Positions 1 through 64,000 of a DNA stretch of 64,000 nt are shown here, piece by piece; the stretch's first letter is position 1; each line of letters starts with the position of its first letter. The stretch is from Muribaculaceae bacterium (GTDB lineage: Bacteria; Bacteroidota; Bacteroidia; Bacteroidales; Muribaculaceae), in contig JAKSLZ010000003.1 in assembly GCA_024400935.1 (NCBI GenBank), forward strand, positions 1-64,000. The letters are read 5' to 3'. Below the pieces are notes generated by a model, which ran no database searches, was not told the origin of the DNA, and saw only the letters and a list, made by a program, of their open reading frames with translations. A program made the translations under genes and the position numbers.

Positions 1-121
1 TGCTGGGAGGCTCGCTAATGACTTTATAAGTGAGGTAACCTACCTCAAATGTTTCACCCACATAGGCCGAAGCCGTAACGGCAACCAGCATTGACATGAG
101 TAATAATGATATCTTTTTCAT
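1..121 (-). CDS. N-terminus of a secreted BspA-like protein (partial)
   Basis: Only the first 40 codons are in the window; the gene runs off the left edge. The start codon is at 119-121 and is followed by a Lys-Lys n-region and a hydrophobic stretch ending in Thr-Ala-Ser-Ala, a typical signal peptide. The next residues (VGETFEVGYLTYKVISEP) resemble the mature start of the neighbouring protein at 342-2837 (FTWGSYSYTITKAP), so I infer another BspA-family leucine-rich surface protein in tandem with it. The family assignment rests on this short similarity only. Confidence 0.6.
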   Translation of the reverse strand, partial: MKKISLLLMSMLVAVTASAYVGETFEVGYLTYKVISEPPS

Positions 122-232
122 ATAATTATATATTTTTCTTCTTAATCCCTCGAATCATCAAATAATCGAATCATCGAGTCCATTAACCTTTTAACCCATT
201 AAACGATTAAACATTTAAACGATTAAACATTT

Positions 233-341
233 ACAAAAAATCACTTCCCCAGGATAATGAAATGTTGAGGGAGGTTCGACGGTCGCGGCACCAGGCTGCG
301 CCTGACTAGCCGCTGCTCTCTCCTTCTAGTTCATCCTGGGC
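233..341 (-). terminator. Long hairpin terminator after the BspA-like gene
   Basis: On the minus strand the stop codon is followed at once by CCCAGGATGAAC, which pairs with TTCATTATCCTGGG about 75 nt further on. A smaller GCGGC/GCCGC stem sits inside, and the outer stem is followed by GATTTTTTG. The shape fits a terminator with an enlarged loop. The remaining AT-rich DNA at 122-232 holds two copies of a CGATTAAACATTTAA-like unit and no gene. Confidence 0.45.
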
Positions 342-2837
342 TTATTTGCCCAGTATAATATTGAGGACGGTGTTCACATCGGTGATGTCGACTTCGCCGT
401 TGCCGTCTACGTCGGCGCGGTTGCCATAGTTAGAGGCTTTGTCCTTGCCCAGGATGATGTTGAGCAAGATATTGGCATCGGTGATGTCCACCTCGCCGTC
501 GCCGTTCACGTCGCCCTTCTTTCCTGCGGGTGCGGGCCACAGGTTGAGGTAGTACTCATTGTAGCCACTTTGCTGTGCACTGGGAATCTTGAGGTAGCTG
601 GTGCCCGAGAGTGCATAGTTGCCACTGTGGGTGGGGCGAATGAATTTTTTACTGTCGGTGTTCCAGATGTAACCACCATCCACGCCATAAACGTCAACCT
701 TGATGCCGGGAACGCCTACCAGCAAGTTGCGAACAGGGTTGCTGCCGGTTGTCACGCGTGGCAGGCGGTAGATTTTATCTTTTTCAATTCCAGTTACCAC
801 AACACCAGTGCCTGCTGCAACGCTGGCAATTGTGCTGGTGTTAAGGGTATTGCCTGTGCCGTTAGTTACATAATAGGCATTGAGACCGCTACCGCTGAAT
901 GTCACGGGAACTGCACATGAGAATGTGGCGTTGTCATATGTGCTCTGGATGTAAGGAGCTAAGAAATCGATACCAGTCTTGCCACTGCCCATGTCCCAGT
1001 TCTTGAGTGCCGAGGTGTAGAAACCATTGAACACATCGCTTCTCACCCAGAAGGTGAATCCACTTGCGTTGTTGCCAAAGAACTTGCCGTCCCACGTTGT
1101 ACCTGACGTGTTGAGCAGAGTTACATTCTTGAGCAAAGAGGCATTAGACAGCGCATCAGTGGCAAACGATGACACGGTGTTACCCAAGTCTATATCGGTA
1201 ACGCTGGTGCCGCGGAAGGCATCAGTGTCGATGCGTGTGGGAGCATATACTTTTCCGTCATTAGATGTAGCATTCACTGCGATCTTGGCATTAAGACTGC
1301 CCATTCCATGCACTACCTTCAACGTACCGTCATAGTTAGTCCCGTTGATTGTAGTTTTGTTGCTGCTGGTAACGGTGTAATAGGCATTAAGCTTGAAGTC
1401 ATAGGCTGTCTTGTAGTCAGGGTTGACCGATGTGAATTTGCTCCATGTCTTGCTTGCCTTGTAATCGGCCACCACCTCGCGAGGCACATAGAGCTTGGCT
1501 CCAGCATCAATTCCCACATTGGTGGCATTGAGATCGGCGCTGCTCATTGTTGTCTTGTTAGAGATGTTCATGACAAACTCTGCATCCTTTGTAAACCAGC
1601 AGTTATACATCCAGTCAGTGTGCAGGATGGTCACCGACGAGGGTATGTTGAGGTAGGAGTGAATGTTAGTCTTTTCAAACGCGTGACTCTTGATTTCCTT
1701 GAGGCCATACGGGATATGGATGGCACTGTTGCTCCACTGGAAACCTTCGAATGCATACTCGCGTATTGTGTGTACAGGTTGCACTTTAACGGTGTGGTAT
1801 TCCGTGCGGAAGGGTACACACACAAGTTCATTGTTGCCTGTGATACCCTTGCCGTACAGGATGCCGTCATCGGTCCAGAAGTTGTTGTTCTCGCTGCTCA
1901 CCTGAATCTGAGTCAGAAATATCGTATGGCGGAACACTGCCTGGCCCAGGGTGGTCAAGTTCTTGGGCAAACTGATGACTCCCAGCTTGCTGTTGTAAAA
2001 AGCCTCGTCGCCTATAGTGGTGAGGCTGGTGAGATTCTTGAGCTGCGCTGATTTTATTTCCGAGTCCATGAATGCATGTTTGCCTATCTTGGTGTACTCA
2101 AACCAGTGTTCATATCCCATGGGCGACGAGATGGCGTTGGTGGGTTCGTAGGTGGTGGCGCTGGACACTTGCGAACCGTTAGGGTTGAAGCCCACGATGG
2201 TGCACTTGTGAGTCTCGCCCGCTCGGGTTGCAGGGGTCTCGACTACCGACACTGTGCCGTCGACCATATACATGTCGTAGGCCAGCACGCTGCGTTCGAT
2301 GCTAAAGAGACGTTCCTGCTCGTCCGACGGCCAGATGTCGCCGTTGGGGAAGTAAGCCTTCATGCCCGAGTTTACGGGGAAAACGCTCTCGCCATAGTTC
2401 ACGCGTCCCTGGTGTGACTGAGCGGTGTAGAAATTCTTAAAAGCCGAGCATCCGTTGAATGCCCATGAGCCAATAGAGGTAACCGATGAAGGAACATAAA
2501 CCGAGACAAGCTTAGTGCATTTCTGGAAAGAGGCGGAACCGATGGTACGCATTCCGTAGGGGAAGCGCACAGCAGTAATCTTGTCGTTGCCAGCAAAGGC
2601 GCTGGACTTGACCGATGTCACGTTGTAATAACCTCCGTTATAGGCTACCGATGGAGTAATCTCGAGTGCTCCCGAAACGGATTCACCGCTGGCAAGGCCA
2701 TTAAGCTGGCACTCGCCACGCAAGCTTCCCGACGGAGCCTTGGTAATGGTGTAACTATAACTGCCCCAGGTAAAAGTCTGTGCCACTGCAAGCATAGTCA
2801 CTGAGAGCATTATGAGCAATGAAAGTAATTTCTTCAT
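342..2837 (-). CDS. Secreted BspA-like leucine-rich repeat protein with C-terminal dockerin
   Basis: Predicted surface or secreted 831-residue protein. Residues 1-20 form a signal peptide (MKKLLSLLIMLSVTMLAVAQ). The body carries BspA/LRR_5 repeats, visible as recurring blocks such as IGSASFQKCTKL, IGSWAFNGCSAF and IGDEAFYNSKL, and seems to hold two repeat regions separated by non-repeat segments. The last ~58 residues are a dockerin type I module with two Ca-binding halves (GDVNGDGEVDITDANILLNI and DVDGNGEVDITDVNTVLNI). BspA-type repeats are known for binding host proteins and other bacteria; dockerins bind cohesins. A partial relative lies just downstream (1-121). A TATTTTTG box at 2879-2886 on the minus strand could be the -7 promoter element. 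The ligand is unknown. Confidence 0.85.
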   Translation of the reverse strand: MKKLLSLLIMLSVTMLAVAQTFTWGSYSYTITKAPSGSLRGECQLNGLASGESVSGALEITPSVAYNGGYYNVTSVKSSAFAGNDKITAVRFPYGMRTIGSASFQKCTKLVSVYVPSSVTSIGSWAFNGCSAFKNFYTAQSHQGRVNYGESVFPVNSGMKAYFPNGDIWPSDEQERLFSIERSVLAYDMYMVDGTVSVVETPATRAGETHKCTIVGFNPNGSQVSSATTYEPTNAISSPMGYEHWFEYTKIGKHAFMDSEIKSAQLKNLTSLTTIGDEAFYNSKLGVISLPKNLTTLGQAVFRHTIFLTQIQVSSENNNFWTDDGILYGKGITGNNELVCVPFRTEYHTVKVQPVHTIREYAFEGFQWSNSAIHIPYGLKEIKSHAFEKTNIHSYLNIPSSVTILHTDWMYNCWFTKDAEFVMNISNKTTMSSADLNATNVGIDAGAKLYVPREVVADYKASKTWSKFTSVNPDYKTAYDFKLNAYYTVTSSNKTTINGTNYDGTLKVVHGMGSLNAKIAVNATSNDGKVYAPTRIDTDAFRGTSVTDIDLGNTVSSFATDALSNASLLKNVTLLNTSGTTWDGKFFGNNASGFTFWVRSDVFNGFYTSALKNWDMGSGKTGIDFLAPYIQSTYDNATFSCAVPVTFSGSGLNAYYVTNGTGNTLNTSTIASVAAGTGVVVTGIEKDKIYRLPRVTTGSNPVRNLLVGVPGIKVDVYGVDGGYIWNTDSKKFIRPTHSGNYALSGTSYLKIPSAQQSGYNEYYLNLWPAPAGKKGDVNGDGEVDITDANILLNIILGKDKASNYGNRADVDGNGEVDITDVNTVLNIILGK

Positions 2838-2983
2838 ATTATTAGTAGTTGTTTTGATAAGCTATTAAGTCCAAAAGACAAAAATACAAAAAAAATCTAA
2901 CAAAACACACAACTTTTAGCGCTTTGTTTCCAATTAATTGTTGTTATTGTGGTTATTGTGGCATTGCAATGGTGATTGCAATG

Positions 2984-3223
2984 GTGGCGGGCCTCAGCGT
3001 GGCCGTTGTAGTGGCGGGCCTCAGCGTGGCCGTTGTGGTGGCGGGCCTCAGCGTGGCCGTTGTAGTGGCGGGCCTCAGCGTGGCCGTTGCTGTGGCGGGC
3101 CTCAGCGTGGCCGTTGTAGTGGCGGGCCTCAGCGTGGCTGTTGTAGTGGCGGGCCTCAGCGTGGCCGTTGTAGTGGCGGGCCTCAGCGTGGCTGTTGTAG
3201 TGGCGGGCCTCAGCGTGGCCCGC
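2984..3223. repeat. Tandem array of 27-bp REP-derived units
   Basis: Nine units begin at 2984 and then every 27 bp (3011, 3038, 3065, 3092, 3119, 3146, 3173, 3200). Each starts GTGGCGGGCCTCAGCGTGGC; the first eight end with a GTTGTA-like tail and the ninth ends GGCCCGC, completing a hairpin. Differences are single bases (GCC/GCT, GTA/GTG/GCT). Inside each internal unit a 4-bp GGCC/GGCC stem surrounds the TCAGCGT loop. There are no unique spacers, so it is not a CRISPR. The array abuts the 3' end of the RAYT gene and fills most of the gap at 2838-3209. Confidence 0.9.
3200..3223. repeat. REP hairpin at the 3' end of the RAYT gene
   Basis: GTGG tetranucleotide head, stem GCGGGCC (3203-3209), loop TCAGCGT (3210-3216), stem GGCCCGC (3217-3223): seven perfect pairs. 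The loop's TCA is the TGA stop of the minus-strand transposase gene. A GTRG head next to a GC-rich palindrome is typical of REPs served by RAYT transposases. Confidence 0.8.
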
Positions 3224-4196
3224 TAATCACCCGCGCCTCTTGGCTGGTAATGGAGCAAATGTCGCTTGCCATCGAATTAAGCGAGAGGCACTGGTCGCGT
3301 GTAATTCTCCTCTTCTCGTAGTGGAAAGGCCATGGAGCCAATAACAACAATTTACCCTGGGTGCAGTAGTCAAATTCCCAGCCATAGGGCTTGAACACCT
3401 CGGGGAAGCCGTTTTCTTTGAGCACAATCAGTTTTCCACCATAATCACGAGCCATCTCGCGCACTTCCTTCTCACGTGGGCTCACAAACGGCGAGACAAG
3501 AACGCCACCATTTTCTATCACATCCTTCCACATTGATAGATTGCGGTTGTGATCGTCAATTGTGTCACTCCTGTGAACCACGACCTGAACTTTTTCAACT
3601 TCACGAAGCAAAAGGATATTGCCATAAGCTGCATAGTCCTGACCGGCAATCACGATGTGAAGGTATTTGCGGAACAACTGTGGGTGATACCTCTTTATGG
3701 CCAAGCGACGCGGGTTGTCGTCGATATATTGCTTTATGGCCTGCAACTGCCCCTTGCGGTACACAATGCGGTCATGATATCCCTCCTCAAACAGAGGCAG
3801 AAGGCCTTCATCATGCGGCAACAACGCCCTGAGGGCCTTGTTGCACCCGGTCTTAAAACCCTTAACGACATTCCCTAGTGTGATACCCGTTAACTGGCAC
3901 GACACGAAAAGCAATATATGCACATGGTCTTCCATACACACATATTTCCAAATCTCTATTTCTTTATAGAAGTGAGTGATATTCTCAATACACTCTATCA
4001 CCTTTTCTCCGAGCGGAGAATGCACTATGTGTGGAGATTCAACTCCACCTGCCAGCCGGCCCAGCAAGCGACGGCGGTCCTTGACCACCATGGTGAGCAT
4101 ATAGACACCACGGCCACTATAATCTCGCCACGTGCAACGGCGTTTCATAGAGTGCTTGACAGGCGACAATGGATGATGGGGATGCTCGTCTTGCAT
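3210..4196 (-). CDS. REP-associated tyrosine transposase (RAYT, Y1 HUH) with C-terminal extension
   Basis: Single-strand DNA transposase-like protein of the IS200/TnpA-REP group, expected to nick and join REP hairpins with a catalytic tyrosine. Visible motifs: the metal-binding HUH pair H91-V-H93 in EDHVHILLFV and the candidate nucleophile Y157 in AIKQYIDDNPRR. The Y1 domain fills residues ~15-190. Residues ~195-320 are extra: YGNILLL, SPFVSPREKEVREMARDYGG and GKLLLLAPWP look like a DprA/SLOG-type Rossmann fold; that is my inference. REP hairpins with the same loop lie on both sides: one contains its stop codon, the other lies upstream in the end of ispF. It is probably a domesticated, non-self-moving transposase. 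The start at 4196 is uncertain; the ATG of MKRR at codon 17 is an alternative. Confidence 0.85.
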   Translation of the reverse strand: MQDEHPHHPLSPVKHSMKRRCTWRDYSGRGVYMLTMVVKDRRRLLGRLAGGVESPHIVHSPLGEKVIECIENITHFYKEIEIWKYVCMEDHVHILLFVSCQLTGITLGNVVKGFKTGCNKALRALLPHDEGLLPLFEEGYHDRIVYRKGQLQAIKQYIDDNPRRLAIKRYHPQLFRKYLHIVIAGQDYAAYGNILLLREVEKVQVVVHRSDTIDDHNRNLSMWKDVIENGGVLVSPFVSPREKEVREMARDYGGKLIVLKENGFPEVFKPYGWEFDYCTQGKLLLLAPWPFHYEKRRITRDQCLSLNSMASDICSITSQEARVISGPR

Positions 4197-4230
4197 GCTG
4201 GTAAATTAAAAAAGGGAGAAACAACAAAGG

Positions 4231-4271
4231 TGGCGGGCCCGGGCCCAGTGGCGAGCCTCAGCGTGGCTCGC
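4231..4271. repeat. REP hairpin pair at the 3' end of ispF
   Basis: Stem GCGAGCC (4251-4257), loop TCAGCGT (4258-4264), stem GGCTCGC (4265-4271), with the GTGG head at 4248-4251. Compared with the hairpin at 3203-3223 the third stem pair has changed on both sides (G:C to A:T), so the structure is kept. A second degenerate unit with a GTGG head and the perfect palindrome GGGCCCGGGCCC (4235-4246) lies beside it. The loop supplies the TGA stop codon of ispF. Confidence 0.8.
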
Positions 4272-4749
4272 AATTGATGAGCGCCACGGCATAGGCGCTG
4301 ATGCCTTCCTCACGGCCGGTGAAGCCCAGGCGCTCGGTAGTGGTGGCCTTGATCGACACCTGCGAGACGTCGCAGTCCATGCACTGCGCCAGCTGTTCCT
4401 GCATGGCGGGGATGTGCGGGTTGATCTTGGGACGCTCAGCGCAGATGGTGATATCACAGTTGCCCAGCACATAGCCCTGCTCAGCAAGCAGGCGCACAAC
4501 TTCGCGCAGTAGCTTGCGGCTGTCGATGCCCTTGTATTGCGGGTCGGTGTCGGGGAAGTGGTAGCCTATGTCGCGCATGTTGGCGGCACCCAGCAGGGCG
4601 TCGCACAGAGCGTGTATTGCCACATCGGCGTCGCTGTGGCCCAGCAAGCCCAGCGTGTGCTCGAGCTTGACACCGCACAGCCACAGTTCACGGCCTTCCA
4701 CCAGACGGTGAACGTCAAATCCCATTCCTATTCTGAACATATTACTCAT
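4258..4749 (-). CDS. ispF: 2-C-methyl-D-erythritol 2,4-cyclodiphosphate synthase
   Basis: Converts CDP-methylerythritol 2-phosphate to the cyclic diphosphate with loss of CMP in the MEP isoprenoid pathway; the active form is a cytosolic trimer. The 163 residues carry the family hallmarks: GMGFDVHRL with the metal-binding Asp and His, LGHSDADVAIHALCDALLGA, FPDTDPQYKGIDS, and KATTTERLGFTGREEGI. It lies 61 nt downstream of porV on the same strand, a common Bacteroidetes arrangement. Oddity: the last residues (NCEPR) and the stop codon are encoded by a REP palindrome, so the native C-terminus was probably replaced when the REP landed. The catalytic part is intact. Confidence 0.96.
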   Translation of the reverse strand: MSNMFRIGMGFDVHRLVEGRELWLCGVKLEHTLGLLGHSDADVAIHALCDALLGAANMRDIGYHFPDTDPQYKGIDSRKLLREVVRLLAEQGYVLGNCDITICAERPKINPHIPAMQEQLAQCMDCDVSQVSIKATTTERLGFTGREEGISAYAVALINCEPR

Positions 4750-4810
4750 ATTTCTTTATTACAACAAAGGGGCAGTCGCCTGCCCCTGATAATTTATTGA
4801 AGATAAATCT

Positions 4811-6025
4811 TTATTTGCGTCCAAACATATTCTTGATGCCGTCCATGTCAAATGTAACGGTGAAGCGCAGAGTCTGGTCGAGGGGGCTCTGCTGAGCGGT
4901 TGCAATCATGTAAGACGCATCGAGGCGAATCACATTCATTGAGAAACCGGCACCGAAGCCAAAGTACTGACGGTTACCCTTAGTGCGGTCCTCGTGGAAG
5001 TAACCGCCGCGCAAGAAGAACTGCTGGTTGTAGCTATACTCAGCGCCTATAGAGTAGTTGATCTCCTTGAGCTCTTCCTTCATGCCGCCGGGAGCATCGT
5101 GGAACGAGTCAAAGATACCAGAGATCGAAGACTTGTCTTTCCACTTTTGCAGCGCGTCGCTGTAAGCCTCATAGTCATAAGCTCCCTCGGGAGTGAGGTA
5201 GTTTTGCTGACGGGGCTTAGCGGGCACGAGCAGCTTGTTAGCGTCCACACCGATGGTGAGGTTGTGGTAGTCGGCCAGGGGGAAGGTGAAAGCGGTACCC
5301 AGACGCAGGTTGGTGGGCAGGAAGGCGGGGTCATTGCCGCTGTTGTAGGCCACCTTAGAACCCACGTTAGAGATGTTGAAACCCAGCGACCACTGGCACT
5401 CGTTGCGGCCAATGATGGGGTAAGTGGTATAGTAACCGCTGATGTCGGCAGCAAATGCCGATGCACCCTTGGTCTGCTCGTTGTTGTTGACGTCGCCGCC
5501 ATATCCCAGGTCGCTGTAGATATAGCGCAGAGCCACACCCATAGAGAACTTCTCGCTCAGTTTGCGAGAATAACCCAGGTCGAGCGACATCTCAAAGGGG
5601 TTGATACTTGCCATGGCAGCACCGCCGGCGTCGCTGGTAGATATTTCACCCAGCGAGAAATAGCGCATTGATGCACTCACCGCCTGGTTGTCGCCGCTAC
5701 CTATCTTCACATAACCGGCAAGGTTGGCCAGGAAGATGTCGTTGACGATCTTGCGCAACCACGGAGTGTAAGAAAGTCCCACACCGGCCTTGCTGTAGCT
5801 GAAGGCATATTTTGACGGGTTCCAGAACTGAGAGTTCACGTCGGGGTCAGTAGCCGCACCCATGTCACCCATAGAGGCACCGCGCGCATCGGGAGTGATG
5901 GCCAGCGATGTCACACCTGTAGAGATGGGGTTAAAGTCCTCGGTCTTGATGTCGTCGGCAAGGGCAGTCACGCCTGTTGCCAGCGCCATAGCAGACATTA
6001 TCGCAATCTTAGTATATAATTTCAT
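4811..6025 (-). CDS. porV: Type IX secretion outer-membrane protein PorV (LptO)
   Basis: Outer-membrane beta-barrel that takes cargo from the T9SS translocon and passes it to the sortase PorU. The 404 residues begin with a signal peptide (MKLYTKIAIMSAMALATGVTALA). The PorV N-terminal motif follows (ITPDARGASMGDMGAATDPD, then QFWNPSKYAF), and then alternating hydrophobic strands end in FTVTFDMDGIKNMFGRK. It is upstream of ispF in a likely two-gene operon; porU is not in the window. Several proteins here (CotH protein, both ricin/LRR giants) end in tails that could be T9SS signals. No gene lies between its start and the ferredoxin terminator at 6206. Confidence 0.92.
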   Translation of the reverse strand: MKLYTKIAIMSAMALATGVTALADDIKTEDFNPISTGVTSLAITPDARGASMGDMGAATDPDVNSQFWNPSKYAFSYSKAGVGLSYTPWLRKIVNDIFLANLAGYVKIGSGDNQAVSASMRYFSLGEISTSDAGGAAMASINPFEMSLDLGYSRKLSEKFSMGVALRYIYSDLGYGGDVNNNEQTKGASAFAADISGYYTTYPIIGRNECQWSLGFNISNVGSKVAYNSGNDPAFLPTNLRLGTAFTFPLADYHNLTIGVDANKLLVPAKPRQQNYLTPEGAYDYEAYSDALQKWKDKSSISGIFDSFHDAPGGMKEELKEINYSIGAEYSYNQQFFLRGGYFHEDRTKGNRQYFGFGAGFSMNVIRLDASYMIATAQQSPLDQTLRFTVTFDMDGIKNMFGRK

Positions 6026-6205
6026 ATTTTGAAAGTTTAAAATACTTCTTTATAAATAAACTATAAGCTAGCGATTTTATTGTGTGGCAGTTGATTTATT
6101 TTTCATTTTAGGTGGGTTCTCAAGATGTTTTAGCACGTCAACTTTATTCATGGAATCAGTGAAATCTGCGTAGGGATTCCACTAAAAAGGGCTATTGCTG
6201 TAATA

Positions 6206-6248
6206 CAAAAAAAGAAAAAGTCGCACCTCCCGCAATGGGGAATGCGAC
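6206..6248 (-). terminator. Rho-independent terminator of the ferredoxin gene
   Basis: On the minus strand GTCGCATTCCCC pairs with GGGAGGTGCGAC around a short loop (6220-6248) and is followed by TTTTTCTTTTTTT. It lies 30 nt after the ferredoxin stop codon. Confidence 0.8.
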
Positions 6249-6277
6249 AATTTCTTTACATGTGTGAAGTCTTGAAC

Positions 6278-6448
6278 TTACTCACCGGGAACGATTGCCT
6301 CGTTGGGGCAAGACTCTGCGCAAGTACCGCAGTCGATGCAAGTATCGGCGTCGATAGCATAGATGTCACCCTCGCTGATAGCGCCAGTGGGGCAAACAGA
6401 TGCACAAGTACCACATGCTACACAATTGTCATTAATTACGTATGCCAT
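6278..6448 (-). CDS. 2x[4Fe-4S] ferredoxin, 56 residues
   Basis: Small soluble electron carrier of the clostridial/bacterial type. Translation from the ATG at 6446-6448 gives 56 residues with two clusters of the form CxxCxxCxxxCP: CVACGTCASVCP (cysteines 9, 12, 15, 19) and CIDCGTCAESCP (37, 40, 43, 47). This is the usual length for the family. A TACTTTTG box at 6496-6503 on the minus strand is a plausible -7 element, and its own terminator follows, so it is a single-gene unit. Ferredoxins of this type serve pyruvate:ferredoxin oxidoreductase and related anaerobic enzymes; the actual partner cannot be read from the context. Confidence 0.93.
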   Translation of the reverse strand: MAYVINDNCVACGTCASVCPTGAISEGDIYAIDADTCIDCGTCAESCPNEAIVPGE

Positions 6449-6651
6449 TGTTGTGAAAAATTTAAATTAGTAAATAGTGAAAATCAATTATGGGGCAAAA
6501 GTAATGCTATTTTTTTAATTATGCACCATTTTAGACAAAAAAACTACATTTATTTTTCAACAAAGTGCACACTACATATAATAAAACTGCCCGCAACGTG
6601 CCCATGATTTCATTTTTTGTTGTACATTTGTAACCCTAAACAAGACTGCAC

Positions 6652-7005
6652 ATGGATTTATTAGACTGGAAAGATAAACTGGGAGCGGCATTTGACCTGC
6701 CTGTCAACAGCACTGACGACGCTCCTGAAGCCGCACAACAGGACAAGGGTGACGCTCTGGCACAACAGGGAAAAAACATGATCGACATTGTGCTCGAGAA
6801 GAAAGGACGAGGAGGCAAAAAGGCCACCATACTGTGCAACCTCAACATCGATGACGACCAGCTCAAGGAACTGGCCGGCGACCTCAAGCGCCACTGCGGC
6901 GTGGGTGGGTCGGCCCGTGGAGGCGAAATCCTAATCCAGGGCGACGCACGCGACAAGGTGCTGTCGTTTCTCAAGAGCAAAGGCTTCAAGGCCAGGATTA
7001 TATAA
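6652..7005 (+). CDS. SUI1/YciH-family translation factor
   Basis: The 117-residue protein has a variable N-terminus and then a SUI1/eIF1 domain from about residue 45: the basic GRGGKKATIL patch, the DDQLKELAGDLKRHCGVGG helix and turn, and GGEILIQGDARDKVLSFLKSKGF at the end. Bacterial YciH relatives resemble eIF1 and have been linked to start-site fidelity and inhibition of translation under stress. A TACATTTG box at about 6623 matches the Bacteroidetes -7 element. addA starts 31 nt downstream, so the two may be co-transcribed. Confidence 0.9.
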   Translation: MDLLDWKDKLGAAFDLPVNSTDDAPEAAQQDKGDALAQQGKNMIDIVLEKKGRGGKKATILCNLNIDDDQLKELAGDLKRHCGVGGSARGGEILIQGDARDKVLSFLKSKGFKARII

Positions 7006-7035
7006 TTACCCCTACCCCATCCACACCACCACACC

Positions 7036-10000
7036 ATGAACAAAAACAACTACACAGGCATGCAAGTGATCAAGGCTAGCGCAGGCTCGGGAAAGACCTA
7101 CACGCTGGCCCTGCGCTACATCGAGCAACTGCTCTTCAAGCGCAACAGCGAGGGCAAGCTCATCGTGCGCAATGAGCCCAACTATCACCAGCACATCCTT
7201 GCCATCACCTTCACCAATAAAGCGACCAACGAGATGAAGGTGCGCATCATCAAGGAGCTGTATGTGCTCAGCTGCGACCCCGAGAGCAGCGACTACTATG
7301 GCACATTCAAGAAGGAATGCACGCCACAGGCATTTGCCGCTCTGCAGCAAGAAGCTGCCAAGGCCCTCAGCGCCATCCTCTTTGACTACTCATCGTTCAG
7401 CGTCAAGACCATCGACTCGTTTTTCCAGTCGATACTGCGCAGCTTTGCACGCGAGCTCGACCGCGACTACACCTATGACCTGCAGATCGACGGCAACTAT
7501 GCCGTCTCAGTGGCTACACACAACTTCTTGCTCTCGCTGGGCAAGGACTCTATGCGCACCGGCAAGAATGAAACCACAGCCGAGTCTTGGATCAAAGACC
7601 ATCTGCGCCAGCAACTGAGCGAGGGAAAGGACTGGAACAGCATGTTCAACAACAACCGCGACGACTCTCTTGCAAAATTTGCCCAGAAGATCAACGACGA
7701 GTTCTTTCGCAGCCACCTGCCCGCCCTGCGCCAGTATCTCACCGGCGACGACGGCATGAGCAGCATGCGACGCATCACCAGCTTCAAGAAGTCGCTCAAC
7801 GATGCTGCCAAAAACTATGAGCAGCTCTTCGCCGAGACCAACTGGAATGAGTATGTGAACCAGGCGTTTGACAAGACTGGTCTGGACATTAAATGCTTCA
7901 ACAGCCGCAAGAAGCTGTACAAGATACTATCAGGAGAAAAAATCACGTCGCTCACTAAGGCAATAGAAGAGATTGCCAAAGATCCCGCCAGCCAGCTGGC
8001 CAAGGGCGTGGAATGCGACGCCGAGACCCTAAAGCCCATCAGCGATGCCTTCAACCTCATGGTGTTTACAAAGAAGGCGAGCGAACTATGCACCAACATG
8101 GCACGCAACCTGAGCTATGTGGGGCTCATGGGCGAAATTGACAAGAAACTGGAAGAATACAGGCAAGAGAGCAACACAATCCTCATTGCCGACACTAACG
8201 AACTCATAGGCAAGGTGGTGGAGAGCCACAAGGATGCTCCGTTCATCTATGAGCGCACCGGCACATGGATCAACCACTACATGCTCGACGAGTTTCAGGA
8301 CACCAGCCGCAAGCAGTACAGCAACTTCCTGCCGCTGCTCAAAGAGAGCCTATCGCACAGCACCGACAACTTTGACCTCGTCATAGGCGACTCCAAGCAG
8401 GCCATCTACAGGTTCCGCAACGCCGATCCCTCGCTGTTCAGGGCTCAAATAAACAGAGACTTTGAGTCGCTGCATTCAAGCACACTCGACACTAACTGGC
8501 GCAGCCACCGCAACATCATCGAGTTCAACAATGAGTTCATAGGCAAGATGCTGGAGCTGTTTCCTGGCAGTCAAACCCTCTTGGAGACCTACATGCCGTC
8601 AGGCGCCACGACCGACTATGAGCAAAAGGTGTCGTCATCCAAGGACAAGTTGCCCGGAGGCATGGTGAGGGTGCTGTTCAACGACTACAACGGCGACGAG
8701 CTGGCTAAGGTTGACCAAGTGATTGAGATGATGCCCCGATACCTGCATGAGCTGCACGAGCGTTTTCCATGGGGTGCCATCAACATCCTCGTGAACACCC
8801 ACGGCGACGGCAAGTCGGTCATCGAAGCCGTGCTGGCCTATAACAAGGCCGTGCGCGCAGGCGACATTGAGGGCTCACCCATACCCATCGTGAGCGACGA
8901 GATGATGGCTCTGACACGCAGCACCGCCGTGCGACGCATCATAGGCATGTTGCGATTTATCGACCTCACCAGCTACGTCATGAACCAGGATGACGACGGC
9001 AACGAAGAACCTGAACTGACCGACGATTACAAGCAGAGCATCAGGCAGCAGGCCAACAAGCGACGCCTCAGGACTCAGCGCCAGTTCATAGCTCTGGGAA
9101 AATTTGTCGCAGCTATAGGCAATCAGGAGTTTGACATACCGTCACAGGCAGGCGAAATACTCAAGCAATGCTTTGCCGAGGTTGACGAGCAGACGGGCAA
9201 AGACACCGAGCAACAGATGGACCACTATGCCACCATGCTCAACCACCTGCTCCCCGACATGCGCACCAGCATGATGTCGCTGGTCAACATCGTGGAACAC
9301 CTCATCTCCATACACCTGGCCGACAGCCAGCGCAACGGCGACGAGACTATATACCTGCACGCACTGCAAAACCACGTTATCGACTGGAGCAGCAAGCGCA
9401 ACGGAGGCACCGTGCGCGAGTTCCTGCGGCACTGGGACACCTCGGGCGACAAAATCACCGTTCCGGCTGCCGACGGCATTGACGCCATCAACGTGCTCAC
9501 CATCCACGCCTCTAAAGGCCTGGAGGCCGACTGCGTGGTGCTGCCACATGCCTCATGGATGATAAACCAGTCGCGTGACCTCAACTACTGGTTCACTAAA
9601 CAAGAATGGCTCGATGACGGAGGCCGCCAACTGCTGGAGCATGGCGGCGTCAACCTCGACGAGGACACCGTGCCGCCCATCATCACCATGAGCACCTCGG
9701 CAACCAGAGCGCTGTGCAGCAAGTTGTTCTCAACCATCAGCGGCAAGGCCGACGAGGACTCGCTCATTGACAATGCTAACAAGACCTATGTGGCCTTCAC
9801 ACGTCCGCGCAAGGAGCTGCACATCTTCAGCGTGGGAGGATGGCCCACATATCCCAAGAGCGACAAGAAACGGGCCGGACAACCCCGCGACGCCTCTGAA
9901 GTGGACTTTGACAAAGACCTCAACCGCATGCTGCACGTCATCGTCCCACAGCTCACAGGATTTGCCGCCAGCACCGAGCAAGCTGGATGGTATGAAAAAG

Positions 10001-10620
10001 GCGAGCCCTATCAGGAACCGGCCGTGGCCCACAAAGCCCAGCCGGCACGCTTTGCCGAGAAATGGGATGCACCCGTCGACCTGCCCGGCTACACGGTGAG
10101 CACAACGCCCGTCATGGTGAGCCTGCCCAACGACAGCGACTCGATGCGCGAGGTGGGCAAGAGACTGCATGCGCTGCTCAGCCGCATCGGCAACCGCAAC
10201 GAGCTGCAACAGGCCCTCAACTACTGCGAGCGACGCGGCATCATCAGCCGCGACGAGAACGACCCGTGGAACCGCCGCAACATCGAGGAGCTAATGCAGG
10301 CCATCCACACCGAGCCCGTGAGCACATGGTTTGACGAGGGTAACAAGATCCTTAACGAGCGTCCGCTGCTCATCGTTGACAAAGACGGCAACAAGGAGTT
10401 CAAGCGGCCTGACCGCATCGTGCAGCGCCCCGACGGACACTACATCATCGTAGACTATAAGTTCGGCGCACAGCACGACAAGAGATATTCAAAACAGGTC
10501 AACGCCTACATTGATGCACTGCGCGCAGCCACCGGCAACGACAATGTCGAGGGCTATGTGTGGTACATCACCAGCAAGAAAACACTCAACGTGACAACTC
10601 AAACAATAACAGAATACTAA
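7036..10620 (+). CDS. addA: AddA/RecB-like UvrD-family helicase-nuclease
   Basis: Large (1194 aa) DNA repair protein that would unwind and resect double-strand breaks. Superfamily 1A helicase motifs appear in order: Walker A ASAGSGKT (14-21), AITFTNKATNEMK, Walker B LDEFQDTS (from 417), GDSKQAIYRFRNAD, TNWRSHRNIIEFN, LTIHASKGLEADCVVLPHAS and AFTRPRKELHIF. The C-terminal PD-(D/E)XK nuclease is present, with D1126 in RPDRIV and D1140-Y-K1142 in IIVDYKFG. This layout is that of AddA. The usual AddB partner is not next to it, which is common in Bacteroidetes when the genes are split, but I cannot confirm one exists. The last residues are 11 nt from the amidase start. Confidence 0.88.
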   Translation: MNKNNYTGMQVIKASAGSGKTYTLALRYIEQLLFKRNSEGKLIVRNEPNYHQHILAITFTNKATNEMKVRIIKELYVLSCDPESSDYYGTFKKECTPQAFAALQQEAAKALSAILFDYSSFSVKTIDSFFQSILRSFARELDRDYTYDLQIDGNYAVSVATHNFLLSLGKDSMRTGKNETTAESWIKDHLRQQLSEGKDWNSMFNNNRDDSLAKFAQKINDEFFRSHLPALRQYLTGDDGMSSMRRITSFKKSLNDAAKNYEQLFAETNWNEYVNQAFDKTGLDIKCFNSRKKLYKILSGEKITSLTKAIEEIAKDPASQLAKGVECDAETLKPISDAFNLMVFTKKASELCTNMARNLSYVGLMGEIDKKLEEYRQESNTILIADTNELIGKVVESHKDAPFIYERTGTWINHYMLDEFQDTSRKQYSNFLPLLKESLSHSTDNFDLVIGDSKQAIYRFRNADPSLFRAQINRDFESLHSSTLDTNWRSHRNIIEFNNEFIGKMLELFPGSQTLLETYMPSGATTDYEQKVSSSKDKLPGGMVRVLFNDYNGDELAKVDQVIEMMPRYLHELHERFPWGAINILVNTHGDGKSVIEAVLAYNKAVRAGDIEGSPIPIVSDEMMALTRSTAVRRIIGMLRFIDLTSYVMNQDDDGNEEPELTDDYKQSIRQQANKRRLRTQRQFIALGKFVAAIGNQEFDIPSQAGEILKQCFAEVDEQTGKDTEQQMDHYATMLNHLLPDMRTSMMSLVNIVEHLISIHLADSQRNGDETIYLHALQNHVIDWSSKRNGGTVREFLRHWDTSGDKITVPAADGIDAINVLTIHASKGLEADCVVLPHASWMINQSRDLNYWFTKQEWLDDGGRQLLEHGGVNLDEDTVPPIITMSTSATRALCSKLFSTISGKADEDSLIDNANKTYVAFTRPRKELHIFSVGGWPTYPKSDKKRAGQPRDASEVDFDKDLNRMLHVIVPQLTGFAASTEQAGWYEKGEPYQEPAVAHKAQPARFAEKWDAPVDLPGYTVSTTPVMVSLPNDSDSMREVGKRLHALLSRIGNRNELQQALNYCERRGIISRDENDPWNRRNIEELMQAIHTEPVSTWFDEGNKILNERPLLIVDKDGNKEFKRPDRIVQRPDGHYIIVDYKFGAQHDKRYSKQVNAYIDALRAATGNDNVEGYVWYITSKKTLNVTTQTITEY

Positions 10621-10631
10621 AATAAGGACTT

Positions 10632-11255
10632 ATGAAGAGAAAGAGAAAAATCATGGTAACAGCCGGCGTCATTGCCGCATGCGCATGCCTGTATTGCAGC
10701 GCCTCACACGGATGCCAGACTTCAGACGAGACTACTCAGCAATATGAGGAAATCAGCCACCCCACCCCCAACGTAGACCCCAACAAGGTCAACGACGTCA
10801 AAGGCATCATCTTGCACCACACAGCCGAGCCCACCGTGGAGCGCTCGCTGTGGGTACTCACTGAGGGTCCCCGCCATGTGGGCACACACGTGGTAATCGA
10901 CACTGACGGCACACGCTACATCATGTGCCGCCCCGACCAGGTGACCTATCATGCAGGAAAATCAGTGCTTGCCGGACGCGAAGGCTGCAACAACTTCACC
11001 GTGGGCATTGAGCTGCAGGGCAACACACTGGAGAAGCCTCTCACCGAGGACCAGATCAACAGCGCCGTGGAGTATATGATTCCCATCATCAAGAAGTACA
11101 ACATCCCTCTTGAGAACATCGTGACACACGAGATGATACGCAACAACTACAAGAAGCGTCACCCGCGTGAACGCGTAGCCGGCAAGGTCGACATCACCCC
11201 CACCGAGTACCATCGCGTGATGACCGACTTAAAGGCCCGCCTAGGCGTCGAGTAA
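10632..11255 (+). CDS. N-acetylmuramoyl-L-alanine amidase (Amidase_2/PGRP fold)
   Basis: Predicted exported peptidoglycan amidase of 207 residues. A basic N-terminus (MKRKRK) and a short hydrophobic segment with cysteines precede the domain; there is no clean lipobox. The Amidase_2 fold is visible from about residue 55: KGIILHHTAEP with the first zinc histidine, the HVGTHVVIDTDGTRY strand pair, YHAGKS, NFTVGIELQG with the catalytic-region Glu, and IVTHEMIRNN with the second histidine. It starts 11 nt after addA, so it is probably translated from the same message. A strong bidirectional terminator follows. Confidence 0.88.
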   Translation: MKRKRKIMVTAGVIAACACLYCSASHGCQTSDETTQQYEEISHPTPNVDPNKVNDVKGIILHHTAEPTVERSLWVLTEGPRHVGTHVVIDTDGTRYIMCRPDQVTYHAGKSVLAGREGCNNFTVGIELQGNTLEKPLTEDQINSAVEYMIPIIKKYNIPLENIVTHEMIRNNYKKRHPRERVAGKVDITPTEYHRVMTDLKARLGVE

Positions 11256-11262
11256 AATAATC

Positions 11263-11305
11263 AAAAAAGTGCCATCACGAGGACATCCCCCTGATGGCAC
11301 TTTTT
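11263..11305. terminator. Bidirectional terminator
   Basis: AAAAAGTGCCATCA (11264-11277) pairs perfectly with TGATGGCACTTTTT (11292-11305) around a 14-nt loop. A/T runs on both sides let it serve the convergent amidase (+) and the small exported protein (-). Confidence 0.9.
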
Positions 11306-11346
11306 GCATTAGCGCAGCATCTTCCAGCCTGCGCGTTGTGGGTGCG

Positions 11347-11850
11347 TTAATCGTACTCAAAGTCCTGGACCCACTCGTAATCGTCAATCTTGACAACTCC
11401 GTCCTCGATGACAACAAGGAGACGTACAACACGTTTCCCCTTGGCATATTGACCTGGTTTGGGAACAATTGTCACATCATAGTAATCGTCATATGCAGGT
11501 TCTACACCCTTGAACTTTGTTGCCATGTCTTCACCGGCACCCCAGCCGCCAATCATCCACACGGCATAGCCATCTCCTTCATAGTCATAATCTTCTATGA
11601 GTTTTTCCTGGCATGATGCGGTGGTGTGCTCCTCTACCCAGTCGTCATCCATGATTCTACCAGTGTTACCCTTATAAAGGGCTGTCAGGAATGAAATCAC
11701 TTTTCGCTGCTCGGCAGTGAGATTAGATTGGGTGGCAGCAGTGCGTGCCGTTGATTTACCGGTCTTTTTTGTACGGTTGCCAGCCGATGCGGGCATTGCA
11801 ACGAGCATAGCGAGCATGCACATTGCGATAATGCTAACGATTCGTTTCAT
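11347..11850 (-). CDS. Small exported protein, paralogue of the next gene
   Basis: Unrecognised 167-residue protein. A signal peptide ends near Pro-Ala-Ser-Ala-Gly (MKRIVSIIAMCMLAMLVAMP start). The mature part has FLTALYKGNTG, EEHTTASCQEKL, then DYDYEGDGYAVWMIGGWG and a C-terminal DYEWVQDF. It shares these blocks in the same order with the lipoprotein encoded just upstream (DYDYDGEGYATWMIGGWG), so the two are tandem duplicates. The pattern of a Cys-containing helix followed by a beta-rich domain recalls DUF3828-like periplasmic proteins; this is weak. It lies 58 nt after its paralogue and may share its transcript. Confidence 0.75.
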   Translation of the reverse strand: MKRIVSIIAMCMLAMLVAMPASAGNRTKKTGKSTARTAATQSNLTAEQRKVISFLTALYKGNTGRIMDDDWVEEHTTASCQEKLIEDYDYEGDGYAVWMIGGWGAGEDMATKFKGVEPAYDDYYDVTIVPKPGQYAKGKRVVRLLVVIEDGVVKIDDYEWVQDFEYD

Positions 11851-11908
11851 AATTTTATTTATATTAATGCTTGTTGGTTTGTTATGTAAACAGCGATATG
11901 CCTGTTGT

Positions 11909-12508
11909 TTAGTTAAACTGGATGTCTGACACCCACTTGTAGCTGTTGATCACGGGGGCTCCGTTCTCAAGATACACCTCGAGGCGTATCACACGGCGGC
12001 CAGAGATGTTGTAGTAGTCGTTTGATTCGGCCTTGAGTGTTGCAAGATAGTAGTTGCCGTTGCCGTCGGGCTTAACGTCGACAAATTTCATCTCGATGTC
12101 ATCGCCCCATCCGCCTATCATCCATGTGGCATAGCCTTCACCGTCATAGTCATAGTCGTTTTTGAGCTGACGCTTGCAACTGGCAGTGGTGTGTTTCTTT
12201 ACCCACGATTCATTCATCAATGTGCCCATAACGTTGTTGTACATCGACCTGAGGAATGCGAGGCACACCTCACGCTGTGCCTGGGCACGGTCAGCCTCTT
12301 CTTGCTGGCGCTGTTGTTCCAGCTCTTGTTGTTGTCTTTGTTGAGCTTCTTGTCTCAGCTTCTCCTGCTGCTGTTCGTTCTCTATCTGCTGCATCCTTTC
12401 GTTGACTTTATCGTCAATCTGCTTGTCAATCTCTTTTTGAGAGGGCCCACAGGCGCCTAGCAGCGTGCTCACACCCAGTGTGATGAATAAAAACAGTATT
12501 TTTTTCAT
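11909..12508 (-). CDS. Lipoprotein with Gln-rich coiled coil, paralogue of the previous gene
   Basis: From the MKKIL start (12506-12508) the product has 199 residues; an in-frame ATG two codons earlier is the alternative. Lipobox LLGAC gives a lipid-modified Cys at about 20. A charged Gln/Glu/Arg coiled coil (residues ~25-85) follows, then the domain shared with its tandem paralogue: FLRSMYNNVMG, KKHTTASCKRQL, YDYDGEGYATWMIGGWG and YKWVSDIQ. The coiled coil is missing in the paralogue, so the pair differ by membrane anchoring. Function unknown. Confidence 0.8.
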   Translation of the reverse strand: MKKILFLFITLGVSTLLGACGPSQKEIDKQIDDKVNERMQQIENEQQQEKLRQEAQQRQQQELEQQRQQEEADRAQAQREVCLAFLRSMYNNVMGTLMNESWVKKHTTASCKRQLKNDYDYDGEGYATWMIGGWGDDIEMKFVDVKPDGNGNYYLATLKAESNDYYNISGRRVIRLEVYLENGAPVINSYKWVSDIQFN

Positions 12509-12584
12509 AATCATTGTTTCGTTTTTAAAAGATAAAGAGGGCTCACGCCTCAGTGCGTTGCCCTCTTTATACTGTTGCGACTGA

Positions 12585-14609
12585 TTACCAAATGATTGCG
12601 CGGTCTTCGGGGTTGCGCCACATCTTAGCGCCCTCGGTGATGCCGAATGCCTTGAAGAACTCGTCGATGTTGCGCAGTGTCACGTTCACGCGGTTGCGGC
12701 CTATTGAGTGCGGGTCGCTCTTGGTCTGCTGGAAGATTGCCTCGTCGGTCATGTTCTCAGCCCAGATGCGGCCGTAGCTCAGGAAGAAGCGCTGTGCGGG
12801 AGTGAAGCCGTCGATAGTCTTGCCTTCAGTGAACTGCTGAGTCTTAGAGAACGCGTCAAACGCGATGGTGATACCGCCCTGGTCGGCAATGTTCTCGCCC
12901 AGGGTGAGGTGACCGTTGGCGTGCTGGTCCTTAACGACGATTACCTCGTCAAACTGTGCGGCGAGCTTCTCGGCTGCAGCCTTGAACTGCTCAGCATCCT
13001 TCTCATTCCACCAGTCGCGCATGTTGCCCTCGTTGTCGAAGTTGCGGCCCTGATCGTCAAAGCCGTGAGTCATCTCGTGGCCAATTACCACACCGATAGC
13101 ACCATAGTTAGTAGCATCGTCGGCGTTAGCGTCGAAGAAGGGAGCCTGCAGGATAGCTGCGGGGAAGCAAATCTCGTTAGTGGTGGGGTTGTAGTAAGCA
13201 TTGACAGTTTGAGGAGTCATGCCCCATTCATCCTTATCCACGGGCTTGCCCCACTTGTCGAGGTTGCGCTTAGTCTCATAGATAGACGCAGCCTTGATGT
13301 TGTCGTAGAGAGTAGCCTCGGGATCAACGGTGAGACCGCTGTAGTCGCGCCACTTGTCGGGATAACCTATCTTAACGGTGAATGCGTTGAGCTTAACCAG
13401 TGCATTGACCTTGGTGTTGTCGCTCATCCATGTGAGACCTGCGATGTGAGCCGCAAGCGACTTGCGCAGGTTGCCGATGAGCTTGAGCATCTTGTCCTTG
13501 CTGTCGCCGGCAAAGTACTTGTCAACATAGATCTTGCCCACAGCTTCGCCCAGCAGACCGTTAGGCACTGCCAGCGCACGTTTCCAGCGAGCCTTGCGCT
13601 CCTGCTGGCCGCTGAGTGTGCGTCCGAAGAAGTCAAATGCTGCCTCGCCAATCTCGTCGCTCAGATAGCCTGTAGCGCTCTTGATGATGAGACCGCTCAT
13701 GTAGTCCTTCATCTGCTGCTCAGTGAGGTTAGTCATCAGGTCGTTGGCCACAGCCATAACCTTGGGCTGCTCCAGGATGACCCAGTCCATGTCCTTAACA
13801 CCCATGAGGGTGAAGTACTGGCGCCAGTTGATAGCGGGATAGTCGGCCTGCAGCTGCTCCACAGTGCGTATGTTGTAGAGCTTGGTGTAGTCGCGAGCCT
13901 CGGCACGGCTCATCTTAGCCTCGGCAAACTTATACTCGATGTCATAGATGGTCTTGGCAGCACGCTGTGCGTCTTTCTTCTTGTAGCCACACAGGGTGAA
14001 CATCTTCACCAGATAAGCCTTGTAAGCCTCCTGAATCTTCTTGCTGTCAGCGTCGGTGTTCAGGTAGTAGTCACGGTCAGGCAGTCCGCTGGTGCCGCCA
14101 CTCATCCACATAGCGTTGTAGTCGCTGTTCTTGAGATCGGTCTCAACACCGATGCCAAAGAAGGGATTGGCAACAGCCAGATGCTGCTTAGCGATGAAAG
14201 CGGTGAGGTCAGCCTTCTTGAAGGCTGCCACCTCGGCCAGGTCGGCCTTGAGAGGAGCAGCGCCTTCACGGTTGAGTCGGTCGCTGTCCATAGCCATCTT
14301 GTAGAGGTCGTTCACCTTCTGCTCCACGGTGCCCTTGGCATAAGTACCCTTGGCAAGGTCGAGGAAAAGGTCGCGCAGCTGCTGGCGGTTCTTCTCGGCC
14401 AGGTCGTCAAAGACGCCATAGCTCGAATACTCGGGCTTGAGGGGGTTAGCCTTCAACCAGCCACCGCCGGCATACTCATAGAAGTCGTCACCAGGCGATA
14501 CGCTGGTGTTCATGTCGGCAGGATTGATACCTGCCACGGGTGCCTGAGCACCCGCTTGCGATGCTATTGCAATAGCTGCAACAGCCACAATTGTCTTGAT
14601 TTTCTTCAT
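12585..14609 (-). CDS. M13 family zinc metallopeptidase (neprilysin/PepO-like)
   Basis: Secreted endopeptidase of 674 residues. The start is placed at MKKIKTIVAVAAIAIASQAGAQ (14607-14609), because a further-upstream ATG would add a non-signal extension. The M13 hallmarks are present: NAYYNPTTNEICFPAAIL, the zinc site VIGHEMTHGFDDQG (HExxH), the third ligand region LGENIADQGG, and a C-terminal CxxW-like end without the cysteine (NPEDRAIIW). Length fits the family (about 670-700). A promoter with CAAAATTA (14738-14745) and CAAA (14766-14769), i.e. TTTG-N20-TAATTTTG on the minus strand, precedes it. Its role is probably peptide degradation in the periplasm. Confidence 0.95.
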   Translation of the reverse strand: MKKIKTIVAVAAIAIASQAGAQAPVAGINPADMNTSVSPGDDFYEYAGGGWLKANPLKPEYSSYGVFDDLAEKNRQQLRDLFLDLAKGTYAKGTVEQKVNDLYKMAMDSDRLNREGAAPLKADLAEVAAFKKADLTAFIAKQHLAVANPFFGIGVETDLKNSDYNAMWMSGGTSGLPDRDYYLNTDADSKKIQEAYKAYLVKMFTLCGYKKKDAQRAAKTIYDIEYKFAEAKMSRAEARDYTKLYNIRTVEQLQADYPAINWRQYFTLMGVKDMDWVILEQPKVMAVANDLMTNLTEQQMKDYMSGLIIKSATGYLSDEIGEAAFDFFGRTLSGQQERKARWKRALAVPNGLLGEAVGKIYVDKYFAGDSKDKMLKLIGNLRKSLAAHIAGLTWMSDNTKVNALVKLNAFTVKIGYPDKWRDYSGLTVDPEATLYDNIKAASIYETKRNLDKWGKPVDKDEWGMTPQTVNAYYNPTTNEICFPAAILQAPFFDANADDATNYGAIGVVIGHEMTHGFDDQGRNFDNEGNMRDWWNEKDAEQFKAAAEKLAAQFDEVIVVKDQHANGHLTLGENIADQGGITIAFDAFSKTQQFTEGKTIDGFTPAQRFFLSYGRIWAENMTDEAIFQQTKSDPHSIGRNRVNVTLRNIDEFFKAFGITEGAKMWRNPEDRAIIW

Positions 14610-14737
14610 ATAATAATTGTTTTGATAATAATTCAATCATAATTTAGTCTACATCCCTTAGACGCATTTCACACATAAGAACTACGAGTAGTAGTAACAA
14701 AAATGCGTCTCAGTAGTGACAAAACTATATTTTGTTG

Positions 14738-14769
14738 CAAAATTAGTGATTATTCCTCACATATTCAAA
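14738..14769 (-). promoter_or_regulatory. Bacteroidetes promoter of the M13 peptidase gene
   Basis: Minus strand TTTG (14766-14769), 20 nt, then TAATTTTG (14738-14745), matching the TTTG-N19/20-TAnnTTTG consensus. It implies a leader of about 120 nt. Confidence 0.6.
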
Positions 14770-14812
14770 ACCACGAGTAAGTAAATAATGCAAGTTAGTG
14801 ATACACTAACAC

Positions 14813-14931
14813 TCAATAACTCAAACATGCAAGGCCGGCATCCGATCCAAGGAACGAAGGCCTTCACACACGCAAGGGGTTTATTTTTGTTTTTGTTAGA
14901 ACAGTGCGCCACCACAAAGCACCAACCAGAA
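14813..14931 (+). repeat. Dispersed intergenic repeat, copy A
   Basis: About 119 bp that align with 27524-27641. Shared blocks in the same order include CTCAAACATGCAA, GCCGGCATC, GGCCTT, ACACAAGGGG/ACGCAAGGGGT and GCCAACCAGAA/ACCAACCAGAA. It lies in the 508-nt gap between the Lrp gene and the M13 gene, where I see no gene. Confidence 0.7.
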
Positions 14932-15040
14932 TGTATTCATGAACGATGTTCCACCTACCAGAAAAGTACGCTGATCCGGATAAAGGCACCGAAAACGAAT
15001 CATGCCTTTAGTTATGGCCTAAATATCGCCGGGACAGCCC

Positions 15041-15084
15041 AAAAAACAAATTGCCATCATGCTTGAAACCTGATGGCAATTTAT
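15041..15084 (-). terminator. Terminator of the Lrp/AsnC gene
   Basis: AAATTGCCATCA pairs with TGATGGCAATTT around an 11-nt loop, with a TTTGTTTTTT run following on the minus strand. Confidence 0.85.
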
Positions 15085-15117
15085 ATTATATTGTTGTTCT
15101 TAATCGTGAACCGTAGG

Positions 15118-15585
15118 TCAATTCTCCTCGGTGATGGGGATTTGACGCTTGAACACTTCCTTGAAGGTGATGAGAGTCTCGCTGCGGCCCAGACCCATCT
15201 TGAGGAACTTGTCGTGGATGACAGTCAGCAGGTGGTCGTTGTTCTTAGCATACAGCTTGACAAACATGTCATATTTACCTGTAGTGAAGTAGCACTCAAC
15301 AACCTCGGGGATAGCCTTGAGGCGCTCTACCACCTCGTTGAACTTAGAGGGGTCGTTGAGGAAGAATCCTATGTAAGCACATGTCTCATAACCCACTGAA
15401 GCGGGATTGATGAGCGTGATGGAACCATTGATGATTCCCATGCTGTAAAGTTTCTGAATGCGCTGGTGTATAGCAGCGCCCGATACGTTGCACGAGCGGG
15501 CAATCTCGAGATAAGGCTTGCGCGCATTAAGCGACAACATCTTCAAAATCTTGAAATCCAGTGAATCTAATTTAAAACTTGCCAT
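15118..15585 (-). CDS. Lrp/AsnC family transcriptional regulator
   Basis: A 155-residue DNA-binding regulator. The N-terminal AsnC-type winged helix-turn-helix spans residues ~1-60 (LDFKILKMLSLNARKPYLEI, CNVSGAAIHQRIQKLYSMGI). A RAM ligand/oligomerisation domain follows (YIGFFLNDPSKFNEVVERLK, VECYFTTGKYDMFVKLYAKN). Proteins of this family form octamers and sense amino acids; the effector here cannot be read. It stands alone, with its own terminator and a long upstream gap (15586-15929) that has AT-rich sequence and no gene. Confidence 0.94.
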   Translation of the reverse strand: MASFKLDSLDFKILKMLSLNARKPYLEIARSCNVSGAAIHQRIQKLYSMGIINGSITLINPASVGYETCAYIGFFLNDPSKFNEVVERLKAIPEVVECYFTTGKYDMFVKLYAKNNDHLLTVIHDKFLKMGLGRSETLITFKEVFKRQIPITEEN

Positions 15586-15929
15586 ATTCAGATATTTAGA
15601 GTTAATTAATATTCTGTGTGTATAATGTTACTTGGCCCGATTGCTTTATAATTGTCACCATTTAGCCCTTTATTTATAGTAAAATGAGTTGTTTGGGGCA
15701 CTAACAACAGCGCATCTATAACAAACGGACAAACAAAGATAAGAAAAAAAACTGAAATAAGTGACAAATCGTAATAAAAAATAGGGATTTTAGCGTTTTT
15801 TTTGTTTTTTCAACCTTTTTCATGCCCATAAGTGCGCGCACACATGCGCCCACAACCCTTTTGAGTTCAAGACTTTAATTACACAATTGTCTTTTAAAGC
15901 GATTTGTAAGGAAAACGGGGAGCGGTCAC

Positions 15930-16104
15930 AAAAAAAAGGGGGTGCGGGTTGTCACCTCCAGGTTAAAATTCTAACATAGCCGGCCATGTCCCTGCCTCGA
16001 TAGGAGAACCTCTGAAAACATAGGCGACTTAACCACCGGCAACCATGGATTTTTGATGGTGTTTCAAACCCTCTATCGAGGAGAGCGGTAGGGCTTCGCC
16101 ACAT
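15930..16104 (-). ncRNA. Candidate structured small RNA, ~175 nt
   Basis: On the minus strand a ~175-nt segment without an ORF lies after the terminator of the 16171-17154 gene and ends with its own intrinsic terminator: GGAGGTG (15953-15959) pairs with CACCCCC (15938-15944) and is followed by eight T (15930-15937). Inside, CCTCGATAG (minus 16081-16073) pairs perfectly with CTATCGAGG (16003-15995), enclosing about 70 nt with further short complementary stretches (AACACC/GGTGGTT). The size and the long-hairpin-plus-terminator layout fit 6S RNA or the Bacteroidales-1 motif; that identity is a guess. No clear promoter is seen beyond a TAACGTTG sequence in the upstream terminator. Confidence 0.45.
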
Positions 16105-16138
16105 AAAAAAAGAAACGGCAACGTTAGCCATTGCCGTT
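16105..16138 (-). terminator. Terminator of the 16171-17154 gene
   Basis: On the minus strand AACGGCAA (16131-16138) pairs with TTGCCGTT (16114-16121) around a 9-nt loop, followed by TCTTTTTTTA. Confidence 0.85.
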
Positions 16139-16170
16139 AATGTGAAAACCTCATGCAGGGTATTTATGTT

Positions 16171-17154
16171 TTACTCCGCAAAGGTGCGGGTGATGGTCAT
16201 CTGTAGCTCGCCGTCGAGCGATATCTCGGCGCGGGTGACGCGTCCCTTGAGGTCATATACATATTTGACCTTGCGCTCGTGGGCCACCTCGCGGTCCACC
16301 ATCTCGTTGATGCCTATCAGGTATTTCTTGGCCGTCGACGTGTCATAGTCATAGAGGTAGCGCAGCACCTTGCCGGCGCTCTCCTCGCGTATGATGTAGC
16401 CGTCGTTATACACCAGTGTGCGCTTGCCGGCCGGCGTGGTCACCACCAGTTTGTTCAGCGCGCCCAGCTCGTTATAGCTCAGCACCCACTTGTTGCCGTT
16501 GTCGCCCGAGAGTATCTCAAGCTTGTCATTGTCGTCATAGAAAGCCTCAAACTGGGCGGTCTTAGATTGCGCCTTCATCGCCTTGAGACAGTAGCCGTGC
16601 AGGTTGTCATAGGCATACTCATAAGTGGCGGCATAGGTCTTGCCGCTGCTGCCCTCTACCGATGCCTCGACGAGCAAACCCTTGTCATCAAAGACAAAGT
16701 AGTTGTCGCGGGCACGCGAGCCATTGGCAAACTCGATGTGCTCCTCCACCCTACCCGTGCAGCCGTTGAAGCCTATGTCCATGTGCTCATAGCGGTAAGA
16801 GTGGGTGGGGTTGTTTACCAAGTTAGCATAAAAAGTCTTGATGCGGGGCTCGTGGGCCGAGTTGTCCTCAATATACTCCACCAGCTGGGCCAGCGTGGTG
16901 CGCTGGTTGCAGTAAGAGTTGACGATGGCATTGTCACGCAGTTTGCGGGCCTGTTCAGTGTAGTATGAGTCGGGATAATTGTTGATAAATATTTCCCACG
17001 CCTCCACTGTGCCGGCCTTGCGTGCGGCGGCATAGGCCTCACGCACTTCCTGACGCTCCAGCTCGTCGGAAGTGACAGTAACCTCATCTTGTGCCAATGA
17101 TGGCAACGAGCACATGCCCATTGCCATCATTACCAGTATATTTGAAATTCTCAT
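16171..17154 (-). CDS. Exported protein with YD-like repeats
   Basis: Unrecognised 327-residue protein. Signal peptide about 1-21 (ends SLPSLAQ). A helical segment follows (residues ~30-100; VEAWEIFINNYPDSYYTEQARKL looks like one tetratricopeptide-type helix pair). The rest is a run of beta hairpins of the YD/RHS-like kind: YFVFDDKGLLVEASV, WVLSYNELGALNKLVV, LRYLYDYDTS and VKYVYDLKGRVTRAEI. This pattern is common in Bacteroidales periplasmic proteins of unknown role. Its start is only 8 nt after the BI-1 gene stop, so the two are probably one operon. Confidence 0.75.
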   Translation of the reverse strand: MRISNILVMMAMGMCSLPSLAQDEVTVTSDELERQEVREAYAAARKAGTVEAWEIFINNYPDSYYTEQARKLRDNAIVNSYCNQRTTLAQLVEYIEDNSAHEPRIKTFYANLVNNPTHSYRYEHMDIGFNGCTGRVEEHIEFANGSRARDNYFVFDDKGLLVEASVEGSSGKTYAATYEYAYDNLHGYCLKAMKAQSKTAQFEAFYDDNDKLEILSGDNGNKWVLSYNELGALNKLVVTTPAGKRTLVYNDGYIIREESAGKVLRYLYDYDTSTAKKYLIGINEMVDREVAHERKVKYVYDLKGRVTRAEISLDGELQMTITRTFAE

Positions 17155-17162
17155 TACCTATA

Positions 17163-17897
17163 TCAGTTGCGGCTGCCACCAAACAAGCGGAGCAAATAGA
17201 TGAACAGGTTGATAAAGTCAAGATACAGCGACAGTGCACCTATGGTTGCCAGCTTGCCTACCATCGAGGGATCAGTCATCGATGCCATGTTCTTGATCTT
17301 CTGGGTATCCCATGCAGTGAGACCGGTGAAGAGAATAACACCAGCTATTGAGATGAACCAGTCCATTGCACTGCTTGCCAGGAAGATGTTGACAACAGAT
17401 GCAATGATCAGACCAATCAGGGCCATATACAGTATTGAGCCTACCTTGCTCAGATCCATTTTAGTGACATATCCCATGAATGACATGGTGCCAAATGTGA
17501 GAGCCGTTGTTGTGAAAGCAAGGGTGATGGCACTGGGTGAATAAGCCAAGAATATCACGCTCATTGTCACACCGTTGATAATCGCATAAAGGAAGAACAG
17601 CAGCGTAGCTGTGGTTGAGCTCAACTTGTTGATGGCTCCCGAAATGACAAATACCAGAACAAGTTCGGCAATCATGAGGCCAAAGAAAGTCACATTTGAG
17701 CTAAAAATAATAGACAGAAGCGTTTCACTGCTAATTGTTGCCAAGCTTGTGATGGCTGTGATAAGGAGTCCCAGGAACATCTTGCCATAAACGCGGCGCA
17801 TAACCTTAGCTACGTAGCTCTGAAGCGACGCAGCGCTCTCAGCCTGAGAGGCTGTTGCATAACCCATGGGGTCAGCATTGTAATAGTTGTTTTCCAT
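17163..17897 (-). CDS. Bax inhibitor-1/YccA family membrane protein
   Basis: Inner-membrane protein of 244 residues with about seven hydrophobic helices after a polar N-terminus (MENNYYNADPMGYATASQAE). The family pattern is clear: RVYGKMFLGLLITAITSLA at the first helix, LFFLYAIINGVTMSVIFLAY, FMGYVTKMDLSKVGSILYMA and, near the end, TGLTAWDTQKIKNMA with the conserved Asp. BI-1 proteins are pH-sensitive calcium leak channels or bind the FtsH protease in bacteria. A near-perfect promoter lies 60 nt upstream. Confidence 0.93.
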   Translation of the reverse strand: MENNYYNADPMGYATASQAESAASLQSYVAKVMRRVYGKMFLGLLITAITSLATISSETLLSIIFSSNVTFFGLMIAELVLVFVISGAINKLSSTTATLLFFLYAIINGVTMSVIFLAYSPSAITLAFTTTALTFGTMSFMGYVTKMDLSKVGSILYMALIGLIIASVVNIFLASSAMDWFISIAGVILFTGLTAWDTQKIKNMASMTDPSMVGKLATIGALSLYLDFINLFIYLLRLFGGSRN

Positions 17898-17958
17898 AAT
17901 TGAGTTTTAATAATGTATAGTTTTTGTTTTAATTTTTATTTCCTGTTTCGTTCTAGTG

Positions 17959-17989
17959 CAAAGTTATATCTAAATTACCACTCTGCAAA
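17959..17989 (-). promoter_or_regulatory. Bacteroidetes promoter of the BI-1 gene
   Basis: Minus strand TTTG (17986-17989), 19 nt, TAACTTTG (17959-17966). It matches the consensus exactly. Confidence 0.8.
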
Positions 17990-18052
17990 ATACACAGTGC
18001 ATTTTTCGTGCCAATTTTTGATTATTTGTGATTTACTTATCATTTTTTTCGC

Positions 18053-18060
18053 TACCTTTG
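18053..18060 (+). promoter_or_regulatory. -7 promoter element ahead of the Sel1 gene
   Basis: TACCTTTG, ending 52 nt before the ATG. A TTTG at 18025-18028 is 24 nt upstream, slightly too far for the consensus. Confidence 0.5.
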
Positions 18061-18112
18061 TACCCATACAATATTAAATTTGAGCATTCCACACATATCA
18101 TTTGATACAATT

Positions 18113-19414
18113 ATGAGAAAAATCCTCCTTCTTTTACTTATTATCAGCAGCATGACAGTATGGGCCAGCCCCGAATTTCAGATTTCGCCCAAATTTGAGC
18201 AACAGCAGTTTGAAGAGATAAAGACCCGAGCCGAGGCCGGCGACACCGATGCTCAGCTTGAACTGGCGCGACGCTACTACGAGGGCAATGGTGTAGAACA
18301 GTCGTTTACTGATTTCTTCAAGTGGCTCAAAACTGCCGCCGAGCAGGACTACGCCTGGGCTCAATACTGCCTGGGATGGAGTTATGAAAACGGAGATGGT
18401 GTCACCAAGTCTATGACCGAGGCGGTTGAGTGGTATCGCAAAGCGGCAGAGCAAGGCGTGCCCGAGGCACAACACAGCCTGGCTGGATGCTATTATTTTG
18501 GAGATGGTGTCGCAAAGTCGTTAGCCGAGGCCGCAAAATGGACACAAAAAGCGGCTGAACAAAACTACCCCGAGGCTCAGTACAACCTAGGACGCTGCTA
18601 TGAAAAGGAAGAGGGTGTTGCCAAGTCATATAGTGAGGCTGTGAAGTGGTATCAGAAAGCAGCCGAAAACAACCTCCCCGAGGCACAATTCAGTCTGGGA
18701 TTGTGTTATTTTTACGGAAATGGAGTGACCAAATCAAAAACTGAAGCCGTGAAGTGGTATCAGAAAGCGGCTGATCAAGGTTACGCCGAAGCACAATACA
18801 ACCTGGGATGGTGTTATCTAAATGGTGAGGGGGTAGCAAAATCATCCACAGAGGCGGTAAAGTGGTTCACTATGGCTGCCGAGCAAGGCTTAGCTGAGGC
18901 TCAATTTAACTTGGGGCTTAGTTATGAAAAGGGTACGGGCGTCACCAAGTCGGTGACCGAAGCGGCTAAGTGGTATCGCAAAGCGGCAGAACAGGGTTAC
19001 CCTAAAGCCCAGTTTAACTTGGGGTGCTGCTACCACAGTGGTGATGGTGTTGCCAAGTCGGCATCTGAAGCGGTAAAGTGGTACCGCAAAGCTGCTGAGC
19101 AAGGCATGCATGAGGCGCAGTACAACCTGGGATGGTGCTATGACAACGGTGTGGGTGTCACAAAATCATATGCGGAAGCATTGAAGTGGTACAACAAAGC
19201 AGCCAACCAGGGCTACACAAAAGCACAATACAACTTAGCGATAATGTATGCCAATGGCCATGGCGTGAAAAAAAGCGATGAGGAAGCTCTAAAGTGGCTC
19301 AAGAAAGCCGCGGCCGGAGGTGACCACACGGCACAGGAAGCTCTCAAGGAGATTGAGAAAGCACAAGGAGGTAGCTCCAAAAAGAGCAGTGGCAGCAGCC
19401 GCAAGCGCAAATAA
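18113..19414 (+). CDS. Secreted Sel1-like repeat protein
   Basis: Exported helical-repeat protein, 433 residues from the start MRKILLLLLIISSMTVWA at 18113; an ORF start 33 nt earlier would add a non-signal stretch. After the signal peptide come ten Sel1 repeats of 36 residues, each with the form AEAQYNLGxCYxxGxGVxKSxxEAVKWYxKAAEQG. It ends in a Ser/Lys-rich tail (SSKKSSGSSRKRK). Sel1 repeats form a protein-binding superhelix and often act in envelope stress or secretion complexes. The 108-bp DNA repeats are similar enough to recombine. The DUF3667 gene follows after 31 nt. Confidence 0.93.
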   Translation: MRKILLLLLIISSMTVWASPEFQISPKFEQQQFEEIKTRAEAGDTDAQLELARRYYEGNGVEQSFTDFFKWLKTAAEQDYAWAQYCLGWSYENGDGVTKSMTEAVEWYRKAAEQGVPEAQHSLAGCYYFGDGVAKSLAEAAKWTQKAAEQNYPEAQYNLGRCYEKEEGVAKSYSEAVKWYQKAAENNLPEAQFSLGLCYFYGNGVTKSKTEAVKWYQKAADQGYAEAQYNLGWCYLNGEGVAKSSTEAVKWFTMAAEQGLAEAQFNLGLSYEKGTGVTKSVTEAAKWYRKAAEQGYPKAQFNLGCCYHSGDGVAKSASEAVKWYRKAAEQGMHEAQYNLGWCYDNGVGVTKSYAEALKWYNKAANQGYTKAQYNLAIMYANGHGVKKSDEEALKWLKKAAAGGDHTAQEALKEIEKAQGGSSKKSSGSSRKRK

Positions 19415-19445
19415 AGCACTTTCACCCCATCACACAAAACACAAT

Positions 19446-20276
19446 ATGAAAAAGACATTGAAATCCCGTTGGGAGAGTTTCAGGCAATGGCAACGCAATC
19501 CCCACAGTTTCTTCACCAATACCGGTGAGAAGCACGAGTGCCTCAACTGCGGCAACTCGTACCACGGCAACTTTTGCCCGGTGTGCGGCCAGAGCAGGGC
19601 GGTGACACGATTCACGTGGCACGGCGTGCTCACTGGCGCTATGGACGTGTGGGGCCTGGGAGGCCGCAGCATGCCGCGCAATATCCAGCACTTGATATTG
19701 CGCCCGGGCTACATGATTGCCGATTACCTGGCCGGCAAGAGGCAGCCCTACTTCCCGCCGTTCAAAATGCTGTTCCTCATGGTGGCGCTGGTGGCGCTGC
19801 TGAAGCACTACGCAGGATTTGACGTCAACTTTGACGAGGACGCTGCCATCGCAAAGGGGGTAAACAAGACAGCCGTTTACGTTATCGACTTCATAATGGA
19901 ACATCGCATTGTGGCTACACTGTCGATAATCACGCTCATGGCACTGATAGTGAGATGGTTTTTTGGAGCCGACAAGCGCACTAAGAGTACCAACCTGTGT
20001 GAGTGCATCTACACCCAGGTGTGGATGATGAACCAGCTGCTCATCTTCTCGGTGGTGTTTAACCTGTTGAAAATAGTTACTGGTGTGTATATTGAGAACA
20101 TTGAAGGCATTGTCCTGTTTTTCGTGATGTGTGTAACCTATAAGCAACTATTCGGGCTAAGGTGGTGGTCCACGGTGTGGCGCACGGCAGTGATGCTGCT
20201 TCTCACCTTCACTGTGTACATTATCATTATTTTTTTATTCGCTGCAACTATCGAGATCTCACAGCAACTAGGCTGA
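19446..20276 (+). CDS. DUF3667-like zinc-ribbon membrane protein
   Basis: A 276-residue protein. The start is set at MKKTLKSRWESFRQW (19446), since the longer reading overlaps the Sel1 gene end. A zinc ribbon occupies residues ~30-50 (CLNCGNSYHGNFCPVCGQ, two CxxC pairs). The conserved ILRPGYMIADYLAGKRQPYF stretch follows; it is typical of DUF3667 proteins and begins the membrane domain of about five hydrophobic helices. Function of the family is unknown. It is probably co-transcribed with the Sel1 gene and ends at a bidirectional terminator. Confidence 0.85.
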   Translation: MKKTLKSRWESFRQWQRNPHSFFTNTGEKHECLNCGNSYHGNFCPVCGQSRAVTRFTWHGVLTGAMDVWGLGGRSMPRNIQHLILRPGYMIADYLAGKRQPYFPPFKMLFLMVALVALLKHYAGFDVNFDEDAAIAKGVNKTAVYVIDFIMEHRIVATLSIITLMALIVRWFFGADKRTKSTNLCECIYTQVWMMNQLLIFSVVFNLLKIVTGVYIENIEGIVLFFVMCVTYKQLFGLRWWSTVWRTAVMLLLTFTVYIIIIFLFAATIEISQQLG

Positions 20277-20303
20277 CCAGACATGAAATACAGCCATATA
20301 AAC

Positions 20304-20337
20304 AAAAATCCCGAGGAAAGTGGATCCTCGGGATTTT
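20304..20337. terminator. Bidirectional terminator between DUF3667 gene and argS
   Basis: AAAATCCCGAGGA pairs with TCCTCGGGATTTT around a 6-7 nt loop, with A/T runs on both sides. It serves the convergent genes. Confidence 0.9.
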
Positions 20338-20357
20338 ATTGTATGTGACAATTGTGA

Positions 20358-22142
20358 TTACATGCGCTCGGGAACTTCCATGCCCAGCAGTGACACGGCA
20401 CGCTTGATGATGGTTCCCACGGTGTGCGACAGCTTGAGGCGGAATGCGCGCAGCGTTGCGTCTTCCTCCTTGAGGATGCTGCAGTCGTGGTAGAACTGGT
20501 TGAACTCCTTGGCCAGGTCATAGGTGTAGTTGGCAATCACAGCGGGGCTGTAGTTGCGGCCTGCGTCAAGCACTGTGCCAGCAAAGTCGTTGAGCTTCTG
20601 GATCAGGTTAGTTTCCTTCTCGTTGGGCTCTACTGCGCTCACGTCAACGGCATTGAAGTCTTCCTCGGCCTTGCGCAGCACGCTCTGGATGCGGGCATAG
20701 GTGTACTGGATGAAGGGACCGGTGTTGCCGTTGAAGTCAATTGACTCTGAGGGGTTGAACAGCATGTTCTTGCGCGGGTCAACCTTGAGGATGAAGTACT
20801 TCAAAGCGCCCAGGCCGATGATGCGGAACACGTTCTCGCGCTCCTCCTCGGGAACACCCTGCAGGCGGCCGGGCTCGCTGCTCATCTTGCGGGCGGTGTC
20901 GATCATCTCGTCCATGAGTTCGTCAGCATCAACCACAGTACCCTCACGAGACTTCATCTTGCCGTTGGGCAGCTCTACCATGCCATATGAGAAGTGGATC
21001 AGGTCCTTGCCCCACTTGAAGCCCAGCTTGTCGAGCAGCAGCGAGAGCACCTGGAAGTGGTAGTTCTGCTCGTTGCCCACAACATATATCATCTGGTCGA
21101 TGGGATAGTCCTGATAGCGGAGCTTGGCGGTGCCGATGTCCTGGGTCATGTAGACCGATGTGCCGTCGCTGCGCAGCAGCAGCTTGTGGTCGAGGCCGTC
21201 AGCAGTGAGGTCGGCCCACACGCTGTTGTCCTCCTTGCGGTAGAAGATGCCCTTCTCCAGACCCTCGTCTACCTTCTCCTTACCCTCGAGGTAAGTGTTG
21301 CTCTCGTAGTATATCTTGTCGAAGCCCACGCCCATGCGCTTGTAGGTCTCGTCAAAGCCTGCATATACCCACTCGTTCATCTTAGCCCACAGGTCGCGCA
21401 CTTCCTTGTCGCCGTCTTCCCATTTCTTGAGCATGGCGCGTGCTTCCTTCATGAGCTCAGAGTTCTTCTCGGCCTCTTCCTCGGTCATGCCCTGAGCCAT
21501 GAGCTCCTTGAGCTCAGCCTTGTAGTGCTTGTCAAATGCCACATAGAAGTCACCGATGAGGTGGTCTCCCTTCTTGCCGGCACTCTCGGGAGTAGCACCC
21601 TCGCCCCACTTGAGCCAAGCGAGCATCGACTTGCAGATGTGGATGCCGCGGTCGTTGACGATGTTGGTCTTCACCACCTTGTTGCCGCAAGCCTCCATGA
21701 TGCGCGAGAGGCTGTAGCCCAGCAGATTGTTGCGCACGTGTCCCAGGTGGAGGGGCTTGTTGGTGTTGGGCGATGAATACTCAATCATCACCAGCTGGCT
21801 GTCGTCGGTCACGGGAACGAAGCCAAAGTTGGGCTCAGCGGCGATGTGGTTGAGCACGCTGGTCCAGAATGTGGGACGGATGGTGATGTTAAGGAAGCCC
21901 TTCACAGCATTGAATTTCTCCACTGCATCGCAGTTAGCGACCATGTACTCGCCTATCTCCTGTGCGGTAGCGTCGGGAGCCTTGTGCGAAGCCTTGAGGA
22001 AGGGGAACACAACGATAGTAAGGTTGCCCTCAAACTCCTTCCTGGTAGTTTGGGGAACGATCTTGTCGGCGGGGAAATCCACGCCATAGAGAGCCTTCAC
22101 CGCCTGGGCGGTAGCTTGTGAGAGAATTGTATCTATTGACAT
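20358..22142 (-). CDS. argS: Arginyl-tRNA synthetase
   Basis: Charges tRNA-Arg with arginine, using ATP. The 594-residue class I synthetase shows the N-terminal Arg-specific domain (EFEGNLTIVVFPFLKASHKAP), the HIGH motif as HLGH (132-135) in SSPNTNKPLHLGHVRNN, the KMSK-like site GKMKSREGTVV, and a C-terminal anticodon-binding DALR domain (RAFRLKLSHTVGTIIKRAVSLLG). It is a single gene with its own consensus promoter. Confidence 0.97.
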   Translation of the reverse strand: MSIDTILSQATAQAVKALYGVDFPADKIVPQTTRKEFEGNLTIVVFPFLKASHKAPDATAQEIGEYMVANCDAVEKFNAVKGFLNITIRPTFWTSVLNHIAAEPNFGFVPVTDDSQLVMIEYSSPNTNKPLHLGHVRNNLLGYSLSRIMEACGNKVVKTNIVNDRGIHICKSMLAWLKWGEGATPESAGKKGDHLIGDFYVAFDKHYKAELKELMAQGMTEEEAEKNSELMKEARAMLKKWEDGDKEVRDLWAKMNEWVYAGFDETYKRMGVGFDKIYYESNTYLEGKEKVDEGLEKGIFYRKEDNSVWADLTADGLDHKLLLRSDGTSVYMTQDIGTAKLRYQDYPIDQMIYVVGNEQNYHFQVLSLLLDKLGFKWGKDLIHFSYGMVELPNGKMKSREGTVVDADELMDEMIDTARKMSSEPGRLQGVPEEERENVFRIIGLGALKYFILKVDPRKNMLFNPSESIDFNGNTGPFIQYTYARIQSVLRKAEEDFNAVDVSAVEPNEKETNLIQKLNDFAGTVLDAGRNYSPAVIANYTYDLAKEFNQFYHDCSILKEEDATLRAFRLKLSHTVGTIIKRAVSLLGMEVPERM

Positions 22143-22206
22143 GTTATATATGTTTTTTCAGCATAAACACACACTTCGCGCACACGTGCGCAAAGAAATA
22201 ATGGTG

Positions 22207-22237
22207 CAAAGTTACGTTTTTTTTCACGAAAGACAAA
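22207..22237 (-). promoter_or_regulatory. Bacteroidetes promoter of argS
   Basis: Minus strand TTTG (22234-22237), 19 nt, TAACTTTG (22207-22214), 65 nt before the start codon. Confidence 0.8.
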
Positions 22238-22368
22238 AAATGAACCCCTAAAAACGTGCCCCAGCATGCTGTGCACATGCTCGGAGCATACATGGTCACA
22301 ATCCACGGATGCCGTGATTTGCGGCATCGGCAGGTCACCAGTTGGTAAGCAGCGTCCCGCACAATGGG

Positions 22369-22485
22369 GTAACTACTCAGTAATGGGGATTATCTCGCGC
22401 AGAACTCGGGGATTACGCAGATATTATTTTGACTAAAAGAACAAAAAAGCTTTCTAATTTGTTCATTTCTAGTTCTTTTGTACGT
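22369..22485 (+). repeat. GTAACTAT-family repeat, copy 1
   Basis: Begins GTAACTACTCAGTAATGGG, includes GATTATCTCGCGCAGAACTC (22388-22407), then AAAAGAAC/GTTCTTTT complementary stretches. It lies directly after the FISUMP gene stop (22494) in the 351-nt gap behind argS. No gene is seen there; a GATGCCG/CGGCATC hairpin is at about 22306-22327. Confidence 0.75.
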
Positions 22486-22493
22486 AAGGAGCT

Positions 22494-24881
22494 TTATTTT
22501 GAGGCAACACGCACTGCCCGGACGCTTCGCCCGTCGCAACGGCTGCGGCCGAAACAGTGAACACGGCCCGATTCGAAGACCAAACCATGAGCGTAATCGC
22601 TGCTACCATGATCGCTCGACCAGTACTCGCCTTGGGAACCCTCGTATAAGAAGTATGATGTGGAGCGTAAGCCAGCGGCAGGAAGGAAAATGCTGTTACC
22701 ATTGCTTTTGCTCGTTATCCTGCGACCTTTCACACCGTTCACTTTCACCCACTTGGTGGATGTGTACTTGCTATCGTAAAGGTCTTTTATCTCCTGCTCT
22801 GTGGGCATACGCCAACCATTGCCCCAGTTGGCGGTAGCAGCATCGTCAGCGGCATCAAGTACCTTCTTGTTGTCTACTAGGCCATAAGAAGAACTTGTGC
22901 AGTACTTGGTCAGGCTATCATGTTTGCCGTTGCACCACTTATAGTGCGCCCAGTCAAACAATTGGCTCTCGTCCATAGCGTAACCCACTGTCTCGCCCCA
23001 AGCGAAGTACAGGCCATACTCCTCGGGCTTGCTGGCGCCTATATTACATGTAGCCCACAATACACCACCGGGCAGACCTAGGTCAACATATTCGCATCCA
23101 TTGTCATCTTTACCTGGAGGGCCGGCTTTCTTGCGTGCGTCTTCCTCTGTAGGCACCCGCACAGCCCGGACGCTCTGCCCGCAGTAACGCCATTCGTCAC
23201 CCCCCCCACCAATGCGGTCCGAGGAGAAGCCCAGGCGGAAAGCGTTGACATCGTTGTACAAATCGAGCGAACTAGACCAATATTCGCCGTTGGACCCCTC
23301 GTAGTTGAGGCTCGTGTAGGAACGGTAACCAGCAGCAGGAAGGAAAATGCTGTTACCATTGCTTTTGCTCGTTATCCTGCGACCTTTCACACCATGCACT
23401 TTCACCCACTCGGTAGTGGTGTACTTGCTATCTAAAAGGTCTTTTATTTCCTGCGTTGATGGCATGCGCCAGCCGGCGCCCCAGCAGACAGTCGCAACGT
23501 CGTCAGAAGCATCCAGGACGGACTTGTTGTCGCTATTGTAAGACTTTGTTTGATACTTTTTAATGTATCTATTAATGCTCCACTTGTAGTGCTCCCAGTC
23601 AAACGTATGGTTCTCGCCCTTAGCATAACCCACAATCTCGCCCCAAGCAAAATACAAGCCATTTTGCCATGGAGATAACGCGCCCACATTACATGTAGCC
23701 CACAACACTCCACCTGGCAGACCAAGGTCAACATACTCGCATGGAGGGCCGGCTTTCTTGCGTGCAGCCTCTTCCTCTGCAGTCCTGCGTTCCGCTTCCT
23801 TGCGTTCCGCTTCCTCAGCTTTTTTGCGGGCAGCCTCATGAGCCTTTTCCTCCGCAGCCTTGCGGGCAGCTTCTCTTCGTGCAACTTCTTCCTCCTTGGA
23901 GCCAACTTGCACAGCACGGACGCTACCCCCACATACACGACTTATTCGAGACACTTCCACTTTGTCCGAATAGGAATAGAAATTCAAGCAGCATGCCCAA
24001 TCCTCATTCTTGAGTGAATCCGTCCAGTAACAACCACCAACAAAACAACTGTATTCACTATTGCATAAGCCACCAAAATGCGAGCCGGCCGCAGGTAGAA
24101 ATATGCTATTTCCATTGCTCTTGCTTGTTATTATCCATCCGTCATGGCCATTGACAGTCACCCAATCGCGGGTTGTATATTCATCGCTGATCAGGTCGGC
24201 ATATTCCTGGGGTGTGGGCATGCGCCATTCTTTTCCCCAGTTTGCAGTTGCAGCGTCGTCCTCGGCATCAAGGATGGTTTTGTTGCCACGATCTTCATAC
24301 TTCGTCCACGAATACTTTCCGTTAGCCCACTTATAGTTTTCTCTATCAAAAGTGGGATTATTATGTGCGTGACCGATTGTCTCGCCCCATGCGAAAAAAA
24401 TGCCATATTCCTCCGGCTTGGAAGCGCCCACATTGCAGGTAGCCCACAGCACACCACCAGGCAGACCTAGGTCAACGTACTTATGTCCAAAAGCATCCAT
24501 CCCCGAAAAGAAATTCAAGGATTCCACAACTTTACGCGCGGCTTCCTCTTCGGCAGCCTTTCGAGCTGCAGACTCGGCGGCTGCTTTCTTTCGTGCCGCT
24601 TCCTCTTGTTGGTGTTTTTTCGCTGCAGCCTCTGATGCTGCCTTTTTCTTTGCTGCCTCCTCTTGCTGACGCTTCTTTGCTGCAGCTTCAGATGCGGCCT
24701 TCTTCTTGGCTGCTTCTTCGGAGGCTTTTTTCTTGGCGGCGGTGTTGTCCTTCTTGGGAGCCGGGGCTTCCTTCTTTGGTGGGATATCAAACTTCAGTTT
24801 GCCTTGGCTAGCGGCAAATGTGATGACGCTGAACACTGTGCACACTGCGATGGCCACTATGATTTTACCAGAAATCTTCAT
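22494..24881 (-). CDS. Exported coiled-coil protein with three Fib_succ_major (FISUMP) domains
   Basis: A 795-residue protein with an N-terminal signal peptide or anchor (MKISGKIIVAIAVCTVFSVI). A Lys/Ala/Glu-rich TolA-like coiled coil spans about 45-120 and a shorter one joins domains 1 and 2 (~330-385). Three FISUMP domains follow at about 134-325, 388-575 and 600-795. Each begins YVDLGLPGGVLWATCN(V/I)GA, contains WRMPTxQE and FLPAAG, and ends S-V-R-A-V-R/Q-V. These domains are common in secreted Bacteroidetes and Fibrobacter proteins and are thought to be binding modules. The near-identical domains point to internal duplication. The gene is enclosed by repeats of one family (22369-22485 and 24904-24958) and has a consensus promoter. 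Confidence 0.87.
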   Translation of the reverse strand: MKISGKIIVAIAVCTVFSVITFAASQGKLKFDIPPKKEAPAPKKDNTAAKKKASEEAAKKKAASEAAAKKRQQEEAAKKKAASEAAAKKHQQEEAARKKAAAESAARKAAEEEAARKVVESLNFFSGMDAFGHKYVDLGLPGGVLWATCNVGASKPEEYGIFFAWGETIGHAHNNPTFDRENYKWANGKYSWTKYEDRGNKTILDAEDDAATANWGKEWRMPTPQEYADLISDEYTTRDWVTVNGHDGWIITSKSNGNSIFLPAAGSHFGGLCNSEYSCFVGGCYWTDSLKNEDWACCLNFYSYSDKVEVSRISRVCGGSVRAVQVGSKEEEVARREAARKAAEEKAHEAARKKAEEAERKEAERRTAEEEAARKKAGPPCEYVDLGLPGGVLWATCNVGALSPWQNGLYFAWGEIVGYAKGENHTFDWEHYKWSINRYIKKYQTKSYNSDNKSVLDASDDVATVCWGAGWRMPSTQEIKDLLDSKYTTTEWVKVHGVKGRRITSKSNGNSIFLPAAGYRSYTSLNYEGSNGEYWSSSLDLYNDVNAFRLGFSSDRIGGGGDEWRYCGQSVRAVRVPTEEDARKKAGPPGKDDNGCEYVDLGLPGGVLWATCNIGASKPEEYGLYFAWGETVGYAMDESQLFDWAHYKWCNGKHDSLTKYCTSSSYGLVDNKKVLDAADDAATANWGNGWRMPTEQEIKDLYDSKYTSTKWVKVNGVKGRRITSKSNGNSIFLPAAGLRSTSYFLYEGSQGEYWSSDHGSSDYAHGLVFESGRVHCFGRSRCDGRSVRAVRVASK

Positions 24882-24903
24882 AAAGAATAACTATCTTAAT
24901 ATG

Positions 24904-24958
24904 GTAACTATACCGCAATGTTTTCTGCGCGAGATTATCACCATTGACGAATAGTTAC
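24904..24958 (-). repeat. GTAACTAT-family repeat, copy 2
   Basis: A 55-bp unit starting GTAACTAT and ending ATAGTTAC, i.e. 8-bp perfect terminal inverted repeats. On the minus strand it reads GTAACTATTCGTCAATGG then GATAATCTCGCGCAGAA. It lies between the FISUMP gene and its promoter. Confidence 0.7.
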
Positions 24959-24984
24959 CTTAAATGTGATTACCTAAAAACACA

Positions 24985-25016
24985 CAAATTTACACATCTG
25001 CCGACACATAGACAAA
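24985..25016 (-). promoter_or_regulatory. Bacteroidetes promoter of the FISUMP gene
   Basis: Minus strand TTTG (25013-25016), 20 nt, TAAATTTG (24985-24992). The leader from here to the start codon carries repeat copy 2. Confidence 0.6.
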
Positions 25017-25050
25017 CTTTATCGCAAGTTTAACAGTATTTTATTTTTCT

Positions 25051-25216
25051 CGTAACTTTACACCAAGGAGGGATTATCTCGCGTAGAACTCGGGGATAAA
25101 ATTATCAGAATTTTTTCTTTGGGGACTAGAACATTAATTTCATTTCGAATAATTTCTTTTAATTTCTGTTAGTTAATATACTATTGCTGACTTACTTACA
25201 GAAAGTAAAAGAAATT
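25051..25216 (+). repeat. GTAACTAT-family repeat, copy 3, with internal inverted repeat
   Basis: Starts GTAACTTTACACCAAGGAG, then GATTATCTCGCGTAGAACTC (25072-25091). Further in, AATTTCTTTTAATTTCTGT (25151-25169) pairs with ACAGAAAGTAAAAGAAATT (25198-25216) with one mismatch. A similar internal arm is seen in copy 5. Confidence 0.65.
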
Positions 25217-25273
25217 TAAATTAATTTATCGAGGGGACACGGTATCATCAGTTGTGTTTTTTCTGTTTATTGG

Positions 25274-25398
25274 CTGTGTGAGAAAAGTTAAGCCCGTCAG
25301 GGTGCTGTCAGGTGTTTGGGATTTTGCTGGGAGCAAAGCTCACAAGTGAAATCCCTAACACTTGACAGCAATGGCGATAGCCATCTTTTCTTACACAG
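25274..25398. repeat. Two-tier foldback (cruciform-like) sequence
   Basis: Outer arms CTGTGTGAGAAAAG (25274-25287) and CTTTTCTTACACAG (25385-25398) pair with one mismatch. Inner arms of 21 nt at 25304-25324 and 25349-25369 (GCTGTCAGGTGTTTGGGATT and its partner) pair 19 of 21. It is non-coding. Confidence 0.7.
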
Positions 25399-25439
25399 CG
25401 GTTTATTTCGTTTTTTTGTTTTGTACTATAACACATGAA

Positions 25440-25800
25440 TAATTCTATTTCCCCCATTGCTGTGTGGTAGCGTATTACCCTGCAGGCTGCTTCGGTGGCA
25501 AAACCAAGGTGGCGGCCTACAGCCGCAAGACTGTATCCGTTTCTCCCCTGCCCTGCCTTCGCTCACGCTCAGTTAGGGCAGGGTTATGTGCAGGTTCTGC
25601 GTGTCGGCTTCCAGCCTTACACTATAAAAGATACAGCTAGACGCATAAAGCCCCGTACACCCACAGTGTTTCTTTCCCAGAGTTTAGGACCAAAAGCCTC
25701 CCGGGGATGAGAGTGCAGTGTGAAAGGGATGGGAATAATTTTGCAGGGTCGGGAAAAGTGTGTAATTTTGTGGCCGGAATTTTTTAATCACACATTCAAG
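25440..25800. other. Non-coding stretch with GC-richer relic
   Basis: The rest of the 927-nt gap before the transporter gene. 25468-25700 is distinctly richer in G+C than its flanks and has a CCCTGCC...GGGCAGGG hairpin. A 71-codon ORF (25495-25710) is present but lacks coding signs. No gene is supported; it could be the scar of a lost mobile element. Confidence 0.4.
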
Positions 25801-25808
25801 ACACTGAA

Positions 25809-26744
25809 ATGAAAGACGGAAAACTTAAAGGCCACGCAGCCGTGTTGCTGGCCAACGTGATATTTGGACTTGCAGTACCCATGAGCTCATTCCTGCTGGC
25901 ACCCACCTCGGGCGTTAACGGCGAGGCATGGCTGGGCCCGCTGGGATACATCGCCACACGCTGCTTTTTTGCAGCCATTATCTTCTGGATCATCCAGTGC
26001 TTCCTGCCCAAGGAAAAGGTGGAGCGCAAGGATCTGTGGGTGATCATCCTGGGCGGCGTGATGGGCTTTGCCGTATCGCAGACGTTCACGGCATGGAGCC
26101 TCTACTATGCTAACCCGGTCTACTTCTCGTTTGTGGGCGCACTGTGCCCCATCGCGGTGATGCTGGGTGCATGGATGACGCTGGGCGAGCGCATCACGGG
26201 CATCAAGATTGTGGGTGTGGTGCTGGGTATCCTGGGTGCACTGCTCATGGTCTACATGAGTGCCACCGGCGGTAGCGGCGACGGCATCAACAACCTGCTG
26301 GGCATAGGCTTTGCGCTGCTGAGTCTGCTCACGTGGGTCATCTACCTGCTCATCACCCGCAAGGTATCGCAAAAGTACAGCTCGGTGACCCAGATGAAAT
26401 GGACATTCCTGGCATCGGCAGTGATCATGCTGCCTCTCACAGCAATCATGGAAGGCCCGCAGCTGCTCTACACCAGCGCGTGCACATGGCAGGCAGCCGG
26501 TGCAACAGCCTTTGTGGTGCTGCTGGCAACGGTGCTGGGCTACTTCATGATACCCTATGCAATGAAGTTTATCAACGCCACCACCGTTAGCACCTATACC
26601 AACCTGCAGCCTGTAGTAGCGTCGATAGTTGCGTTCTCGATAGGTCAGGCGATGCTCACCTGGGACAAGCCTGTGGCCGGTGTGCTGGTGCTCCTTAGTG
26701 CCTACATCGTGACGCTGGAGCCCAAGAAGGAAAAAGACCAGTAA
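25809..26744 (+). CDS. EamA-domain (DMT superfamily) transporter
   Basis: Inner-membrane permease, 311 residues, about ten transmembrane helices in two EamA halves. The first starts GHAAVLLANVIFGLAVPMSS and has LGERITGIKIVGVVLGILGALL at its end; the second starts IGFALLSLLTWVIYLLITRK and ends TWDKPVAGVLVLLSAYIVTL. This is the drug/metabolite transporter pattern (two repeats, short loops). Substrate cannot be told; amino acids or metabolites are usual. It sits alone between repeat-rich gaps. Confidence 0.92.
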   Translation: MKDGKLKGHAAVLLANVIFGLAVPMSSFLLAPTSGVNGEAWLGPLGYIATRCFFAAIIFWIIQCFLPKEKVERKDLWVIILGGVMGFAVSQTFTAWSLYYANPVYFSFVGALCPIAVMLGAWMTLGERITGIKIVGVVLGILGALLMVYMSATGGSGDGINNLLGIGFALLSLLTWVIYLLITRKVSQKYSSVTQMKWTFLASAVIMLPLTAIMEGPQLLYTSACTWQAAGATAFVVLLATVLGYFMIPYAMKFINATTVSTYTNLQPVVASIVAFSIGQAMLTWDKPVAGVLVLLSAYIVTLEPKKEKDQ

Positions 26745-26811
26745 AGTGCCACGGGCTTCAAACACTAGTTGCTCACGCCATTGAGTCCACTTTGCTCGGT
26801 TCTGAAAATTT

Positions 26812-26864
26812 AATCCGCGAGTTCTGCGAGTTCTGCGCGAGATATCCCTATAAATGTGTAGTTA
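26812..26864 (-). repeat. GTAACTAT-family repeat, copy 4
   Basis: Minus strand GTAACTACACATTTATAGG then GATATCTCGCGCAGAACTCG, with the AGAACTCG(C) part doubled. It lies between the transporter gene and the tRNA promoter. Confidence 0.65.
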
Positions 26865-26921
26865 CACTTGACCTGTGCAAGTATAAAATTTAGTGATTTT
26901 TTGATTTTTAGGTCAAAAAGG

Positions 26922-26952
26922 TTTGCGGTTAACAAAAAAAGGAGTACCTTTG
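26922..26952 (+). promoter_or_regulatory. Bacteroidetes promoter of tRNA-Pro
   Basis: TTTG (26922-26925), 19 nt, TACCTTTG (26945-26952), 29 nt before the mature tRNA. Exact match to the consensus. Confidence 0.85.
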
Positions 26953-26981
26953 CACTCGCTTTAAACGGGTTACCGTATCCT

Positions 26982-27054
26982 CGGGATGTAGTACAGTCGG
27001 TAGTATGCATGCTTTGGGAGCATGAGGTCGCACGTTCGAATCGTGTCATCCCGA
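26982..27054 (+). tRNA. tRNA-Pro (anticodon UGG)
   Basis: 73-nt cloverleaf: acceptor stem CGGGATG/CATCCCG, D-arm region with GTCGGTA, anticodon stem CATGC/GCATG enclosing TTTGGGA (anticodon TGG), T-arm GCACG-TTCGAAT-CGTGT, discriminator A. CCA is not encoded. Confidence 0.97.
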
Positions 27055-27064
27055 CCTAACCCAA

Positions 27065-27112
27065 AACGCTGGAGTCAACCATTGGCCCCAGCGTTTTTTG
27101 TTTTTTTCGTGA
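27065..27112 (+). terminator. Terminator of tRNA-Pro
   Basis: AACGCTGG pairs with CCCAGCGTT around a ~15-nt loop, followed by TTTTTTGTTTTTTT. Confidence 0.85.
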
Positions 27113-27217
27113 GATTCTCGGGGGGATTAAAACAGCGGTTGGTGTCACGTCATGACCATCCCATGGGATGAAATAAAAGAGGCATAAGCAGACCATGGCT
27201 TTAGAATTAAAAGGAAA

Positions 27218-27352
27218 ATGTCATAGTGGATAACGCTCAGCAGGATCCTGAGTGTGGGCCATGGCATGGGATGCGGTCTAGAAGCAAGCTTCGGCCTGCA
27301 ACCCATGCCATGACCCACATTGTGGCTTAGCCACAACTGTCATCCACCATGA
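27218..27352. repeat. Multi-arm foldback downstream of tRNA-Pro
   Basis: Outer arms GTCATAGTGGATAAC and GTCATCCACCATGAC pair 13 of 15. Next arms GTGGGCCATGGCATGGG and CCCATGCCATGACCCAC pair 16 of 17. Between the tiers on one side is a CTCA...TGAG hairpin and on the other a perfect TTGTGGC-TTA-GCCACAA hairpin, giving a branched structure. No ORF is supported across the region. Confidence 0.7.
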
Positions 27353-27523
27353 CGAAAATACGGCTACGCCTAATAAAATACAAAAAATCACTGATCCGGA
27401 TTTTAACGCTTTGGAGCGGGGATATCCTTTTATCATGATAGCGAAATGGGTATTCCTGTTCATCGCCTTGTGTGTGTGATGGGTGGTTGAGCCCTGAGTT
27501 GTGTGTTTGAGATTTGACCTTGG

Positions 27524-27641
27524 TCAATAGCTCAAACATGCAACGCCGGCATCAGACCTGAGTAATGAGGGCCTTAACATACACAAGGGGTTGATTTCTG
27601 TTTTTTGCTAGAACATCTTCACTCCAAAATGCCAACCAGAA
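27524..27641 (+). repeat. Dispersed intergenic repeat, copy B
   Basis: Partner of 14813-14931 in the same orientation (shared CTCAAACATGCAA, GCCGGCATC, CACAAGGGG, CCAACCAGAA blocks). It ends about 20 nt before the promoter of the 28048-33316 block. Confidence 0.7.
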
Positions 27642-27659
27642 AAGAATCAGCTAATTTTT

Positions 27660-27690
27660 TTTGAATAACAGATCATTTTTCGTAACTTTG
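27660..27690 (+). promoter_or_regulatory. Promoter of the 28048-33316 gene block
   Basis: TTTG (27660-27663), 19 nt, TAACTTTG (27683-27690): exact consensus. The expected start near 27697 leaves a leader of ~350 nt before the first gene, containing a 29-codon ORF (27798-27887). Confidence 0.75.
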
Positions 27691-28047
27691 GCACGATTTT
27701 TGCAACTATGGTTTATGCAGGCAATCACTAAAACACACGGTTGCCGCAACACACAACACTAAACATAAAAACACAAATCAAGAAACTCAACACTACAATG
27801 ACACCATCAACAACACACTATCGCCAGCAGCCTGATGCGCAGGTCCACTATCCCAACATCACGTACACTTTGGCTAACAAGTTATAAATCAAGGTTTATC
27901 GCTTCTACTAATTACCTTTGGGCTCATTGTGGCATAATACTATGCAGGGATGGCCAAGGCAAAACACCGAAGCACCCCTTACCACGAAACACAAAATCAC
28001 AGATATCAAATCAACAAAACATCATTTTTTTCCTAAAAGACTCAACT

Positions 28048-28494
28048 ATGGCTAACACATCACTCGCAAGACTTGTAAACGACGCTCTGCCGGCAGTATC
28101 GGGCAGCAGCCTCACTTACAATGCCGACCGCAACATGTTTCTCACTACGGGCTACACCAGCGCCGCCGGCAACACTTACTTCCAGGGCATTCATCTGTCA
28201 AACCGCCTGGCAATCGTCTTTGACATCGGCATTGGCTATGCACGCACGTTTCTCAACGGCCTGCAAGTATATTGCTTTGACGGCAGAGAGAAGAAACTGA
28301 TAGGTTCACGCAGCTATGCCTGTGTGTTTTACACCGACAGCCGAGCACAACGCGAAGCAGCCGAAGTGCTACTGGAATACCTCATGTCGCAGGCCAAGCT
28401 CGTAGGTGCATATGTATCGGACTCGGAGCTTGAAGCATTTGCACAGCAACAGGTGCTGGCTGCCGCCACTAACCGCCCACAACTCACCGCTTAA
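28048..28494 (+). CDS. Small protein of unknown function, first of a paralogous pair
   Basis: 148 residues from the ATG at 28048 (MANTSLARLVNDALPAV). An upstream in-frame reading exists but has no good start. There is no signal peptide, so it is probably cytosolic. It shares with the next gene product the order NMFLTTGYTSAAGNTYFQG / QHMFITDQYTSAAGNTYYLG, then VYCFDGREKKLIG / VYCFDGDQKKLIG, then a C-terminal amphipathic helix (LEYLMSQAKLVG / KDYMSSQMKLQG). I do not recognise the family. It is first in a co-directional block with a consensus promoter; the paralogue follows after 34 nt. Confidence 0.8.
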   Translation: MANTSLARLVNDALPAVSGSSLTYNADRNMFLTTGYTSAAGNTYFQGIHLSNRLAIVFDIGIGYARTFLNGLQVYCFDGREKKLIGSRSYACVFYTDSRAQREAAEVLLEYLMSQAKLVGAYVSDSELEAFAQQQVLAAATNRPQLTA

Positions 28495-28528
28495 CACAAA
28501 ACATCAACAATTTTAAATCAAATTTACT

Positions 28529-29035
28529 ATGGCTACTAACAACCAACTAGGCAACAGTTTCATCAACAAGATCCTCCCCACATTCGGTCAAAAGCGTGTT
28601 GACATCCCCATCTGGAACGAGAGCCAGCACATGTTTATCACTGACCAGTATACCAGCGCCGCCGGCAACACCTATTATCTGGGTGTGCGCATCAGCGACC
28701 AGTTTGTGACAATACTCCACATAGGTCTGTACCACTCCTGGACCTATATCAACGAGGTGGAGGTCTATTGCTTTGACGGAGACCAAAAGAAGCTCATAGG
28801 CAAGACCAAGCTCGACGTGTTCTATGACGAGGATCTCGTTAGAGACACTACCGAGAAGTTACTCAAGGACTACATGAGCAGCCAGATGAAACTGCAAGGC
28901 GTCGCCTATAACGATACGCAGCTCAACGACGAAGCAAAGAAGCTGGTAGACCGCAGCTACCTGTCGATGTTTGATTCTAACACAACCATCAAGCTCGAGG
29001 CAGTGCGCCCGCTGCTGGCACAGCACAACAACTAA
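28529..29035 (+). CDS. Small protein of unknown function, second of a paralogous pair
   Basis: 168 residues, cytosolic by sequence. It is a tandem paralogue of the preceding gene: YTSAAGNTYYLGVRIS, VEVYCFDGDQKKLIGKTKL and a C-terminal helix. The N-terminal 30 residues and the tail (residues ~130-168) differ. The conserved beta-rich core with Y-C-F-D-G and K-K-L-I-G might be a small binding fold, but nothing catalytic is visible. The leader before its ATG (ATTTTAAATCAAATTTACT) resembles those of its neighbours. Function unknown. Confidence 0.82.
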   Translation: MATNNQLGNSFINKILPTFGQKRVDIPIWNESQHMFITDQYTSAAGNTYYLGVRISDQFVTILHIGLYHSWTYINEVEVYCFDGDQKKLIGKTKLDVFYDEDLVRDTTEKLLKDYMSSQMKLQGVAYNDTQLNDEAKKLVDRSYLSMFDSNTTIKLEAVRPLLAQHNN

Positions 29036-29103
29036 AGTCGCATAACCCACCAAAACAACAAACTGGATTCACCACACAACATTAACATTATATTTCATAC
29101 CAT

Positions 29104-31164
29104 ATGGACACTACTAACGAACGTCAAATGCAGGCCTTTGACCTGGTGAAAAACACAAACCAAAGCTTTTTCCTCACCGGACGTGCAGGAACCGGTAAGA
29201 CTACATTCCTGAAGAACATACAGCAAGAAACCGGCAAGCAGTTTATCGTGGTAGCCCCCACGGGCATTGCCGCGATTGTTGCAGGCGGTGTCACCATCCA
29301 TTCGTTCTTTAACCTGAGTCTCAACGTGCAAGGTCCCACCGACCACGGCACAAACTTCACTTGGGAGAAGATCAACCTGGTGCGCAGCTGCGACACCATC
29401 ATCATTGATGAGGTGTCAATGGTGAGATGCGACATCATCGACTCCATCGACCGCACCCTGCGCAGCATTATGGGCACAAGCTTCCCCTTTGGCGGCAAGC
29501 AGGTGATTTTCTCGGGCGACATGTTCCAGTTGCCTCCCGTGCTGCGCAGCGGAGCAGAGACCGAGGCGATGCAGGCCTACTATGGCACCGACGTGCCTTT
29601 CTTCTTCAAGGCCCATGTCTTTGAACACATGAACATCCCCACGATTGAGTTTGTCAAGGTCTATCGCCAGGAGGAGCAGCTGTTTCTCAACATTCTCAAC
29701 AACATACGCATGGGCAGATGCTCTGACCAGGACATCGCCGAGCTCAACTCGCGATGCTGCGAACCCACTGCGCAGGACGGTCCCGTGATTGCGCTCACCC
29801 CCTACAAGGAAGCCGCAGCACGCATCAACGAGAAGCGCTTGGGCGAAATCAGTGAGAAGGCTTATACCTATGAGGGTAAAGTGGAAGGCAAGTTTGCCAA
29901 GAAGAAAGACGGAAGCGTGAGCGACGAGAACCTACCTGCCCCCATGAAGCTAACGCTCAAGGTGGGTGCACAGGTGATGTTTACCCGCAACGACCCGTCG
30001 CACCGCTGGGTCAACGGCACGCTGGGCACCGTTAAGTCACTGACTAAGGACGAGATCACCGTGCAGGTGGGTGACGAGGCATTTGTGGTAGATCCCGCCG
30101 TGTGGGATGCCTATGAATACAAGTTCAACAAGGACACCAAGAAGCTTGACAAGGATACCTCAGGTTCATATGCCCAGTTCCCCCTCAAGCTGGCCTGGGC
30201 CATCACCATCCACAAGAGCCAGGGACTCACCTTTGACAAGATGATGCTGGACTTGTCGCGCGGCACATTCACATCGGGTCAGCTATATGTGGCCCTGAGC
30301 CGTGTGCGCACCCTTGACGGTCTGTTCCTTGCCCATCCCGTTTCGCAGCGTGATGTGTACACTAACAGCGAGATCGTCAAGTTTGCCTCTAAGTTCAACG
30401 ACGACAGTGTAATCCAGCAGCAGCTGGCCGAGGGCAAGGCGTTGTACCCATACCTCAAGGCACAAGACTATGACGGTGCCGTGTCACAATACATGACCCT
30501 TGCCAAGGAAGCACTGCTCGACGGCAACAACAAGGCCGCATGCTATCTGTTCAAGAGCATGCTCAACATCATGATAGGCGACGAAGTGCTGGAACAGTCG
30601 TGCAACGACATCCCCCTCAACGAGGCAAGCAACCAGCTGGCATGGTTCAACAACGCCGTGGTGTGCCTGTATGGCAACCGTCCCGACGTGGCTCTGGAAC
30701 ATATCAATCGCGTGCTTGCAGTCCGCACCTTCTATGAAGCGCTGTTCATCAAGTGCCGTGCGCTATATGCCCTGGGCAGATATAAGGACGCCGACGACAT
30801 CAACGTGCAGATGATGGACCTCCTTAACCCCGAGAAAGGCGGCAAGGGAGTTGACACCAAGATGATCTACAGTTTCATTGTTGTTAACATGAAAGTGGGC
30901 GATCCATTTTTGGGCACCATCATCTACCTCATCAACATGCGTCCCAAATACACTCCTGCCCACAAGATGCTGTTCAGCTCAATGAAAAGCGCCAAGTTGA
31001 AACTGGTGCTGGCTAAGGGTAACGAACTGCCCGTGCTGTGCAAGCAATTCAACGCCATGACAAATGCTGACCAGTGGGTCGAGACAATTGAGGATGCCAT
31101 GAGCAACGACACAGCTGCCTTCAAAGACTTTATTGAAGTCCTCAAGAATCAGGATTTGAAATAA
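29104..31164 (+). CDS. PIF1-like helicase with C-terminal helical repeats
   Basis: 686 residues. The N-terminal ~430 form a superfamily 1B PIF1/RecD-type DNA helicase: Walker A TGRAGTGKTT (25-34), APTGIAAIVAGGVTIHSFF, IIIDEVSMVR (Walker B), FSGDMFQLPPV, MKLTLKVGAQVMFTRND, and the UvrD_C_2 end AWAITIHKSQGLTFDKMMLD with LYVALSRVRTLDGLFL. Residues ~450-686 are alpha-helical and TPR-like (CYLFKSMLNIMIGD, AVVCLYGNRPDVALEHINRV, CRALYALGRYKDADDI). This is a PIF1-TPR fusion seen in Bacteroidetes. PIF1 enzymes unwind forks, G4 and RNA-DNA hybrids. The tail probably recruits a partner, perhaps a neighbour's product. Confidence 0.9.
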   Translation: MDTTNERQMQAFDLVKNTNQSFFLTGRAGTGKTTFLKNIQQETGKQFIVVAPTGIAAIVAGGVTIHSFFNLSLNVQGPTDHGTNFTWEKINLVRSCDTIIIDEVSMVRCDIIDSIDRTLRSIMGTSFPFGGKQVIFSGDMFQLPPVLRSGAETEAMQAYYGTDVPFFFKAHVFEHMNIPTIEFVKVYRQEEQLFLNILNNIRMGRCSDQDIAELNSRCCEPTAQDGPVIALTPYKEAAARINEKRLGEISEKAYTYEGKVEGKFAKKKDGSVSDENLPAPMKLTLKVGAQVMFTRNDPSHRWVNGTLGTVKSLTKDEITVQVGDEAFVVDPAVWDAYEYKFNKDTKKLDKDTSGSYAQFPLKLAWAITIHKSQGLTFDKMMLDLSRGTFTSGQLYVALSRVRTLDGLFLAHPVSQRDVYTNSEIVKFASKFNDDSVIQQQLAEGKALYPYLKAQDYDGAVSQYMTLAKEALLDGNNKAACYLFKSMLNIMIGDEVLEQSCNDIPLNEASNQLAWFNNAVVCLYGNRPDVALEHINRVLAVRTFYEALFIKCRALYALGRYKDADDINVQMMDLLNPEKGGKGVDTKMIYSFIVVNMKVGDPFLGTIIYLINMRPKYTPAHKMLFSSMKSAKLKLVLAKGNELPVLCKQFNAMTNADQWVETIEDAMSNDTAAFKDFIEVLKNQDLK

Positions 31165-31226
31165 TGGGGGCCGTTGTTAAAAAAACGACAACGTTGCTAA
31201 TAACGGGTGGAAGATTCATTTATCAC

Positions 31227-31234
31227 TAACTTTG
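31227..31234 (+). promoter_or_regulatory. Possible internal -7 element (TAACTTTG)
   Basis: Exact TAnnTTTG 57 nt before the zinc-ribbon gene, but with no TTTG at the right distance upstream. It could give the last three genes of the block a separate start. Confidence 0.35.
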
Positions 31235-31290
31235 CAACATCAAAACAAAACAACAAACTTAATAGTCAATTTTTAAAAACACTACTCATT

Positions 31291-32022
31291 ATGCTACCCG
31301 GACCTGATAGAATTCTCACATGCCCCCACTGCGGCACAGAAAAAAGAGTCATGACACTTATGTCAGGCAACACACTGAGGTCGACATTATGGTCAGATCA
31401 AAAGGCAGTTTACCCCATGCTGCCCATGGTATCACCTGTGCAGCAATGCTACCACTGCAAAGGATATTTCCTGCTTTCAGAGCAAAAGGAAGACCGTCTT
31501 GAAGAAACAAACGAATGGGGCTTTCCTTGCGGTTCCTCATTTGAGCTGGGAGAACTCGACTACAACCAACTCAAAGAAGCCTGGAACTACTTTGAAGAGA
31601 ACCGTAAACTTACACGCGACAACCGCAAAACAATGCTTCACATGCTGTTGTGGGCGTTTAACGACACCTACACCCGAGGAGAAAATGCTGTTGGCATTCC
31701 CGAGGATGACCAAGCCTTCTTTGCTTACATAGCACAGGAAATGATAAACTTAACCAATGATCCAGTGTTTAAAGGCGAACTGCTACGCGAGTTGGGACAC
31801 TTTGAGCAAGCCATAGAGTTGCTCAACAACATAACCTATGCCCATACGGATGTTATCATCGTGGACGAGGACTTGCCCTGTGACCAGACCACCGAGGAGG
31901 TTATCTACGTGGACGAGGACTTGTCCAGTGACCAAGAACAAAATTTACGCGAAATTGTCAAAAAGATACTTCAGCATGCTGAGAATGGCGACAAACGTCC
32001 GTTTATTGTAAATAAAGACTGA
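31291..32022 (+). CDS. Zinc-ribbon protein of unknown function
   Basis: 243 residues from MLPGPDRILTCPHCG (31291); an ATG 84 nt earlier is possible but lies near a promoter-like box. A split zinc ribbon is visible: CPHCGTEK near residue 11 and CYHCKG near 54. The middle is helical (FELGELDYNQLKEAWNYFEE, MLHMLLWAFNDTYTRGEN), ending in an acidic duplicated stretch (IIVDEDLPCDQTTEEVIYVDEDLSSDQE). No catalytic motif is seen. Base composition is more AT-rich than the helicase gene beside it. Function unknown; its place between the helicase and the vWA gene suggests a shared role. Confidence 0.8.
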   Translation: MLPGPDRILTCPHCGTEKRVMTLMSGNTLRSTLWSDQKAVYPMLPMVSPVQQCYHCKGYFLLSEQKEDRLEETNEWGFPCGSSFELGELDYNQLKEAWNYFEENRKLTRDNRKTMLHMLLWAFNDTYTRGENAVGIPEDDQAFFAYIAQEMINLTNDPVFKGELLRELGHFEQAIELLNNITYAHTDVIIVDEDLPCDQTTEEVIYVDEDLSSDQEQNLREIVKKILQHAENGDKRPFIVNKD

Positions 32023-32082
32023 CCCTCCACAGACTCTGAATCACACCTATTTTTATTGACACACATAACAACATTACAAGAT

Positions 32083-32973
32083 ATGAATATTTTTAAGATT
32101 TTCTATTCTAAGAAAGAAGACAGCAAGACAGAACCCACCATGGGTACAGAGACCGTAGTGACTGATACTGCAACCAAGACTGTAGCAGAGCCCAAGAAAG
32201 AGGAGCCCCAAAAGGCCGAACAAGAAACAAAGGAAAAGGAAGAGGCTTTTGCCAAGGTGGCTCCCCGAGAGGTAGGCAAGCTCGACATGGTCATCGCCTT
32301 TGACACCACAGGTTCAATGGCAGCCTACATCGACGCGGTGCGCCACGAGGTGGCCGACCTCATCCCGCGCCTGTTTAAGGACAACGAGGACCTGCGACTG
32401 GGCATCGTGGCATTTGGCGACTACTGCGATATGCCCAATGCAAAGGAATTTGGCGACGCATATCAGTGCATCCAACCCACCGACAACGCTAACGACCTGA
32501 TCAAGTTTGTGCGCACCAGCCACAACACCAGCGGAGGTGACTGGGACGAGTTCTACGAACTTGTAATCAAAAAAATTATTGAGGATACCCCCTGGCGCGA
32601 AGGCTCGACACGCTCTATCCTGCTCATTTCAGACGCCACACCCCACCCCGTGGGTTACACTTACATGCAGCATGTGGTGGACAACAAGATCGACTGGCGC
32701 ACCGAGGCCGAGAAAGCAGTAGCCCTGGGCATCAAGATCGACACCGTGACCATCACCGACGAACCCTGGTACAAGGAACTGTCGGCCATCACTAAGGGCG
32801 TGAGCGTTCCCTTCAAGAGCGGCCACAAGACGGCACGCCTGGTCGAGGCATCGGTTTGTGCCCGCGGCTCAATGACCTCTCGAGCAAGATTCCGCGCAAA
32901 CATGCAATCATGCCAGGACGATGAAATGCGCGAAGTATATAACAGCTACCTCGACGAATGCGACAGTATCTAA
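32083..32973 (+). CDS. von Willebrand factor A domain protein
   Basis: 296 residues from MNIFKIFYSKKED (32083). Residues ~10-62 are a charged, probably disordered Glu/Lys-rich region. The vWA domain runs from about 66 to 250: MIDAS D74-x-T-x-S78 in VIAFDTTGSMAAYI, GIVAFGDYCDM, the metal-binding Thr region HNTSGGDWDEFYE, and LLISDATPHPVGYTY with the third Asp. No signal peptide is visible, so it is likely cytosolic. Such proteins often act with AAA+ or kinase partners in stress or metal responses (TerY-like). Here the only ATPase close by is the PIF1 helicase. Confidence 0.88.
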   Translation: MNIFKIFYSKKEDSKTEPTMGTETVVTDTATKTVAEPKKEEPQKAEQETKEKEEAFAKVAPREVGKLDMVIAFDTTGSMAAYIDAVRHEVADLIPRLFKDNEDLRLGIVAFGDYCDMPNAKEFGDAYQCIQPTDNANDLIKFVRTSHNTSGGDWDEFYELVIKKIIEDTPWREGSTRSILLISDATPHPVGYTYMQHVVDNKIDWRTEAEKAVALGIKIDTVTITDEPWYKELSAITKGVSVPFKSGHKTARLVEASVCARGSMTSRARFRANMQSCQDDEMREVYNSYLDECDSI

Positions 32974-33007
32974 ACACCACATAGTTTAACATCAAATCAC
33001 CGACACT

Positions 33008-33316
33008 ATGTATAACACAATCAAAAGATATTTACCGGTCATGGCCATAGTGATGATAATGATGGCAATGGCCACATCATGTGCCCCGGCTGACTATACT
33101 CCACATGAGTATGGGTTCTTTGGCGGTCTCCTTCACGGCGCAGTCTTTCCTCTTGCCCTAACAGGAAAAATTCTAGGGGCTGTGCTCAACTTCCTCAATG
33201 ACAGCTGGGGCAATTGGGACATCGGCATGTTTGCCGACAACAACTCAGGTTTCACTTACTGGATGGGCTATGTCTTTGGCTTCATGTGGCTAAGCCCTCT
33301 GTTCACTAGCCGATAA
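33008..33316 (+). CDS. Small lipoprotein of unknown function
   Basis: 102 residues: hydrophobic N-terminus MAIVMIMMAMATSC with lipobox ATSC (Cys at 25), then a Gly/Phe-rich stretch (YGFFGGLLHGAVFPLALTGK) and a second hydrophobic segment near the C-terminus (YWMGYVFGFMWLSPLF). It is the last gene before the terminator and starts 34 nt after the vWA gene. Not recognised. Confidence 0.75.
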   Translation: MYNTIKRYLPVMAIVMIMMAMATSCAPADYTPHEYGFFGGLLHGAVFPLALTGKILGAVLNFLNDSWGNWDIGMFADNNSGFTYWMGYVFGFMWLSPLFTSR

Positions 33317-33349
33317 CCGCAACTGCGGCACAATCAGCCCCTGAGACTA

Positions 33350-33392
33350 AAACTCAACCCGCAAGTTGCTTTAACTTGCGGGGGAGTTTTTT
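33350..33392 (+). terminator. Strong terminator closing the 28048-33316 block
   Basis: CCCGCAAGTT pairs perfectly with AACTTGCGGG around a 5-nt loop; an outer ACTC/GAGT stem and TTTTTT follow. Confidence 0.92.
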
Positions 33393-33421
33393 ACTTTTCA
33401 CACACTATATCATCAAAAAAC

Positions 33422-34081
33422 ATGCACATGATTACTATAAAAAACACACTGTCACTTGCCACGATTGCAATAATGGCCGCAGTAATGGTTTTTGCCAGCA
33501 GTTGTAAAAAGCGCCACAACACCGAGATTTCACCGGACCTTAGCGACCGCTATAGGAGTCTGGTGCACAAGACTCTGGACACAAGGGCCAAGAACAATAA
33601 TGCCAGCACGAGATACATGCTGCTTGCCGACTTCAGCATCCCCTCTAACCACGACCGTTTCTTTGTGTGGGATACCGAAAAAAACGGCATCGTATATGCC
33701 ACATGGTGTGCCCACGGACTGGGAGGCAACAGCACCGACGAGAAGCCCGAGTTTAGCAACCGCGTGGGCAGCAACTGCTCGTCGCTGGGCCTCTATGTCG
33801 TAGATCGCTCGACGGGAGTAAGTCCTCGGTATGGTTACACTTACCACGGTATGGACGGCATGGATGTCACTAATTCCAATGCACGGGTGAGACAAATAAT
33901 CATCCATTACTGGAGATCAGTTACCAGCGACTGGGAAGCCCAGATTTCCCGACCCATGAGATGCGACTATCGCAGTGCCGGATGCTTCACCCTACCCGAA
34001 CCAGGATTCTGGAAAGTGGACCAATACATCAAGGCCGATAGCAAGCGCATGCTACTGCTAGCCATCAACGGAGTAGAATAA
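33422..34081 (+). CDS. Murein L,D-transpeptidase-like lipoprotein
   Basis: 219 residues with a signal and a lipobox-like FASSC (Cys ~29). The body matches the murein L,D-transpeptidase catalytic-domain family: FFVWDTEKNGIVYATWCAHG, FSNRVGSNCSSLGLYVV, YTYHGMDGMDVTNSNARVRQ, then IIHYWRS and the active-site region MRCDYRSAGCFTLPEPGFW with the catalytic Cys. The usual SxGCPA is SAGCFT here. These enzymes form 3-3 cross-links or attach proteins to peptidoglycan. It stands between two transcription units, with a short gap after the previous terminator. Confidence 0.82.
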   Translation: MHMITIKNTLSLATIAIMAAVMVFASSCKKRHNTEISPDLSDRYRSLVHKTLDTRAKNNNASTRYMLLADFSIPSNHDRFFVWDTEKNGIVYATWCAHGLGGNSTDEKPEFSNRVGSNCSSLGLYVVDRSTGVSPRYGYTYHGMDGMDVTNSNARVRQIIIHYWRSVTSDWEAQISRPMRCDYRSAGCFTLPEPGFWKVDQYIKADSKRMLLLAINGVE

Positions 34082-34139
34082 TAGTCACAAATAGTGGGAT
34101 TTTGTGGGGAGAGATGGTGGGGGATTGTTGTTTTTTTTC

Positions 34140-34147
34140 TATATTTG
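34140..34147 (+). promoter_or_regulatory. -7 promoter element of the inositol monophosphatase gene
   Basis: TATATTTG, 22 nt before the start codon. No good TTTG is present 19 nt upstream. Confidence 0.45.
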
Positions 34148-34168
34148 TGCGATTAAAAGTAAGTTGAT

Positions 34169-34939
34169 ATGGAAAAGTATGACAAGATACTGGACGATGC
34201 CATGGCTATGGCACGCGAGGCGGGTGAGGTGCAGATGAAGTTGTACCGCTCGGGGCACCTCGACATCGTCACTAAGCAGAATGCCTTTGACGTGGTGACT
34301 GCGGCCGACAAGGCGAGCGAAAAACTCATTGTGGAGCGCATTAACATGCTCTACCCCGGACACTCCATCCTGAGCGAGGAAAGCGGCGTGCATGAGGGCG
34401 ACAGTGAGTGGCAGTGGGTGATCGATCCGCTCGACGGGACGACCAACTACAGCAACGGATTACCGCTGTTCAACGTCTCGATAGGCGTGAAGCATCACGG
34501 CGAGACGGTGGTGGGCGTGGTCTATGCCCCGGCGCTGGGCGAGATGTTCCATGCCGTGAAGGGCGGCGGCGCGTTTCTGGGCAACACTCCCCTGACCTGC
34601 AGCACTAAGACTGCACTGGAGCAGGCCGTGGTGTCGACCGGATTCCCCTATGACAAAGCCATTAACCCTGACAACAATATCGACCGTGCCGCCAGAGTGA
34701 TTCCTGTGGTGCGCGGACTGCGACGCCTGGGCAGCGCGGCTCTCGACATCAGCTATGTGGCAGCCGGCTTCCTCGACGGTTACTGGGAGATGAACCTCAA
34801 CGAGTGGGACGTGTGTGCGGCCCTGCTCATTGCCAGCGAGGCTGGGGCACGGTGGAGTGACTTCCGCCCCGACCGCAACCGCAGCGTGGTGGTGGCGGCT
34901 CCGGGTGTCTATGACGAACTGCTGAGGCTGGTTGAGTAA
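34169..34939 (+). CDS. Inositol monophosphatase family protein
   Basis: Mg-dependent phosphatase of 256 residues in the IMPase/SuhB/CysQ family. Signature motifs are intact: the LSEESGVHEGDSEWQWVIDP metal-site region followed by LDGTTNYSNGLPLFNVSIG, and the second motif LNEWDVCAALLIASEAGARW. Substrate could be inositol 1-phosphate, 3'-phosphoadenosine 5'-phosphate or another small phosphate; the sequence does not decide. The next gene is 94 nt downstream. Confidence 0.93.
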   Translation: MEKYDKILDDAMAMAREAGEVQMKLYRSGHLDIVTKQNAFDVVTAADKASEKLIVERINMLYPGHSILSEESGVHEGDSEWQWVIDPLDGTTNYSNGLPLFNVSIGVKHHGETVVGVVYAPALGEMFHAVKGGGAFLGNTPLTCSTKTALEQAVVSTGFPYDKAINPDNNIDRAARVIPVVRGLRRLGSAALDISYVAAGFLDGYWEMNLNEWDVCAALLIASEAGARWSDFRPDRNRSVVVAAPGVYDELLRLVE

Positions 34940-35033
34940 TGAAAAAAATGAGTGATTTTCAATAAAACGCTTTATTTTGACAGAAAATATTTGTAAATTT
35001 GCTCGTTATAAGGTGATAACGGGCATTTTTTAC

Positions 35034-36431
35034 ATGAAAAAATTTCTACTGACATTGGCAATCGCATTGATAACTCAGCTGGCTTGGGGCCAGGCGGAGG
35101 TTGTCATCACGCGCGACACGGCCAACACGGTAGACTTGCTGGTGCTCGACTTTACCACAGTTGACAGCGTGATGCCCACGTGTGACTTTGTGGACCATCC
35201 GCCCGGTGCATTTGGCAACGGCATCACTAATGCCGAGAAGATACCCGGCCGCCTGGTGGTGACACTGCTGGGCGACACGCTCTATAACAGCGGCGACTAT
35301 GAGAAGGGGGTGAGCGGTATGACGGTGCGCGTGTCGGGCAACTCTAGCGCCCTTAAGGACCCTAAGCCATACAAGATCAAACTGCAACAAAAGGCCGACC
35401 TGCTGTTTCGCGGCGACGACATCTACATCGACAAGGACTGGCGCCTGCTGCGCGACGACCGCAGCCTCAACACCGTGACGGGATTCATACTCAACGAACT
35501 CATGGACATGCAGTGGACTCCGCAATACCGATACTGCAACGTGTTTATCAACGGTACCTACCAGGGCTTGTACCTGCTCGTCGAGAACGTGAAGCGCAAC
35601 ACCGACTGCCGTCTCAACGTGAGCAAGAAGGGCTACATCGTGGAGCGCGACGCCTACTGGTGGAACGAGGACCTCTACTTCAGGACATACTATTTCACCG
35701 ACAACCGCTATGGCTACACCTTCAAGTACCCCGAAAGCGACGAGGTGACCGAGGAGCAAATCAGCTACATCCAGCAGTATATCATCGATGCCGAGAAGTC
35801 GATAAAGCAGGGCACCTATGACGAGTATATGGACGTGCAGTCGCTGGCATCATGGCTGCTGGCACACGACATCCTGGGTACATGGGACTCGGGCGGTTCA
35901 AACCTGTACATGACCAAGCATGACAACACCCCCGACTCAAAGCTAGTGATGGCCAACCTGTGGGACTTTGACTCGTCACGCCAAATGAAGGATAGCTTCT
36001 CGCGCTACCACTCGGGCGCCGACTTCTATTTCGAAAGGCTGTTCAAGAGCCCCAACCCCTTGTTCCGCGACCTGTATGTATCGACGTGGATCGACATCAA
36101 GAACCACCTCAACACCATCATGGCCGAACGGCTCAACAATTTCTCGACCGAGAATGCCACGGCAGTGAATGCCTCACGCCACTTTGTGTGCGACACCTAT
36201 GGCAACTCTTTCGTCTCGGTGGCAAGCAACCTGACGACACAGAAGAACTGGTTCAAGTCGCAGCTGGCATGGCTGGAGAAAAACATTTGCGGCCCCATCG
36301 TCGTCACCCCCGTGACCGATATCACCGTCAATCCCGCCACCGACGGCAAGACCTACAACCTACAGGGCATCGAAGTCCCCGCCAGCACCCCTGGCCTCGT
36401 GATACGCAACGGCAAACTCATCAAGCAGTAA
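35034..36431 (+). CDS. Secreted CotH-family protein with C-terminal sorting-like tail
   Basis: 465 residues from MKKFLLTLAIALITQLAWGQ (35034), a clean signal peptide; an ORF start 57 nt earlier overlaps a TAAATTTG promoter-like box at 34994-35001. The CotH kinase-like domain spans ~70-400: VRVSGNSSALKDPKPYKIKL, KDWRLLRDDRSLN, YCNVFINGTYQGLYLLVENV and LVMANLWDFDSSR. CotH proteins are atypical protein kinases first known from spore coats. The C-terminus (TYNLQGIEVPASTPGLVIRN, then GKLIKQ) has the form of Prevotella/Muribaculaceae T9SS-type tails, linking it to PorV. Confidence 0.87.
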   Translation: MKKFLLTLAIALITQLAWGQAEVVITRDTANTVDLLVLDFTTVDSVMPTCDFVDHPPGAFGNGITNAEKIPGRLVVTLLGDTLYNSGDYEKGVSGMTVRVSGNSSALKDPKPYKIKLQQKADLLFRGDDIYIDKDWRLLRDDRSLNTVTGFILNELMDMQWTPQYRYCNVFINGTYQGLYLLVENVKRNTDCRLNVSKKGYIVERDAYWWNEDLYFRTYYFTDNRYGYTFKYPESDEVTEEQISYIQQYIIDAEKSIKQGTYDEYMDVQSLASWLLAHDILGTWDSGGSNLYMTKHDNTPDSKLVMANLWDFDSSRQMKDSFSRYHSGADFYFERLFKSPNPLFRDLYVSTWIDIKNHLNTIMAERLNNFSTENATAVNASRHFVCDTYGNSFVSVASNLTTQKNWFKSQLAWLEKNICGPIVVTPVTDITVNPATDGKTYNLQGIEVPASTPGLVIRNGKLIKQ

Positions 36432-36473
36432 CTCTCAACGTTTTGCCCGCTTACTGGCAGTATGTGAGGACGA

Positions 36474-36710
36474 CACTCTGATGTCCGCAGGACATTACCT
36501 GAATAACCCCACACGCCGAACGAAGTGGCGTGTGGGGAGTAAGAATCATCCCAACAACGCGTCTGAAAGACGCTACATATCAAACGCTACAAATCGACTG
36601 CGGTGTAGCGTCTTCCAGACGCATAGTTTCTACATACCATTTCCCGGCACACCTTCGCTACACTTCGGTGTACCGGGTTATCTAGGTAATGTCCTGCGGA
36701 AATCAGAGTG
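36474..36710. repeat. Nested foldback element with 36-bp terminal inverted repeats
   Basis: Left arm 36474-36509 and right arm 36675-36710 pair 33 of 36 (shared core TCCGCAGGACATTACCT). Each arm is followed inward by its own hairpin: CCCACACGCC/GGCGTGTGGG on the left and CCCGGcACACC/GGTGTaCCGGG on the right. In the centre GCGTCTGAAAGACGCTACA pairs 18 of 19 with TGTAGCGTCTTCCAGACGC. It is non-coding; it fills most of the 447-nt gap at 36432-36878, and no gene is seen in the remainder. Confidence 0.85.
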
Positions 36711-36878
36711 CCACCCCACCATATACACCACCACAAGCCGCAAACATAGAGGAAAATCCGCTGATTCATAATTCCGCATTTTGCGACACACCCTGCACTA
36801 TGCGAGCCTCTAACGTCTCTGACGATTTTTACCAGACAACAATGATTTGCGAATATTGCTGTCACCTATGTTTCTTGG

Positions 36879-37898
36879 TTAGTGGGTGGTGAGGAGGGTG
36901 ATGGCGGTGTCGAGGAGGGTGTCGTGGTGGCGCTGGGTGTCGGCGTCGGTCTGGTCGACGCGGATGTCGGGCTCTACACCAAACTCGGTGAGGTTCATGT
37001 CTCTGTCATAGATGGGCGAGGCCGAGAAGCGCACGTTCCACCCGTTGGGCATCTCGCTGGTGAATGGCAGGCCGCATCCGCCGCCGGTGACGTCGCCCAC
37101 GACGGTGACACCAGGCAGCGACTTCATGATTGAGACAAAATTGTTGGTGGCGCTGAATGAGCCGCGGTTGCACAGCACTACCACTGGCTTGAGATAGTGG
37201 ATGTGGCTTGCCGATGGCTCTATGTAATAAGGGTAAGGCTCAGAGAAGTCATTGTGCCCCGGGCCTGTCTTGTGGCTGATGTAGCCCACGAGGGTGCGTT
37301 CCTCGACGAAGCGCTCCACTAGGGTGTGCACGTTAGTGAGCAGTCCGCCTCCGTTGCTGCGCACGTCGATGATGAGGCCGTCGGCAGTGGCGAGGTAGGC
37401 AAAGATGATGTCAAGGTTGCCCTTGCCTATGCCGTTAGAGAAACTGCCATAGTACATGTAGCCTATGTTGTCCTGCAGTATCTGGTACTTGATGCCCGAC
37501 GATCGCTTGTAGTCAAAGTTTAGATAATGCTCATCGACGAGGCGATCGTCATAGTTCTTGGGATATTTCTCCCATATCCAGTAGCGCGACACGTCGTGAG
37601 CCGCAATGAGATTGGTGTGGCCGTCGCACAGTTCCTTGAGCATGTCGCCGCACAGGTCAAAGAGCTCGCGCGATGTCATGTCGGGCGCAATCTTGCTGCG
37701 ATAGCGCTGGCGCACCTCGTCCCAATTCACGTCCTTGTGGTCAAAGAAACAGTAGTGCTCGTCGATGATGCGCCACAGGGCGTCAAAGTTTTCCTGCGCC
37801 GCATTATGGTCCTTGGACTCGTCGCTGCACGACACGTCCAGGATGGCAAGGACGAGCACCGCCACAATCACTGATATGTATCTCATTAATCTCATCAC
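36879..37898 (-). CDS. S41 family peptidase, lipoprotein
   Basis: 339 residues with a lipobox VSC after a hydrophobic N-terminus (Cys ~24), so outer-membrane or periplasmic and lipid-anchored. The tail-specific protease (S41/CtpA) core is visible: WRIIDEHYCFFDHKDVNW, YYGSFSNGIGKGNLDIIF, GLIIDVRSNGGGLLTNV, and the catalytic serine loop VVLCNRGSFSATNNFVSIMK. A GDVTGGGCGLPFTSEMPNG stretch follows. There is no obvious PDZ domain, as in several Bacteroidetes S41 proteins. The start could be the M at codon 5. Confidence 0.9.
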   Translation of the reverse strand: MMRLMRYISVIVAVLVLAILDVSCSDESKDHNAAQENFDALWRIIDEHYCFFDHKDVNWDEVRQRYRSKIAPDMTSRELFDLCGDMLKELCDGHTNLIAAHDVSRYWIWEKYPKNYDDRLVDEHYLNFDYKRSSGIKYQILQDNIGYMYYGSFSNGIGKGNLDIIFAYLATADGLIIDVRSNGGGLLTNVHTLVERFVEERTLVGYISHKTGPGHNDFSEPYPYYIEPSASHIHYLKPVVVLCNRGSFSATNNFVSIMKSLPGVTVVGDVTGGGCGLPFTSEMPNGWNVRFSASPIYDRDMNLTEFGVEPDIRVDQTDADTQRHHDTLLDTAITLLTTH

Positions 37899-37924
37899 AC
37901 AGTGTGCCTACAATGGTGAATCAT

Positions 37925-38764
37925 TTAATGCTTAGAAATGCTGGGCACGTCATAGCTGCTGCCGCTGTCATAGTAGTATGACGAGCCGCTGCTGTGGTGG
38001 CTGTGTCCTCTAGAGATGCTGGGCACTGAGCCGCTGTTGCTGCTAGAGTGGTGGCTGCTGCCACTGAGCGAGCGCACCTTGCTGCTGTGGATGTAACCGG
38101 TGACACGTCCTTTCTTGATGTGAATCCAACTATGGTCTTCGCTGGCAGGCTCGCCCTCGAAGTAATCCCCCTTGAGCACCTGTCCCACTACGCTATAGTC
38201 GGTCGAAGCACCGGCGCGCACGTTGGTGCGTCCGGGGTCGGTGACGATGTAGTTAGCTCCGTCAGGCCTGCTGTCGTGCTTGCTGTCGCCTCGCTCTATG
38301 TTAGGGATCTCGCCGTTGTTGTCCTGCAAGTGGAACTTGAAGTCATTGAACGTGAACAGCAGCGAGAATTCGCCGCCATTGTCATTGGCACACACCAGCG
38401 TGATGCTGCCGTCGCTGTTGTACTTGTAAGACGAGATGCATGCGGGCTGCACCTGGGTGCCGTCGATGCTGTGGGGCACGTCGAGCGCTATGTCGGTGTT
38501 ACTCTCCAGGTCGTGGCAATAGACCTTGGGTGAATACTTGTCATTGCCGGCCTGCGACTGGTTGTCATCGCGCACGACATAGAAAACTGTGTGGTTAGCG
38601 TCGTCGATCACCGTTGCAACCACATTTGCATCCTTGCGATCCTGAGTGAACTGGGTGGCACGCTCTTGATATTCAGAGGTCTTATCCCCACCCGCGATTC
38701 CGTTACATGCTGCCAGCGTCATCAGCATAGCAGCCACAATTGATAATCCTGTAATCTTTTTCAT
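37925..38764 (-). CDS. SH3-domain lipoprotein with Ser/His-rich tail
   Basis: 279 residues. Lipobox TLAAC (Cys 20). Residues ~40-150 are a beta-rich domain I do not recognise (VVATVIDDANHTVFYVVRDD, DGSITLVCANDNGGEFSLLF). A bacterial SH3 domain follows at about 168-230: NVRAGASTDYSVVGQVLKGD, WIHIKKGRVTGYIHSSKV. The tail is low-complexity and rich in Ser, His and Tyr, with the pair VPSISRGHSHHSS and VPSISKH at the end. SH3b domains bind peptidoglycan; the His-rich tail could bind metal. It lies 26 nt upstream of the S41 gene and probably shares its message. Confidence 0.85.
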   Translation of the reverse strand: MKKITGLSIVAAMLMTLAACNGIAGGDKTSEYQERATQFTQDRKDANVVATVIDDANHTVFYVVRDDNQSQAGNDKYSPKVYCHDLESNTDIALDVPHSIDGTQVQPACISSYKYNSDGSITLVCANDNGGEFSLLFTFNDFKFHLQDNNGEIPNIERGDSKHDSRPDGANYIVTDPGRTNVRAGASTDYSVVGQVLKGDYFEGEPASEDHSWIHIKKGRVTGYIHSSKVRSLSGSSHHSSSNSGSVPSISRGHSHHSSGSSYYYDSGSSYDVPSISKH

Positions 38765-38783
38765 ATCTGGTAGTTTTTTAGTT

Positions 38784-39626
38784 TCAATACATTGCCGAGA
38801 CCGTGCGCGACGGGGTGCCGCGACGGCCCACGTTCAAGAACTCCCCACCCAGTCCCAGCACGAGCGAGTGGCTGCTAAGCCTGGTGTCGAGGTTGTTGAT
38901 GTGAGACGACTCCTGGTGGAGGCGGTAGCCCACACGCAGGATGGTGTTGCCCAGATGTAGGTCGGCACCCAGCATACTGTTGGCCTCGAAGCGGTTGCCC
39001 CACCAGGCGGGATGTACCAGCCCGCTGTGGTTGCCCACATATATCTCATAGTAAGACTCGTCATAGTCGGGCGAATAAAAAGCGCCCACGACGGGGATGT
39101 TGACCTGCCAGCTCAGTGTGACCGGGAGCCTACCCATGTGCACCGGAAGCACCGCCGCACCGGCCACGCCCACACCGGCATGCACCTTGACCGAACAAAT
39201 GTTGTTGGAGTTACTGCCGTTGTAAATGGCGCCGCCACGGGCTGTGACCATACCTCCTGCCATGAGCTGAAGGCCGCGGTCAAATCGCCAGCGACGCATC
39301 AGGCTCCAACGGCCGCCTGCCATGACGCTGTGCATGGTGTTGTTGTGAGCCAGGTTCTCCACGTTGTCATACTCGGCCCCCACCTCCAGATGGCGCACCC
39401 ACTTTTCTGGGCTAAATCCTGTGGCCTGCATAGCGCTGTACTCCAGACGCAGGTGTGTGCCGCTATAGGTTATGGGGGTTAGATAGGTGTCCTTGACCCG
39501 GGCTTGCCCCACGTCGAGGCTGAACATTGCGTCCACCGGGCGTGCCACGTCGTCCTCACCGCTGTCTTGGGCTGCTAGCGGGAGGCTACAAAAAGCCATG
39601 GCGGCAACAACAGCCGCCATGAGCAT
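38784..39626 (-). CDS. DUF3316-like exported protein
   Basis: 280 residues from the ATG at 39624-39626 (MLMAAVVAAMAFCSLPLAAQ), which begins one base after the parC stop. A longer reading would overlap parC and hide the signal peptide. The body has the features of DUF3316 outer-membrane-like proteins: DTYLTPITYSGTHLRLEYSA, alternating beta strands (HLEVGAEYDNVENLAHNN, GRWSLMRRWRFDRGLQLMAG) and a final LVLGLGGEF strand. I infer a beta-barrel. It is translationally linked to parC, which is odd for an envelope protein. Confidence 0.8.
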   Translation of the reverse strand: MLMAAVVAAMAFCSLPLAAQDSGEDDVARPVDAMFSLDVGQARVKDTYLTPITYSGTHLRLEYSAMQATGFSPEKWVRHLEVGAEYDNVENLAHNNTMHSVMAGGRWSLMRRWRFDRGLQLMAGGMVTARGGAIYNGSNSNNICSVKVHAGVGVAGAAVLPVHMGRLPVTLSWQVNIPVVGAFYSPDYDESYYEIYVGNHSGLVHPAWWGNRFEANSMLGADLHLGNTILRVGYRLHQESSHINNLDTRLSSHSLVLGLGGEFLNVGRRGTPSRTVSAMY

Positions 39627-39627
39627 G

Positions 39628-42384
39628 TTATTCTTTATTTTCCTTGCTGTCGTCCACATTTTCGTCGTCAGCTTCGTCGCCAAAGAGCTGCCACTGCCCT
39701 GTCGTAGCGTTGAGCACGGGAGCAGGAGGCTCGGGCTTGGGCTCCTCAGGAGTCTCGATTACTTCGGGCTCAACAACTTGGGGCTCGGCAGGCAGTTCCT
39801 CCTCGGGAACCTCGCGCGGTTCAATCTCAGTGACCTCGGCCACTTCATAGTTTGACACACGTTTGCCCTTGGCCTTAAAGCTCTTCACAGCGATGTACTC
39901 CTCGGCATCGATGACGAGCGGCTCGCGGAACTCATCGCCACCGCCAAACTTGACATTGAACCTGGGATATTTCTCGTCGCTGAGCAAGATGAGCTTAGAG
40001 GCCTCGTTGCTGCCGTTCATGCTCTGCTTCTTGGCATTGTCCTCAAGCGGGAAGCGCTTGACATAGAGGTAGCCCTGGTCGGCATCGTCAACGATGGCGG
40101 TCCATATCTTGCCTTCTTGATATTTCTCGATGCGCAGGATGCCCTCCTCATAGTGGTTGCTCGCATCGCTTGAAGTAGTATAGAAATCACCATTCTTCAT
40201 GATGACAAGGATGCGGTCCTCGCCACCAAACAGACCCAATGAGCGGCCGTGGCCCTCATAGTTGATGCGCAGGATATCAGGGTCAAACCACACCTCGCGG
40301 TCGCCCAGCGTAGACGCTCCGGCACTCTTGAGGGAGATGCGGTGTATATCGTTCTTAGTCACGATGTTGCCTCGCGACTGCTTGCCCTTGATGGCCAGCT
40401 CGGCCAGGTCAATGTCAAATTGCAGCACCTTGAGCCTGAACTTGGGCTTGAGGGTGATGCGCAGCACCTCGGCCTCACCGTTGGGGTTGGCAGTGAACCA
40501 CATCACCTTGCTGCCGGGCTTGCCCTGCGTCAGGTCATACTCACGGTCGCGGGTGATGCCCGTCACGGCAAAGCGCTTCATGAACACCGTGCCGCCCTTG
40601 CCGTCCTGATAGAGGACATTGTAGACTGTGCGCGAGTCGTTGCGCTTGAACACGTTGACATAGATCACGTTCTTGCCCACATATATCTTCTCGGCCACCT
40701 TGGTGACCTTGTACTTGCCGTCCTTGTAGAAGAGGATGATGTCGTCGATGTCGCTGCAGTTGCACACATACTCGTCCTTCTTGAGCCCGGTGCCCACAAA
40801 GCCGTCGGCACGGTTGATGTAGAGCTTTTCGCTTGCCTCGGCCACCTTGGCGGCAACGATGGTGTCAAACTCGCGGATGATGGTCTTGCGCGGATACTTG
40901 TGGCCATACTTGGCCTTGAGGCCCTCATACCAGTTGATGGTGTGCTCCACCAGATGCTCGAGCTTGTAGTCGATGTCGGCAATGCGCTCGTTGAGGGTTG
41001 CTATGTAGTTCTCGGCCTTCTCAATGTTGAACTTGAGGATGCGGGCCATCTTTATCTCCATGAGCTTGAGGATGTCCTCACGTGTCACCTCGCGTATGAA
41101 CTTAGGCTTGTAAGGCTCCAGTCGCTTGTCAATGTGTGCCACGGCAGCATCCATGTTGGCCGCGTTCTCAAACTGGCGGTCCTTGTAGATGCGTTCCTCG
41201 ATGAATATCTTCTCGAGCGACACACCGTGCAGGGTCTCAAGGGTCTCGCCACGCTGTATCTCGAGCTCCTTGCGCAATATATCCTTGGTGCGGTCCACAC
41301 TGTAACGCAGCACGTCGCTCACGGTGAGGAACTGCGGCTTCTCATCCTTGATGACGCAGCAGTTGGGCGAGATGCTTATCTCGCAGTCGCTGAAGGCATA
41401 GAGTGCATCGATGGCGATGTCGCTCGAAGTGCCCGGCTGCAGCTGCACGATAATCTCAGCGTTCTCGCTAGTGTTGTCGTCCACACGTTTCACCTTGATC
41501 TTGCCCTTCTCGGCAGCCTTTACTATCGACTCCATGAGCGAGCCTGTGGTCTTGCCATAAGGCACGTCCTTGACCAGCAGCGTCTTGTTGTCGATCTTCT
41601 CAATCTTAGTGCGCACACGCACACTGCCGCCGCGCTCACCGTCGTTGTAGTGGCTCACGTCGATGTAGCCGCCCGTCTGGAAGTCGGGATAGAGGTGGAA
41701 CTCCTCGTTGCGCAGGTAGTGCACCGCAGCATCGATTATCTCGTTGAAGTTGTGGGGCAGGATTTTGCACGACAGTCCCACCGCGATACCCTCGGCACCT
41801 TGTGCCAGCAGCAGCGGGAACTTGGCGGGCAGTGTGAGGGGCTCGCGCTTGCGACCGTCATACGACAGTCCCCAGTCGGTCACCTTGGCATTGTAGACCG
41901 TGTCAAGGGCAAACTCGCTCAGGCGAGCCTCGATGTAACGGCCCGCAGCCGCACCGTCGCCGGTGAGGATATTACCCCAGTTGCCCTGCGTGTCGATGAG
42001 CAGTTCCTTCTGACCCAGCTGCACCAGCGCCGAGTAGATCGACGCGTCACCGTGGGGGTGGTACTGCATGGTCATACCCACCAGGTTAGCAACCTTGTTC
42101 ATATGCCCGTCGTCGGCCTCCTTCATAGCGTGCATGATGCGGCGCTGCACAGGCTTAAAGCCATCCTCGATGTGGGGCACGGCACGCTCCAGAATCACAT
42201 AGCTGGCATAGTCCAGGAACCAGTTCTCGTACATACCCGAGAGCTGCAGTTTCTTATCTTTGGGAACCTGATAACCAGAGTGCCCGGCGGCGGCATCCTC
42301 AGCCTGTTCGGCCTGAGCAGTGCCCTCACCCTCATTGATGGGCTCCTCGTTGTTCAGTTCAAGTTCTTCGTTATCTTCCTTCAT
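39628..42384 (-). CDS. parC: DNA topoisomerase IV subunit A (type IIA, GyrA/ParC family)
   Basis: Breaks and rejoins DNA during decatenation or supercoil control; acts with a ParE/GyrB partner not in this window. 918 residues. An acidic 40-residue N-terminus precedes the winged-helix core: LDYASYVILERAVPHIEDGF, KPVQRRIMHAM, MTMQYHPHGDASIYSALVQL, and the catalytic tyrosine Y150 in AAAGRYIEARLSEFA. A long coiled-coil gate (DILKLMEIKMARILKFNIEK) and C-terminal beta-pinwheel-like blades follow, ending in a Pro/Glu-rich tail. A GyrA-box is not evident, which favours ParC over GyrA. A CAAAGATA box (42411-42418) may be its -7 element. Confidence 0.92.
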   Translation of the reverse strand: MKEDNEELELNNEEPINEGEGTAQAEQAEDAAAGHSGYQVPKDKKLQLSGMYENWFLDYASYVILERAVPHIEDGFKPVQRRIMHAMKEADDGHMNKVANLVGMTMQYHPHGDASIYSALVQLGQKELLIDTQGNWGNILTGDGAAAGRYIEARLSEFALDTVYNAKVTDWGLSYDGRKREPLTLPAKFPLLLAQGAEGIAVGLSCKILPHNFNEIIDAAVHYLRNEEFHLYPDFQTGGYIDVSHYNDGERGGSVRVRTKIEKIDNKTLLVKDVPYGKTTGSLMESIVKAAEKGKIKVKRVDDNTSENAEIIVQLQPGTSSDIAIDALYAFSDCEISISPNCCVIKDEKPQFLTVSDVLRYSVDRTKDILRKELEIQRGETLETLHGVSLEKIFIEERIYKDRQFENAANMDAAVAHIDKRLEPYKPKFIREVTREDILKLMEIKMARILKFNIEKAENYIATLNERIADIDYKLEHLVEHTINWYEGLKAKYGHKYPRKTIIREFDTIVAAKVAEASEKLYINRADGFVGTGLKKDEYVCNCSDIDDIILFYKDGKYKVTKVAEKIYVGKNVIYVNVFKRNDSRTVYNVLYQDGKGGTVFMKRFAVTGITRDREYDLTQGKPGSKVMWFTANPNGEAEVLRITLKPKFRLKVLQFDIDLAELAIKGKQSRGNIVTKNDIHRISLKSAGASTLGDREVWFDPDILRINYEGHGRSLGLFGGEDRILVIMKNGDFYTTSSDASNHYEEGILRIEKYQEGKIWTAIVDDADQGYLYVKRFPLEDNAKKQSMNGSNEASKLILLSDEKYPRFNVKFGGGDEFREPLVIDAEEYIAVKSFKAKGKRVSNYEVAEVTEIEPREVPEEELPAEPQVVEPEVIETPEEPKPEPPAPVLNATTGQWQLFGDEADDENVDDSKENKE

Positions 42385-42599
42385 TTTTCAGTACATATTT
42401 TTTCAATTTGCAAAGATAACAAAAAATCCGCAAAACACGAAATCGCAACCGCGCTACTTCACCATCCCCAAACCACAAAGCATATTTTTTCAGGAATCTA
42501 CTTGCGCAAAAGCATTGTCTCGTTTACAGGTACCAAGTGTAATTATCACGGCAAAATCTGATTTATCATTCTGTTAGCACAATATGTAGTCATTTAGCA

Positions 42600-43676
42600 T
42601 CACTTCACTCTACACACAGGGCGAATCTTTCTACCGTAATATGTATATCCTTTATCTATTTTTGCTTTGTGATCTACAGGAAAGCGAACGCACAAGGCTT
42701 TACCCTGGTCGTTTTTTACGCCATCAGAAGTCCAGTAAAAACCAAATTCAGTATACTCAGGAACATTTCCGCAAGACCACCCAGCTGCTGGCAAAAAGAT
42801 TTGGTTGCCATTTTTACCAGTCACGTAATAACCTCGGGGATTCTTACTCCACACCCATGTGCACTCATCAATAAGTTCTTGAAATTGGGCCTTTGATGGA
42901 ACTTTCCATCTACTGCCCATAGTCTTGCTGGCAATGTCATATTTCGAGCCTGCAATACTAGTCATCGACGACGATGGTTTACACCCTTGATCGTATTCAT
43001 TTTGATGGAATGACTTTCGCTTGACCGTATCACCCCATGAGTAAAAATCACCCTTCGCATCTTTTTCTGTAGCCCCGATATTTCTATCGCACCAAAAAGT
43101 TCCACTGGGCAATCCCAAATCAACCGCTACTGGTTTGAAAGAACGAATCTCAGTAGTATTTTCTTTTGTAAGATTAGATAATACAACACCGCCAATTGAC
43201 AATAAAGCCAATAAAGCCAATATAACCACCACATACAACCAGCCCTTGCGGTGTTTAAGTGTTTGTTTTGTACCAGGCAAGGAACCAAACCAAAGTTTGA
43301 TGTTTTCAAATAGTTTTTCTCTTTGCTCCTTTTTGTTTATATAGATAATATCTTTTCCATCAAACTTATAAGAAAACCAGTCTTCAAGTTTGCAATCATC
43401 AATATTTACCGGTACAATTCTTTTTTCTTTATTTTTTGCAAAGCGGATTTCATTTTTTGTATTTTCTGATTTTTGAGAGTGTTTTGACATTACAAACAGC
43501 ACCATTTTGCTATTGGAAATCGCCTTAATAATCACATCCTCAAACTCATCTCCGCCGGGAATTTTATCCAAATCCATCCAGCACTTTGCATTTGTTTTTT
43601 TTTCAATGTCAGCCTTGAGGTTTCTAGCTTTATTGAGATCCTTCCTACTGTAACTAATAAATATATCGTATTCCAT
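42600..43676 (-). CDS. TIR domain - transmembrane - FISUMP protein
   Basis: 358 residues from MEYDIFISYSRKD (43674-43676). Residues ~1-130 are a TIR domain: YDIFISYSRKDLNKARNLKA, CWMDLDKIPGGDEFEDVIIK, SKMVLFVMSKHSQKSENTKN and then the conserved Glu of the alphaC region (about E76). One transmembrane helix follows at ~145-168 (WLYVVVILALLALLSIGGVV). The rest (~184-358) is a FISUMP-like domain (VDLGLPSGTFWCDRNIGATE, MGSRWKVPSKAQFQEL, IFLPAAGWSCG, RKIRPVCRVK) on the other side of the membrane. Bacterial TIR domains often cleave NAD+ in phage defence; a receptor-like form is my inference. The gene is much more AT-rich than parC and guaA beside it, suggesting transfer. Confidence 0.85.
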   Translation of the reverse strand: MEYDIFISYSRKDLNKARNLKADIEKKTNAKCWMDLDKIPGGDEFEDVIIKAISNSKMVLFVMSKHSQKSENTKNEIRFAKNKEKRIVPVNIDDCKLEDWFSYKFDGKDIIYINKKEQREKLFENIKLWFGSLPGTKQTLKHRKGWLYVVVILALLALLSIGGVVLSNLTKENTTEIRSFKPVAVDLGLPSGTFWCDRNIGATEKDAKGDFYSWGDTVKRKSFHQNEYDQGCKPSSSMTSIAGSKYDIASKTMGSRWKVPSKAQFQELIDECTWVWSKNPRGYYVTGKNGNQIFLPAAGWSCGNVPEYTEFGFYWTSDGVKNDQGKALCVRFPVDHKAKIDKGYTYYGRKIRPVCRVK

Positions 43677-43906
43677 AATATCCCAATAGATTGTTTGTCT
43701 TAACAATTATATTTTTACAAAATTACAAAACATTTTTGACATAATCTAATTTCTAAAATATTCAATTTGCCAAAAACACTGTAGACACTGAGGATCAATT
43801 ATAGAAATCAACAAGCATCAGCACCATCCAGCGCGTTTGCGCCAGCATTGGGCAGCGGTGCGGAGCAGTTGCGCCGCTTCGGCCCACAGTTTTCTAGAGC
43901 TATTGC

Positions 43907-43937
43907 TTTGTGGAGTCGTGAAAAATGAGTACCTTTG
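43907..43937 (+). promoter_or_regulatory. Bacteroidetes promoter of guaA
   Basis: TTTG (43907-43910), 19 nt, TACCTTTG (43930-43937). It places the start near 43944 and shows that ATGs upstream of 43976 are too early. The 43677-43906 gap holds only a CAAAATTA box (43718-43725) for the TIR gene. Confidence 0.85.
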
Positions 43938-43975
43938 TACATCCAATTTTTCAATATACTCATCTTTTTACTCTC

Positions 43976-45589
43976 ATGCAGCAAAAGATTATCATTCTCG
44001 ACTTCGGTTCGCAGACGACCCAGCTCATCGGGCGTCGCGTGCGCGAACTGAACATGTATTGCGAAATCGTCCCCTACAACAAGTTTCCTGCCGATGACCC
44101 TGACGTGATAGGCGTTATCCTCTCGGGCTCACCCTTCTCGGTCTACGACGAGAAGGCGTTTAAAATCGACTTGGACACGGTCAGGGGCAAGTATCCCATC
44201 CTGGGCATCTGCTATGGCGCGCAGTATATTGCCTACACTAACGGAGGCAATGTGGAGCCCGCAGGCTCGCGCGAGTATGGCCGCCAGAACCTCACCACCA
44301 TCGACAAGTCGTGCCCCCTGTTCCAGGGATTTGACGACAACAGCCAGGTGTGGATGAGCCACGGCGACACCATTACCGCCATCCCCACAGGCGCACACGT
44401 GGTGGCAAGCACTCCGCAGGTCGAGAATGCTGCCTACTACCTCCCCGAGGAGAAACCCGTCTTCGGCGTGCAGTTCCACCCCGAGGTGTTCCACAGCGTG
44501 CAGGGCACACTGTTGCTCAAGAACTTCGTTGTGGGCGTGTGCGGCGGCAAGCAGGACTGGTCGGCTGCCAACTATATCGAAACCACCGTCAAGGAACTGC
44601 GTGAGCAGGTGGGCAAGGACCGCGTGATCCTGGGCCTCTCGGGCGGTGTCGACAGCAGCGTGTGTGCCGTGCTGCTCAACCGTGCCATAGGCGACCAGCT
44701 CACCTGTATCTTCGTGGACCACGGCATGCTGCGCAAGAATGAGTTCAGCGATGTAATGAAAGACTACGAGTGTCTGGGCCTCAACGTGATAGGCGTAGAC
44801 GCAAGCGATAAATTCCTGGGCGACCTTGAGGGCGTTACCGAGCCCGAGAAGAAGCGCAAGATCATTGGCCGCGACTTCATCGAGGTGTTCAATGCCGAGG
44901 CTAAGAAAATCACCGATGCCAAGTGGCTGGCGCAGGGCACCATTTATCCCGACCGCATCGAGTCGCTCAACATCACCGGCAAGGTAATCAAGAGCCACCA
45001 CAACGTGGGCGGTCTGCCCGAGGAAATGCACCTGTCGCTGTGCGAGCCCCTCAAGTGGCTGTTCAAGGACGAAGTGCGCCGCGTGGGACGCGAGCTGGGC
45101 ATGCCCGAGCACCTCATCACACGTCATCCCTTCCCCGGCCCCGGTCTGGCAGTGCGCATCCTGGGTGCCATCACCCGCGAGAAAGTGCGCGTGCTGCAGG
45201 ATGCCGACGACATCTACATCCGCGGTCTGCGTGACTACAAGGTGAAACTGAGCGGCGAGGAAGCCCGCAGCGTACTGGCAGCAGGCGTACCCGCCAACAT
45301 GGAGAACGGCGAGATAGAAGTAAGTCTTTACGACCAGATATGGCAGGCAGGCGCTATCCTGCTGAGCGAAGTGCGCAGCGTGGGCGTCATGGGCGACGAA
45401 CGCACCTATGAGAACCCCGTGGCACTGCGTGCTGTGACCAGCACCGATGCCATGACTGCCGACTGGGCCCACCTCCCCTACGACTTCATGGCCAAGGTGA
45501 GCAACGACATCATCAACAAGGTGAAAGGCGTCAACCGCGTTTGCTACGACATCTCGTCAAAGCCCCCAGCAACCATCGAGTGGGAATAA
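43976..45589 (+). CDS. guaA: GMP synthase (glutamine-hydrolysing)
   Basis: Converts XMP to GMP with glutamine and ATP, the last step of GMP synthesis. 537 residues from [20 protein letters not shown]; the longer reading from 43925 overlaps the promoter. The N-terminal class I amidotransferase has Cys79 in [13 protein letters not shown] and His/Glu in [11 protein letters not shown]. The ATP pyrophosphatase P-loop is [14 protein letters not shown]. The C-terminal dimer domain includes [15 protein letters not shown] and ends PPATIEWE, the family's invariant end. Monocistronic, with its own terminator. Confidence 0.97.
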
Positions 45590-45618
45590 CGTGTTTTCTC
45601 ACAGAAATCACTGAGAAA

Positions 45619-45661
45619 TAAAAGTGTCTATGCACTGTATCGGGTGCATAGACACTTTTTT
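45619..45661 (+). terminator. Terminator of guaA
   Basis: AAAGTGTCTATGCAC (45621-45635) pairs perfectly with GTGCATAGACACTTT around a short loop, followed by a T run. Confidence 0.9.
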
Positions 45662-45708
45662 AATACACAGCAGCGATGAGCGATAAAAGGGGGTTGCCAC
45701 ACAAAACT

Positions 45709-45745
45709 AAGGGCCTCTACGCCGGGGGATGGTGTAGAGGCCCTT
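45709..45745 (-). terminator. Terminator of the cohesin-like protein gene
   Basis: AAGGGCCTCTAC (45709-45720) pairs perfectly with GTAGAGGCCCTT (45734-45745); on the minus strand AGTTTTG follows. Confidence 0.8.
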
Positions 45746-45768
45746 GATGTTAGGGTTTGTGCTTGATT

Positions 45769-48024
45769 TTAGTAGTTGAGGATGTGCTTGATGACAAAGT
45801 TGATGTCTTGGACGTCGGTGTTGTTGTCACCGTTCTGGTCCTCAAATGTCACTACTGTCACGTTGCAGGTCACGCTCTTGCCGTTGGCTGTCGCGGTGAT
45901 TGTTGCTGTGCCGGCGCCAACTGCAGTGATGAAGCCGCGCTCGTTGACTGTAGCAACGCCCTCGTTACTTGATGTGAACGTGAATGTGGGCTGTGTTCCA
46001 TAAGATGACTTGGGAACTATCTGCATCATCGAGCCCTTGACAATCTTGAACTCGGGAACGTCAATCGACAATTGCTCCTCGGCAAGGGCGATGCGGAATG
46101 TCGAGCTGGGAGAATCAACAGTAACTCCGTCACTGTTGACATACTGCACGTTGCTCATGTTGCCTGTGCCCTGGAAGAAGTTTGAAGTAGTTGTGATGCC
46201 AATGCTGAATATTGGTCTTGAGCCGTCGTAAGCAGGAATGGTGCGTGAGCTTGATGTGGGCACGATGGCTACCTTGATAGTGCGGGCCCTGGAGTCAACA
46301 GACGAAACCAATGCTCTCAGCGATGAGAACATGGGGTTGATGGCGTAGTCATAAGTGCCGTTGTCTTTCTTGACGAAATCCAGTCCGCGCGGCAGTGTCA
46401 TCTCGAATGTCATTGCATTGGTGGGCTCGGTGCTTGCGAAATAAACCATAGCATTGGCGGTCTCGCCCGGGGTGATTGTTATGTTGTTAGTCTTGACATT
46501 GAGCACAACGTCATATTCGCGTGTAGCGGTACAAGTGACGTCAGGCAGGTAATAAGCAATACCCTGACCATTGCTTCCGTTACCGGTGAACAGGCTGTTC
46601 TTGATCTTGATGATGCGAGAACCTGTGAAGGAATCGTCGGCAACAACCTGGATGGTCAGCAGGTCGCCCTCGGCTGCAGATGCTTCCCAGGTGTTGTTTC
46701 TCACAAAGAGGATGCGTGCGTCACCATTGCTCTGGAAACCGCTGGTTTTGATGCCTGCACCGCTGTAGTGGCTGTCGACGGTAAAGCCGGGATCACCCTG
46801 GGCATCGGCCTTGATTGAGAGTCCTTCGGGCATCTCGATGTCGAGCTGAGCACCTGTGATTGCCATGTTGTGCTTGCACTTCACTGCCACGGTTTTAGTT
46901 TCACCGGGGTTGATGGTGAAGTTGTTGATATACATCTTGGGCATCTCCTCCTGAGTGATTGCAGTGAGCTGTGCCTCGGGCCTCATTGACGGGTGGGTTT
47001 GTCCCGAGAGCACCTGTCCCACGACGCGCAGCGTGTCTTGCTTGCCGGCACGGGCATTGTCATCGGCAGCGATGCGTATTGTCATCACCTCATGCTTGGT
47101 AGTTGCAGGCCAATAATCGTAGGTCCCACTGATGGGAGCAGTAACGACAAAGCGACCACCGTTCAAATAGCTGCTGCCACTGTAACCGTTGTTATATGTG
47201 CTGTTCATCTTAAAGTAGGGATAGCCATCGGTGCCGGCAACCAGTCGGTAGCCGTCAGGGATTTCGAGGTCAAACTGGAAAGCACCCATGGGTTCGTTGT
47301 GGCTGATCATCACGGGCACGTCCTTCACCTCGCCAGGCAGGATATCGAAGTTCTCGATGAAAACTCTTGAACTTCCCTTGTCGGCGGCGGCGAGTACGCT
47401 CCTGTCGGCCACGCTGATGATCTTTGTGGGGAATCCGGTAAACTGCATGTTGGTCATGCTGAGGGTAGATGTCTCATAGGTATCGCTAATCTCGACGTCA
47501 ACCTGCATGAACAGTCCCGAATGGGCTGCAAAGGTTCTCACACCCGTAGGTGTTGTGCCTGAAAAGTTTACAACTAATCGGCGTTTGTAATTAGAGAGTG
47601 AACAGTTTGTCTCGCTGCCATAGAATGAGTCAAGGGTATATGAAAGCACACCGTTGTTGTTTGTCGCAAACGTCATTCCCGCAGGCAGGTCGATAGTGAA
47701 CTGCAGGGCCTGTATGGTAACGTCGTGCGACACATAGATGTTCAGGGTTTTTCTCGTAAAGGGGATAGCATCGAAATTGTTAATCCAAATGGAATTGGTG
47801 GCGTTGAGCGAGACACTTGACGGAGCCTCGGCGGGGATGGTGAGCATTTCGGGCTTGAAATTGTCGTAAATCGAAATCTCGCGGCTTTGTTTCATGACCT
47901 GTTGCTGATGGGCAACGGGTTGGTCAACCTTGATATAGTTGAATATTGATAATTCCTCGGCATGTGCCACAATGCCCATTGCGGCAATGAGCAGTAGCGT
48001 GAGGATGTTTCTCATTTTATTCAT
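45769..48024 (-). CDS. Secreted protein with four cohesin-like modules, Ig-like domain and half dockerin
   Basis: 751 residues; signal peptide about 1-22 (ends GIVAHAEE). Four similar modules begin near residues 76, 220, 360 and 495 with a shared pattern: WINNFDAIPFTRKTLNIYVS, FIENFDILPGEVKDVPVMIS, YINNFTINPGETKTVAVKCK and NNITITPGETANAMVYF, each followed by AxQFxxxxPxG. This is the cohesin-like beta-sandwich pattern. A Big_2 Ig-like domain (EGVATVNERGFITAVGAGTA) and one dockerin half (DQNGDNNTDVQDINFVIKHI) end the protein. Carrying both partners of a cohesin-dockerin pair suggests self-assembly on the surface; that is inference. The start could be the M at codon 4. Confidence 0.8.
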   Translation of the reverse strand: MNKMRNILTLLLIAAMGIVAHAEELSIFNYIKVDQPVAHQQQVMKQSREISIYDNFKPEMLTIPAEAPSSVSLNATNSIWINNFDAIPFTRKTLNIYVSHDVTIQALQFTIDLPAGMTFATNNNGVLSYTLDSFYGSETNCSLSNYKRRLVVNFSGTTPTGVRTFAAHSGLFMQVDVEISDTYETSTLSMTNMQFTGFPTKIISVADRSVLAAADKGSSRVFIENFDILPGEVKDVPVMISHNEPMGAFQFDLEIPDGYRLVAGTDGYPYFKMNSTYNNGYSGSSYLNGGRFVVTAPISGTYDYWPATTKHEVMTIRIAADDNARAGKQDTLRVVGQVLSGQTHPSMRPEAQLTAITQEEMPKMYINNFTINPGETKTVAVKCKHNMAITGAQLDIEMPEGLSIKADAQGDPGFTVDSHYSGAGIKTSGFQSNGDARILFVRNNTWEASAAEGDLLTIQVVADDSFTGSRIIKIKNSLFTGNGSNGQGIAYYLPDVTCTATREYDVVLNVKTNNITITPGETANAMVYFASTEPTNAMTFEMTLPRGLDFVKKDNGTYDYAINPMFSSLRALVSSVDSRARTIKVAIVPTSSSRTIPAYDGSRPIFSIGITTTSNFFQGTGNMSNVQYVNSDGVTVDSPSSTFRIALAEEQLSIDVPEFKIVKGSMMQIVPKSSYGTQPTFTFTSSNEGVATVNERGFITAVGAGTATITATANGKSVTCNVTVVTFEDQNGDNNTDVQDINFVIKHILNY

Positions 48025-48079
48025 AGGTTTAAAAAATTTGATTCGGTGGTTAATGAAAAAAACATGCTATGCAGGCATG

Positions 48080-48481
48080 TTAATTGAGAATTTTAGAGAC
48101 AACAAAGTTGATGTCCATGACATCGACACTACCGTCGGTGTTAACGTCGCCCGGTTTGTAGACATACAGGGTGTAAGACAAATCGCCCGAGAAGGTGATA
48201 GTTGTCTGTCCGGGGGCAACGGCAGTGATGCGTCCGTTAGCGTCAACGGTAGCCACGCTGGTGTTGCTCGACTCCCATGTGCCCGCTGTGGGGTCCAGAA
48301 GTGTGGTGGGAAGAAGTTGGGCCATTGTGCCAACTATGGCCTTGACCGAAGAAACAGGGAATCCCTGAGCAGCCTTAGTGGTAGGAGCCTTAGCCGGTTG
48401 AGTAGCCTCGTCGGCAGGTGTCTGTCCTACGGCCATAAAACATGCAGTGAGCATGCAGGCAATTGTAAGAAGTTTTCTCAT
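48080..48481 (-). CDS. Small secreted Ig-like protein with half dockerin
   Basis: 133 residues from MRKLLTIACMLTACFMAVGQ (48479-48481); the longer ORF start adds a non-signal stretch. After the signal peptide a ~40-residue Ala/Thr/Pro-rich linker leads to a Big_2 Ig-like domain (SSNTSVATVDANGRITAVAP, QTTITFSG) and a single dockerin half (GDVNTDGSVDVMDINFVVSK). This last module matches the one that ends the next gene product (DVQDINFVIKHILNY), so the two are related and probably co-expressed, 55 nt apart. A CAAAGGTA box (48524-48531) is a good -7 element on the minus strand. Confidence 0.8.
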   Translation of the reverse strand: MRKLLTIACMLTACFMAVGQTPADEATQPAKAPTTKAAQGFPVSSVKAIVGTMAQLLPTTLLDPTAGTWESSNTSVATVDANGRITAVAPGQTTITFSGDLSYTLYVYKPGDVNTDGSVDVMDINFVVSKILN

Positions 48482-48659
48482 AGTTATTTGGTTATTTTGT
48501 TTGTAAGTAAATATTTCAACCCACAAAGGTAACAAAAAACAAACACAAAAGCAACCCATACCCCCATTTTAAGGCACAAAACCCATAAAAGACGCCCTGT
48601 TAGTGTGGTTCACAATGTCTTTTTGGTCTATCGTGCTTCGTCTTTTAGTGAAAAAATTG

Positions 48660-48667
48660 TACCTTTG
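48660..48667 (+). promoter_or_regulatory. -7 promoter element of the HMA-AraC gene
   Basis: TACCTTTG ending 8 nt before the ATG at 48676. Transcription would begin at or just before the start codon, so the message is nearly leaderless, and the GTG at 48667 cannot be the start. Confidence 0.6.
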
Positions 48668-48675
48668 TGACTGGT

Positions 48676-49230
48676 ATGATTCTGAACATAAAAAACATGG
48701 TGTGTCCGCGATGCGTGATGACGGTGACTGCAATCCTCAGGGAGGCGGGCATCGAGGCCGTGCGCGTGGAGCTGGGCGTGGTGGAGACTGCCGGGGAACT
48801 GACCCGTGAGGCAATCTCTGACCTGGAACGCCGCTTGCTTGCTGTGGGCTTCGAACTGCTGCACGACCGCGACGACGCGCTGGTGGAGCGCATCAAGGCC
48901 ACGCTCATCGACCTTGCTCGACGCGACGACGGGACGAACCATAAGCTGTCGGCCGAGCTGCCATCGCTGCTGGGGGCAGAGTACAAGCACATGTCGGCAG
49001 TGTTCAGCGCCCACGAGGGCCGCACCATGGAAAAATACTACATCACCCAAAAGGTGGAACGCATCAAGGAACTACTCACCTACGGTGAACTCTCCGTGAG
49101 CGAGATCGCCTACCGCCTGGGCTACAGCAGCGTGGCCCACATGTCCACCCAGTTCAAGCAACTCACCGGCCACACCCCCACCGCCTGGCGCACCTCCCAC
49201 CTCTCTCGCACCCCCCTCGACCAGGTGTGA
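48676..49230 (+). CDS. AraC-family regulator with N-terminal HMA-like metal site
   Basis: 184 residues from the ATG at 48676. Residues ~1-65 look like a heavy-metal-associated (HMA) fold with CPRC in NIKNMVCPRCVMTVTAILRE and AIEAVRVELGVVETAG-type strands. The C-terminal ~95 residues are an AraC helix-turn-helix pair (KVERIKELLTYGELSVSEIA, LGYSSVAHMSTQFKQLTGHT). The permease it probably controls, which carries its own HMA domain, lies 280 nt downstream. I infer a metal-sensing activator (Cu, Zn or similar). Confidence 0.85.
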   Translation: MILNIKNMVCPRCVMTVTAILREAGIEAVRVELGVVETAGELTREAISDLERRLLAVGFELLHDRDDALVERIKATLIDLARRDDGTNHKLSAELPSLLGAEYKHMSAVFSAHEGRTMEKYYITQKVERIKELLTYGELSVSEIAYRLGYSSVAHMSTQFKQLTGHTPTAWRTSHLSRTPLDQV

Positions 49231-49325
49231 TTCTCCTGAGGCACAGAGGACACAGAGTTGACACGCCAGGGAAATCTTGTAACGATTAATGAAAATAATG
49301 TAACGGCACCATGACGGTGTCGTTG

Positions 49326-49510
49326 TAACTTTGCACCCATGAAAAAGCGCTAACCTTGAGCTGACTTACCTTGAGCTGACGCTCAAGGAACAGGGGCTGC
49401 CAGTTTTCGTAGCGCAGCGTTTCGTTTTCGTAGGCCGCAGGCCGTTTCGTAGCGAACGCAGTGAGCGTTTCGTAGCGCAGTGACAGCAAGCGTTTCGTTA
49501 AAAAAAACTT
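49326..49510 (+). promoter_or_regulatory. Leader region of the efflux permease gene
   Basis: A TAACTTTG -7 box (49326-49333) precedes a ~170-nt leader. Six nt later the leader has a four-codon ORF (ATGAAAAAGCGCTAA, 49339-49353), then a perfect CCTTGAGC/GCTCAAGG hairpin (49369-49388), then a degenerate tandem repeat of GCGTTTCGTAGCGCAG type (about 49395-49500) ending beside the start codon. Role in regulation is inferred. Confidence 0.45.
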
Positions 49511-50752
49511 ATGGAATATATTGATGCTTTACTTGTGATGCTCAACAGCATGTCGCCTTATCTGGTGCTGGGATTTCTCATCGCCGGGGTGCTGCATGCC
49601 TTTGTACCTAGTGCGGTCTACTCGCGCTTTCTGGCCGGTACTGGAGTGAGATCGGTGGTCACTGCGGCTGCCATAGGTGTGCCGCTGCCTCTGTGCTCAT
49701 GTGGTGTGCTGCCCACTGCAGTGTCACTGCGCCGCAACGGGGCTTCGCGTGCCGCCACCACTTCGTTTCTCATCGCTACACCGCAAACGGGTGTTGACTC
49801 TATTGCCGCTACTTACAGCATGATGGGCTTGCCATTTGCCATCCTGCGCCCCATCGCCGCCCTGGTGACCGCTATGCTGGGCGGAACGGTGCTAGGTGCT
49901 CTGGAAAGCCGTGGCAAGCTGGACGGAGAAAACTCCTTTGACGAAGAACAGGCCGCCGAACAGCAGCTGCCCCCCACCCTGCTGGGCAAGGTTGTGGAGA
50001 CCCTGCGCTATGGCCTCGTGGAGATGATGCAGAACATAGGCAAATGGCTCGTACTGGGCCTCGTGGTGGCCACGCTCATCACCGTATGGGTGCCCGATGA
50101 CTTCTTCACTACTTATGCCAACAACCATTTCCTGAACATGCTCGTTGTGGTTGCGGTTGCCGTGCCCATGTATGTGTGCGCCACAGGATCCATACCCATA
50201 GCCGCAGCCCTGATGATGAAGGGGTTGTCGCCCGGATGTGCCCTGGTGATGCTCATGGCGGGTCCGGCCGCCAACGTGGCCTCGATGCTCGTTGTGGGGC
50301 GTGCCATGGGTCGCCGTGCTGCTGCGGTATATCTGCTGTCGATTGTGGCAGGTGCCATGGGATTTGGCTTGCTTATTGACTACTGGCCAGGCATGCAGGA
50401 ATTGTTCACAAGTGCTATGCCCGAGTGCATGAAGTGCCACCACAGCGACGTGTCATGGATCAACATCGCCTGCAGCATCCTGCTGGTGGTGATGATTGCA
50501 TGGGGATTTATCGCTAAGTACCGAAAATCTTATTTACTCACTAAAAATAAAACACAAGTCATGAAGGAATTCAAGATTAACGGCATGATGTGCAACCACT
50601 GCAAGATGGCCGTAGAGAAAGGCCTCGCTACTGTCGAGGGCGTAGAGAAAGTAACCGTGGACCTCGCCAAGGGAGTAGCCTATGTAGAAGGCACTGCAAC
50701 CGACGAAGCCATCAAGGCCAAGGTCACCGCCCTGGGCTATGAGAACGCATAA
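49511..50752 (+). CDS. SO_0444-type Cu/Zn efflux permease fused to a C-terminal HMA domain
   Basis: 413 residues. The permease part (1-340, DUF318/ArsP-like) has about eight transmembrane helices in two halves and the motif VPLPLCSCGVLPTAVSLRRN with a CxC metal site, then FLIATPQTGVDS; the second half repeats the pattern (MYVCATGSIPIAAALMMKGL). From residue ~351 an HMA domain follows (KEFKINGMMCNHCKMAVEKG, CxxC motif). The ATG at 50562, preceded by an A-rich stretch, could start a free CopZ-like chaperone. It is expected to export Cu or Zn across the inner membrane and is paired with the upstream HMA-AraC regulator. Its stop codon overlaps the target duplication of a foldback element. Confidence 0.88.
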   Translation: MEYIDALLVMLNSMSPYLVLGFLIAGVLHAFVPSAVYSRFLAGTGVRSVVTAAAIGVPLPLCSCGVLPTAVSLRRNGASRAATTSFLIATPQTGVDSIAATYSMMGLPFAILRPIAALVTAMLGGTVLGALESRGKLDGENSFDEEQAAEQQLPPTLLGKVVETLRYGLVEMMQNIGKWLVLGLVVATLITVWVPDDFFTTYANNHFLNMLVVVAVAVPMYVCATGSIPIAAALMMKGLSPGCALVMLMAGPAANVASMLVVGRAMGRRAAAVYLLSIVAGAMGFGLLIDYWPGMQELFTSAMPECMKCHHSDVSWINIACSILLVVMIAWGFIAKYRKSYLLTKNKTQVMKEFKINGMMCNHCKMAVEKGLATVEGVEKVTVDLAKGVAYVEGTATDEAIKAKVTALGYENA

Positions 50753-50753
50753 T

Positions 50754-50916
50754 CCCAGAAAGTTCATTAGGAGCAAATGGCAATATTTCACTTCTCATAG
50801 GCATGATTTGGGCTATCTTTCGCTCACACAGAAACCCCTGTGCTCGTTCAATATAGCGCAAATCCTGACACAATGATAATCTAAAATCTTATCCATGCCC
50901 TAATGCACTTTCTGGG
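50754..50916 (+). mobile_element. 163-bp foldback element (MITE), copy 1
   Basis: Ends CCCAGAAAGTTCATTAG and CTAATGCACTTTCTGGG form terminal inverted repeats. The whole element is an imperfect palindrome around CACAG-AAACCC-CTGTG. It is flanked by ATAAT on both sides (50749-50753, 50917-50921), read as a target-site duplication that includes the permease stop codon. About 96% identical to copy 2 (6 of 163 differ). Non-coding. Confidence 0.9.
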
Positions 50917-50940
50917 ATAATGGTTGCCATCATTAATCAA

Positions 50941-50978
50941 AAAAAAGTCCTGTGGAACCGCATCCACAGGACTTTTTT
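50941..50978. terminator. Terminator of the GHL10/ricin/LRR gene
   Basis: AAAAAAGTCCTGTGGA pairs perfectly with TCCACAGGACTTTTTT around a 6-nt loop. The A and T runs make it bidirectional. Confidence 0.9.
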
Positions 50979-51008
50979 TGTTACAGATACCGGATTGTCT
51001 CGCACGTG

Positions 51009-54000
51009 TTACTTGATGACCTTGCTGGTGGCGGTGGTGCCGTCAGTGTAAGTCACAACCACGAGGTTGACACCCTTGAACGGCATCACGCTCTCCTGAC
51101 CCATGAGGTTGTAGTACTTCACGCAATCCACTTCCTTGCCGGCATTGATGCCATCCACGCCAGTAACGACGCCATTGATTGAGGGATAGTCGATGTCGAG
51201 GAAGAAGGTTGCAGGAACCAATGCGCGACTGTTGGCCGAGCAAATGTTGTAAGTGTAGCATATCGAAGTGGGACCGGTCACTGTACCAAATGAGGCAGTG
51301 TTGCTGCAGCCTGCCTTGAGGATGATGATGCTACCGTTCACTTTGCCTGTAATGCCGGCAATGAAGTCGGCGTCAAGCACATCGCTGTTGATGATATTGT
51401 CATCGGTGATCATGCACAGCGGTGTGTTGCTGGCTGTATGCTCCATAATACCTTTAGATTCAACATTGTCAACATAAGAAGCTGTGTAGCACGATATCAC
51501 CTGGCTGGGGTCAAACAGGTCGTCGGCCAGAGTGTTGTCGAGCTGTATGTGCTTGGTGCTGCTGCGGTTGCCTGCATTAGCGTCACTCACATAGTTGTCA
51601 TAAGAATGGATGTCATAGTAACCCTGCTTGTCGGTAAGCATGGGGTCCTTAACATTTTCGTCTCCAGTCCATGCAGTGCGCAGGTAGTACATGTAGTAGT
51701 ACTTGCCAGTCTTTTCGTTATGCCACTTTGCCAGGTCGGCACGTATGTGGCGGTAGTTGTTACTTGCGTCAACATAGTGTGACGGTGTCGCACCGTGGGG
51801 TGTTACGTTAGAACCAACCTCGCGGCCCACCTTCAGGTCCTTGAACTCCTCGGTGAAGTTTTCACCCAGATGGCTTGACGGGATGTTGAGCGCCGCGATG
51901 TGCATGTTCTGCACGTGGATGTCGCGCAGCTCGGTGCAGCCGCTCAGGTCGAGCTTGTGCAACCAGTTGCCCTTAGCCTTCTGGCGTGAACCGAAGACTG
52001 AGTTGTGTGCCCACACTGCTTGCAGCTGTGTGTGCTTGCTCAGGTCGAGGTCGCTGTTAAAGGTAGAATAAGCATACAGGAACGTCAAGTTGGGGAAGTT
52101 ATCCACGAGCTTCTGCAGGCTGTAGTTGCCGTCATAGCCATACATGGTGTCATATATGCTGAGCACCTTCATGTTCTCGTTGCGGCCGGCATTGATCTGC
52201 TTCAGTTCGAAGCAGTGCTCGGTGTTGAGCTGCTCCAGGCTTGTCAGCTGACGTATGTCCATACTCTGGATGTGAGCATTGTTGTTAAGGTTCAAGTACT
52301 TGAGGCTCTTAAGGTTCTTGATACCAGTTTGGTCAAAATCAACAATGTTGGCATAGTCAAGGTCGATATACTCGAGCTTGGTGTTGTACTGCAGATTGAT
52401 CTCGCCGTCGTCAATGAGGGTGAACAGTCCGCCATAGGTTCCGCTGTTTACGCCAAACTTGGCACGGCACATGTCCAGTTTCTTGAGCTCGGTGAAATAC
52501 TCGATGCCCTTGAGGTCGTTGACACCTGTAATTCTCGTGTAAGTGTTAGTGCCAACCACAACATTGGGTGTTTCCTTGCCATATTCGCCCAGTCCGTTCA
52601 GTTCGGTGAGGGCAGCGATGGTCTCGGGCAGGATTACCACATGCTCGCCGGTGCCTGCCTTGGCATTGGTGTCAAAGTTTGCACCCAGGGTTGCTGTGCC
52701 GGTAATCTGGTGGGTGTTCTCGTTGTAGATGCGAGCATAGCCTTTCTCGATGAGGAACTTAGCAAAGTACTCGTCGGGCACGGCATAGTCAGGAAGTGTA
52801 TAGTTGTCAGATACAGGTTCAAGTATCCACTTCTGGGCATTTGAGGTATTCTTGGTCCACAACTGCACGTTGATGCCTTCGGCAGTGGTGCTGCCGGTTA
52901 TGCCGCCGTTGACGTCAAGCGCCAGGTTGTCGCTATATTTGCTCAGGAAGGTGTAGGTGCCGTCGCTGTTTTTCACCATTTTCCATATCTGATCCTTCAG
53001 AGCATCGCCTGTTGAATAGTCATATATGTGAATATTCGAGCCATCGCCCACTGTCGAACCAGTGTTGATGTCCAGGTACTTGTTGCAGTAACTGGGCTTG
53101 ATGCGATAGTATCCGTCGCTCACGTGGATGATTTCAAATGTCTGGGTAGAGTTTCTCCACACCTGCACATTTGCAAGGTTGTCAGATGATGCACCACTCA
53201 CGTCCAGTCGATAAGCTTGGTTGCCTGCGCTCTTAATGGCGTAAGTGCCTGATGCCAGAGGCTTAGTGAGCTCCATGAGTTTGCGGCCTGCGTAGGGGCC
53301 TGAACCGGGAATGCGGTAGTAGCGGCCTATAGCGTCGTTAGCATAGGTATCCTCAGCGCCTGCGGTGTAGTGGGCTATGCCCTGGCTGGTGACGAGCACC
53401 CACATGTCTACACCCATGGTGACTCCTGCGGCGTTGTTGAGGTTCACAGCAACACTTGATCCGCAAGATGAGTTGTTGGCAGCATCACCCAGTCCGTCCT
53501 GAGGCAAGTGCACATTGGCACCTGTGTTCCATGAGCCATTCTGCTTGCGTATGAGGTTAGCACATCCCTTTTTCCACGTGTCGAGGTAGTCAACGACAAA
53601 TCCATACTCATTACCGTTGCTCATTGTGAAGGGGGCGAAGGCCGTACCATTGGTGTTGCCCAGTATTGTACCGGTAGTTTCGCTCTGGGTAGCAGTGCCG
53701 TTAGTTACCCATTTGTACTTGACGGGATTAGTGTTTATTGAGTTTACCCAGAAATAGTTGTCGTCTACAGGGTCGATGTGAGGCGTGGTGCTCAGGGTGA
53801 TGGGGAGCGTGGTTTTCTCCATCGTGGTTGTTCCGATGCGGTAACGTATTGCCTTGTTATCGCGTACGAAGTAGAAATATTTGTCGGTCATGCCGAAGTG
53901 GTCACCGACACGTGAAAGTTCGCTTGTTGTTACATTCAACACGTTGCGTGGTGCAGCGTCGATATTGTCCCAGCAATACACCTTGATGGCATCGGTGCCG

Positions 54001-55883
54001 GGAGCAATGGTGAGGTTAGCTGCATAAATCTTGCCGCCAACATACTGCACACCGCACACTTTGTATGTTCCGCCGCTCACGCCGCTCATGCTGAGATCCT
54101 TGATGAGCGTGCCGCTCTTGGCGTCGAGTACATGGATGTTGCCGTCGGTAGTGGCCACGAATACTTTGCCGTCGCCGTAGCACAAGTTGCGGGCGTTGCT
54201 GTAGCTGTTGTTGCGCCACACCTCGCTCCACTTGTCCAGCGACTCAATGCTGGCAAGCGAGGGAACGATGTCGGGGACAACGTCAGGATCGGGTTCGTTG
54301 AGCGTTGTTGCCGCATACTCGTTGCCGGCTGCGTCAACTGCGGTCACAGCATACCAGTAGCCGTTGCGGTACTGGCTGGGAATCTCCACGCTGTTGCCAT
54401 AAGGAGTGGCAATGAGGTAGTCGCCCTTGATGCCGTCACTGCCCTTGCTCTTGGCGGGCATCACGTTGTTAGGAATGGCATACACGGCATACTGTGCACC
54501 GCGGTCGCTGGTCACCTTGTCCCACGACAGTGTGTTGCCGTTGAGCGCAAAGTTGCCGGGAGCACTGTAGTTGCCCTTGGGCATCCAGGTCATCACCGGA
54601 CGCAGCGACGGGCGGGTGAAGACGTTGTTCACGATGTAGTTGCGCATGTCGGTCTTGGTCTGCAGCCACTTGATCGAGAACAGGATGCTGCCGGGAGCAT
54701 TGTTGCGGGTCTTGGAACGGTTGAAATCTACCTCGCTCTTGAGCTCTGAGAATGTGCTGGGATTTTCCCACTTGATGATGTTGCTGGTGTAGGCCTGCGA
54801 CTCACCGCTGGCAATGTAGTGGCTTGCATAGCAGTGGCGGCCGAAGATGTTGGCCACGTTGCTCCACCAGTCAATCTGTGTGCCGTAGGCATTGGTGCTG
54901 TGTGTGGTAGCCCAGTAGAGCTGCGGCGAGATGTAGTCGATAGAGCGGTCCTTGAGCCAAGCTAAGGGGTCGCTGTAGATTTGGTTGTACTGCCAGTCGT
55001 TGTTACAGGGGTTGGCGCTGACGCCATAGCTGGTGTACTTGTTGCCCGAAGTCGAAACGCTGCCGGCGATGCCTGCGGGCGAGATGCCGAAGGTCATGTT
55101 GGGGTCAACCGACTTGATGGCGTTGTAGACCTCTTTGACCATATTGTTCACATTGCTGCGGCGCCAGTCACCTATCGACATGCTGCCGCCACCGTTCTTG
55201 TAGCTCTGGTATGTGCTCCAGTCAGTGGCAGTGTTGTTCTCGGGAATATTGTTGGGATAGAAGTAGTCATCAAAGATGATACCGTCCAGATCATGATACC
55301 CGGCAAGCTCGGTGACAACGTTCTTGAGGTGTTGTGTCGTCCAGGGGTCACCAGGGTTGAGGGTATAGTAATAATCCTGGTTGATGATGTGCTGCTGCAT
55401 CTCCTTGTCGAACGAATTGTTCCAGCCGGCGTTGGTAGTGTGCCACACATAGGTTGCGCTTGCGTTGCCGCTGTAGCGGTAAGGGTTGAGCCAAGCCAGC
55501 GCTTGCATGCCGCGCTTGTGGCACTCGTCGATGAAGAACTGCAGCGGGTTCCATGTGGGGTCGCTCGGTGCAGTGTTGCGTGTGCCGGTGAGCCATTGTG
55601 ACCACGGCAGGTACTTCGACGGATAGAACGCATCGCTCATGGGAAGAGCGTGGAAACTCGCCGAGTTGAGATGAGCTTCTTGCATTGCGTCGAGGATAGC
55701 AATCATCTCGGCTTTTTGGGCTGCGATTGCGCTGGCGCTGGTGCCCTTGGTGGTGGGCCAGTCCATGTTGCTCACGCAGGTAAACCATGCCGAGCGGAAC
55801 TCGCGCTTGGTCTGTGCCCACGACGTGAAGGCAGTGCTGCACAAGAGCACGGCCATCAGTAAAGAGGTTAGTCGTTTTTTCAT
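51009..55883 (-). CDS. Giant secreted GHL10 glycosidase-like protein with propeller, ricin and LRR domains
   Basis: 1624 residues; signal peptide 1-23. The N-terminal ~420 residues are a GHL10 (DUF187) TIM barrel: REFRSAWFTCVSNMDWPTTK, FIDECHKRGMQALAWLNPYR, LDGIIFDDYFYPNN with the catalytic-type Asp pair, and GISPAGIAG. A fibronectin-like linker and a PQQ/propeller-like region follow (~550-880: RNLCYGDGKVFVATTDGNIH). A ricin B lectin domain covers ~895-1050 (AYRLDVSGASSDNLANVQVW, NIHIYDYSTG). Leucine-rich repeats follow (~1125-1380; LKSLKYLNLNNNAHIQSMDI) and the protein ends in a sorting-like tail (YYNLMGQESVMPF...TSKVIK). It is probably a surface glycan-binding hydrolase secreted by T9SS. 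A paralogue without the glycosidase part follows. Confidence 0.88.
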   Translation of the reverse strand: MKKRLTSLLMAVLLCSTAFTSWAQTKREFRSAWFTCVSNMDWPTTKGTSASAIAAQKAEMIAILDAMQEAHLNSASFHALPMSDAFYPSKYLPWSQWLTGTRNTAPSDPTWNPLQFFIDECHKRGMQALAWLNPYRYSGNASATYVWHTTNAGWNNSFDKEMQQHIINQDYYYTLNPGDPWTTQHLKNVVTELAGYHDLDGIIFDDYFYPNNIPENNTATDWSTYQSYKNGGGSMSIGDWRRSNVNNMVKEVYNAIKSVDPNMTFGISPAGIAGSVSTSGNKYTSYGVSANPCNNDWQYNQIYSDPLAWLKDRSIDYISPQLYWATTHSTNAYGTQIDWWSNVANIFGRHCYASHYIASGESQAYTSNIIKWENPSTFSELKSEVDFNRSKTRNNAPGSILFSIKWLQTKTDMRNYIVNNVFTRPSLRPVMTWMPKGNYSAPGNFALNGNTLSWDKVTSDRGAQYAVYAIPNNVMPAKSKGSDGIKGDYLIATPYGNSVEIPSQYRNGYWYAVTAVDAAGNEYAATTLNEPDPDVVPDIVPSLASIESLDKWSEVWRNNSYSNARNLCYGDGKVFVATTDGNIHVLDAKSGTLIKDLSMSGVSGGTYKVCGVQYVGGKIYAANLTIAPGTDAIKVYCWDNIDAAPRNVLNVTTSELSRVGDHFGMTDKYFYFVRDNKAIRYRIGTTTMEKTTLPITLSTTPHIDPVDDNYFWVNSINTNPVKYKWVTNGTATQSETTGTILGNTNGTAFAPFTMSNGNEYGFVVDYLDTWKKGCANLIRKQNGSWNTGANVHLPQDGLGDAANNSSCGSSVAVNLNNAAGVTMGVDMWVLVTSQGIAHYTAGAEDTYANDAIGRYYRIPGSGPYAGRKLMELTKPLASGTYAIKSAGNQAYRLDVSGASSDNLANVQVWRNSTQTFEIIHVSDGYYRIKPSYCNKYLDINTGSTVGDGSNIHIYDYSTGDALKDQIWKMVKNSDGTYTFLSKYSDNLALDVNGGITGSTTAEGINVQLWTKNTSNAQKWILEPVSDNYTLPDYAVPDEYFAKFLIEKGYARIYNENTHQITGTATLGANFDTNAKAGTGEHVVILPETIAALTELNGLGEYGKETPNVVVGTNTYTRITGVNDLKGIEYFTELKKLDMCRAKFGVNSGTYGGLFTLIDDGEINLQYNTKLEYIDLDYANIVDFDQTGIKNLKSLKYLNLNNNAHIQSMDIRQLTSLEQLNTEHCFELKQINAGRNENMKVLSIYDTMYGYDGNYSLQKLVDNFPNLTFLYAYSTFNSDLDLSKHTQLQAVWAHNSVFGSRQKAKGNWLHKLDLSGCTELRDIHVQNMHIAALNIPSSHLGENFTEEFKDLKVGREVGSNVTPHGATPSHYVDASNNYRHIRADLAKWHNEKTGKYYYMYYLRTAWTGDENVKDPMLTDKQGYYDIHSYDNYVSDANAGNRSSTKHIQLDNTLADDLFDPSQVISCYTASYVDNVESKGIMEHTASNTPLCMITDDNIINSDVLDADFIAGITGKVNGSIIILKAGCSNTASFGTVTGPTSICYTYNICSANSRALVPATFFLDIDYPSINGVVTGVDGINAGKEVDCVKYYNLMGQESVMPFKGVNLVVVTYTDGTTATSKVIK

Positions 55884-55949
55884 AAATAAGTAGTATAGTA
55901 AATAATTATTTCTAAACCCTAATGACGGTTCACACCGTCAGTTCTTTTT

Positions 55950-56153
55950 TAACTATACACCAATGGGGTCCAACGGGCAAAAACAGGCTTAAGAGTGACA
56001 GAAATTAAAAGAATTTTAAATTAAAATTCGTGTCTTTTATGTTCTTTTAGTCTTAAAAAAGAACACGAAGTAAAAAATTTCTTCTCATTTCTTTTAATTT
56101 CTGTCAGTTATTCTGCTTTTCTGCACGAGATAATCTCCATTGGTAAATAGTTA
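55950..56153. mobile_element. GTAACTAT-family element, copy 5 (204 bp, complete)
   Basis: Ends TAACTATACACCAATGG (55950-55966) and CCATTGGTAAATAGTTA (56137-56153) pair 15 of 17. Inside, TGACAGAAATTAAAAGAA (55997-56014) and its exact complement (56089-56106) form 18 perfect pairs, and AAAAGAAC/GTTCTTTT lie between. GTTCTTTT occurs just outside both ends (55941-55948, 56155-56162), a possible target duplication. The only other features of the 55884-56574 gap are the foldback element and terminator listed next. Confidence 0.75.
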
Positions 56154-56323
56154 CGTTCTTTTGTAACTGAAAGAATTTATTTTAGATAAAGAATATATAA
56201 TTATGTTCTTTTTACTCTTTCAGTCAAAAAGAAACAATGAAATGCATTGTCAATATTTTTTACAAAATTACTAAAAAAAACGGAACATCTATGCATTTAT
56301 GGCACATTATATTTCGTTTTTAA

Positions 56324-56486
56324 CCCAGAAAGTGCATTAGGGCATGGATATGATTTTAGATTATCATTGTGACAGGATTTGCGCTATATTGAACGAGCAT
56401 AGGGGTTCCTATGTGAGCGAAAGATAGCCCAAATCATGCCTATGAGAAGTAAAATATTGCCATTTGCTCCTAATGAACTTTCTGGG
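56324..56486 (-). mobile_element. 163-bp foldback element (MITE), copy 2
   Basis: Reverse-oriented partner of 50754-50916, same length, 157 of 163 bases identical. Flanked by TTAA on each side (56320-56323, 56487-56490). The central stem has changed on both sides relative to copy 1 (CATAG/CTATG instead of CACAG/CTGTG), so pairing is preserved. Confidence 0.9.
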
Positions 56487-56509
56487 TTAATGCAGTTTAT
56501 GCGATAAAG

Positions 56510-56543
56510 AAATCGCCCTGCGTCATTTGTCGCAGAGCGATTT
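56510..56543 (-). terminator. Terminator of the ricin/LRR gene
   Basis: AAATCGCCCTGCG (56510-56522) pairs with CGCAGAGCGATTT (56531-56543), one mismatch; on the minus strand CTTTATC follows the stem. Confidence 0.7.
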
Positions 56544-56574
56544 CGATAACATATTAGTGTATGAAAAGATATTC

Positions 56575-59538
56575 TTACTTAAAGATCTTAGCAGTTGACT
56601 TAGTTCCGTCGGTATAAGTCACTACCATGATGTTGACGCCCATGAAGGGGTTGTCGTTCTCAATACCTGCAAGGTTGTAGTACTTCACGCTTGCCACTTC
56701 CTTGTTCTCAACGTTTACCTCGTCGATTGCAGTCACGATGCCGGGAGCTTGGAAAGAAATGGGATAGTGAAGGTCGAAGAAGAAGTTACCCATGATAGGT
56801 TCATCGCCATCCTTAGTGCTGACGCCTTTGCGCGCGGGAGCGTAATATATGCCGTGGTTGCGAGTGTTCATGTCGTAAGTATAATAGATAGCCTTGGGGA
56901 CATCGTCGGGAACTGTGGTAGGCTCAGAGTCGCTCACACCGCCCTTGAGGACGAGGATTCTACCATAGACCTTCATGTTGAAATGCTCAAGGAATTGCGA
57001 TGTGCTTGCATCTGGCATACCACTCATCAAAGGAGGATTCACACCGTCGTGGTCAATCGTGCACATTGTATGGTCATTTATGACATTCAATTCATGCGTC
57101 ATCAAACCTGTGCTGTTGATGTTGTCGGTCTCCTTTGCATTATAGATACTTGAAACTCTGCGGCCGTCGAAGAGGTCATCTGCAAGGGTGTTATCAATAG
57201 TGAATTCCTTGCGGCTCATGCTACCCAATGATGTATAGTTGTTATAAGTGTCCAGAGTCATTGTCTCGAAGTAACTTGACTGGTTATCGAGTACCAAGGC
57301 TGCCTCTCTTCCATTATGTCCGTTATAGCTCAGACGCAGATAGAACATCCAGTACCACTTTTTAGTGTTTTGGTCATATTGCTTGAATGTATTGACATTC
57401 ACGTGGCGGTAGTTGTTGTTCACGTTTACACCAGGTACTAACTTACCTGCACCATATTCGCCGGAAGCATTTGTAACTTCGCGGCAGAATGTCCAGTCTT
57501 TATATTCATCAGAGAGGGGTTTCTTGATGTACTCCGAATTGAGGTTGAGCGAAGCAAGGTGCATGTTCTGTACTTGAACATCGCGCAGCTCGGTGCAATT
57601 GCTCAGGTCGAGCTTGTGGAGCCAGGGTCCCTTGCCAATCTGGCGCGCGCTACCAGCCTGTCCGGCAGTGATAGTCAAGTCAACGGGAAGGAGCACCCAC
57701 TTCTGTGCTGCAACACCAGCGTCACTCCACAGCTGGATGTTGGTTCCGTCCTTGAAGCTGCCACCAGCTACATCAAGCGTGCTTGTTCCATTCACTTTGC
57801 TTACGATCTTAAAAGAACCATCGTCATTGCGGACAAACCTAAACAGCTGTGCGTTATTACCATTGTAGGTATAGAGTTGGATATTGGTTCCATTGTTAGG
57901 AGACGCGTTGCTTACATCAAGGCACTTGCTGGTGTCATGATTGGGCTTAATCGAGTACCAGTTGACGCCGTTTTCGGTCGTTACCTTCGTAATCTTGAAC
58001 TGATGGTGTGTAGCATTGCGATCAATAGTCCAAATCTGAACGTTAGTGCCATCAGTCTTTGCACCACCGGCACAGTCCATACCGAGTGCGTGGTCTTTAT
58101 AAGTAACAATGTTATAGACGCCGTCATATACGTAACCCTGGCTTGCACCGTAGGCCGACTTGAGCAGCCAGATTGACTGGAGTTTGGGGTTGCCAGTGAG
58201 GTCAAGTTCATAGTTGGGAGTTGCAAATGCGTGCAGGAACACAAGGTTGGGGAACTTGTCAACGAGGTTCTGCAGTGAACTATTGTTGCGAGTACCACCA
58301 TCATATCCAATCATAGAGTCGAAGATTGCGAGCTCTTTCATGTTCTCATTTGCATTGTTGGCCTTGATGGTTCTCAAGTCGAAGTTGTGGCATGCCTGGA
58401 AACGCTCAAGAGCGGGGAATTGATCAAGGTCAATATCAGTCAAATAGTTGTTGCTCAGGTTGAGGAACTTGAGTTTCTTCAAATCATAGATGTGCGAACT
58501 TGAAAGAAGTGCACCTGTCTTGAAATCGGCGTAGTCAAAGTTGACATACTCAAGCTGAGTGTTGTACTGGAGATTGACACCAGAGGGATTCAGGCGTGAA
58601 TAATTATTTCCGTAGTTGGTGTAGTCATCACCGGGAATGTGACGGCTCATGTCGAGCTTCTTGAGATTAGTGAAGTACTCGATACCAATGAGGTCTTTAA
58701 CGCCCTGGAAGTGCTTAGAGTAGTTTCCTGTACCCTCGGTCCAGTAGTCGCCATACTCGCCCAGTTTGTCAAGCTCGGTAACAGCCTCACAGTCGATAAC
58801 CACCTTCTTGCCGCTGGTGTAGAAGTCGCTGAGCGTAGCGTTGCGCTCAACAGTTTTGCTGCTGGTATTGTACAGCTTGGCAAAACCATTCTGGCACAGA
58901 TAGTTCTTGAAGTAGATGTCGTTGATAAATGCACCCGAAACAGGCTGGAGATACCATTTCTGTGCATCCGAGTTGTTGGATGTATAGATCTGGATATTTT
59001 TACCGTTTTCAGGAGCACCGCCGCCATTCATGTCGAGAACCATGTTGGAGTTCTTCTTGTTGCGGATAGTGAAAGTGCCATCGCTGTTTTTCTCGAGTTT
59101 CCACTTTGTCTCATCGGCAGAGCCCGAACTGTAGAGTTCCACGTTATCACCATTGTTAGGGTATCCGTTACTCATGAGAACATCCACGTACATGTCGCAG
59201 TAACTTGCCTTGATGTTGTAGTATCCCAAGTCGTTACCTGTGAGGGGGATGAACCTGAAGTAGCATGCAGCATCGGTATTGCTGAATGTCCAAACCTGGA
59301 CATTGGTTTTGGCAGCAGTACCTTTACCATTAATATTAATACCGAAGCCAGTGTTGGCCTTACATAGGAGTGCGAACTCACCGTCGAGCACCATGAGTTT
59401 CTTGCCACTGTAAGTACCTCCATCGGGGATAAAATAACCACGGCGGGCGTCGTCAACAGTAAAACTGTCGGCCCAGGCGATGTTTGCTACGGCAATGAAC
59501 ATAGTAATGGCCATTACCAGTTTAGAATAGATTTTCAT
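56575..59538 (-). CDS. Secreted ricin-type lectin and LRR protein
   Basis: 987 residues; signal peptide 1-23 (ends IAWADS). Ricin B lectin repeats at ~40-205 (NIKASYCDMYVDVLMSNGYP, NMVLDMNGGGAPENGKNIQI), leucine-rich repeats at ~255-440 (YFTNLKKLDMSRHIPGDDYT, LKKLKFLNLSNNYLTDIDLD), a second ricin domain inserted at ~460-625 (CLDVSNASPNNGTNIQLYTY), then a beta-rich region shared with its neighbour. It ends KYYNLAGIENDNPFMGVNI...TAKIFK, a T9SS-like tail. It is a paralogue of the 51009-55883 protein lacking the GHL10 and propeller parts and gaining a lectin repeat. A CAAAAATA box (59613-59620) may be its -7 element. Confidence 0.87.
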   Translation of the reverse strand: MKIYSKLVMAITMFIAVANIAWADSFTVDDARRGYFIPDGGTYSGKKLMVLDGEFALLCKANTGFGININGKGTAAKTNVQVWTFSNTDAACYFRFIPLTGNDLGYYNIKASYCDMYVDVLMSNGYPNNGDNVELYSSGSADETKWKLEKNSDGTFTIRNKKNSNMVLDMNGGGAPENGKNIQIYTSNNSDAQKWYLQPVSGAFINDIYFKNYLCQNGFAKLYNTSSKTVERNATLSDFYTSGKKVVIDCEAVTELDKLGEYGDYWTEGTGNYSKHFQGVKDLIGIEYFTNLKKLDMSRHIPGDDYTNYGNNYSRLNPSGVNLQYNTQLEYVNFDYADFKTGALLSSSHIYDLKKLKFLNLSNNYLTDIDLDQFPALERFQACHNFDLRTIKANNANENMKELAIFDSMIGYDGGTRNNSSLQNLVDKFPNLVFLHAFATPNYELDLTGNPKLQSIWLLKSAYGASQGYVYDGVYNIVTYKDHALGMDCAGGAKTDGTNVQIWTIDRNATHHQFKITKVTTENGVNWYSIKPNHDTSKCLDVSNASPNNGTNIQLYTYNGNNAQLFRFVRNDDGSFKIVSKVNGTSTLDVAGGSFKDGTNIQLWSDAGVAAQKWVLLPVDLTITAGQAGSARQIGKGPWLHKLDLSNCTELRDVQVQNMHLASLNLNSEYIKKPLSDEYKDWTFCREVTNASGEYGAGKLVPGVNVNNNYRHVNVNTFKQYDQNTKKWYWMFYLRLSYNGHNGREAALVLDNQSSYFETMTLDTYNNYTSLGSMSRKEFTIDNTLADDLFDGRRVSSIYNAKETDNINSTGLMTHELNVINDHTMCTIDHDGVNPPLMSGMPDASTSQFLEHFNMKVYGRILVLKGGVSDSEPTTVPDDVPKAIYYTYDMNTRNHGIYYAPARKGVSTKDGDEPIMGNFFFDLHYPISFQAPGIVTAIDEVNVENKEVASVKYYNLAGIENDNPFMGVNIMVVTYTDGTKSTAKIFK

Positions 59539-59919
59539 TTAGCCAAGTGTAGTTTAAAATTATATAAGTAGTGTATATTTATTTACGATTTAGTTTCAAT
59601 CCAAAAACGCGACAAAAATACAAAAAAATTTTATTGTTCTATAGATTTACACAATTAATTAACACTTTTAACATTTGCACATTCTAAACCCATCAACAAC
59701 AAGCACATATCACACATTAATGCACACACAACAGCCCTCTAAAAAAACACACATAAACACATATGGGGAACAATTTGTTTTTATTTTTAAACACAACACA
59801 TGTATATTCTTATGATTTATCACAATTAGAGGAAACGACAAGGACGTTCGTGCTTAAGTCTGTCAAGACAACTCTCAAAATCGTCTCGACGTAATTTATA
59901 AAACCCAACTTAATAGTTT
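59539..59919. other. AT-rich intergenic gap
   Basis: About 380 nt without a gene. It holds the promoter-like box of the ricin/LRR gene and low-complexity AT sequence. On the minus strand at 59830-59897 a 22-codon reading without a start (FYKLRRDDFESCLDRL...) may be a relic. Confidence 0.5.
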
Positions 59920-60909
59920 TTACAGATTTTGAATTTCCTCAATGCTAAGCCCAGTGACTGACGCAATGGTTTCAATGGGGACTCCGGCTTTTTTGAATCC
60001 TATAGCGTTTTTAATTCGCTCTTCATCACGGCCTTCCGCACGACCCTCTTTCAAACCTTCGTCACGGCCCTCTTTCAAACCCTCAGCACGACCTTCAGCA
60101 CGACCTTCAGCACGACCTTCAGCACGACCCTCAGCACGACCTTCAGCACGACCCTCAGCACGACCTTCAGCACGACCTTCGATGCGGGCAGTGTCCATGA
60201 TGTCGTTTTGAATCATCTGCTCATTGAGGTGTTCAAAGTAGGCATCCTTTTCCTTCTTGCTCATTGCCATATACTCCAACTTTTTCTTTGCTTCTTGGAG
60301 TCCCGGGGCTGTTGTGTTGTCATCTATGTCACCGTCTTTAAGATATTTAATCCATTCCTCAAGATGGTTTTCGGCAATTTTGTTGAAAGCGTTAACGCGG
60401 ATAAGGTAATATTCGGGGAACACCTCGCCCGGAGTCTTCATACGTATGGCATTGTCTTCCTTTGTAGAAATCTGCAAGGTGTCATCTTTAGTCATGCCGC
60501 GGAATGTTGTCTGTCCGCGATAAACGAAGTCCTCGCCTTTTCCCAAATCAAAGTACAAAATACTGATTGAATACACCTTCTTCACTTGGTCGTATTTCTG
60601 CCCCAAAGTAATGTGCTCTGTTATCGCCTTGGCAACTCCATAAAGGATACGCTCGAGGAAATAGATCTCTCGAGTCAACTGTATCTCCACAAGGATTATC
60701 TCGTCCTTGCTGTTGCGGGCTTTGATGTCGACACGGTTGAACTTGTCAGTAGCATCAATCTGGTTACTCTCGCTTTCAAGTATCTCTACAATAGTCACCT
60801 TTTCACCCAGAAGAACTGTAATTAGCCCTTCCAGAATGCTAAAATTCTCCTTGTCGCGCAAGATTTTCTTGGCAGCCCAGTCAAATCGTATGTATTTGTT
60901 CTCAGCCAT
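59920..60909 (-). CDS. Rpn family PD-(D/E)XK nuclease / putative transposase with EGRA repeats
   Basis: 329 residues from MAENKYIRFDWAAKK (60907-60909); a longer reading overlaps the promoter. The N-terminal ~225 residues match the TIGR01784/Rpn family: FDWAAKKILRDKENFSILEG, LLGEKVTIVEILESESNQ, and the catalytic D...ExQ pattern in FNRVDIKARNSKDEIILVEI-QL. The C-terminus has eight Glu-Gly-Arg-Ala units, then LKEGRDEG variants, and ends KKAGVPIETIASVTGLSIEE. Rpn proteins promote RecA-independent recombination as DNA endonucleases. The repeat is 12 bp at the DNA level (60055-60180), so its copy number can slip without a frameshift. Confidence 0.9.
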   Translation of the reverse strand: MAENKYIRFDWAAKKILRDKENFSILEGLITVLLGEKVTIVEILESESNQIDATDKFNRVDIKARNSKDEIILVEIQLTREIYFLERILYGVAKAITEHITLGQKYDQVKKVYSISILYFDLGKGEDFVYRGQTTFRGMTKDDTLQISTKEDNAIRMKTPGEVFPEYYLIRVNAFNKIAENHLEEWIKYLKDGDIDDNTTAPGLQEAKKKLEYMAMSKKEKDAYFEHLNEQMIQNDIMDTARIEGRAEGRAEGRAEGRAEGRAEGRAEGRAEGRAEGLKEGRDEGLKEGRAEGRDEERIKNAIGFKKAGVPIETIASVTGLSIEEIQNL

Positions 60910-60925
60910 AGTAGTGCATTTTGTG

Positions 60926-60957
60926 CAAATATATATAAACTGCGCCACATTTACAAA
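60926..60957 (-). promoter_or_regulatory. Bacteroidetes promoter of the Rpn gene
   Basis: Minus strand TTTG (60954-60957), 20 nt, TATATTTG (60926-60933), 17 nt before the start codon. Confidence 0.65.
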
Positions 60958-60976
60958 TGTTTAGCAATTTTTTACA

Positions 60977-61011
60977 AAGAAAAAGTGGCTCCACTAGTTG
61001 AGCGGAGCCAC
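60977..61011 (-). terminator. Terminator of the OPT transporter gene
   Basis: Minus strand GTGGCTCC (61004-61011) pairs perfectly with GGAGCCAC (60985-60992), followed by TTTTTCTTTG. Confidence 0.88.
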
Positions 61012-61038
61012 CTATAAGGGTTTCTAAAGCGTTATGTT

Positions 61039-62997
61039 TTACTCGTCTTTCTTGGCCTTGAGGCAAGAAATGGTGAGGTAGATGAGCAGAAGAGCGTAAA
61101 CACCCATTGCGATGGCGCTTGTAGTCTCCTCGCTCATTGTGCACTTGTACTCAAAGCCGAAGAACAGCATCGCTGCACTTACTACGCCCATGAGGGCACC
61201 ACCGGCGATGAAACCGCTGGCGAGCAGTGTACCGCGCTCTACGCGAGCCTTGTTGACCTCGGCGTTCTTGCTGCGTGAACCCACAAACCAGTTAATGAGA
61301 CCACCCACGAGGAGCGGAGTGTTGAGCTGCAGGGGGATGAACATACCCAGTGAGAATGCAAGGGCAGGAACACCCAGCCAGTTGAGAAGCAGCGCAAGGA
61401 TTGCACCCACGATATAGAGCAACCAGGGAGTCTCGCCACCCATCATGAGGGGATCGATGACGGCCGCCATAGCGTTGGCCTGGGGAGCAACGAGGGCGTT
61501 GTCACCCACGAAACCGTAGGTCTTGTTCAGGATGATCATCACACCGCCCACAGTAGCAGCGCTGAGCAGTGTACCCACGGCCTTCCATGTCTGCTGCTTA
61601 GCGGGTGTGGTACCCAGCCAGTAACCAATCTTCATGTCGGTAACCATACCGCCTGCCATTGACAGTGCTGTACACACAACACCACCGATAACCATCGATG
61701 CCACAATGCCGCGTGCACCGTTGAGGCCAACGGCAACGAAGATACCCGAAGCAACGATGAGGGTCATCAGCGTCATACCGCTCACGGGGTTACTGCCCAC
61801 GATTGCAATCGCATTAGCGGCAACTGTGGTGAAGAGGAATGCGATAACCACAACAACGAAGAATGCCACGACGGTCTGCATCAGGTTATGAATAACGCCG
61901 ACGTAGAAGAACACGAACGTAACAGCAAGCGCTGCGAGCAGTGAGAATGCAAGCACCTTCATAGAGATGTCCTTCTGGTGGCGCTCTACTTTCTCTGCGT
62001 CGGCCTGGCCCTTGAATGCCTTGCCGGCGAGGCCAACGGCGCTGCGAATGACGCCCCATGACTTAACGATGCCGATGATACCGCTCATGGCGATACCGCC
62101 GATACCGATGAAACGCGCATTGTTCTTGAAGATATCCTCGGCGGGAGCGGCTGCCAGCTCGGGGCTCATCATGCCCATGAGGGGAACGATTACCCACCAG
62201 ATGAATGCACTACCGGCAAAGATGATGAACGCATAGCGCAAGCCCACGATGTAGCCCAGACCCAGCACAGCTGCGCCGGTGTTGAGCTTGAACACCATCT
62301 TGAACTTGTCAGTGAGATAAGACATTGCGGGGATGATGGCTGTGCTCACGTTCTCGCTCCACCACTGGAAGGTAGAGGCGATGAAGTCATAGAGACCGCC
62401 CACGAGACCGGCGATCAACAGCGGCTTAGCGTCGCTGCCGCCCTTCTGACCGCTCACGAGCACCTGGGTTGTAGCGGTAGCCTCGGGGAAGGGGAACTTG
62501 CCGTGCATGTCGCTCACGAAGTACTTGCGGAAGGGGATGAAGAACAGGATGCCCAGCAAACCGCCCAGCATCGAAGCCAGGAACACCTCGAGGAAGTCAA
62601 CAGTGATCTCGGGGTACTTGGCCTGCAGGATGTAAAGTGCAGGCAGAGTGAAGATGGCACCAGCCACAACGATACCGCTGGCGGCACCGATACTCTGGAT
62701 CATCACGTTCTCTCCCAGCGAATCCTTACGCCTGGTCACACCTGCGATACCCGCTGCAATGATGGCAATGGGAATTGCAGCCTCAAACACCTGGCCTACC
62801 TTGAGGCCCAGATATGCCGCTGCCGCGCTGAAGATGACAGCCATGATGAGTCCCAGCGACACTGAATAAGGTGTCACCTCGGGGTACTGGCGGTCAGGAC
62901 GCATGACAGGAACATACTTCTCACCCGGCTTCAAGTCGGTAAACGCGTTGTCGGGCAAGTTCATTTCGTCTTGCAAAAATTTTGTTTCTTCTGACAT
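61039..62997 (-). CDS. OPT family oligopeptide transporter
   Basis: 652-residue inner-membrane protein with about 15 hydrophobic helices. The family's N-terminus is clear: REYPEVTPYSVSLGLIMAVI-type start (QYPEVTPYSVSLGLIMAVIF), AAAYLGLKVGQVFEAAIPIA and IGAASGIVVAGAIFTLPALY. Later come FRKYFVSDMHGKFPFPEATA and WNLG-like LGTTPAKQQTWKAVG. Members move small peptides or metal chelates by proton symport; the substrate is not evident here. It is a single gene with its own terminator, between the Rpn gene and argH. Confidence 0.93.
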   Translation of the reverse strand: MSEETKFLQDEMNLPDNAFTDLKPGEKYVPVMRPDRQYPEVTPYSVSLGLIMAVIFSAAAAYLGLKVGQVFEAAIPIAIIAAGIAGVTRRKDSLGENVMIQSIGAASGIVVAGAIFTLPALYILQAKYPEITVDFLEVFLASMLGGLLGILFFIPFRKYFVSDMHGKFPFPEATATTQVLVSGQKGGSDAKPLLIAGLVGGLYDFIASTFQWWSENVSTAIIPAMSYLTDKFKMVFKLNTGAAVLGLGYIVGLRYAFIIFAGSAFIWWVIVPLMGMMSPELAAAPAEDIFKNNARFIGIGGIAMSGIIGIVKSWGVIRSAVGLAGKAFKGQADAEKVERHQKDISMKVLAFSLLAALAVTFVFFYVGVIHNLMQTVVAFFVVVVIAFLFTTVAANAIAIVGSNPVSGMTLMTLIVASGIFVAVGLNGARGIVASMVIGGVVCTALSMAGGMVTDMKIGYWLGTTPAKQQTWKAVGTLLSAATVGGVMIILNKTYGFVGDNALVAPQANAMAAVIDPLMMGGETPWLLYIVGAILALLLNWLGVPALAFSLGMFIPLQLNTPLLVGGLINWFVGSRSKNAEVNKARVERGTLLASGFIAGGALMGVVSAAMLFFGFEYKCTMSEETTSAIAMGVYALLLIYLTISCLKAKKDE

Positions 62998-63041
62998 ATT
63001 ACTATTAGTTTAAATTAATAAAATTGCTTGGTTTTAACTTA

Positions 63042-63157
63042 ACCACTCAGTAACGAGGATTATCTCGTGCAGAACTCGCTCTAACTGACAGAAATTAAAA
63101 GAATTTTTTTTCTTCGTGTTTTTTTCTGACTGAAAGAAAAAATTGCTGAATAGTTAC
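63042..63157. mobile_element. GTAACTAT-family element, copy 6
   Basis: About 116 bp. It begins TTAACCACTCAGTAACGAGG and ends TTGCTGAATAGTTAC, whose complement matches the start 11 of 15. It contains GATTATCTCGTGCAGAACTC (63058-63077) and TGACAGAAATTAAAAGAA (63086-63103), both modules seen in other copies. It lies between the argH stop and the OPT gene. Confidence 0.75.
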
Positions 63158-63161
63158 GGTT

Positions 63162-64000
63162 TTAACGCTGCTGCAGCCGTGCGATGGCACGCAGCATCTT
63201 ATCTTTTATTTGGTCAGTGCACAGGTTGCCCAGACTGCCCTCGTGGGTGTGATGCACCTCGCGGGTGGGCGTGTAGGTTCCGGACTGCACACGGTGGCCT
63301 ATCTCCTTGTAGGCGTCGCGGAAGGGGGTGCCGTCGAGCACCAGACGGTTGACGTCCTCAACGGTGAAGAGGTAGTCATAGCGCTTGTCGTCGAGGATGT
63401 TCTCGTTGATGCGTATGTGCTGCAGCATGAAGTCGCACATCAGGAGGCACTCGTTCATCTCCTCAATGGCGGGGAAGGTGATGTCCTTCAAGAGCTGCAG
63501 GTCGCGGTGGTAGCCCAGCGGCAGATTGGTGGTGAGCGACGAAACCTCGGTGACGATGGTCTGCAGGCGGTTGCACTTGCCGCGCATGATCTCAAACACG
63601 TCGGGGTTCTTCTTGTGCGGCATGATGCTCGAACCGGTGGTGAACTCGTCGGGGAACGAGATGAACGCGTAGTTCTGGCTGTTGAACAGGCACACGTCCA
63701 TGGCAAACTTGCCCAGCGTCGACGCAATGGCGTTGATGGCATAGGCCAGCGCGCGCTCGGTCTTGCCGCGGCTCATCTGCGCAGCCACCACGTTGTAGTG
63801 CAGGTCGTCAAACTCGAGCAACCTGGTGGTCATGGTGCGGTTCAGGGGGAACGACGAGCCATAGCCGGCAGCCGACCCCAGCGGGTTCTGGTTAGCGATG
63901 CGATAGGCTGCCACGATGGTCTGCACATCGTCAACGAGTGTCTCGGCATAAGCGCCAAACCACAGGCCGAAGCTCGACGGCATGGCCACCTGCAGGTGAG
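63162..64000 (-). CDS. argH: Argininosuccinate lyase, C-terminal part (5' end outside window)
   Basis: Splits argininosuccinate into arginine and fumarate in arginine synthesis. About 279 codons are present; the reading continues past the right edge (HLQVAMPSSFGLWFGAYAET), so the N-terminal third is missing. The family's active-site signature GSSIMPHKKNP is present, preceded by ISFPDEFTT and with the SAAGYGSSFPLNR loop before it. It ends IKDKMLRAIARLQQR. The last part carries VHHTHEGSLGN. The first in-frame ATG inside the window (63987-63989) is internal and is not the start. Confidence 0.96.
   Translation of the reverse strand, partial: HLQVAMPSSFGLWFGAYAETLVDDVQTIVAAYRIANQNPLGSAAGYGSSFPLNRTMTTRLLEFDDLHYNVVAAQMSRGKTERALAYAINAIASTLGKFAMDVCLFNSQNYAFISFPDEFTTGSSIMPHKKNPDVFEIMRGKCNRLQTIVTEVSSLTTNLPLGYHRDLQLLKDITFPAIEEMNECLLMCDFMLQHIRINENILDDKRYDYLFTVEDVNRLVLDGTPFRDAYKEIGHRVQSGTYTPTREVHHTHEGSLGNLCTDQIKDKMLRAIARLQQR

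Follow-up and report, generated by a model that had tools for sequence, protein, structure and literature searches.

A gene for a RAYT-like protein of 328 aa, found in the 64-kb window of gut-bacterial DNA examined here (the window being the whole stretch of DNA that was analyzed), encodes a likely single-strand-DNA-cutting HUH/Y1 nuclease, judging from its sequence motifs. In the reading that best explains the locus, to which we give about an even chance, this is a stay-at-home RAYT-like element whose protein, a fusion of an HUH/Y1 domain with a predicted DprA-like domain, nicks its own two GTG-footed hairpins and not dispersed repeats.

Two hairpins and an array of truncated copies

The gene (3210..4196, minus strand; an open reading frame) lies between ispF upstream (4258..4749, minus strand; PF02542 (YgbB), 241.6 bits) and, downstream, a gene for a leucine-rich-repeat protein of the BspA type that also carries a dockerin domain (342..2837, minus strand; PF13306 and PF00404). 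Its complete 3' hairpin (3200-3223, plus strand; stem-loop 3203-3223) is built from a GTG foot, the stem arms GCGGGCC and GGCCCGC and the loop TCAGCGT, and its complete 5' hairpin (4248-4271, plus strand; stem-loop 4251-4271) has the same foot and loop with the arms GCGAGCC and GGCTCGC. Both feet sit on the plus strand directly 5' of the 7-bp stem, and the final G of the GTGG seen at each is the first base of that stem. The initial annotation had placed palindromes with a common TCAGCGT loop on either side of the gene and had noted a paired change in their stems; both hairpins are confirmed by the sequence and by single-stranded DNA folding (-9.7 kcal/mol, z -3.45, for the 3' hairpin and -8.6 kcal/mol, z -2.72, for the 5' hairpin), and the stem change is a single compensated pair. 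Among the ten hairpins of the window that combine a 7-bp stem and a 7-nt loop, TCAGCGT is the sole recurring loop, and the core CCTCAGCGTGG occurs there 13 times with at most one mismatch against a shuffle mean of 1.27.

This two-palindrome picture was incomplete, as foot, 5' arm and loop recur eight more times beside the 3' hairpin, and one truncated copy accompanies the 5' hairpin. A 27-bp tandem array (2984-3220; 8.8 copies, 95% matches, Tandem Repeats Finder) reaches into the 3' hairpin, and its eight truncated units (2984..3199, plus strand) each run from the foot through the 5' arm and the loop into the start of the 3' arm and then continue in a filler that is mostly GTTGTA; the ninth unit is the only complete hairpin of the array. 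On the 5' side, a truncated unit (4230-4247, plus strand) directly precedes the complete hairpin. The closest relative found, the sister species Candidatus Sodaliphilus limicaballi (95% protein identity, genes 94% identical in DNA), keeps the BspA-type gene beside the RAYT-like gene and has the 3' hairpin GCGAGCC-TCATTGT-GGCTCGC; its array of 2.2 copies carries the changed stem letter and loop of that hairpin, and thus array and hairpin have changed together between the two species.

The loop of each hairpin, taken on the minus strand, supplies a TGA stop codon, with the RAYT-like protein ending in SGPR and the ispF product in CEPR. REPs that supply stop codons are already known (PMC3733652), and a stop codon within the hairpin was not borne out as a family rule, being present in few loci only. 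The open reading frame over the array (2924-3226, plus strand) was set aside as a protein because a stop-free 27-bp repeat is open by construction. A search for RNA families in the 64-kb window returned nothing but a tRNA. The window also holds a 108-bp coding repeat at 18548-18844 (2.8 copies), whose translation we take to resemble Sel1-type repeats, and a 12-bp repeat, ACCTTCAGCACG, at 60079-60180 (8.5 copies, 94% matches).

A Y1/HUH core with a predicted DprA-like half

The Y1/HUH core (about residues 28-170; 3687..4115, minus strand) is matched by PF01797 at 27.9 bits against a cut-off of 23, and the NCBI model NF047646 scores 34.1 bits, under its cut-off of 80. Within the HUH motif D90-H91-V92-H93 (3918..3929, minus strand), D90, H91 and H93 are invariant in 54 aligned relatives, as is the predicted catalytic tyrosine Y157 (3726..3728, minus strand; Y-IDD-NP), which follows H91 by 66 residues. 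The context Y157-xDD-NP, whose NP residues are likewise invariant in the 54, is the class-2 motif Y---NP, so that the protein combines the HUH motif and the tyrosine by which class-2 RAYTs are defined in PMC6006769, and the flanking hairpins add the GT[AG]G foot of that class, GTGG at both. The conserved W between HUH and Y is absent; F136, at the LFEEGY position, is invariant in the 54 relatives, a correspondence drawn by eye. In the relatives' alignment, columns of about 200-275, which lie between the HUH motif and the tyrosine, hold an insert that is rich in repeats and varies strongly; it recalls the in-gene REP insertions reported for subclass 2.4.

The structure model of the 328-aa protein has a pLDDT of 85.8, and residues of about 176-316 (3249..3671, minus strand) are predicted to resemble the Rossmann-type fold of DprA/SMF proteins. 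Lower-ranking Foldseek hits were molybdenum-cofactor carrier and TM1055 entries (probability 0.77-0.80, E about 0.3 or worse). The claim of kinship with DprA rests on predicted folds, since hhalign against DprA profiles was twice negative (probability 4.3% and 3.4%, not above the level of the N-terminal control) and PF02481 was absent from the Pfam matches of the 54 relatives. DprA binds single-stranded DNA and loads RecA, and the predicted DprA-like domain may likewise handle single strands or have a RecA-related role. The name RAYT given in the initial annotation thus holds for the Y1/HUH core with its Y---NP motif but not for the whole, which is not a plain RAYT given its predicted DprA-like C-terminal half.

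Relatives of the gene occur in 238 of 397 same-family genomes and, among the matches listed, all end at residue 311 or later and therefore reach through the C-terminal half. In a 395-genome phylum sample, all listed matches outside the window's own genome end by model position 221, that is, within or just past the Y1 half; the five other same-order genomes named there were all without a match. A set of 39 proteins of 107-272 aa, many from short contigs, are candidates for a stand-alone C-terminal domain. The predicted Y1 and DprA-like fusion was observed in this analysis only in Bacteroidales records, a literature search, with most subscription journals beyond its reach, found no published Y1/HUH-DprA fusion, and a word search of PMC6006769 found neither DprA, Rossmann nor RecA. 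PADLOC assigned three proteins to none of its defence-system families.

Hairpins and arrays beside the relatives

Hairpins also accompany the gene in its relatives. The gene is present in 71 of 74 examined loci, which were drawn from a score-ordered match list and are not a random sample. Among the 65 of these with enough flank, 26 have a hairpin (at most two mismatches) on both sides of the gene and 39 do not, compared with 144 of 4,160 control pairs that join the upstream flank of one locus to the downstream flank of another. Beside the genes, hairpins of 7-10 bp number 1.96 per kb, as against 0.19 per kb in the rest of the same loci, and a GTG stands at a foot in 59 of 79 hairpins next to the genes and in 10 of 36 of the others (37/50 against 10/34 when distinct sequences are counted; Fisher p = 1e-4). 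Between loci of two genomes, a common hairpin occurs in 0 of 525 pairs whose proteins are less than 50% identical, in 3 of 197 pairs with 50-60% identity and in 38 of 129 pairs with more than 60%; none of ten same-genome pairs has one. Hairpin and protein diverge together, which is partly explained by common descent and is no proof that the protein chooses its hairpin. It is plausible that the flanking GT[AG]G-type hairpins are the cognate substrates of the RAYT-like protein.

At 24 of 71 loci, or 22 of 69 once two doubled entries are removed (L036 and L065 are one contig, L062 and L145 one locus), a tandem array stands no more than 400 nt from the gene; of 210 control blocks, each 800 bp long, 7 have one. 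Inspected by eye, the 26 arrays from the 69 loci comprise nine with one complete hairpin at one end only, three whose units mostly contain a hairpin (L158, L159, L173), eleven without a hairpin and three that are ambiguous (L059, L168 and one of L160). The nine belong to the window, the sister species, G256 (on both sides of the gene), the related G187 and G283 (loci L152 and L162), G313, G193 and G316. Their truncated units lie, again by eye, on the foot side in seven cases, five with a GTG foot and those of G187 and G283 with GTAATG; the exceptions are G316 (L058), where they lie on the opposite side, and G313 (L160), which is ambiguous. Among 17 control array rows, some of them overlapping, none held a hairpin.

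Two loci illustrate the range. In L145 (G256:C53:29300-32700) a distant relative, 38% identical to its best query, stands between two arrays of truncated hairpins in 25-bp units (985-1098 and 2204-2351), each ending in one complete hairpin. In L173 (G286:C51) a 79-bp unit repeated 6.7 times (1957-2486) lies behind a relative, with a hairpin in most units; this is whole-unit duplication, unlike the array of the window.

Slippage is the main rival explanation for the arrays, and an insertion-sequence-like life the main rival for the hairpin pair. A polymerase stalled at a hairpin can yield truncated tandem copies, and both hairpins of the window stand at gene 3' ends, between same-strand genes; they could then be ordinary terminators or mRNA-stabilizing ends of ispF and the RAYT-like gene, with slippage having made the array and the enzyme uninvolved. 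We consider this unlikely in view of the family data, in which GTG-footed hairpins are ten times denser beside the genes than elsewhere in the loci and occur on both gene sides, and arrays attend the genes (24/71, or 22/69) beyond the rate in control blocks (7/210), the control arrays being free of hairpins. Nor do the other ispF genes of the genus behave as such a reading would have it: at the 29 other loci compared they end within a few residues of AVALI with no such hairpin, and of the 28 other ispF genes that lie beyond those of the near relatives, none was seen to end in one.

The hairpin pair could instead mark a dormant IS200/IS605-like insertion sequence, bounded left and right by the same-strand hairpins, its gene encoding a transposase that has an extra domain and seldom moves. 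Same-strand hairpins do stand at both ends, and flank repeats of at least 14 nt, found in 15 of the 33 loci with enough flank against 26 of 1,056 control pairs, are mostly direct (14 loci, with inverted repeats in 4). The surroundings of ispF, a gene present in 94 of 101 genus genomes, point the same way: in 30 loci compared, the window's own included, the 29 others (three of them shorter than the rest) have no full relative of the RAYT-like gene within 1.5 kb of ispF, and the element may therefore have entered there. Two of these loci (L120, L121) have a 56-residue match of about 30% identity to the RAYT-like gene. For the empty-site comparison, ispF neighbors vary among relatives and the contig of the sister species ends at the RAYT-like gene. 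We nevertheless hold this reading to be quite unlikely. Near-identical genomic copies are missing among 33 same-genome gene pairs from the sampled loci (best 72% identical, median 51%), plasmids gave no match to the gene, and none of 90 pattern stretches in viral contigs is a relative of it. The protein has Y---NP rather than the Y---Q of IS200 (PMC6006769) and, at 328 aa with two domains, is not a short single-domain TnpA; the sister species, moreover, retains the gene beside the BspA-type gene.

The preferred stay-at-home reading depends on where else the hairpins occur. The assembly of the window's genome (2.84 Mb, 140 contigs) is 77% complete, with 23% missing. Its 14 occurrences of the 11-base core comprise 10 at the RAYT-like locus and 4 elsewhere that pair over at most 4 bp. 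A degenerate hairpin pattern allowing three mismatches gave no further complete hairpin among the best-matching of 214 sites, the sole off-locus site within one mismatch in that set having unpaired arms; a family-type pattern marked 10 candidate sites in the same genome. The many dispersed intergenic copies expected of REPs were thus not found, and the view of the initial annotation that the hairpins are REPs is not supported: the outcome it had named as refuting, a hairpin that is found nowhere else, was obtained within the 77% of the genome covered. With complete hairpins found at a single place in this partial genome, the targets of the enzyme would be its own ends and not scattered repeats. 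The other outcome named there as refuting, the same hairpins in relatives without the gene, was not seen: the degenerate form is absent from 13 other genus genomes, each with other RAYTs of this family, while for genomes without the family the search used a two-footed hairpin pattern. That pattern has no match in the window's own genome.

Other genomes give a similar picture with some exceptions. G367 has its own hairpin twice at the RAYT and at one weaker extra site, and of 14 pattern sites in G256, 7 flank the RAYT on either side at 25-bp spacing, one lies at the gene end and 6 are candidate sites elsewhere. Three hairpin-like sites in G319 (L142, L143, L144) are solitary, with no RAYT in the surrounding 2 kb, and possibly represent early dispersal; one is followed by a T run between genes. 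Two paralogs in the window's genome (G000:C54 and G000:C107; L026 and L068) have long hairpins with a common 15-base arm, GCAYCCTTGTGGCAA, which has exact matches at these two paralog loci only. An ordinary REPtron, its dispersed copies in the missing part of the genome, lost or not yet spread, is very improbable: it would account for the class-2 Y1 core, the GT[AG]G-type foot, the one hairpin per RAYT lineage and the sites in G319 away from the RAYT, but the 98% complete G135 has just two copies of its own hairpin at up to three mismatches, both flanking the RAYT, the two-footed pattern occurs in 10 of 33 genus genomes, at a single place in each, and in none of the rest (reversed control, 3/33), and no TnpA-REP subclass in the consulted sections of PMC6006769 has the predicted DprA-like domain.

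A proposed cycle and its place among known systems

Hairpin cleavage and enzyme-driven growth of the array could be joined in one cycle. When the locus becomes single-stranded, for example as lagging-strand template, the hairpin would fold, and Y157 would cleave the foot, so that the enzyme stays bound to the 5' phosphate and a 3'-OH end becomes free. This end would be extended through foot, 5' arm and loop, halt in the 3' arm and be rejoined, while the DprA-like domain might hold the exposed strand or pass it to RecA. With every round the array would gain one truncated unit, placed on the foot side of the single complete hairpin as is observed, and array and hairpin would be kept similar by recombination among the copies. 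Cleavage by HUH enzymes yields a tyrosine-5'-phosphate and a 3'-OH end that is free to prime synthesis or to rejoin, and priming and rejoining routes have both been proposed for the spread of REPs, a process still poorly understood for RAYTs, according to PMC8266576. In its strongest form the proposal describes a self-editing element in which an HUH nuclease with a DprA-type handler cuts only its own hairpins and grows truncated arrays under a lineage-private hairpin code; we regard this as possible, with more doubt than belief. If true, a domesticated transposase would here have its own locus as target, and an HUH protein would carry a recombination mediator within itself. The fusion, if it is as predicted, would combine nicking by the HUH domain with handling of the strand in a single polypeptide. 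Enzyme and likely substrate share a single place here, and the array would record past events in its truncated units, its one complete hairpin and their joint change between sister species; the question of how REPs are copied is therefore testable here with one protein and one short array.

Among known systems, the REPtrons of RAYT/TnpA-REP proteins (class 2 TnpA-Y1; E. coli structure 4er8) share with this element the HUH/Y1 core, Y---NP, the GT[AG]G-type foot and few, diverged copies per genome, whereas here no dispersed REPs were found, the core W is replaced by F136, and a predicted DprA-like domain and arrays of truncated hairpins are added. Such pairs had been called less described in Bacteroidales, which is only partly right, as TnpA-REP subclasses 2.4 and 2.6 are listed in Bacteroidetes (Quentin et al. 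2018, PMC6006769). IS200/IS605 elements (IS608, ISDra2) have the Y1 fold and same-strand hairpins at both ends in common with it and differ in protein length (about 150 aa against 328), in the Y---NP motif found here and in the near-identical copies not found here. The predicted fold of residues 176-316 is common to DprA of H. pylori and S. pneumoniae and to ShosA, from which the present domain is set apart by having no significant sequence match to them and by its fusion to a predicted nuclease. The TIRYTs of subclass 2.1 (PMC3733652 and PMC6006769) are likewise long relatives of RAYTs with an added C-terminal domain and locus-specific repeats; their added domain is described as helix-turn-helix-like and their repeats as terminal and inverted, whereas the element described here has a predicted DprA-like domain and same-strand hairpins.
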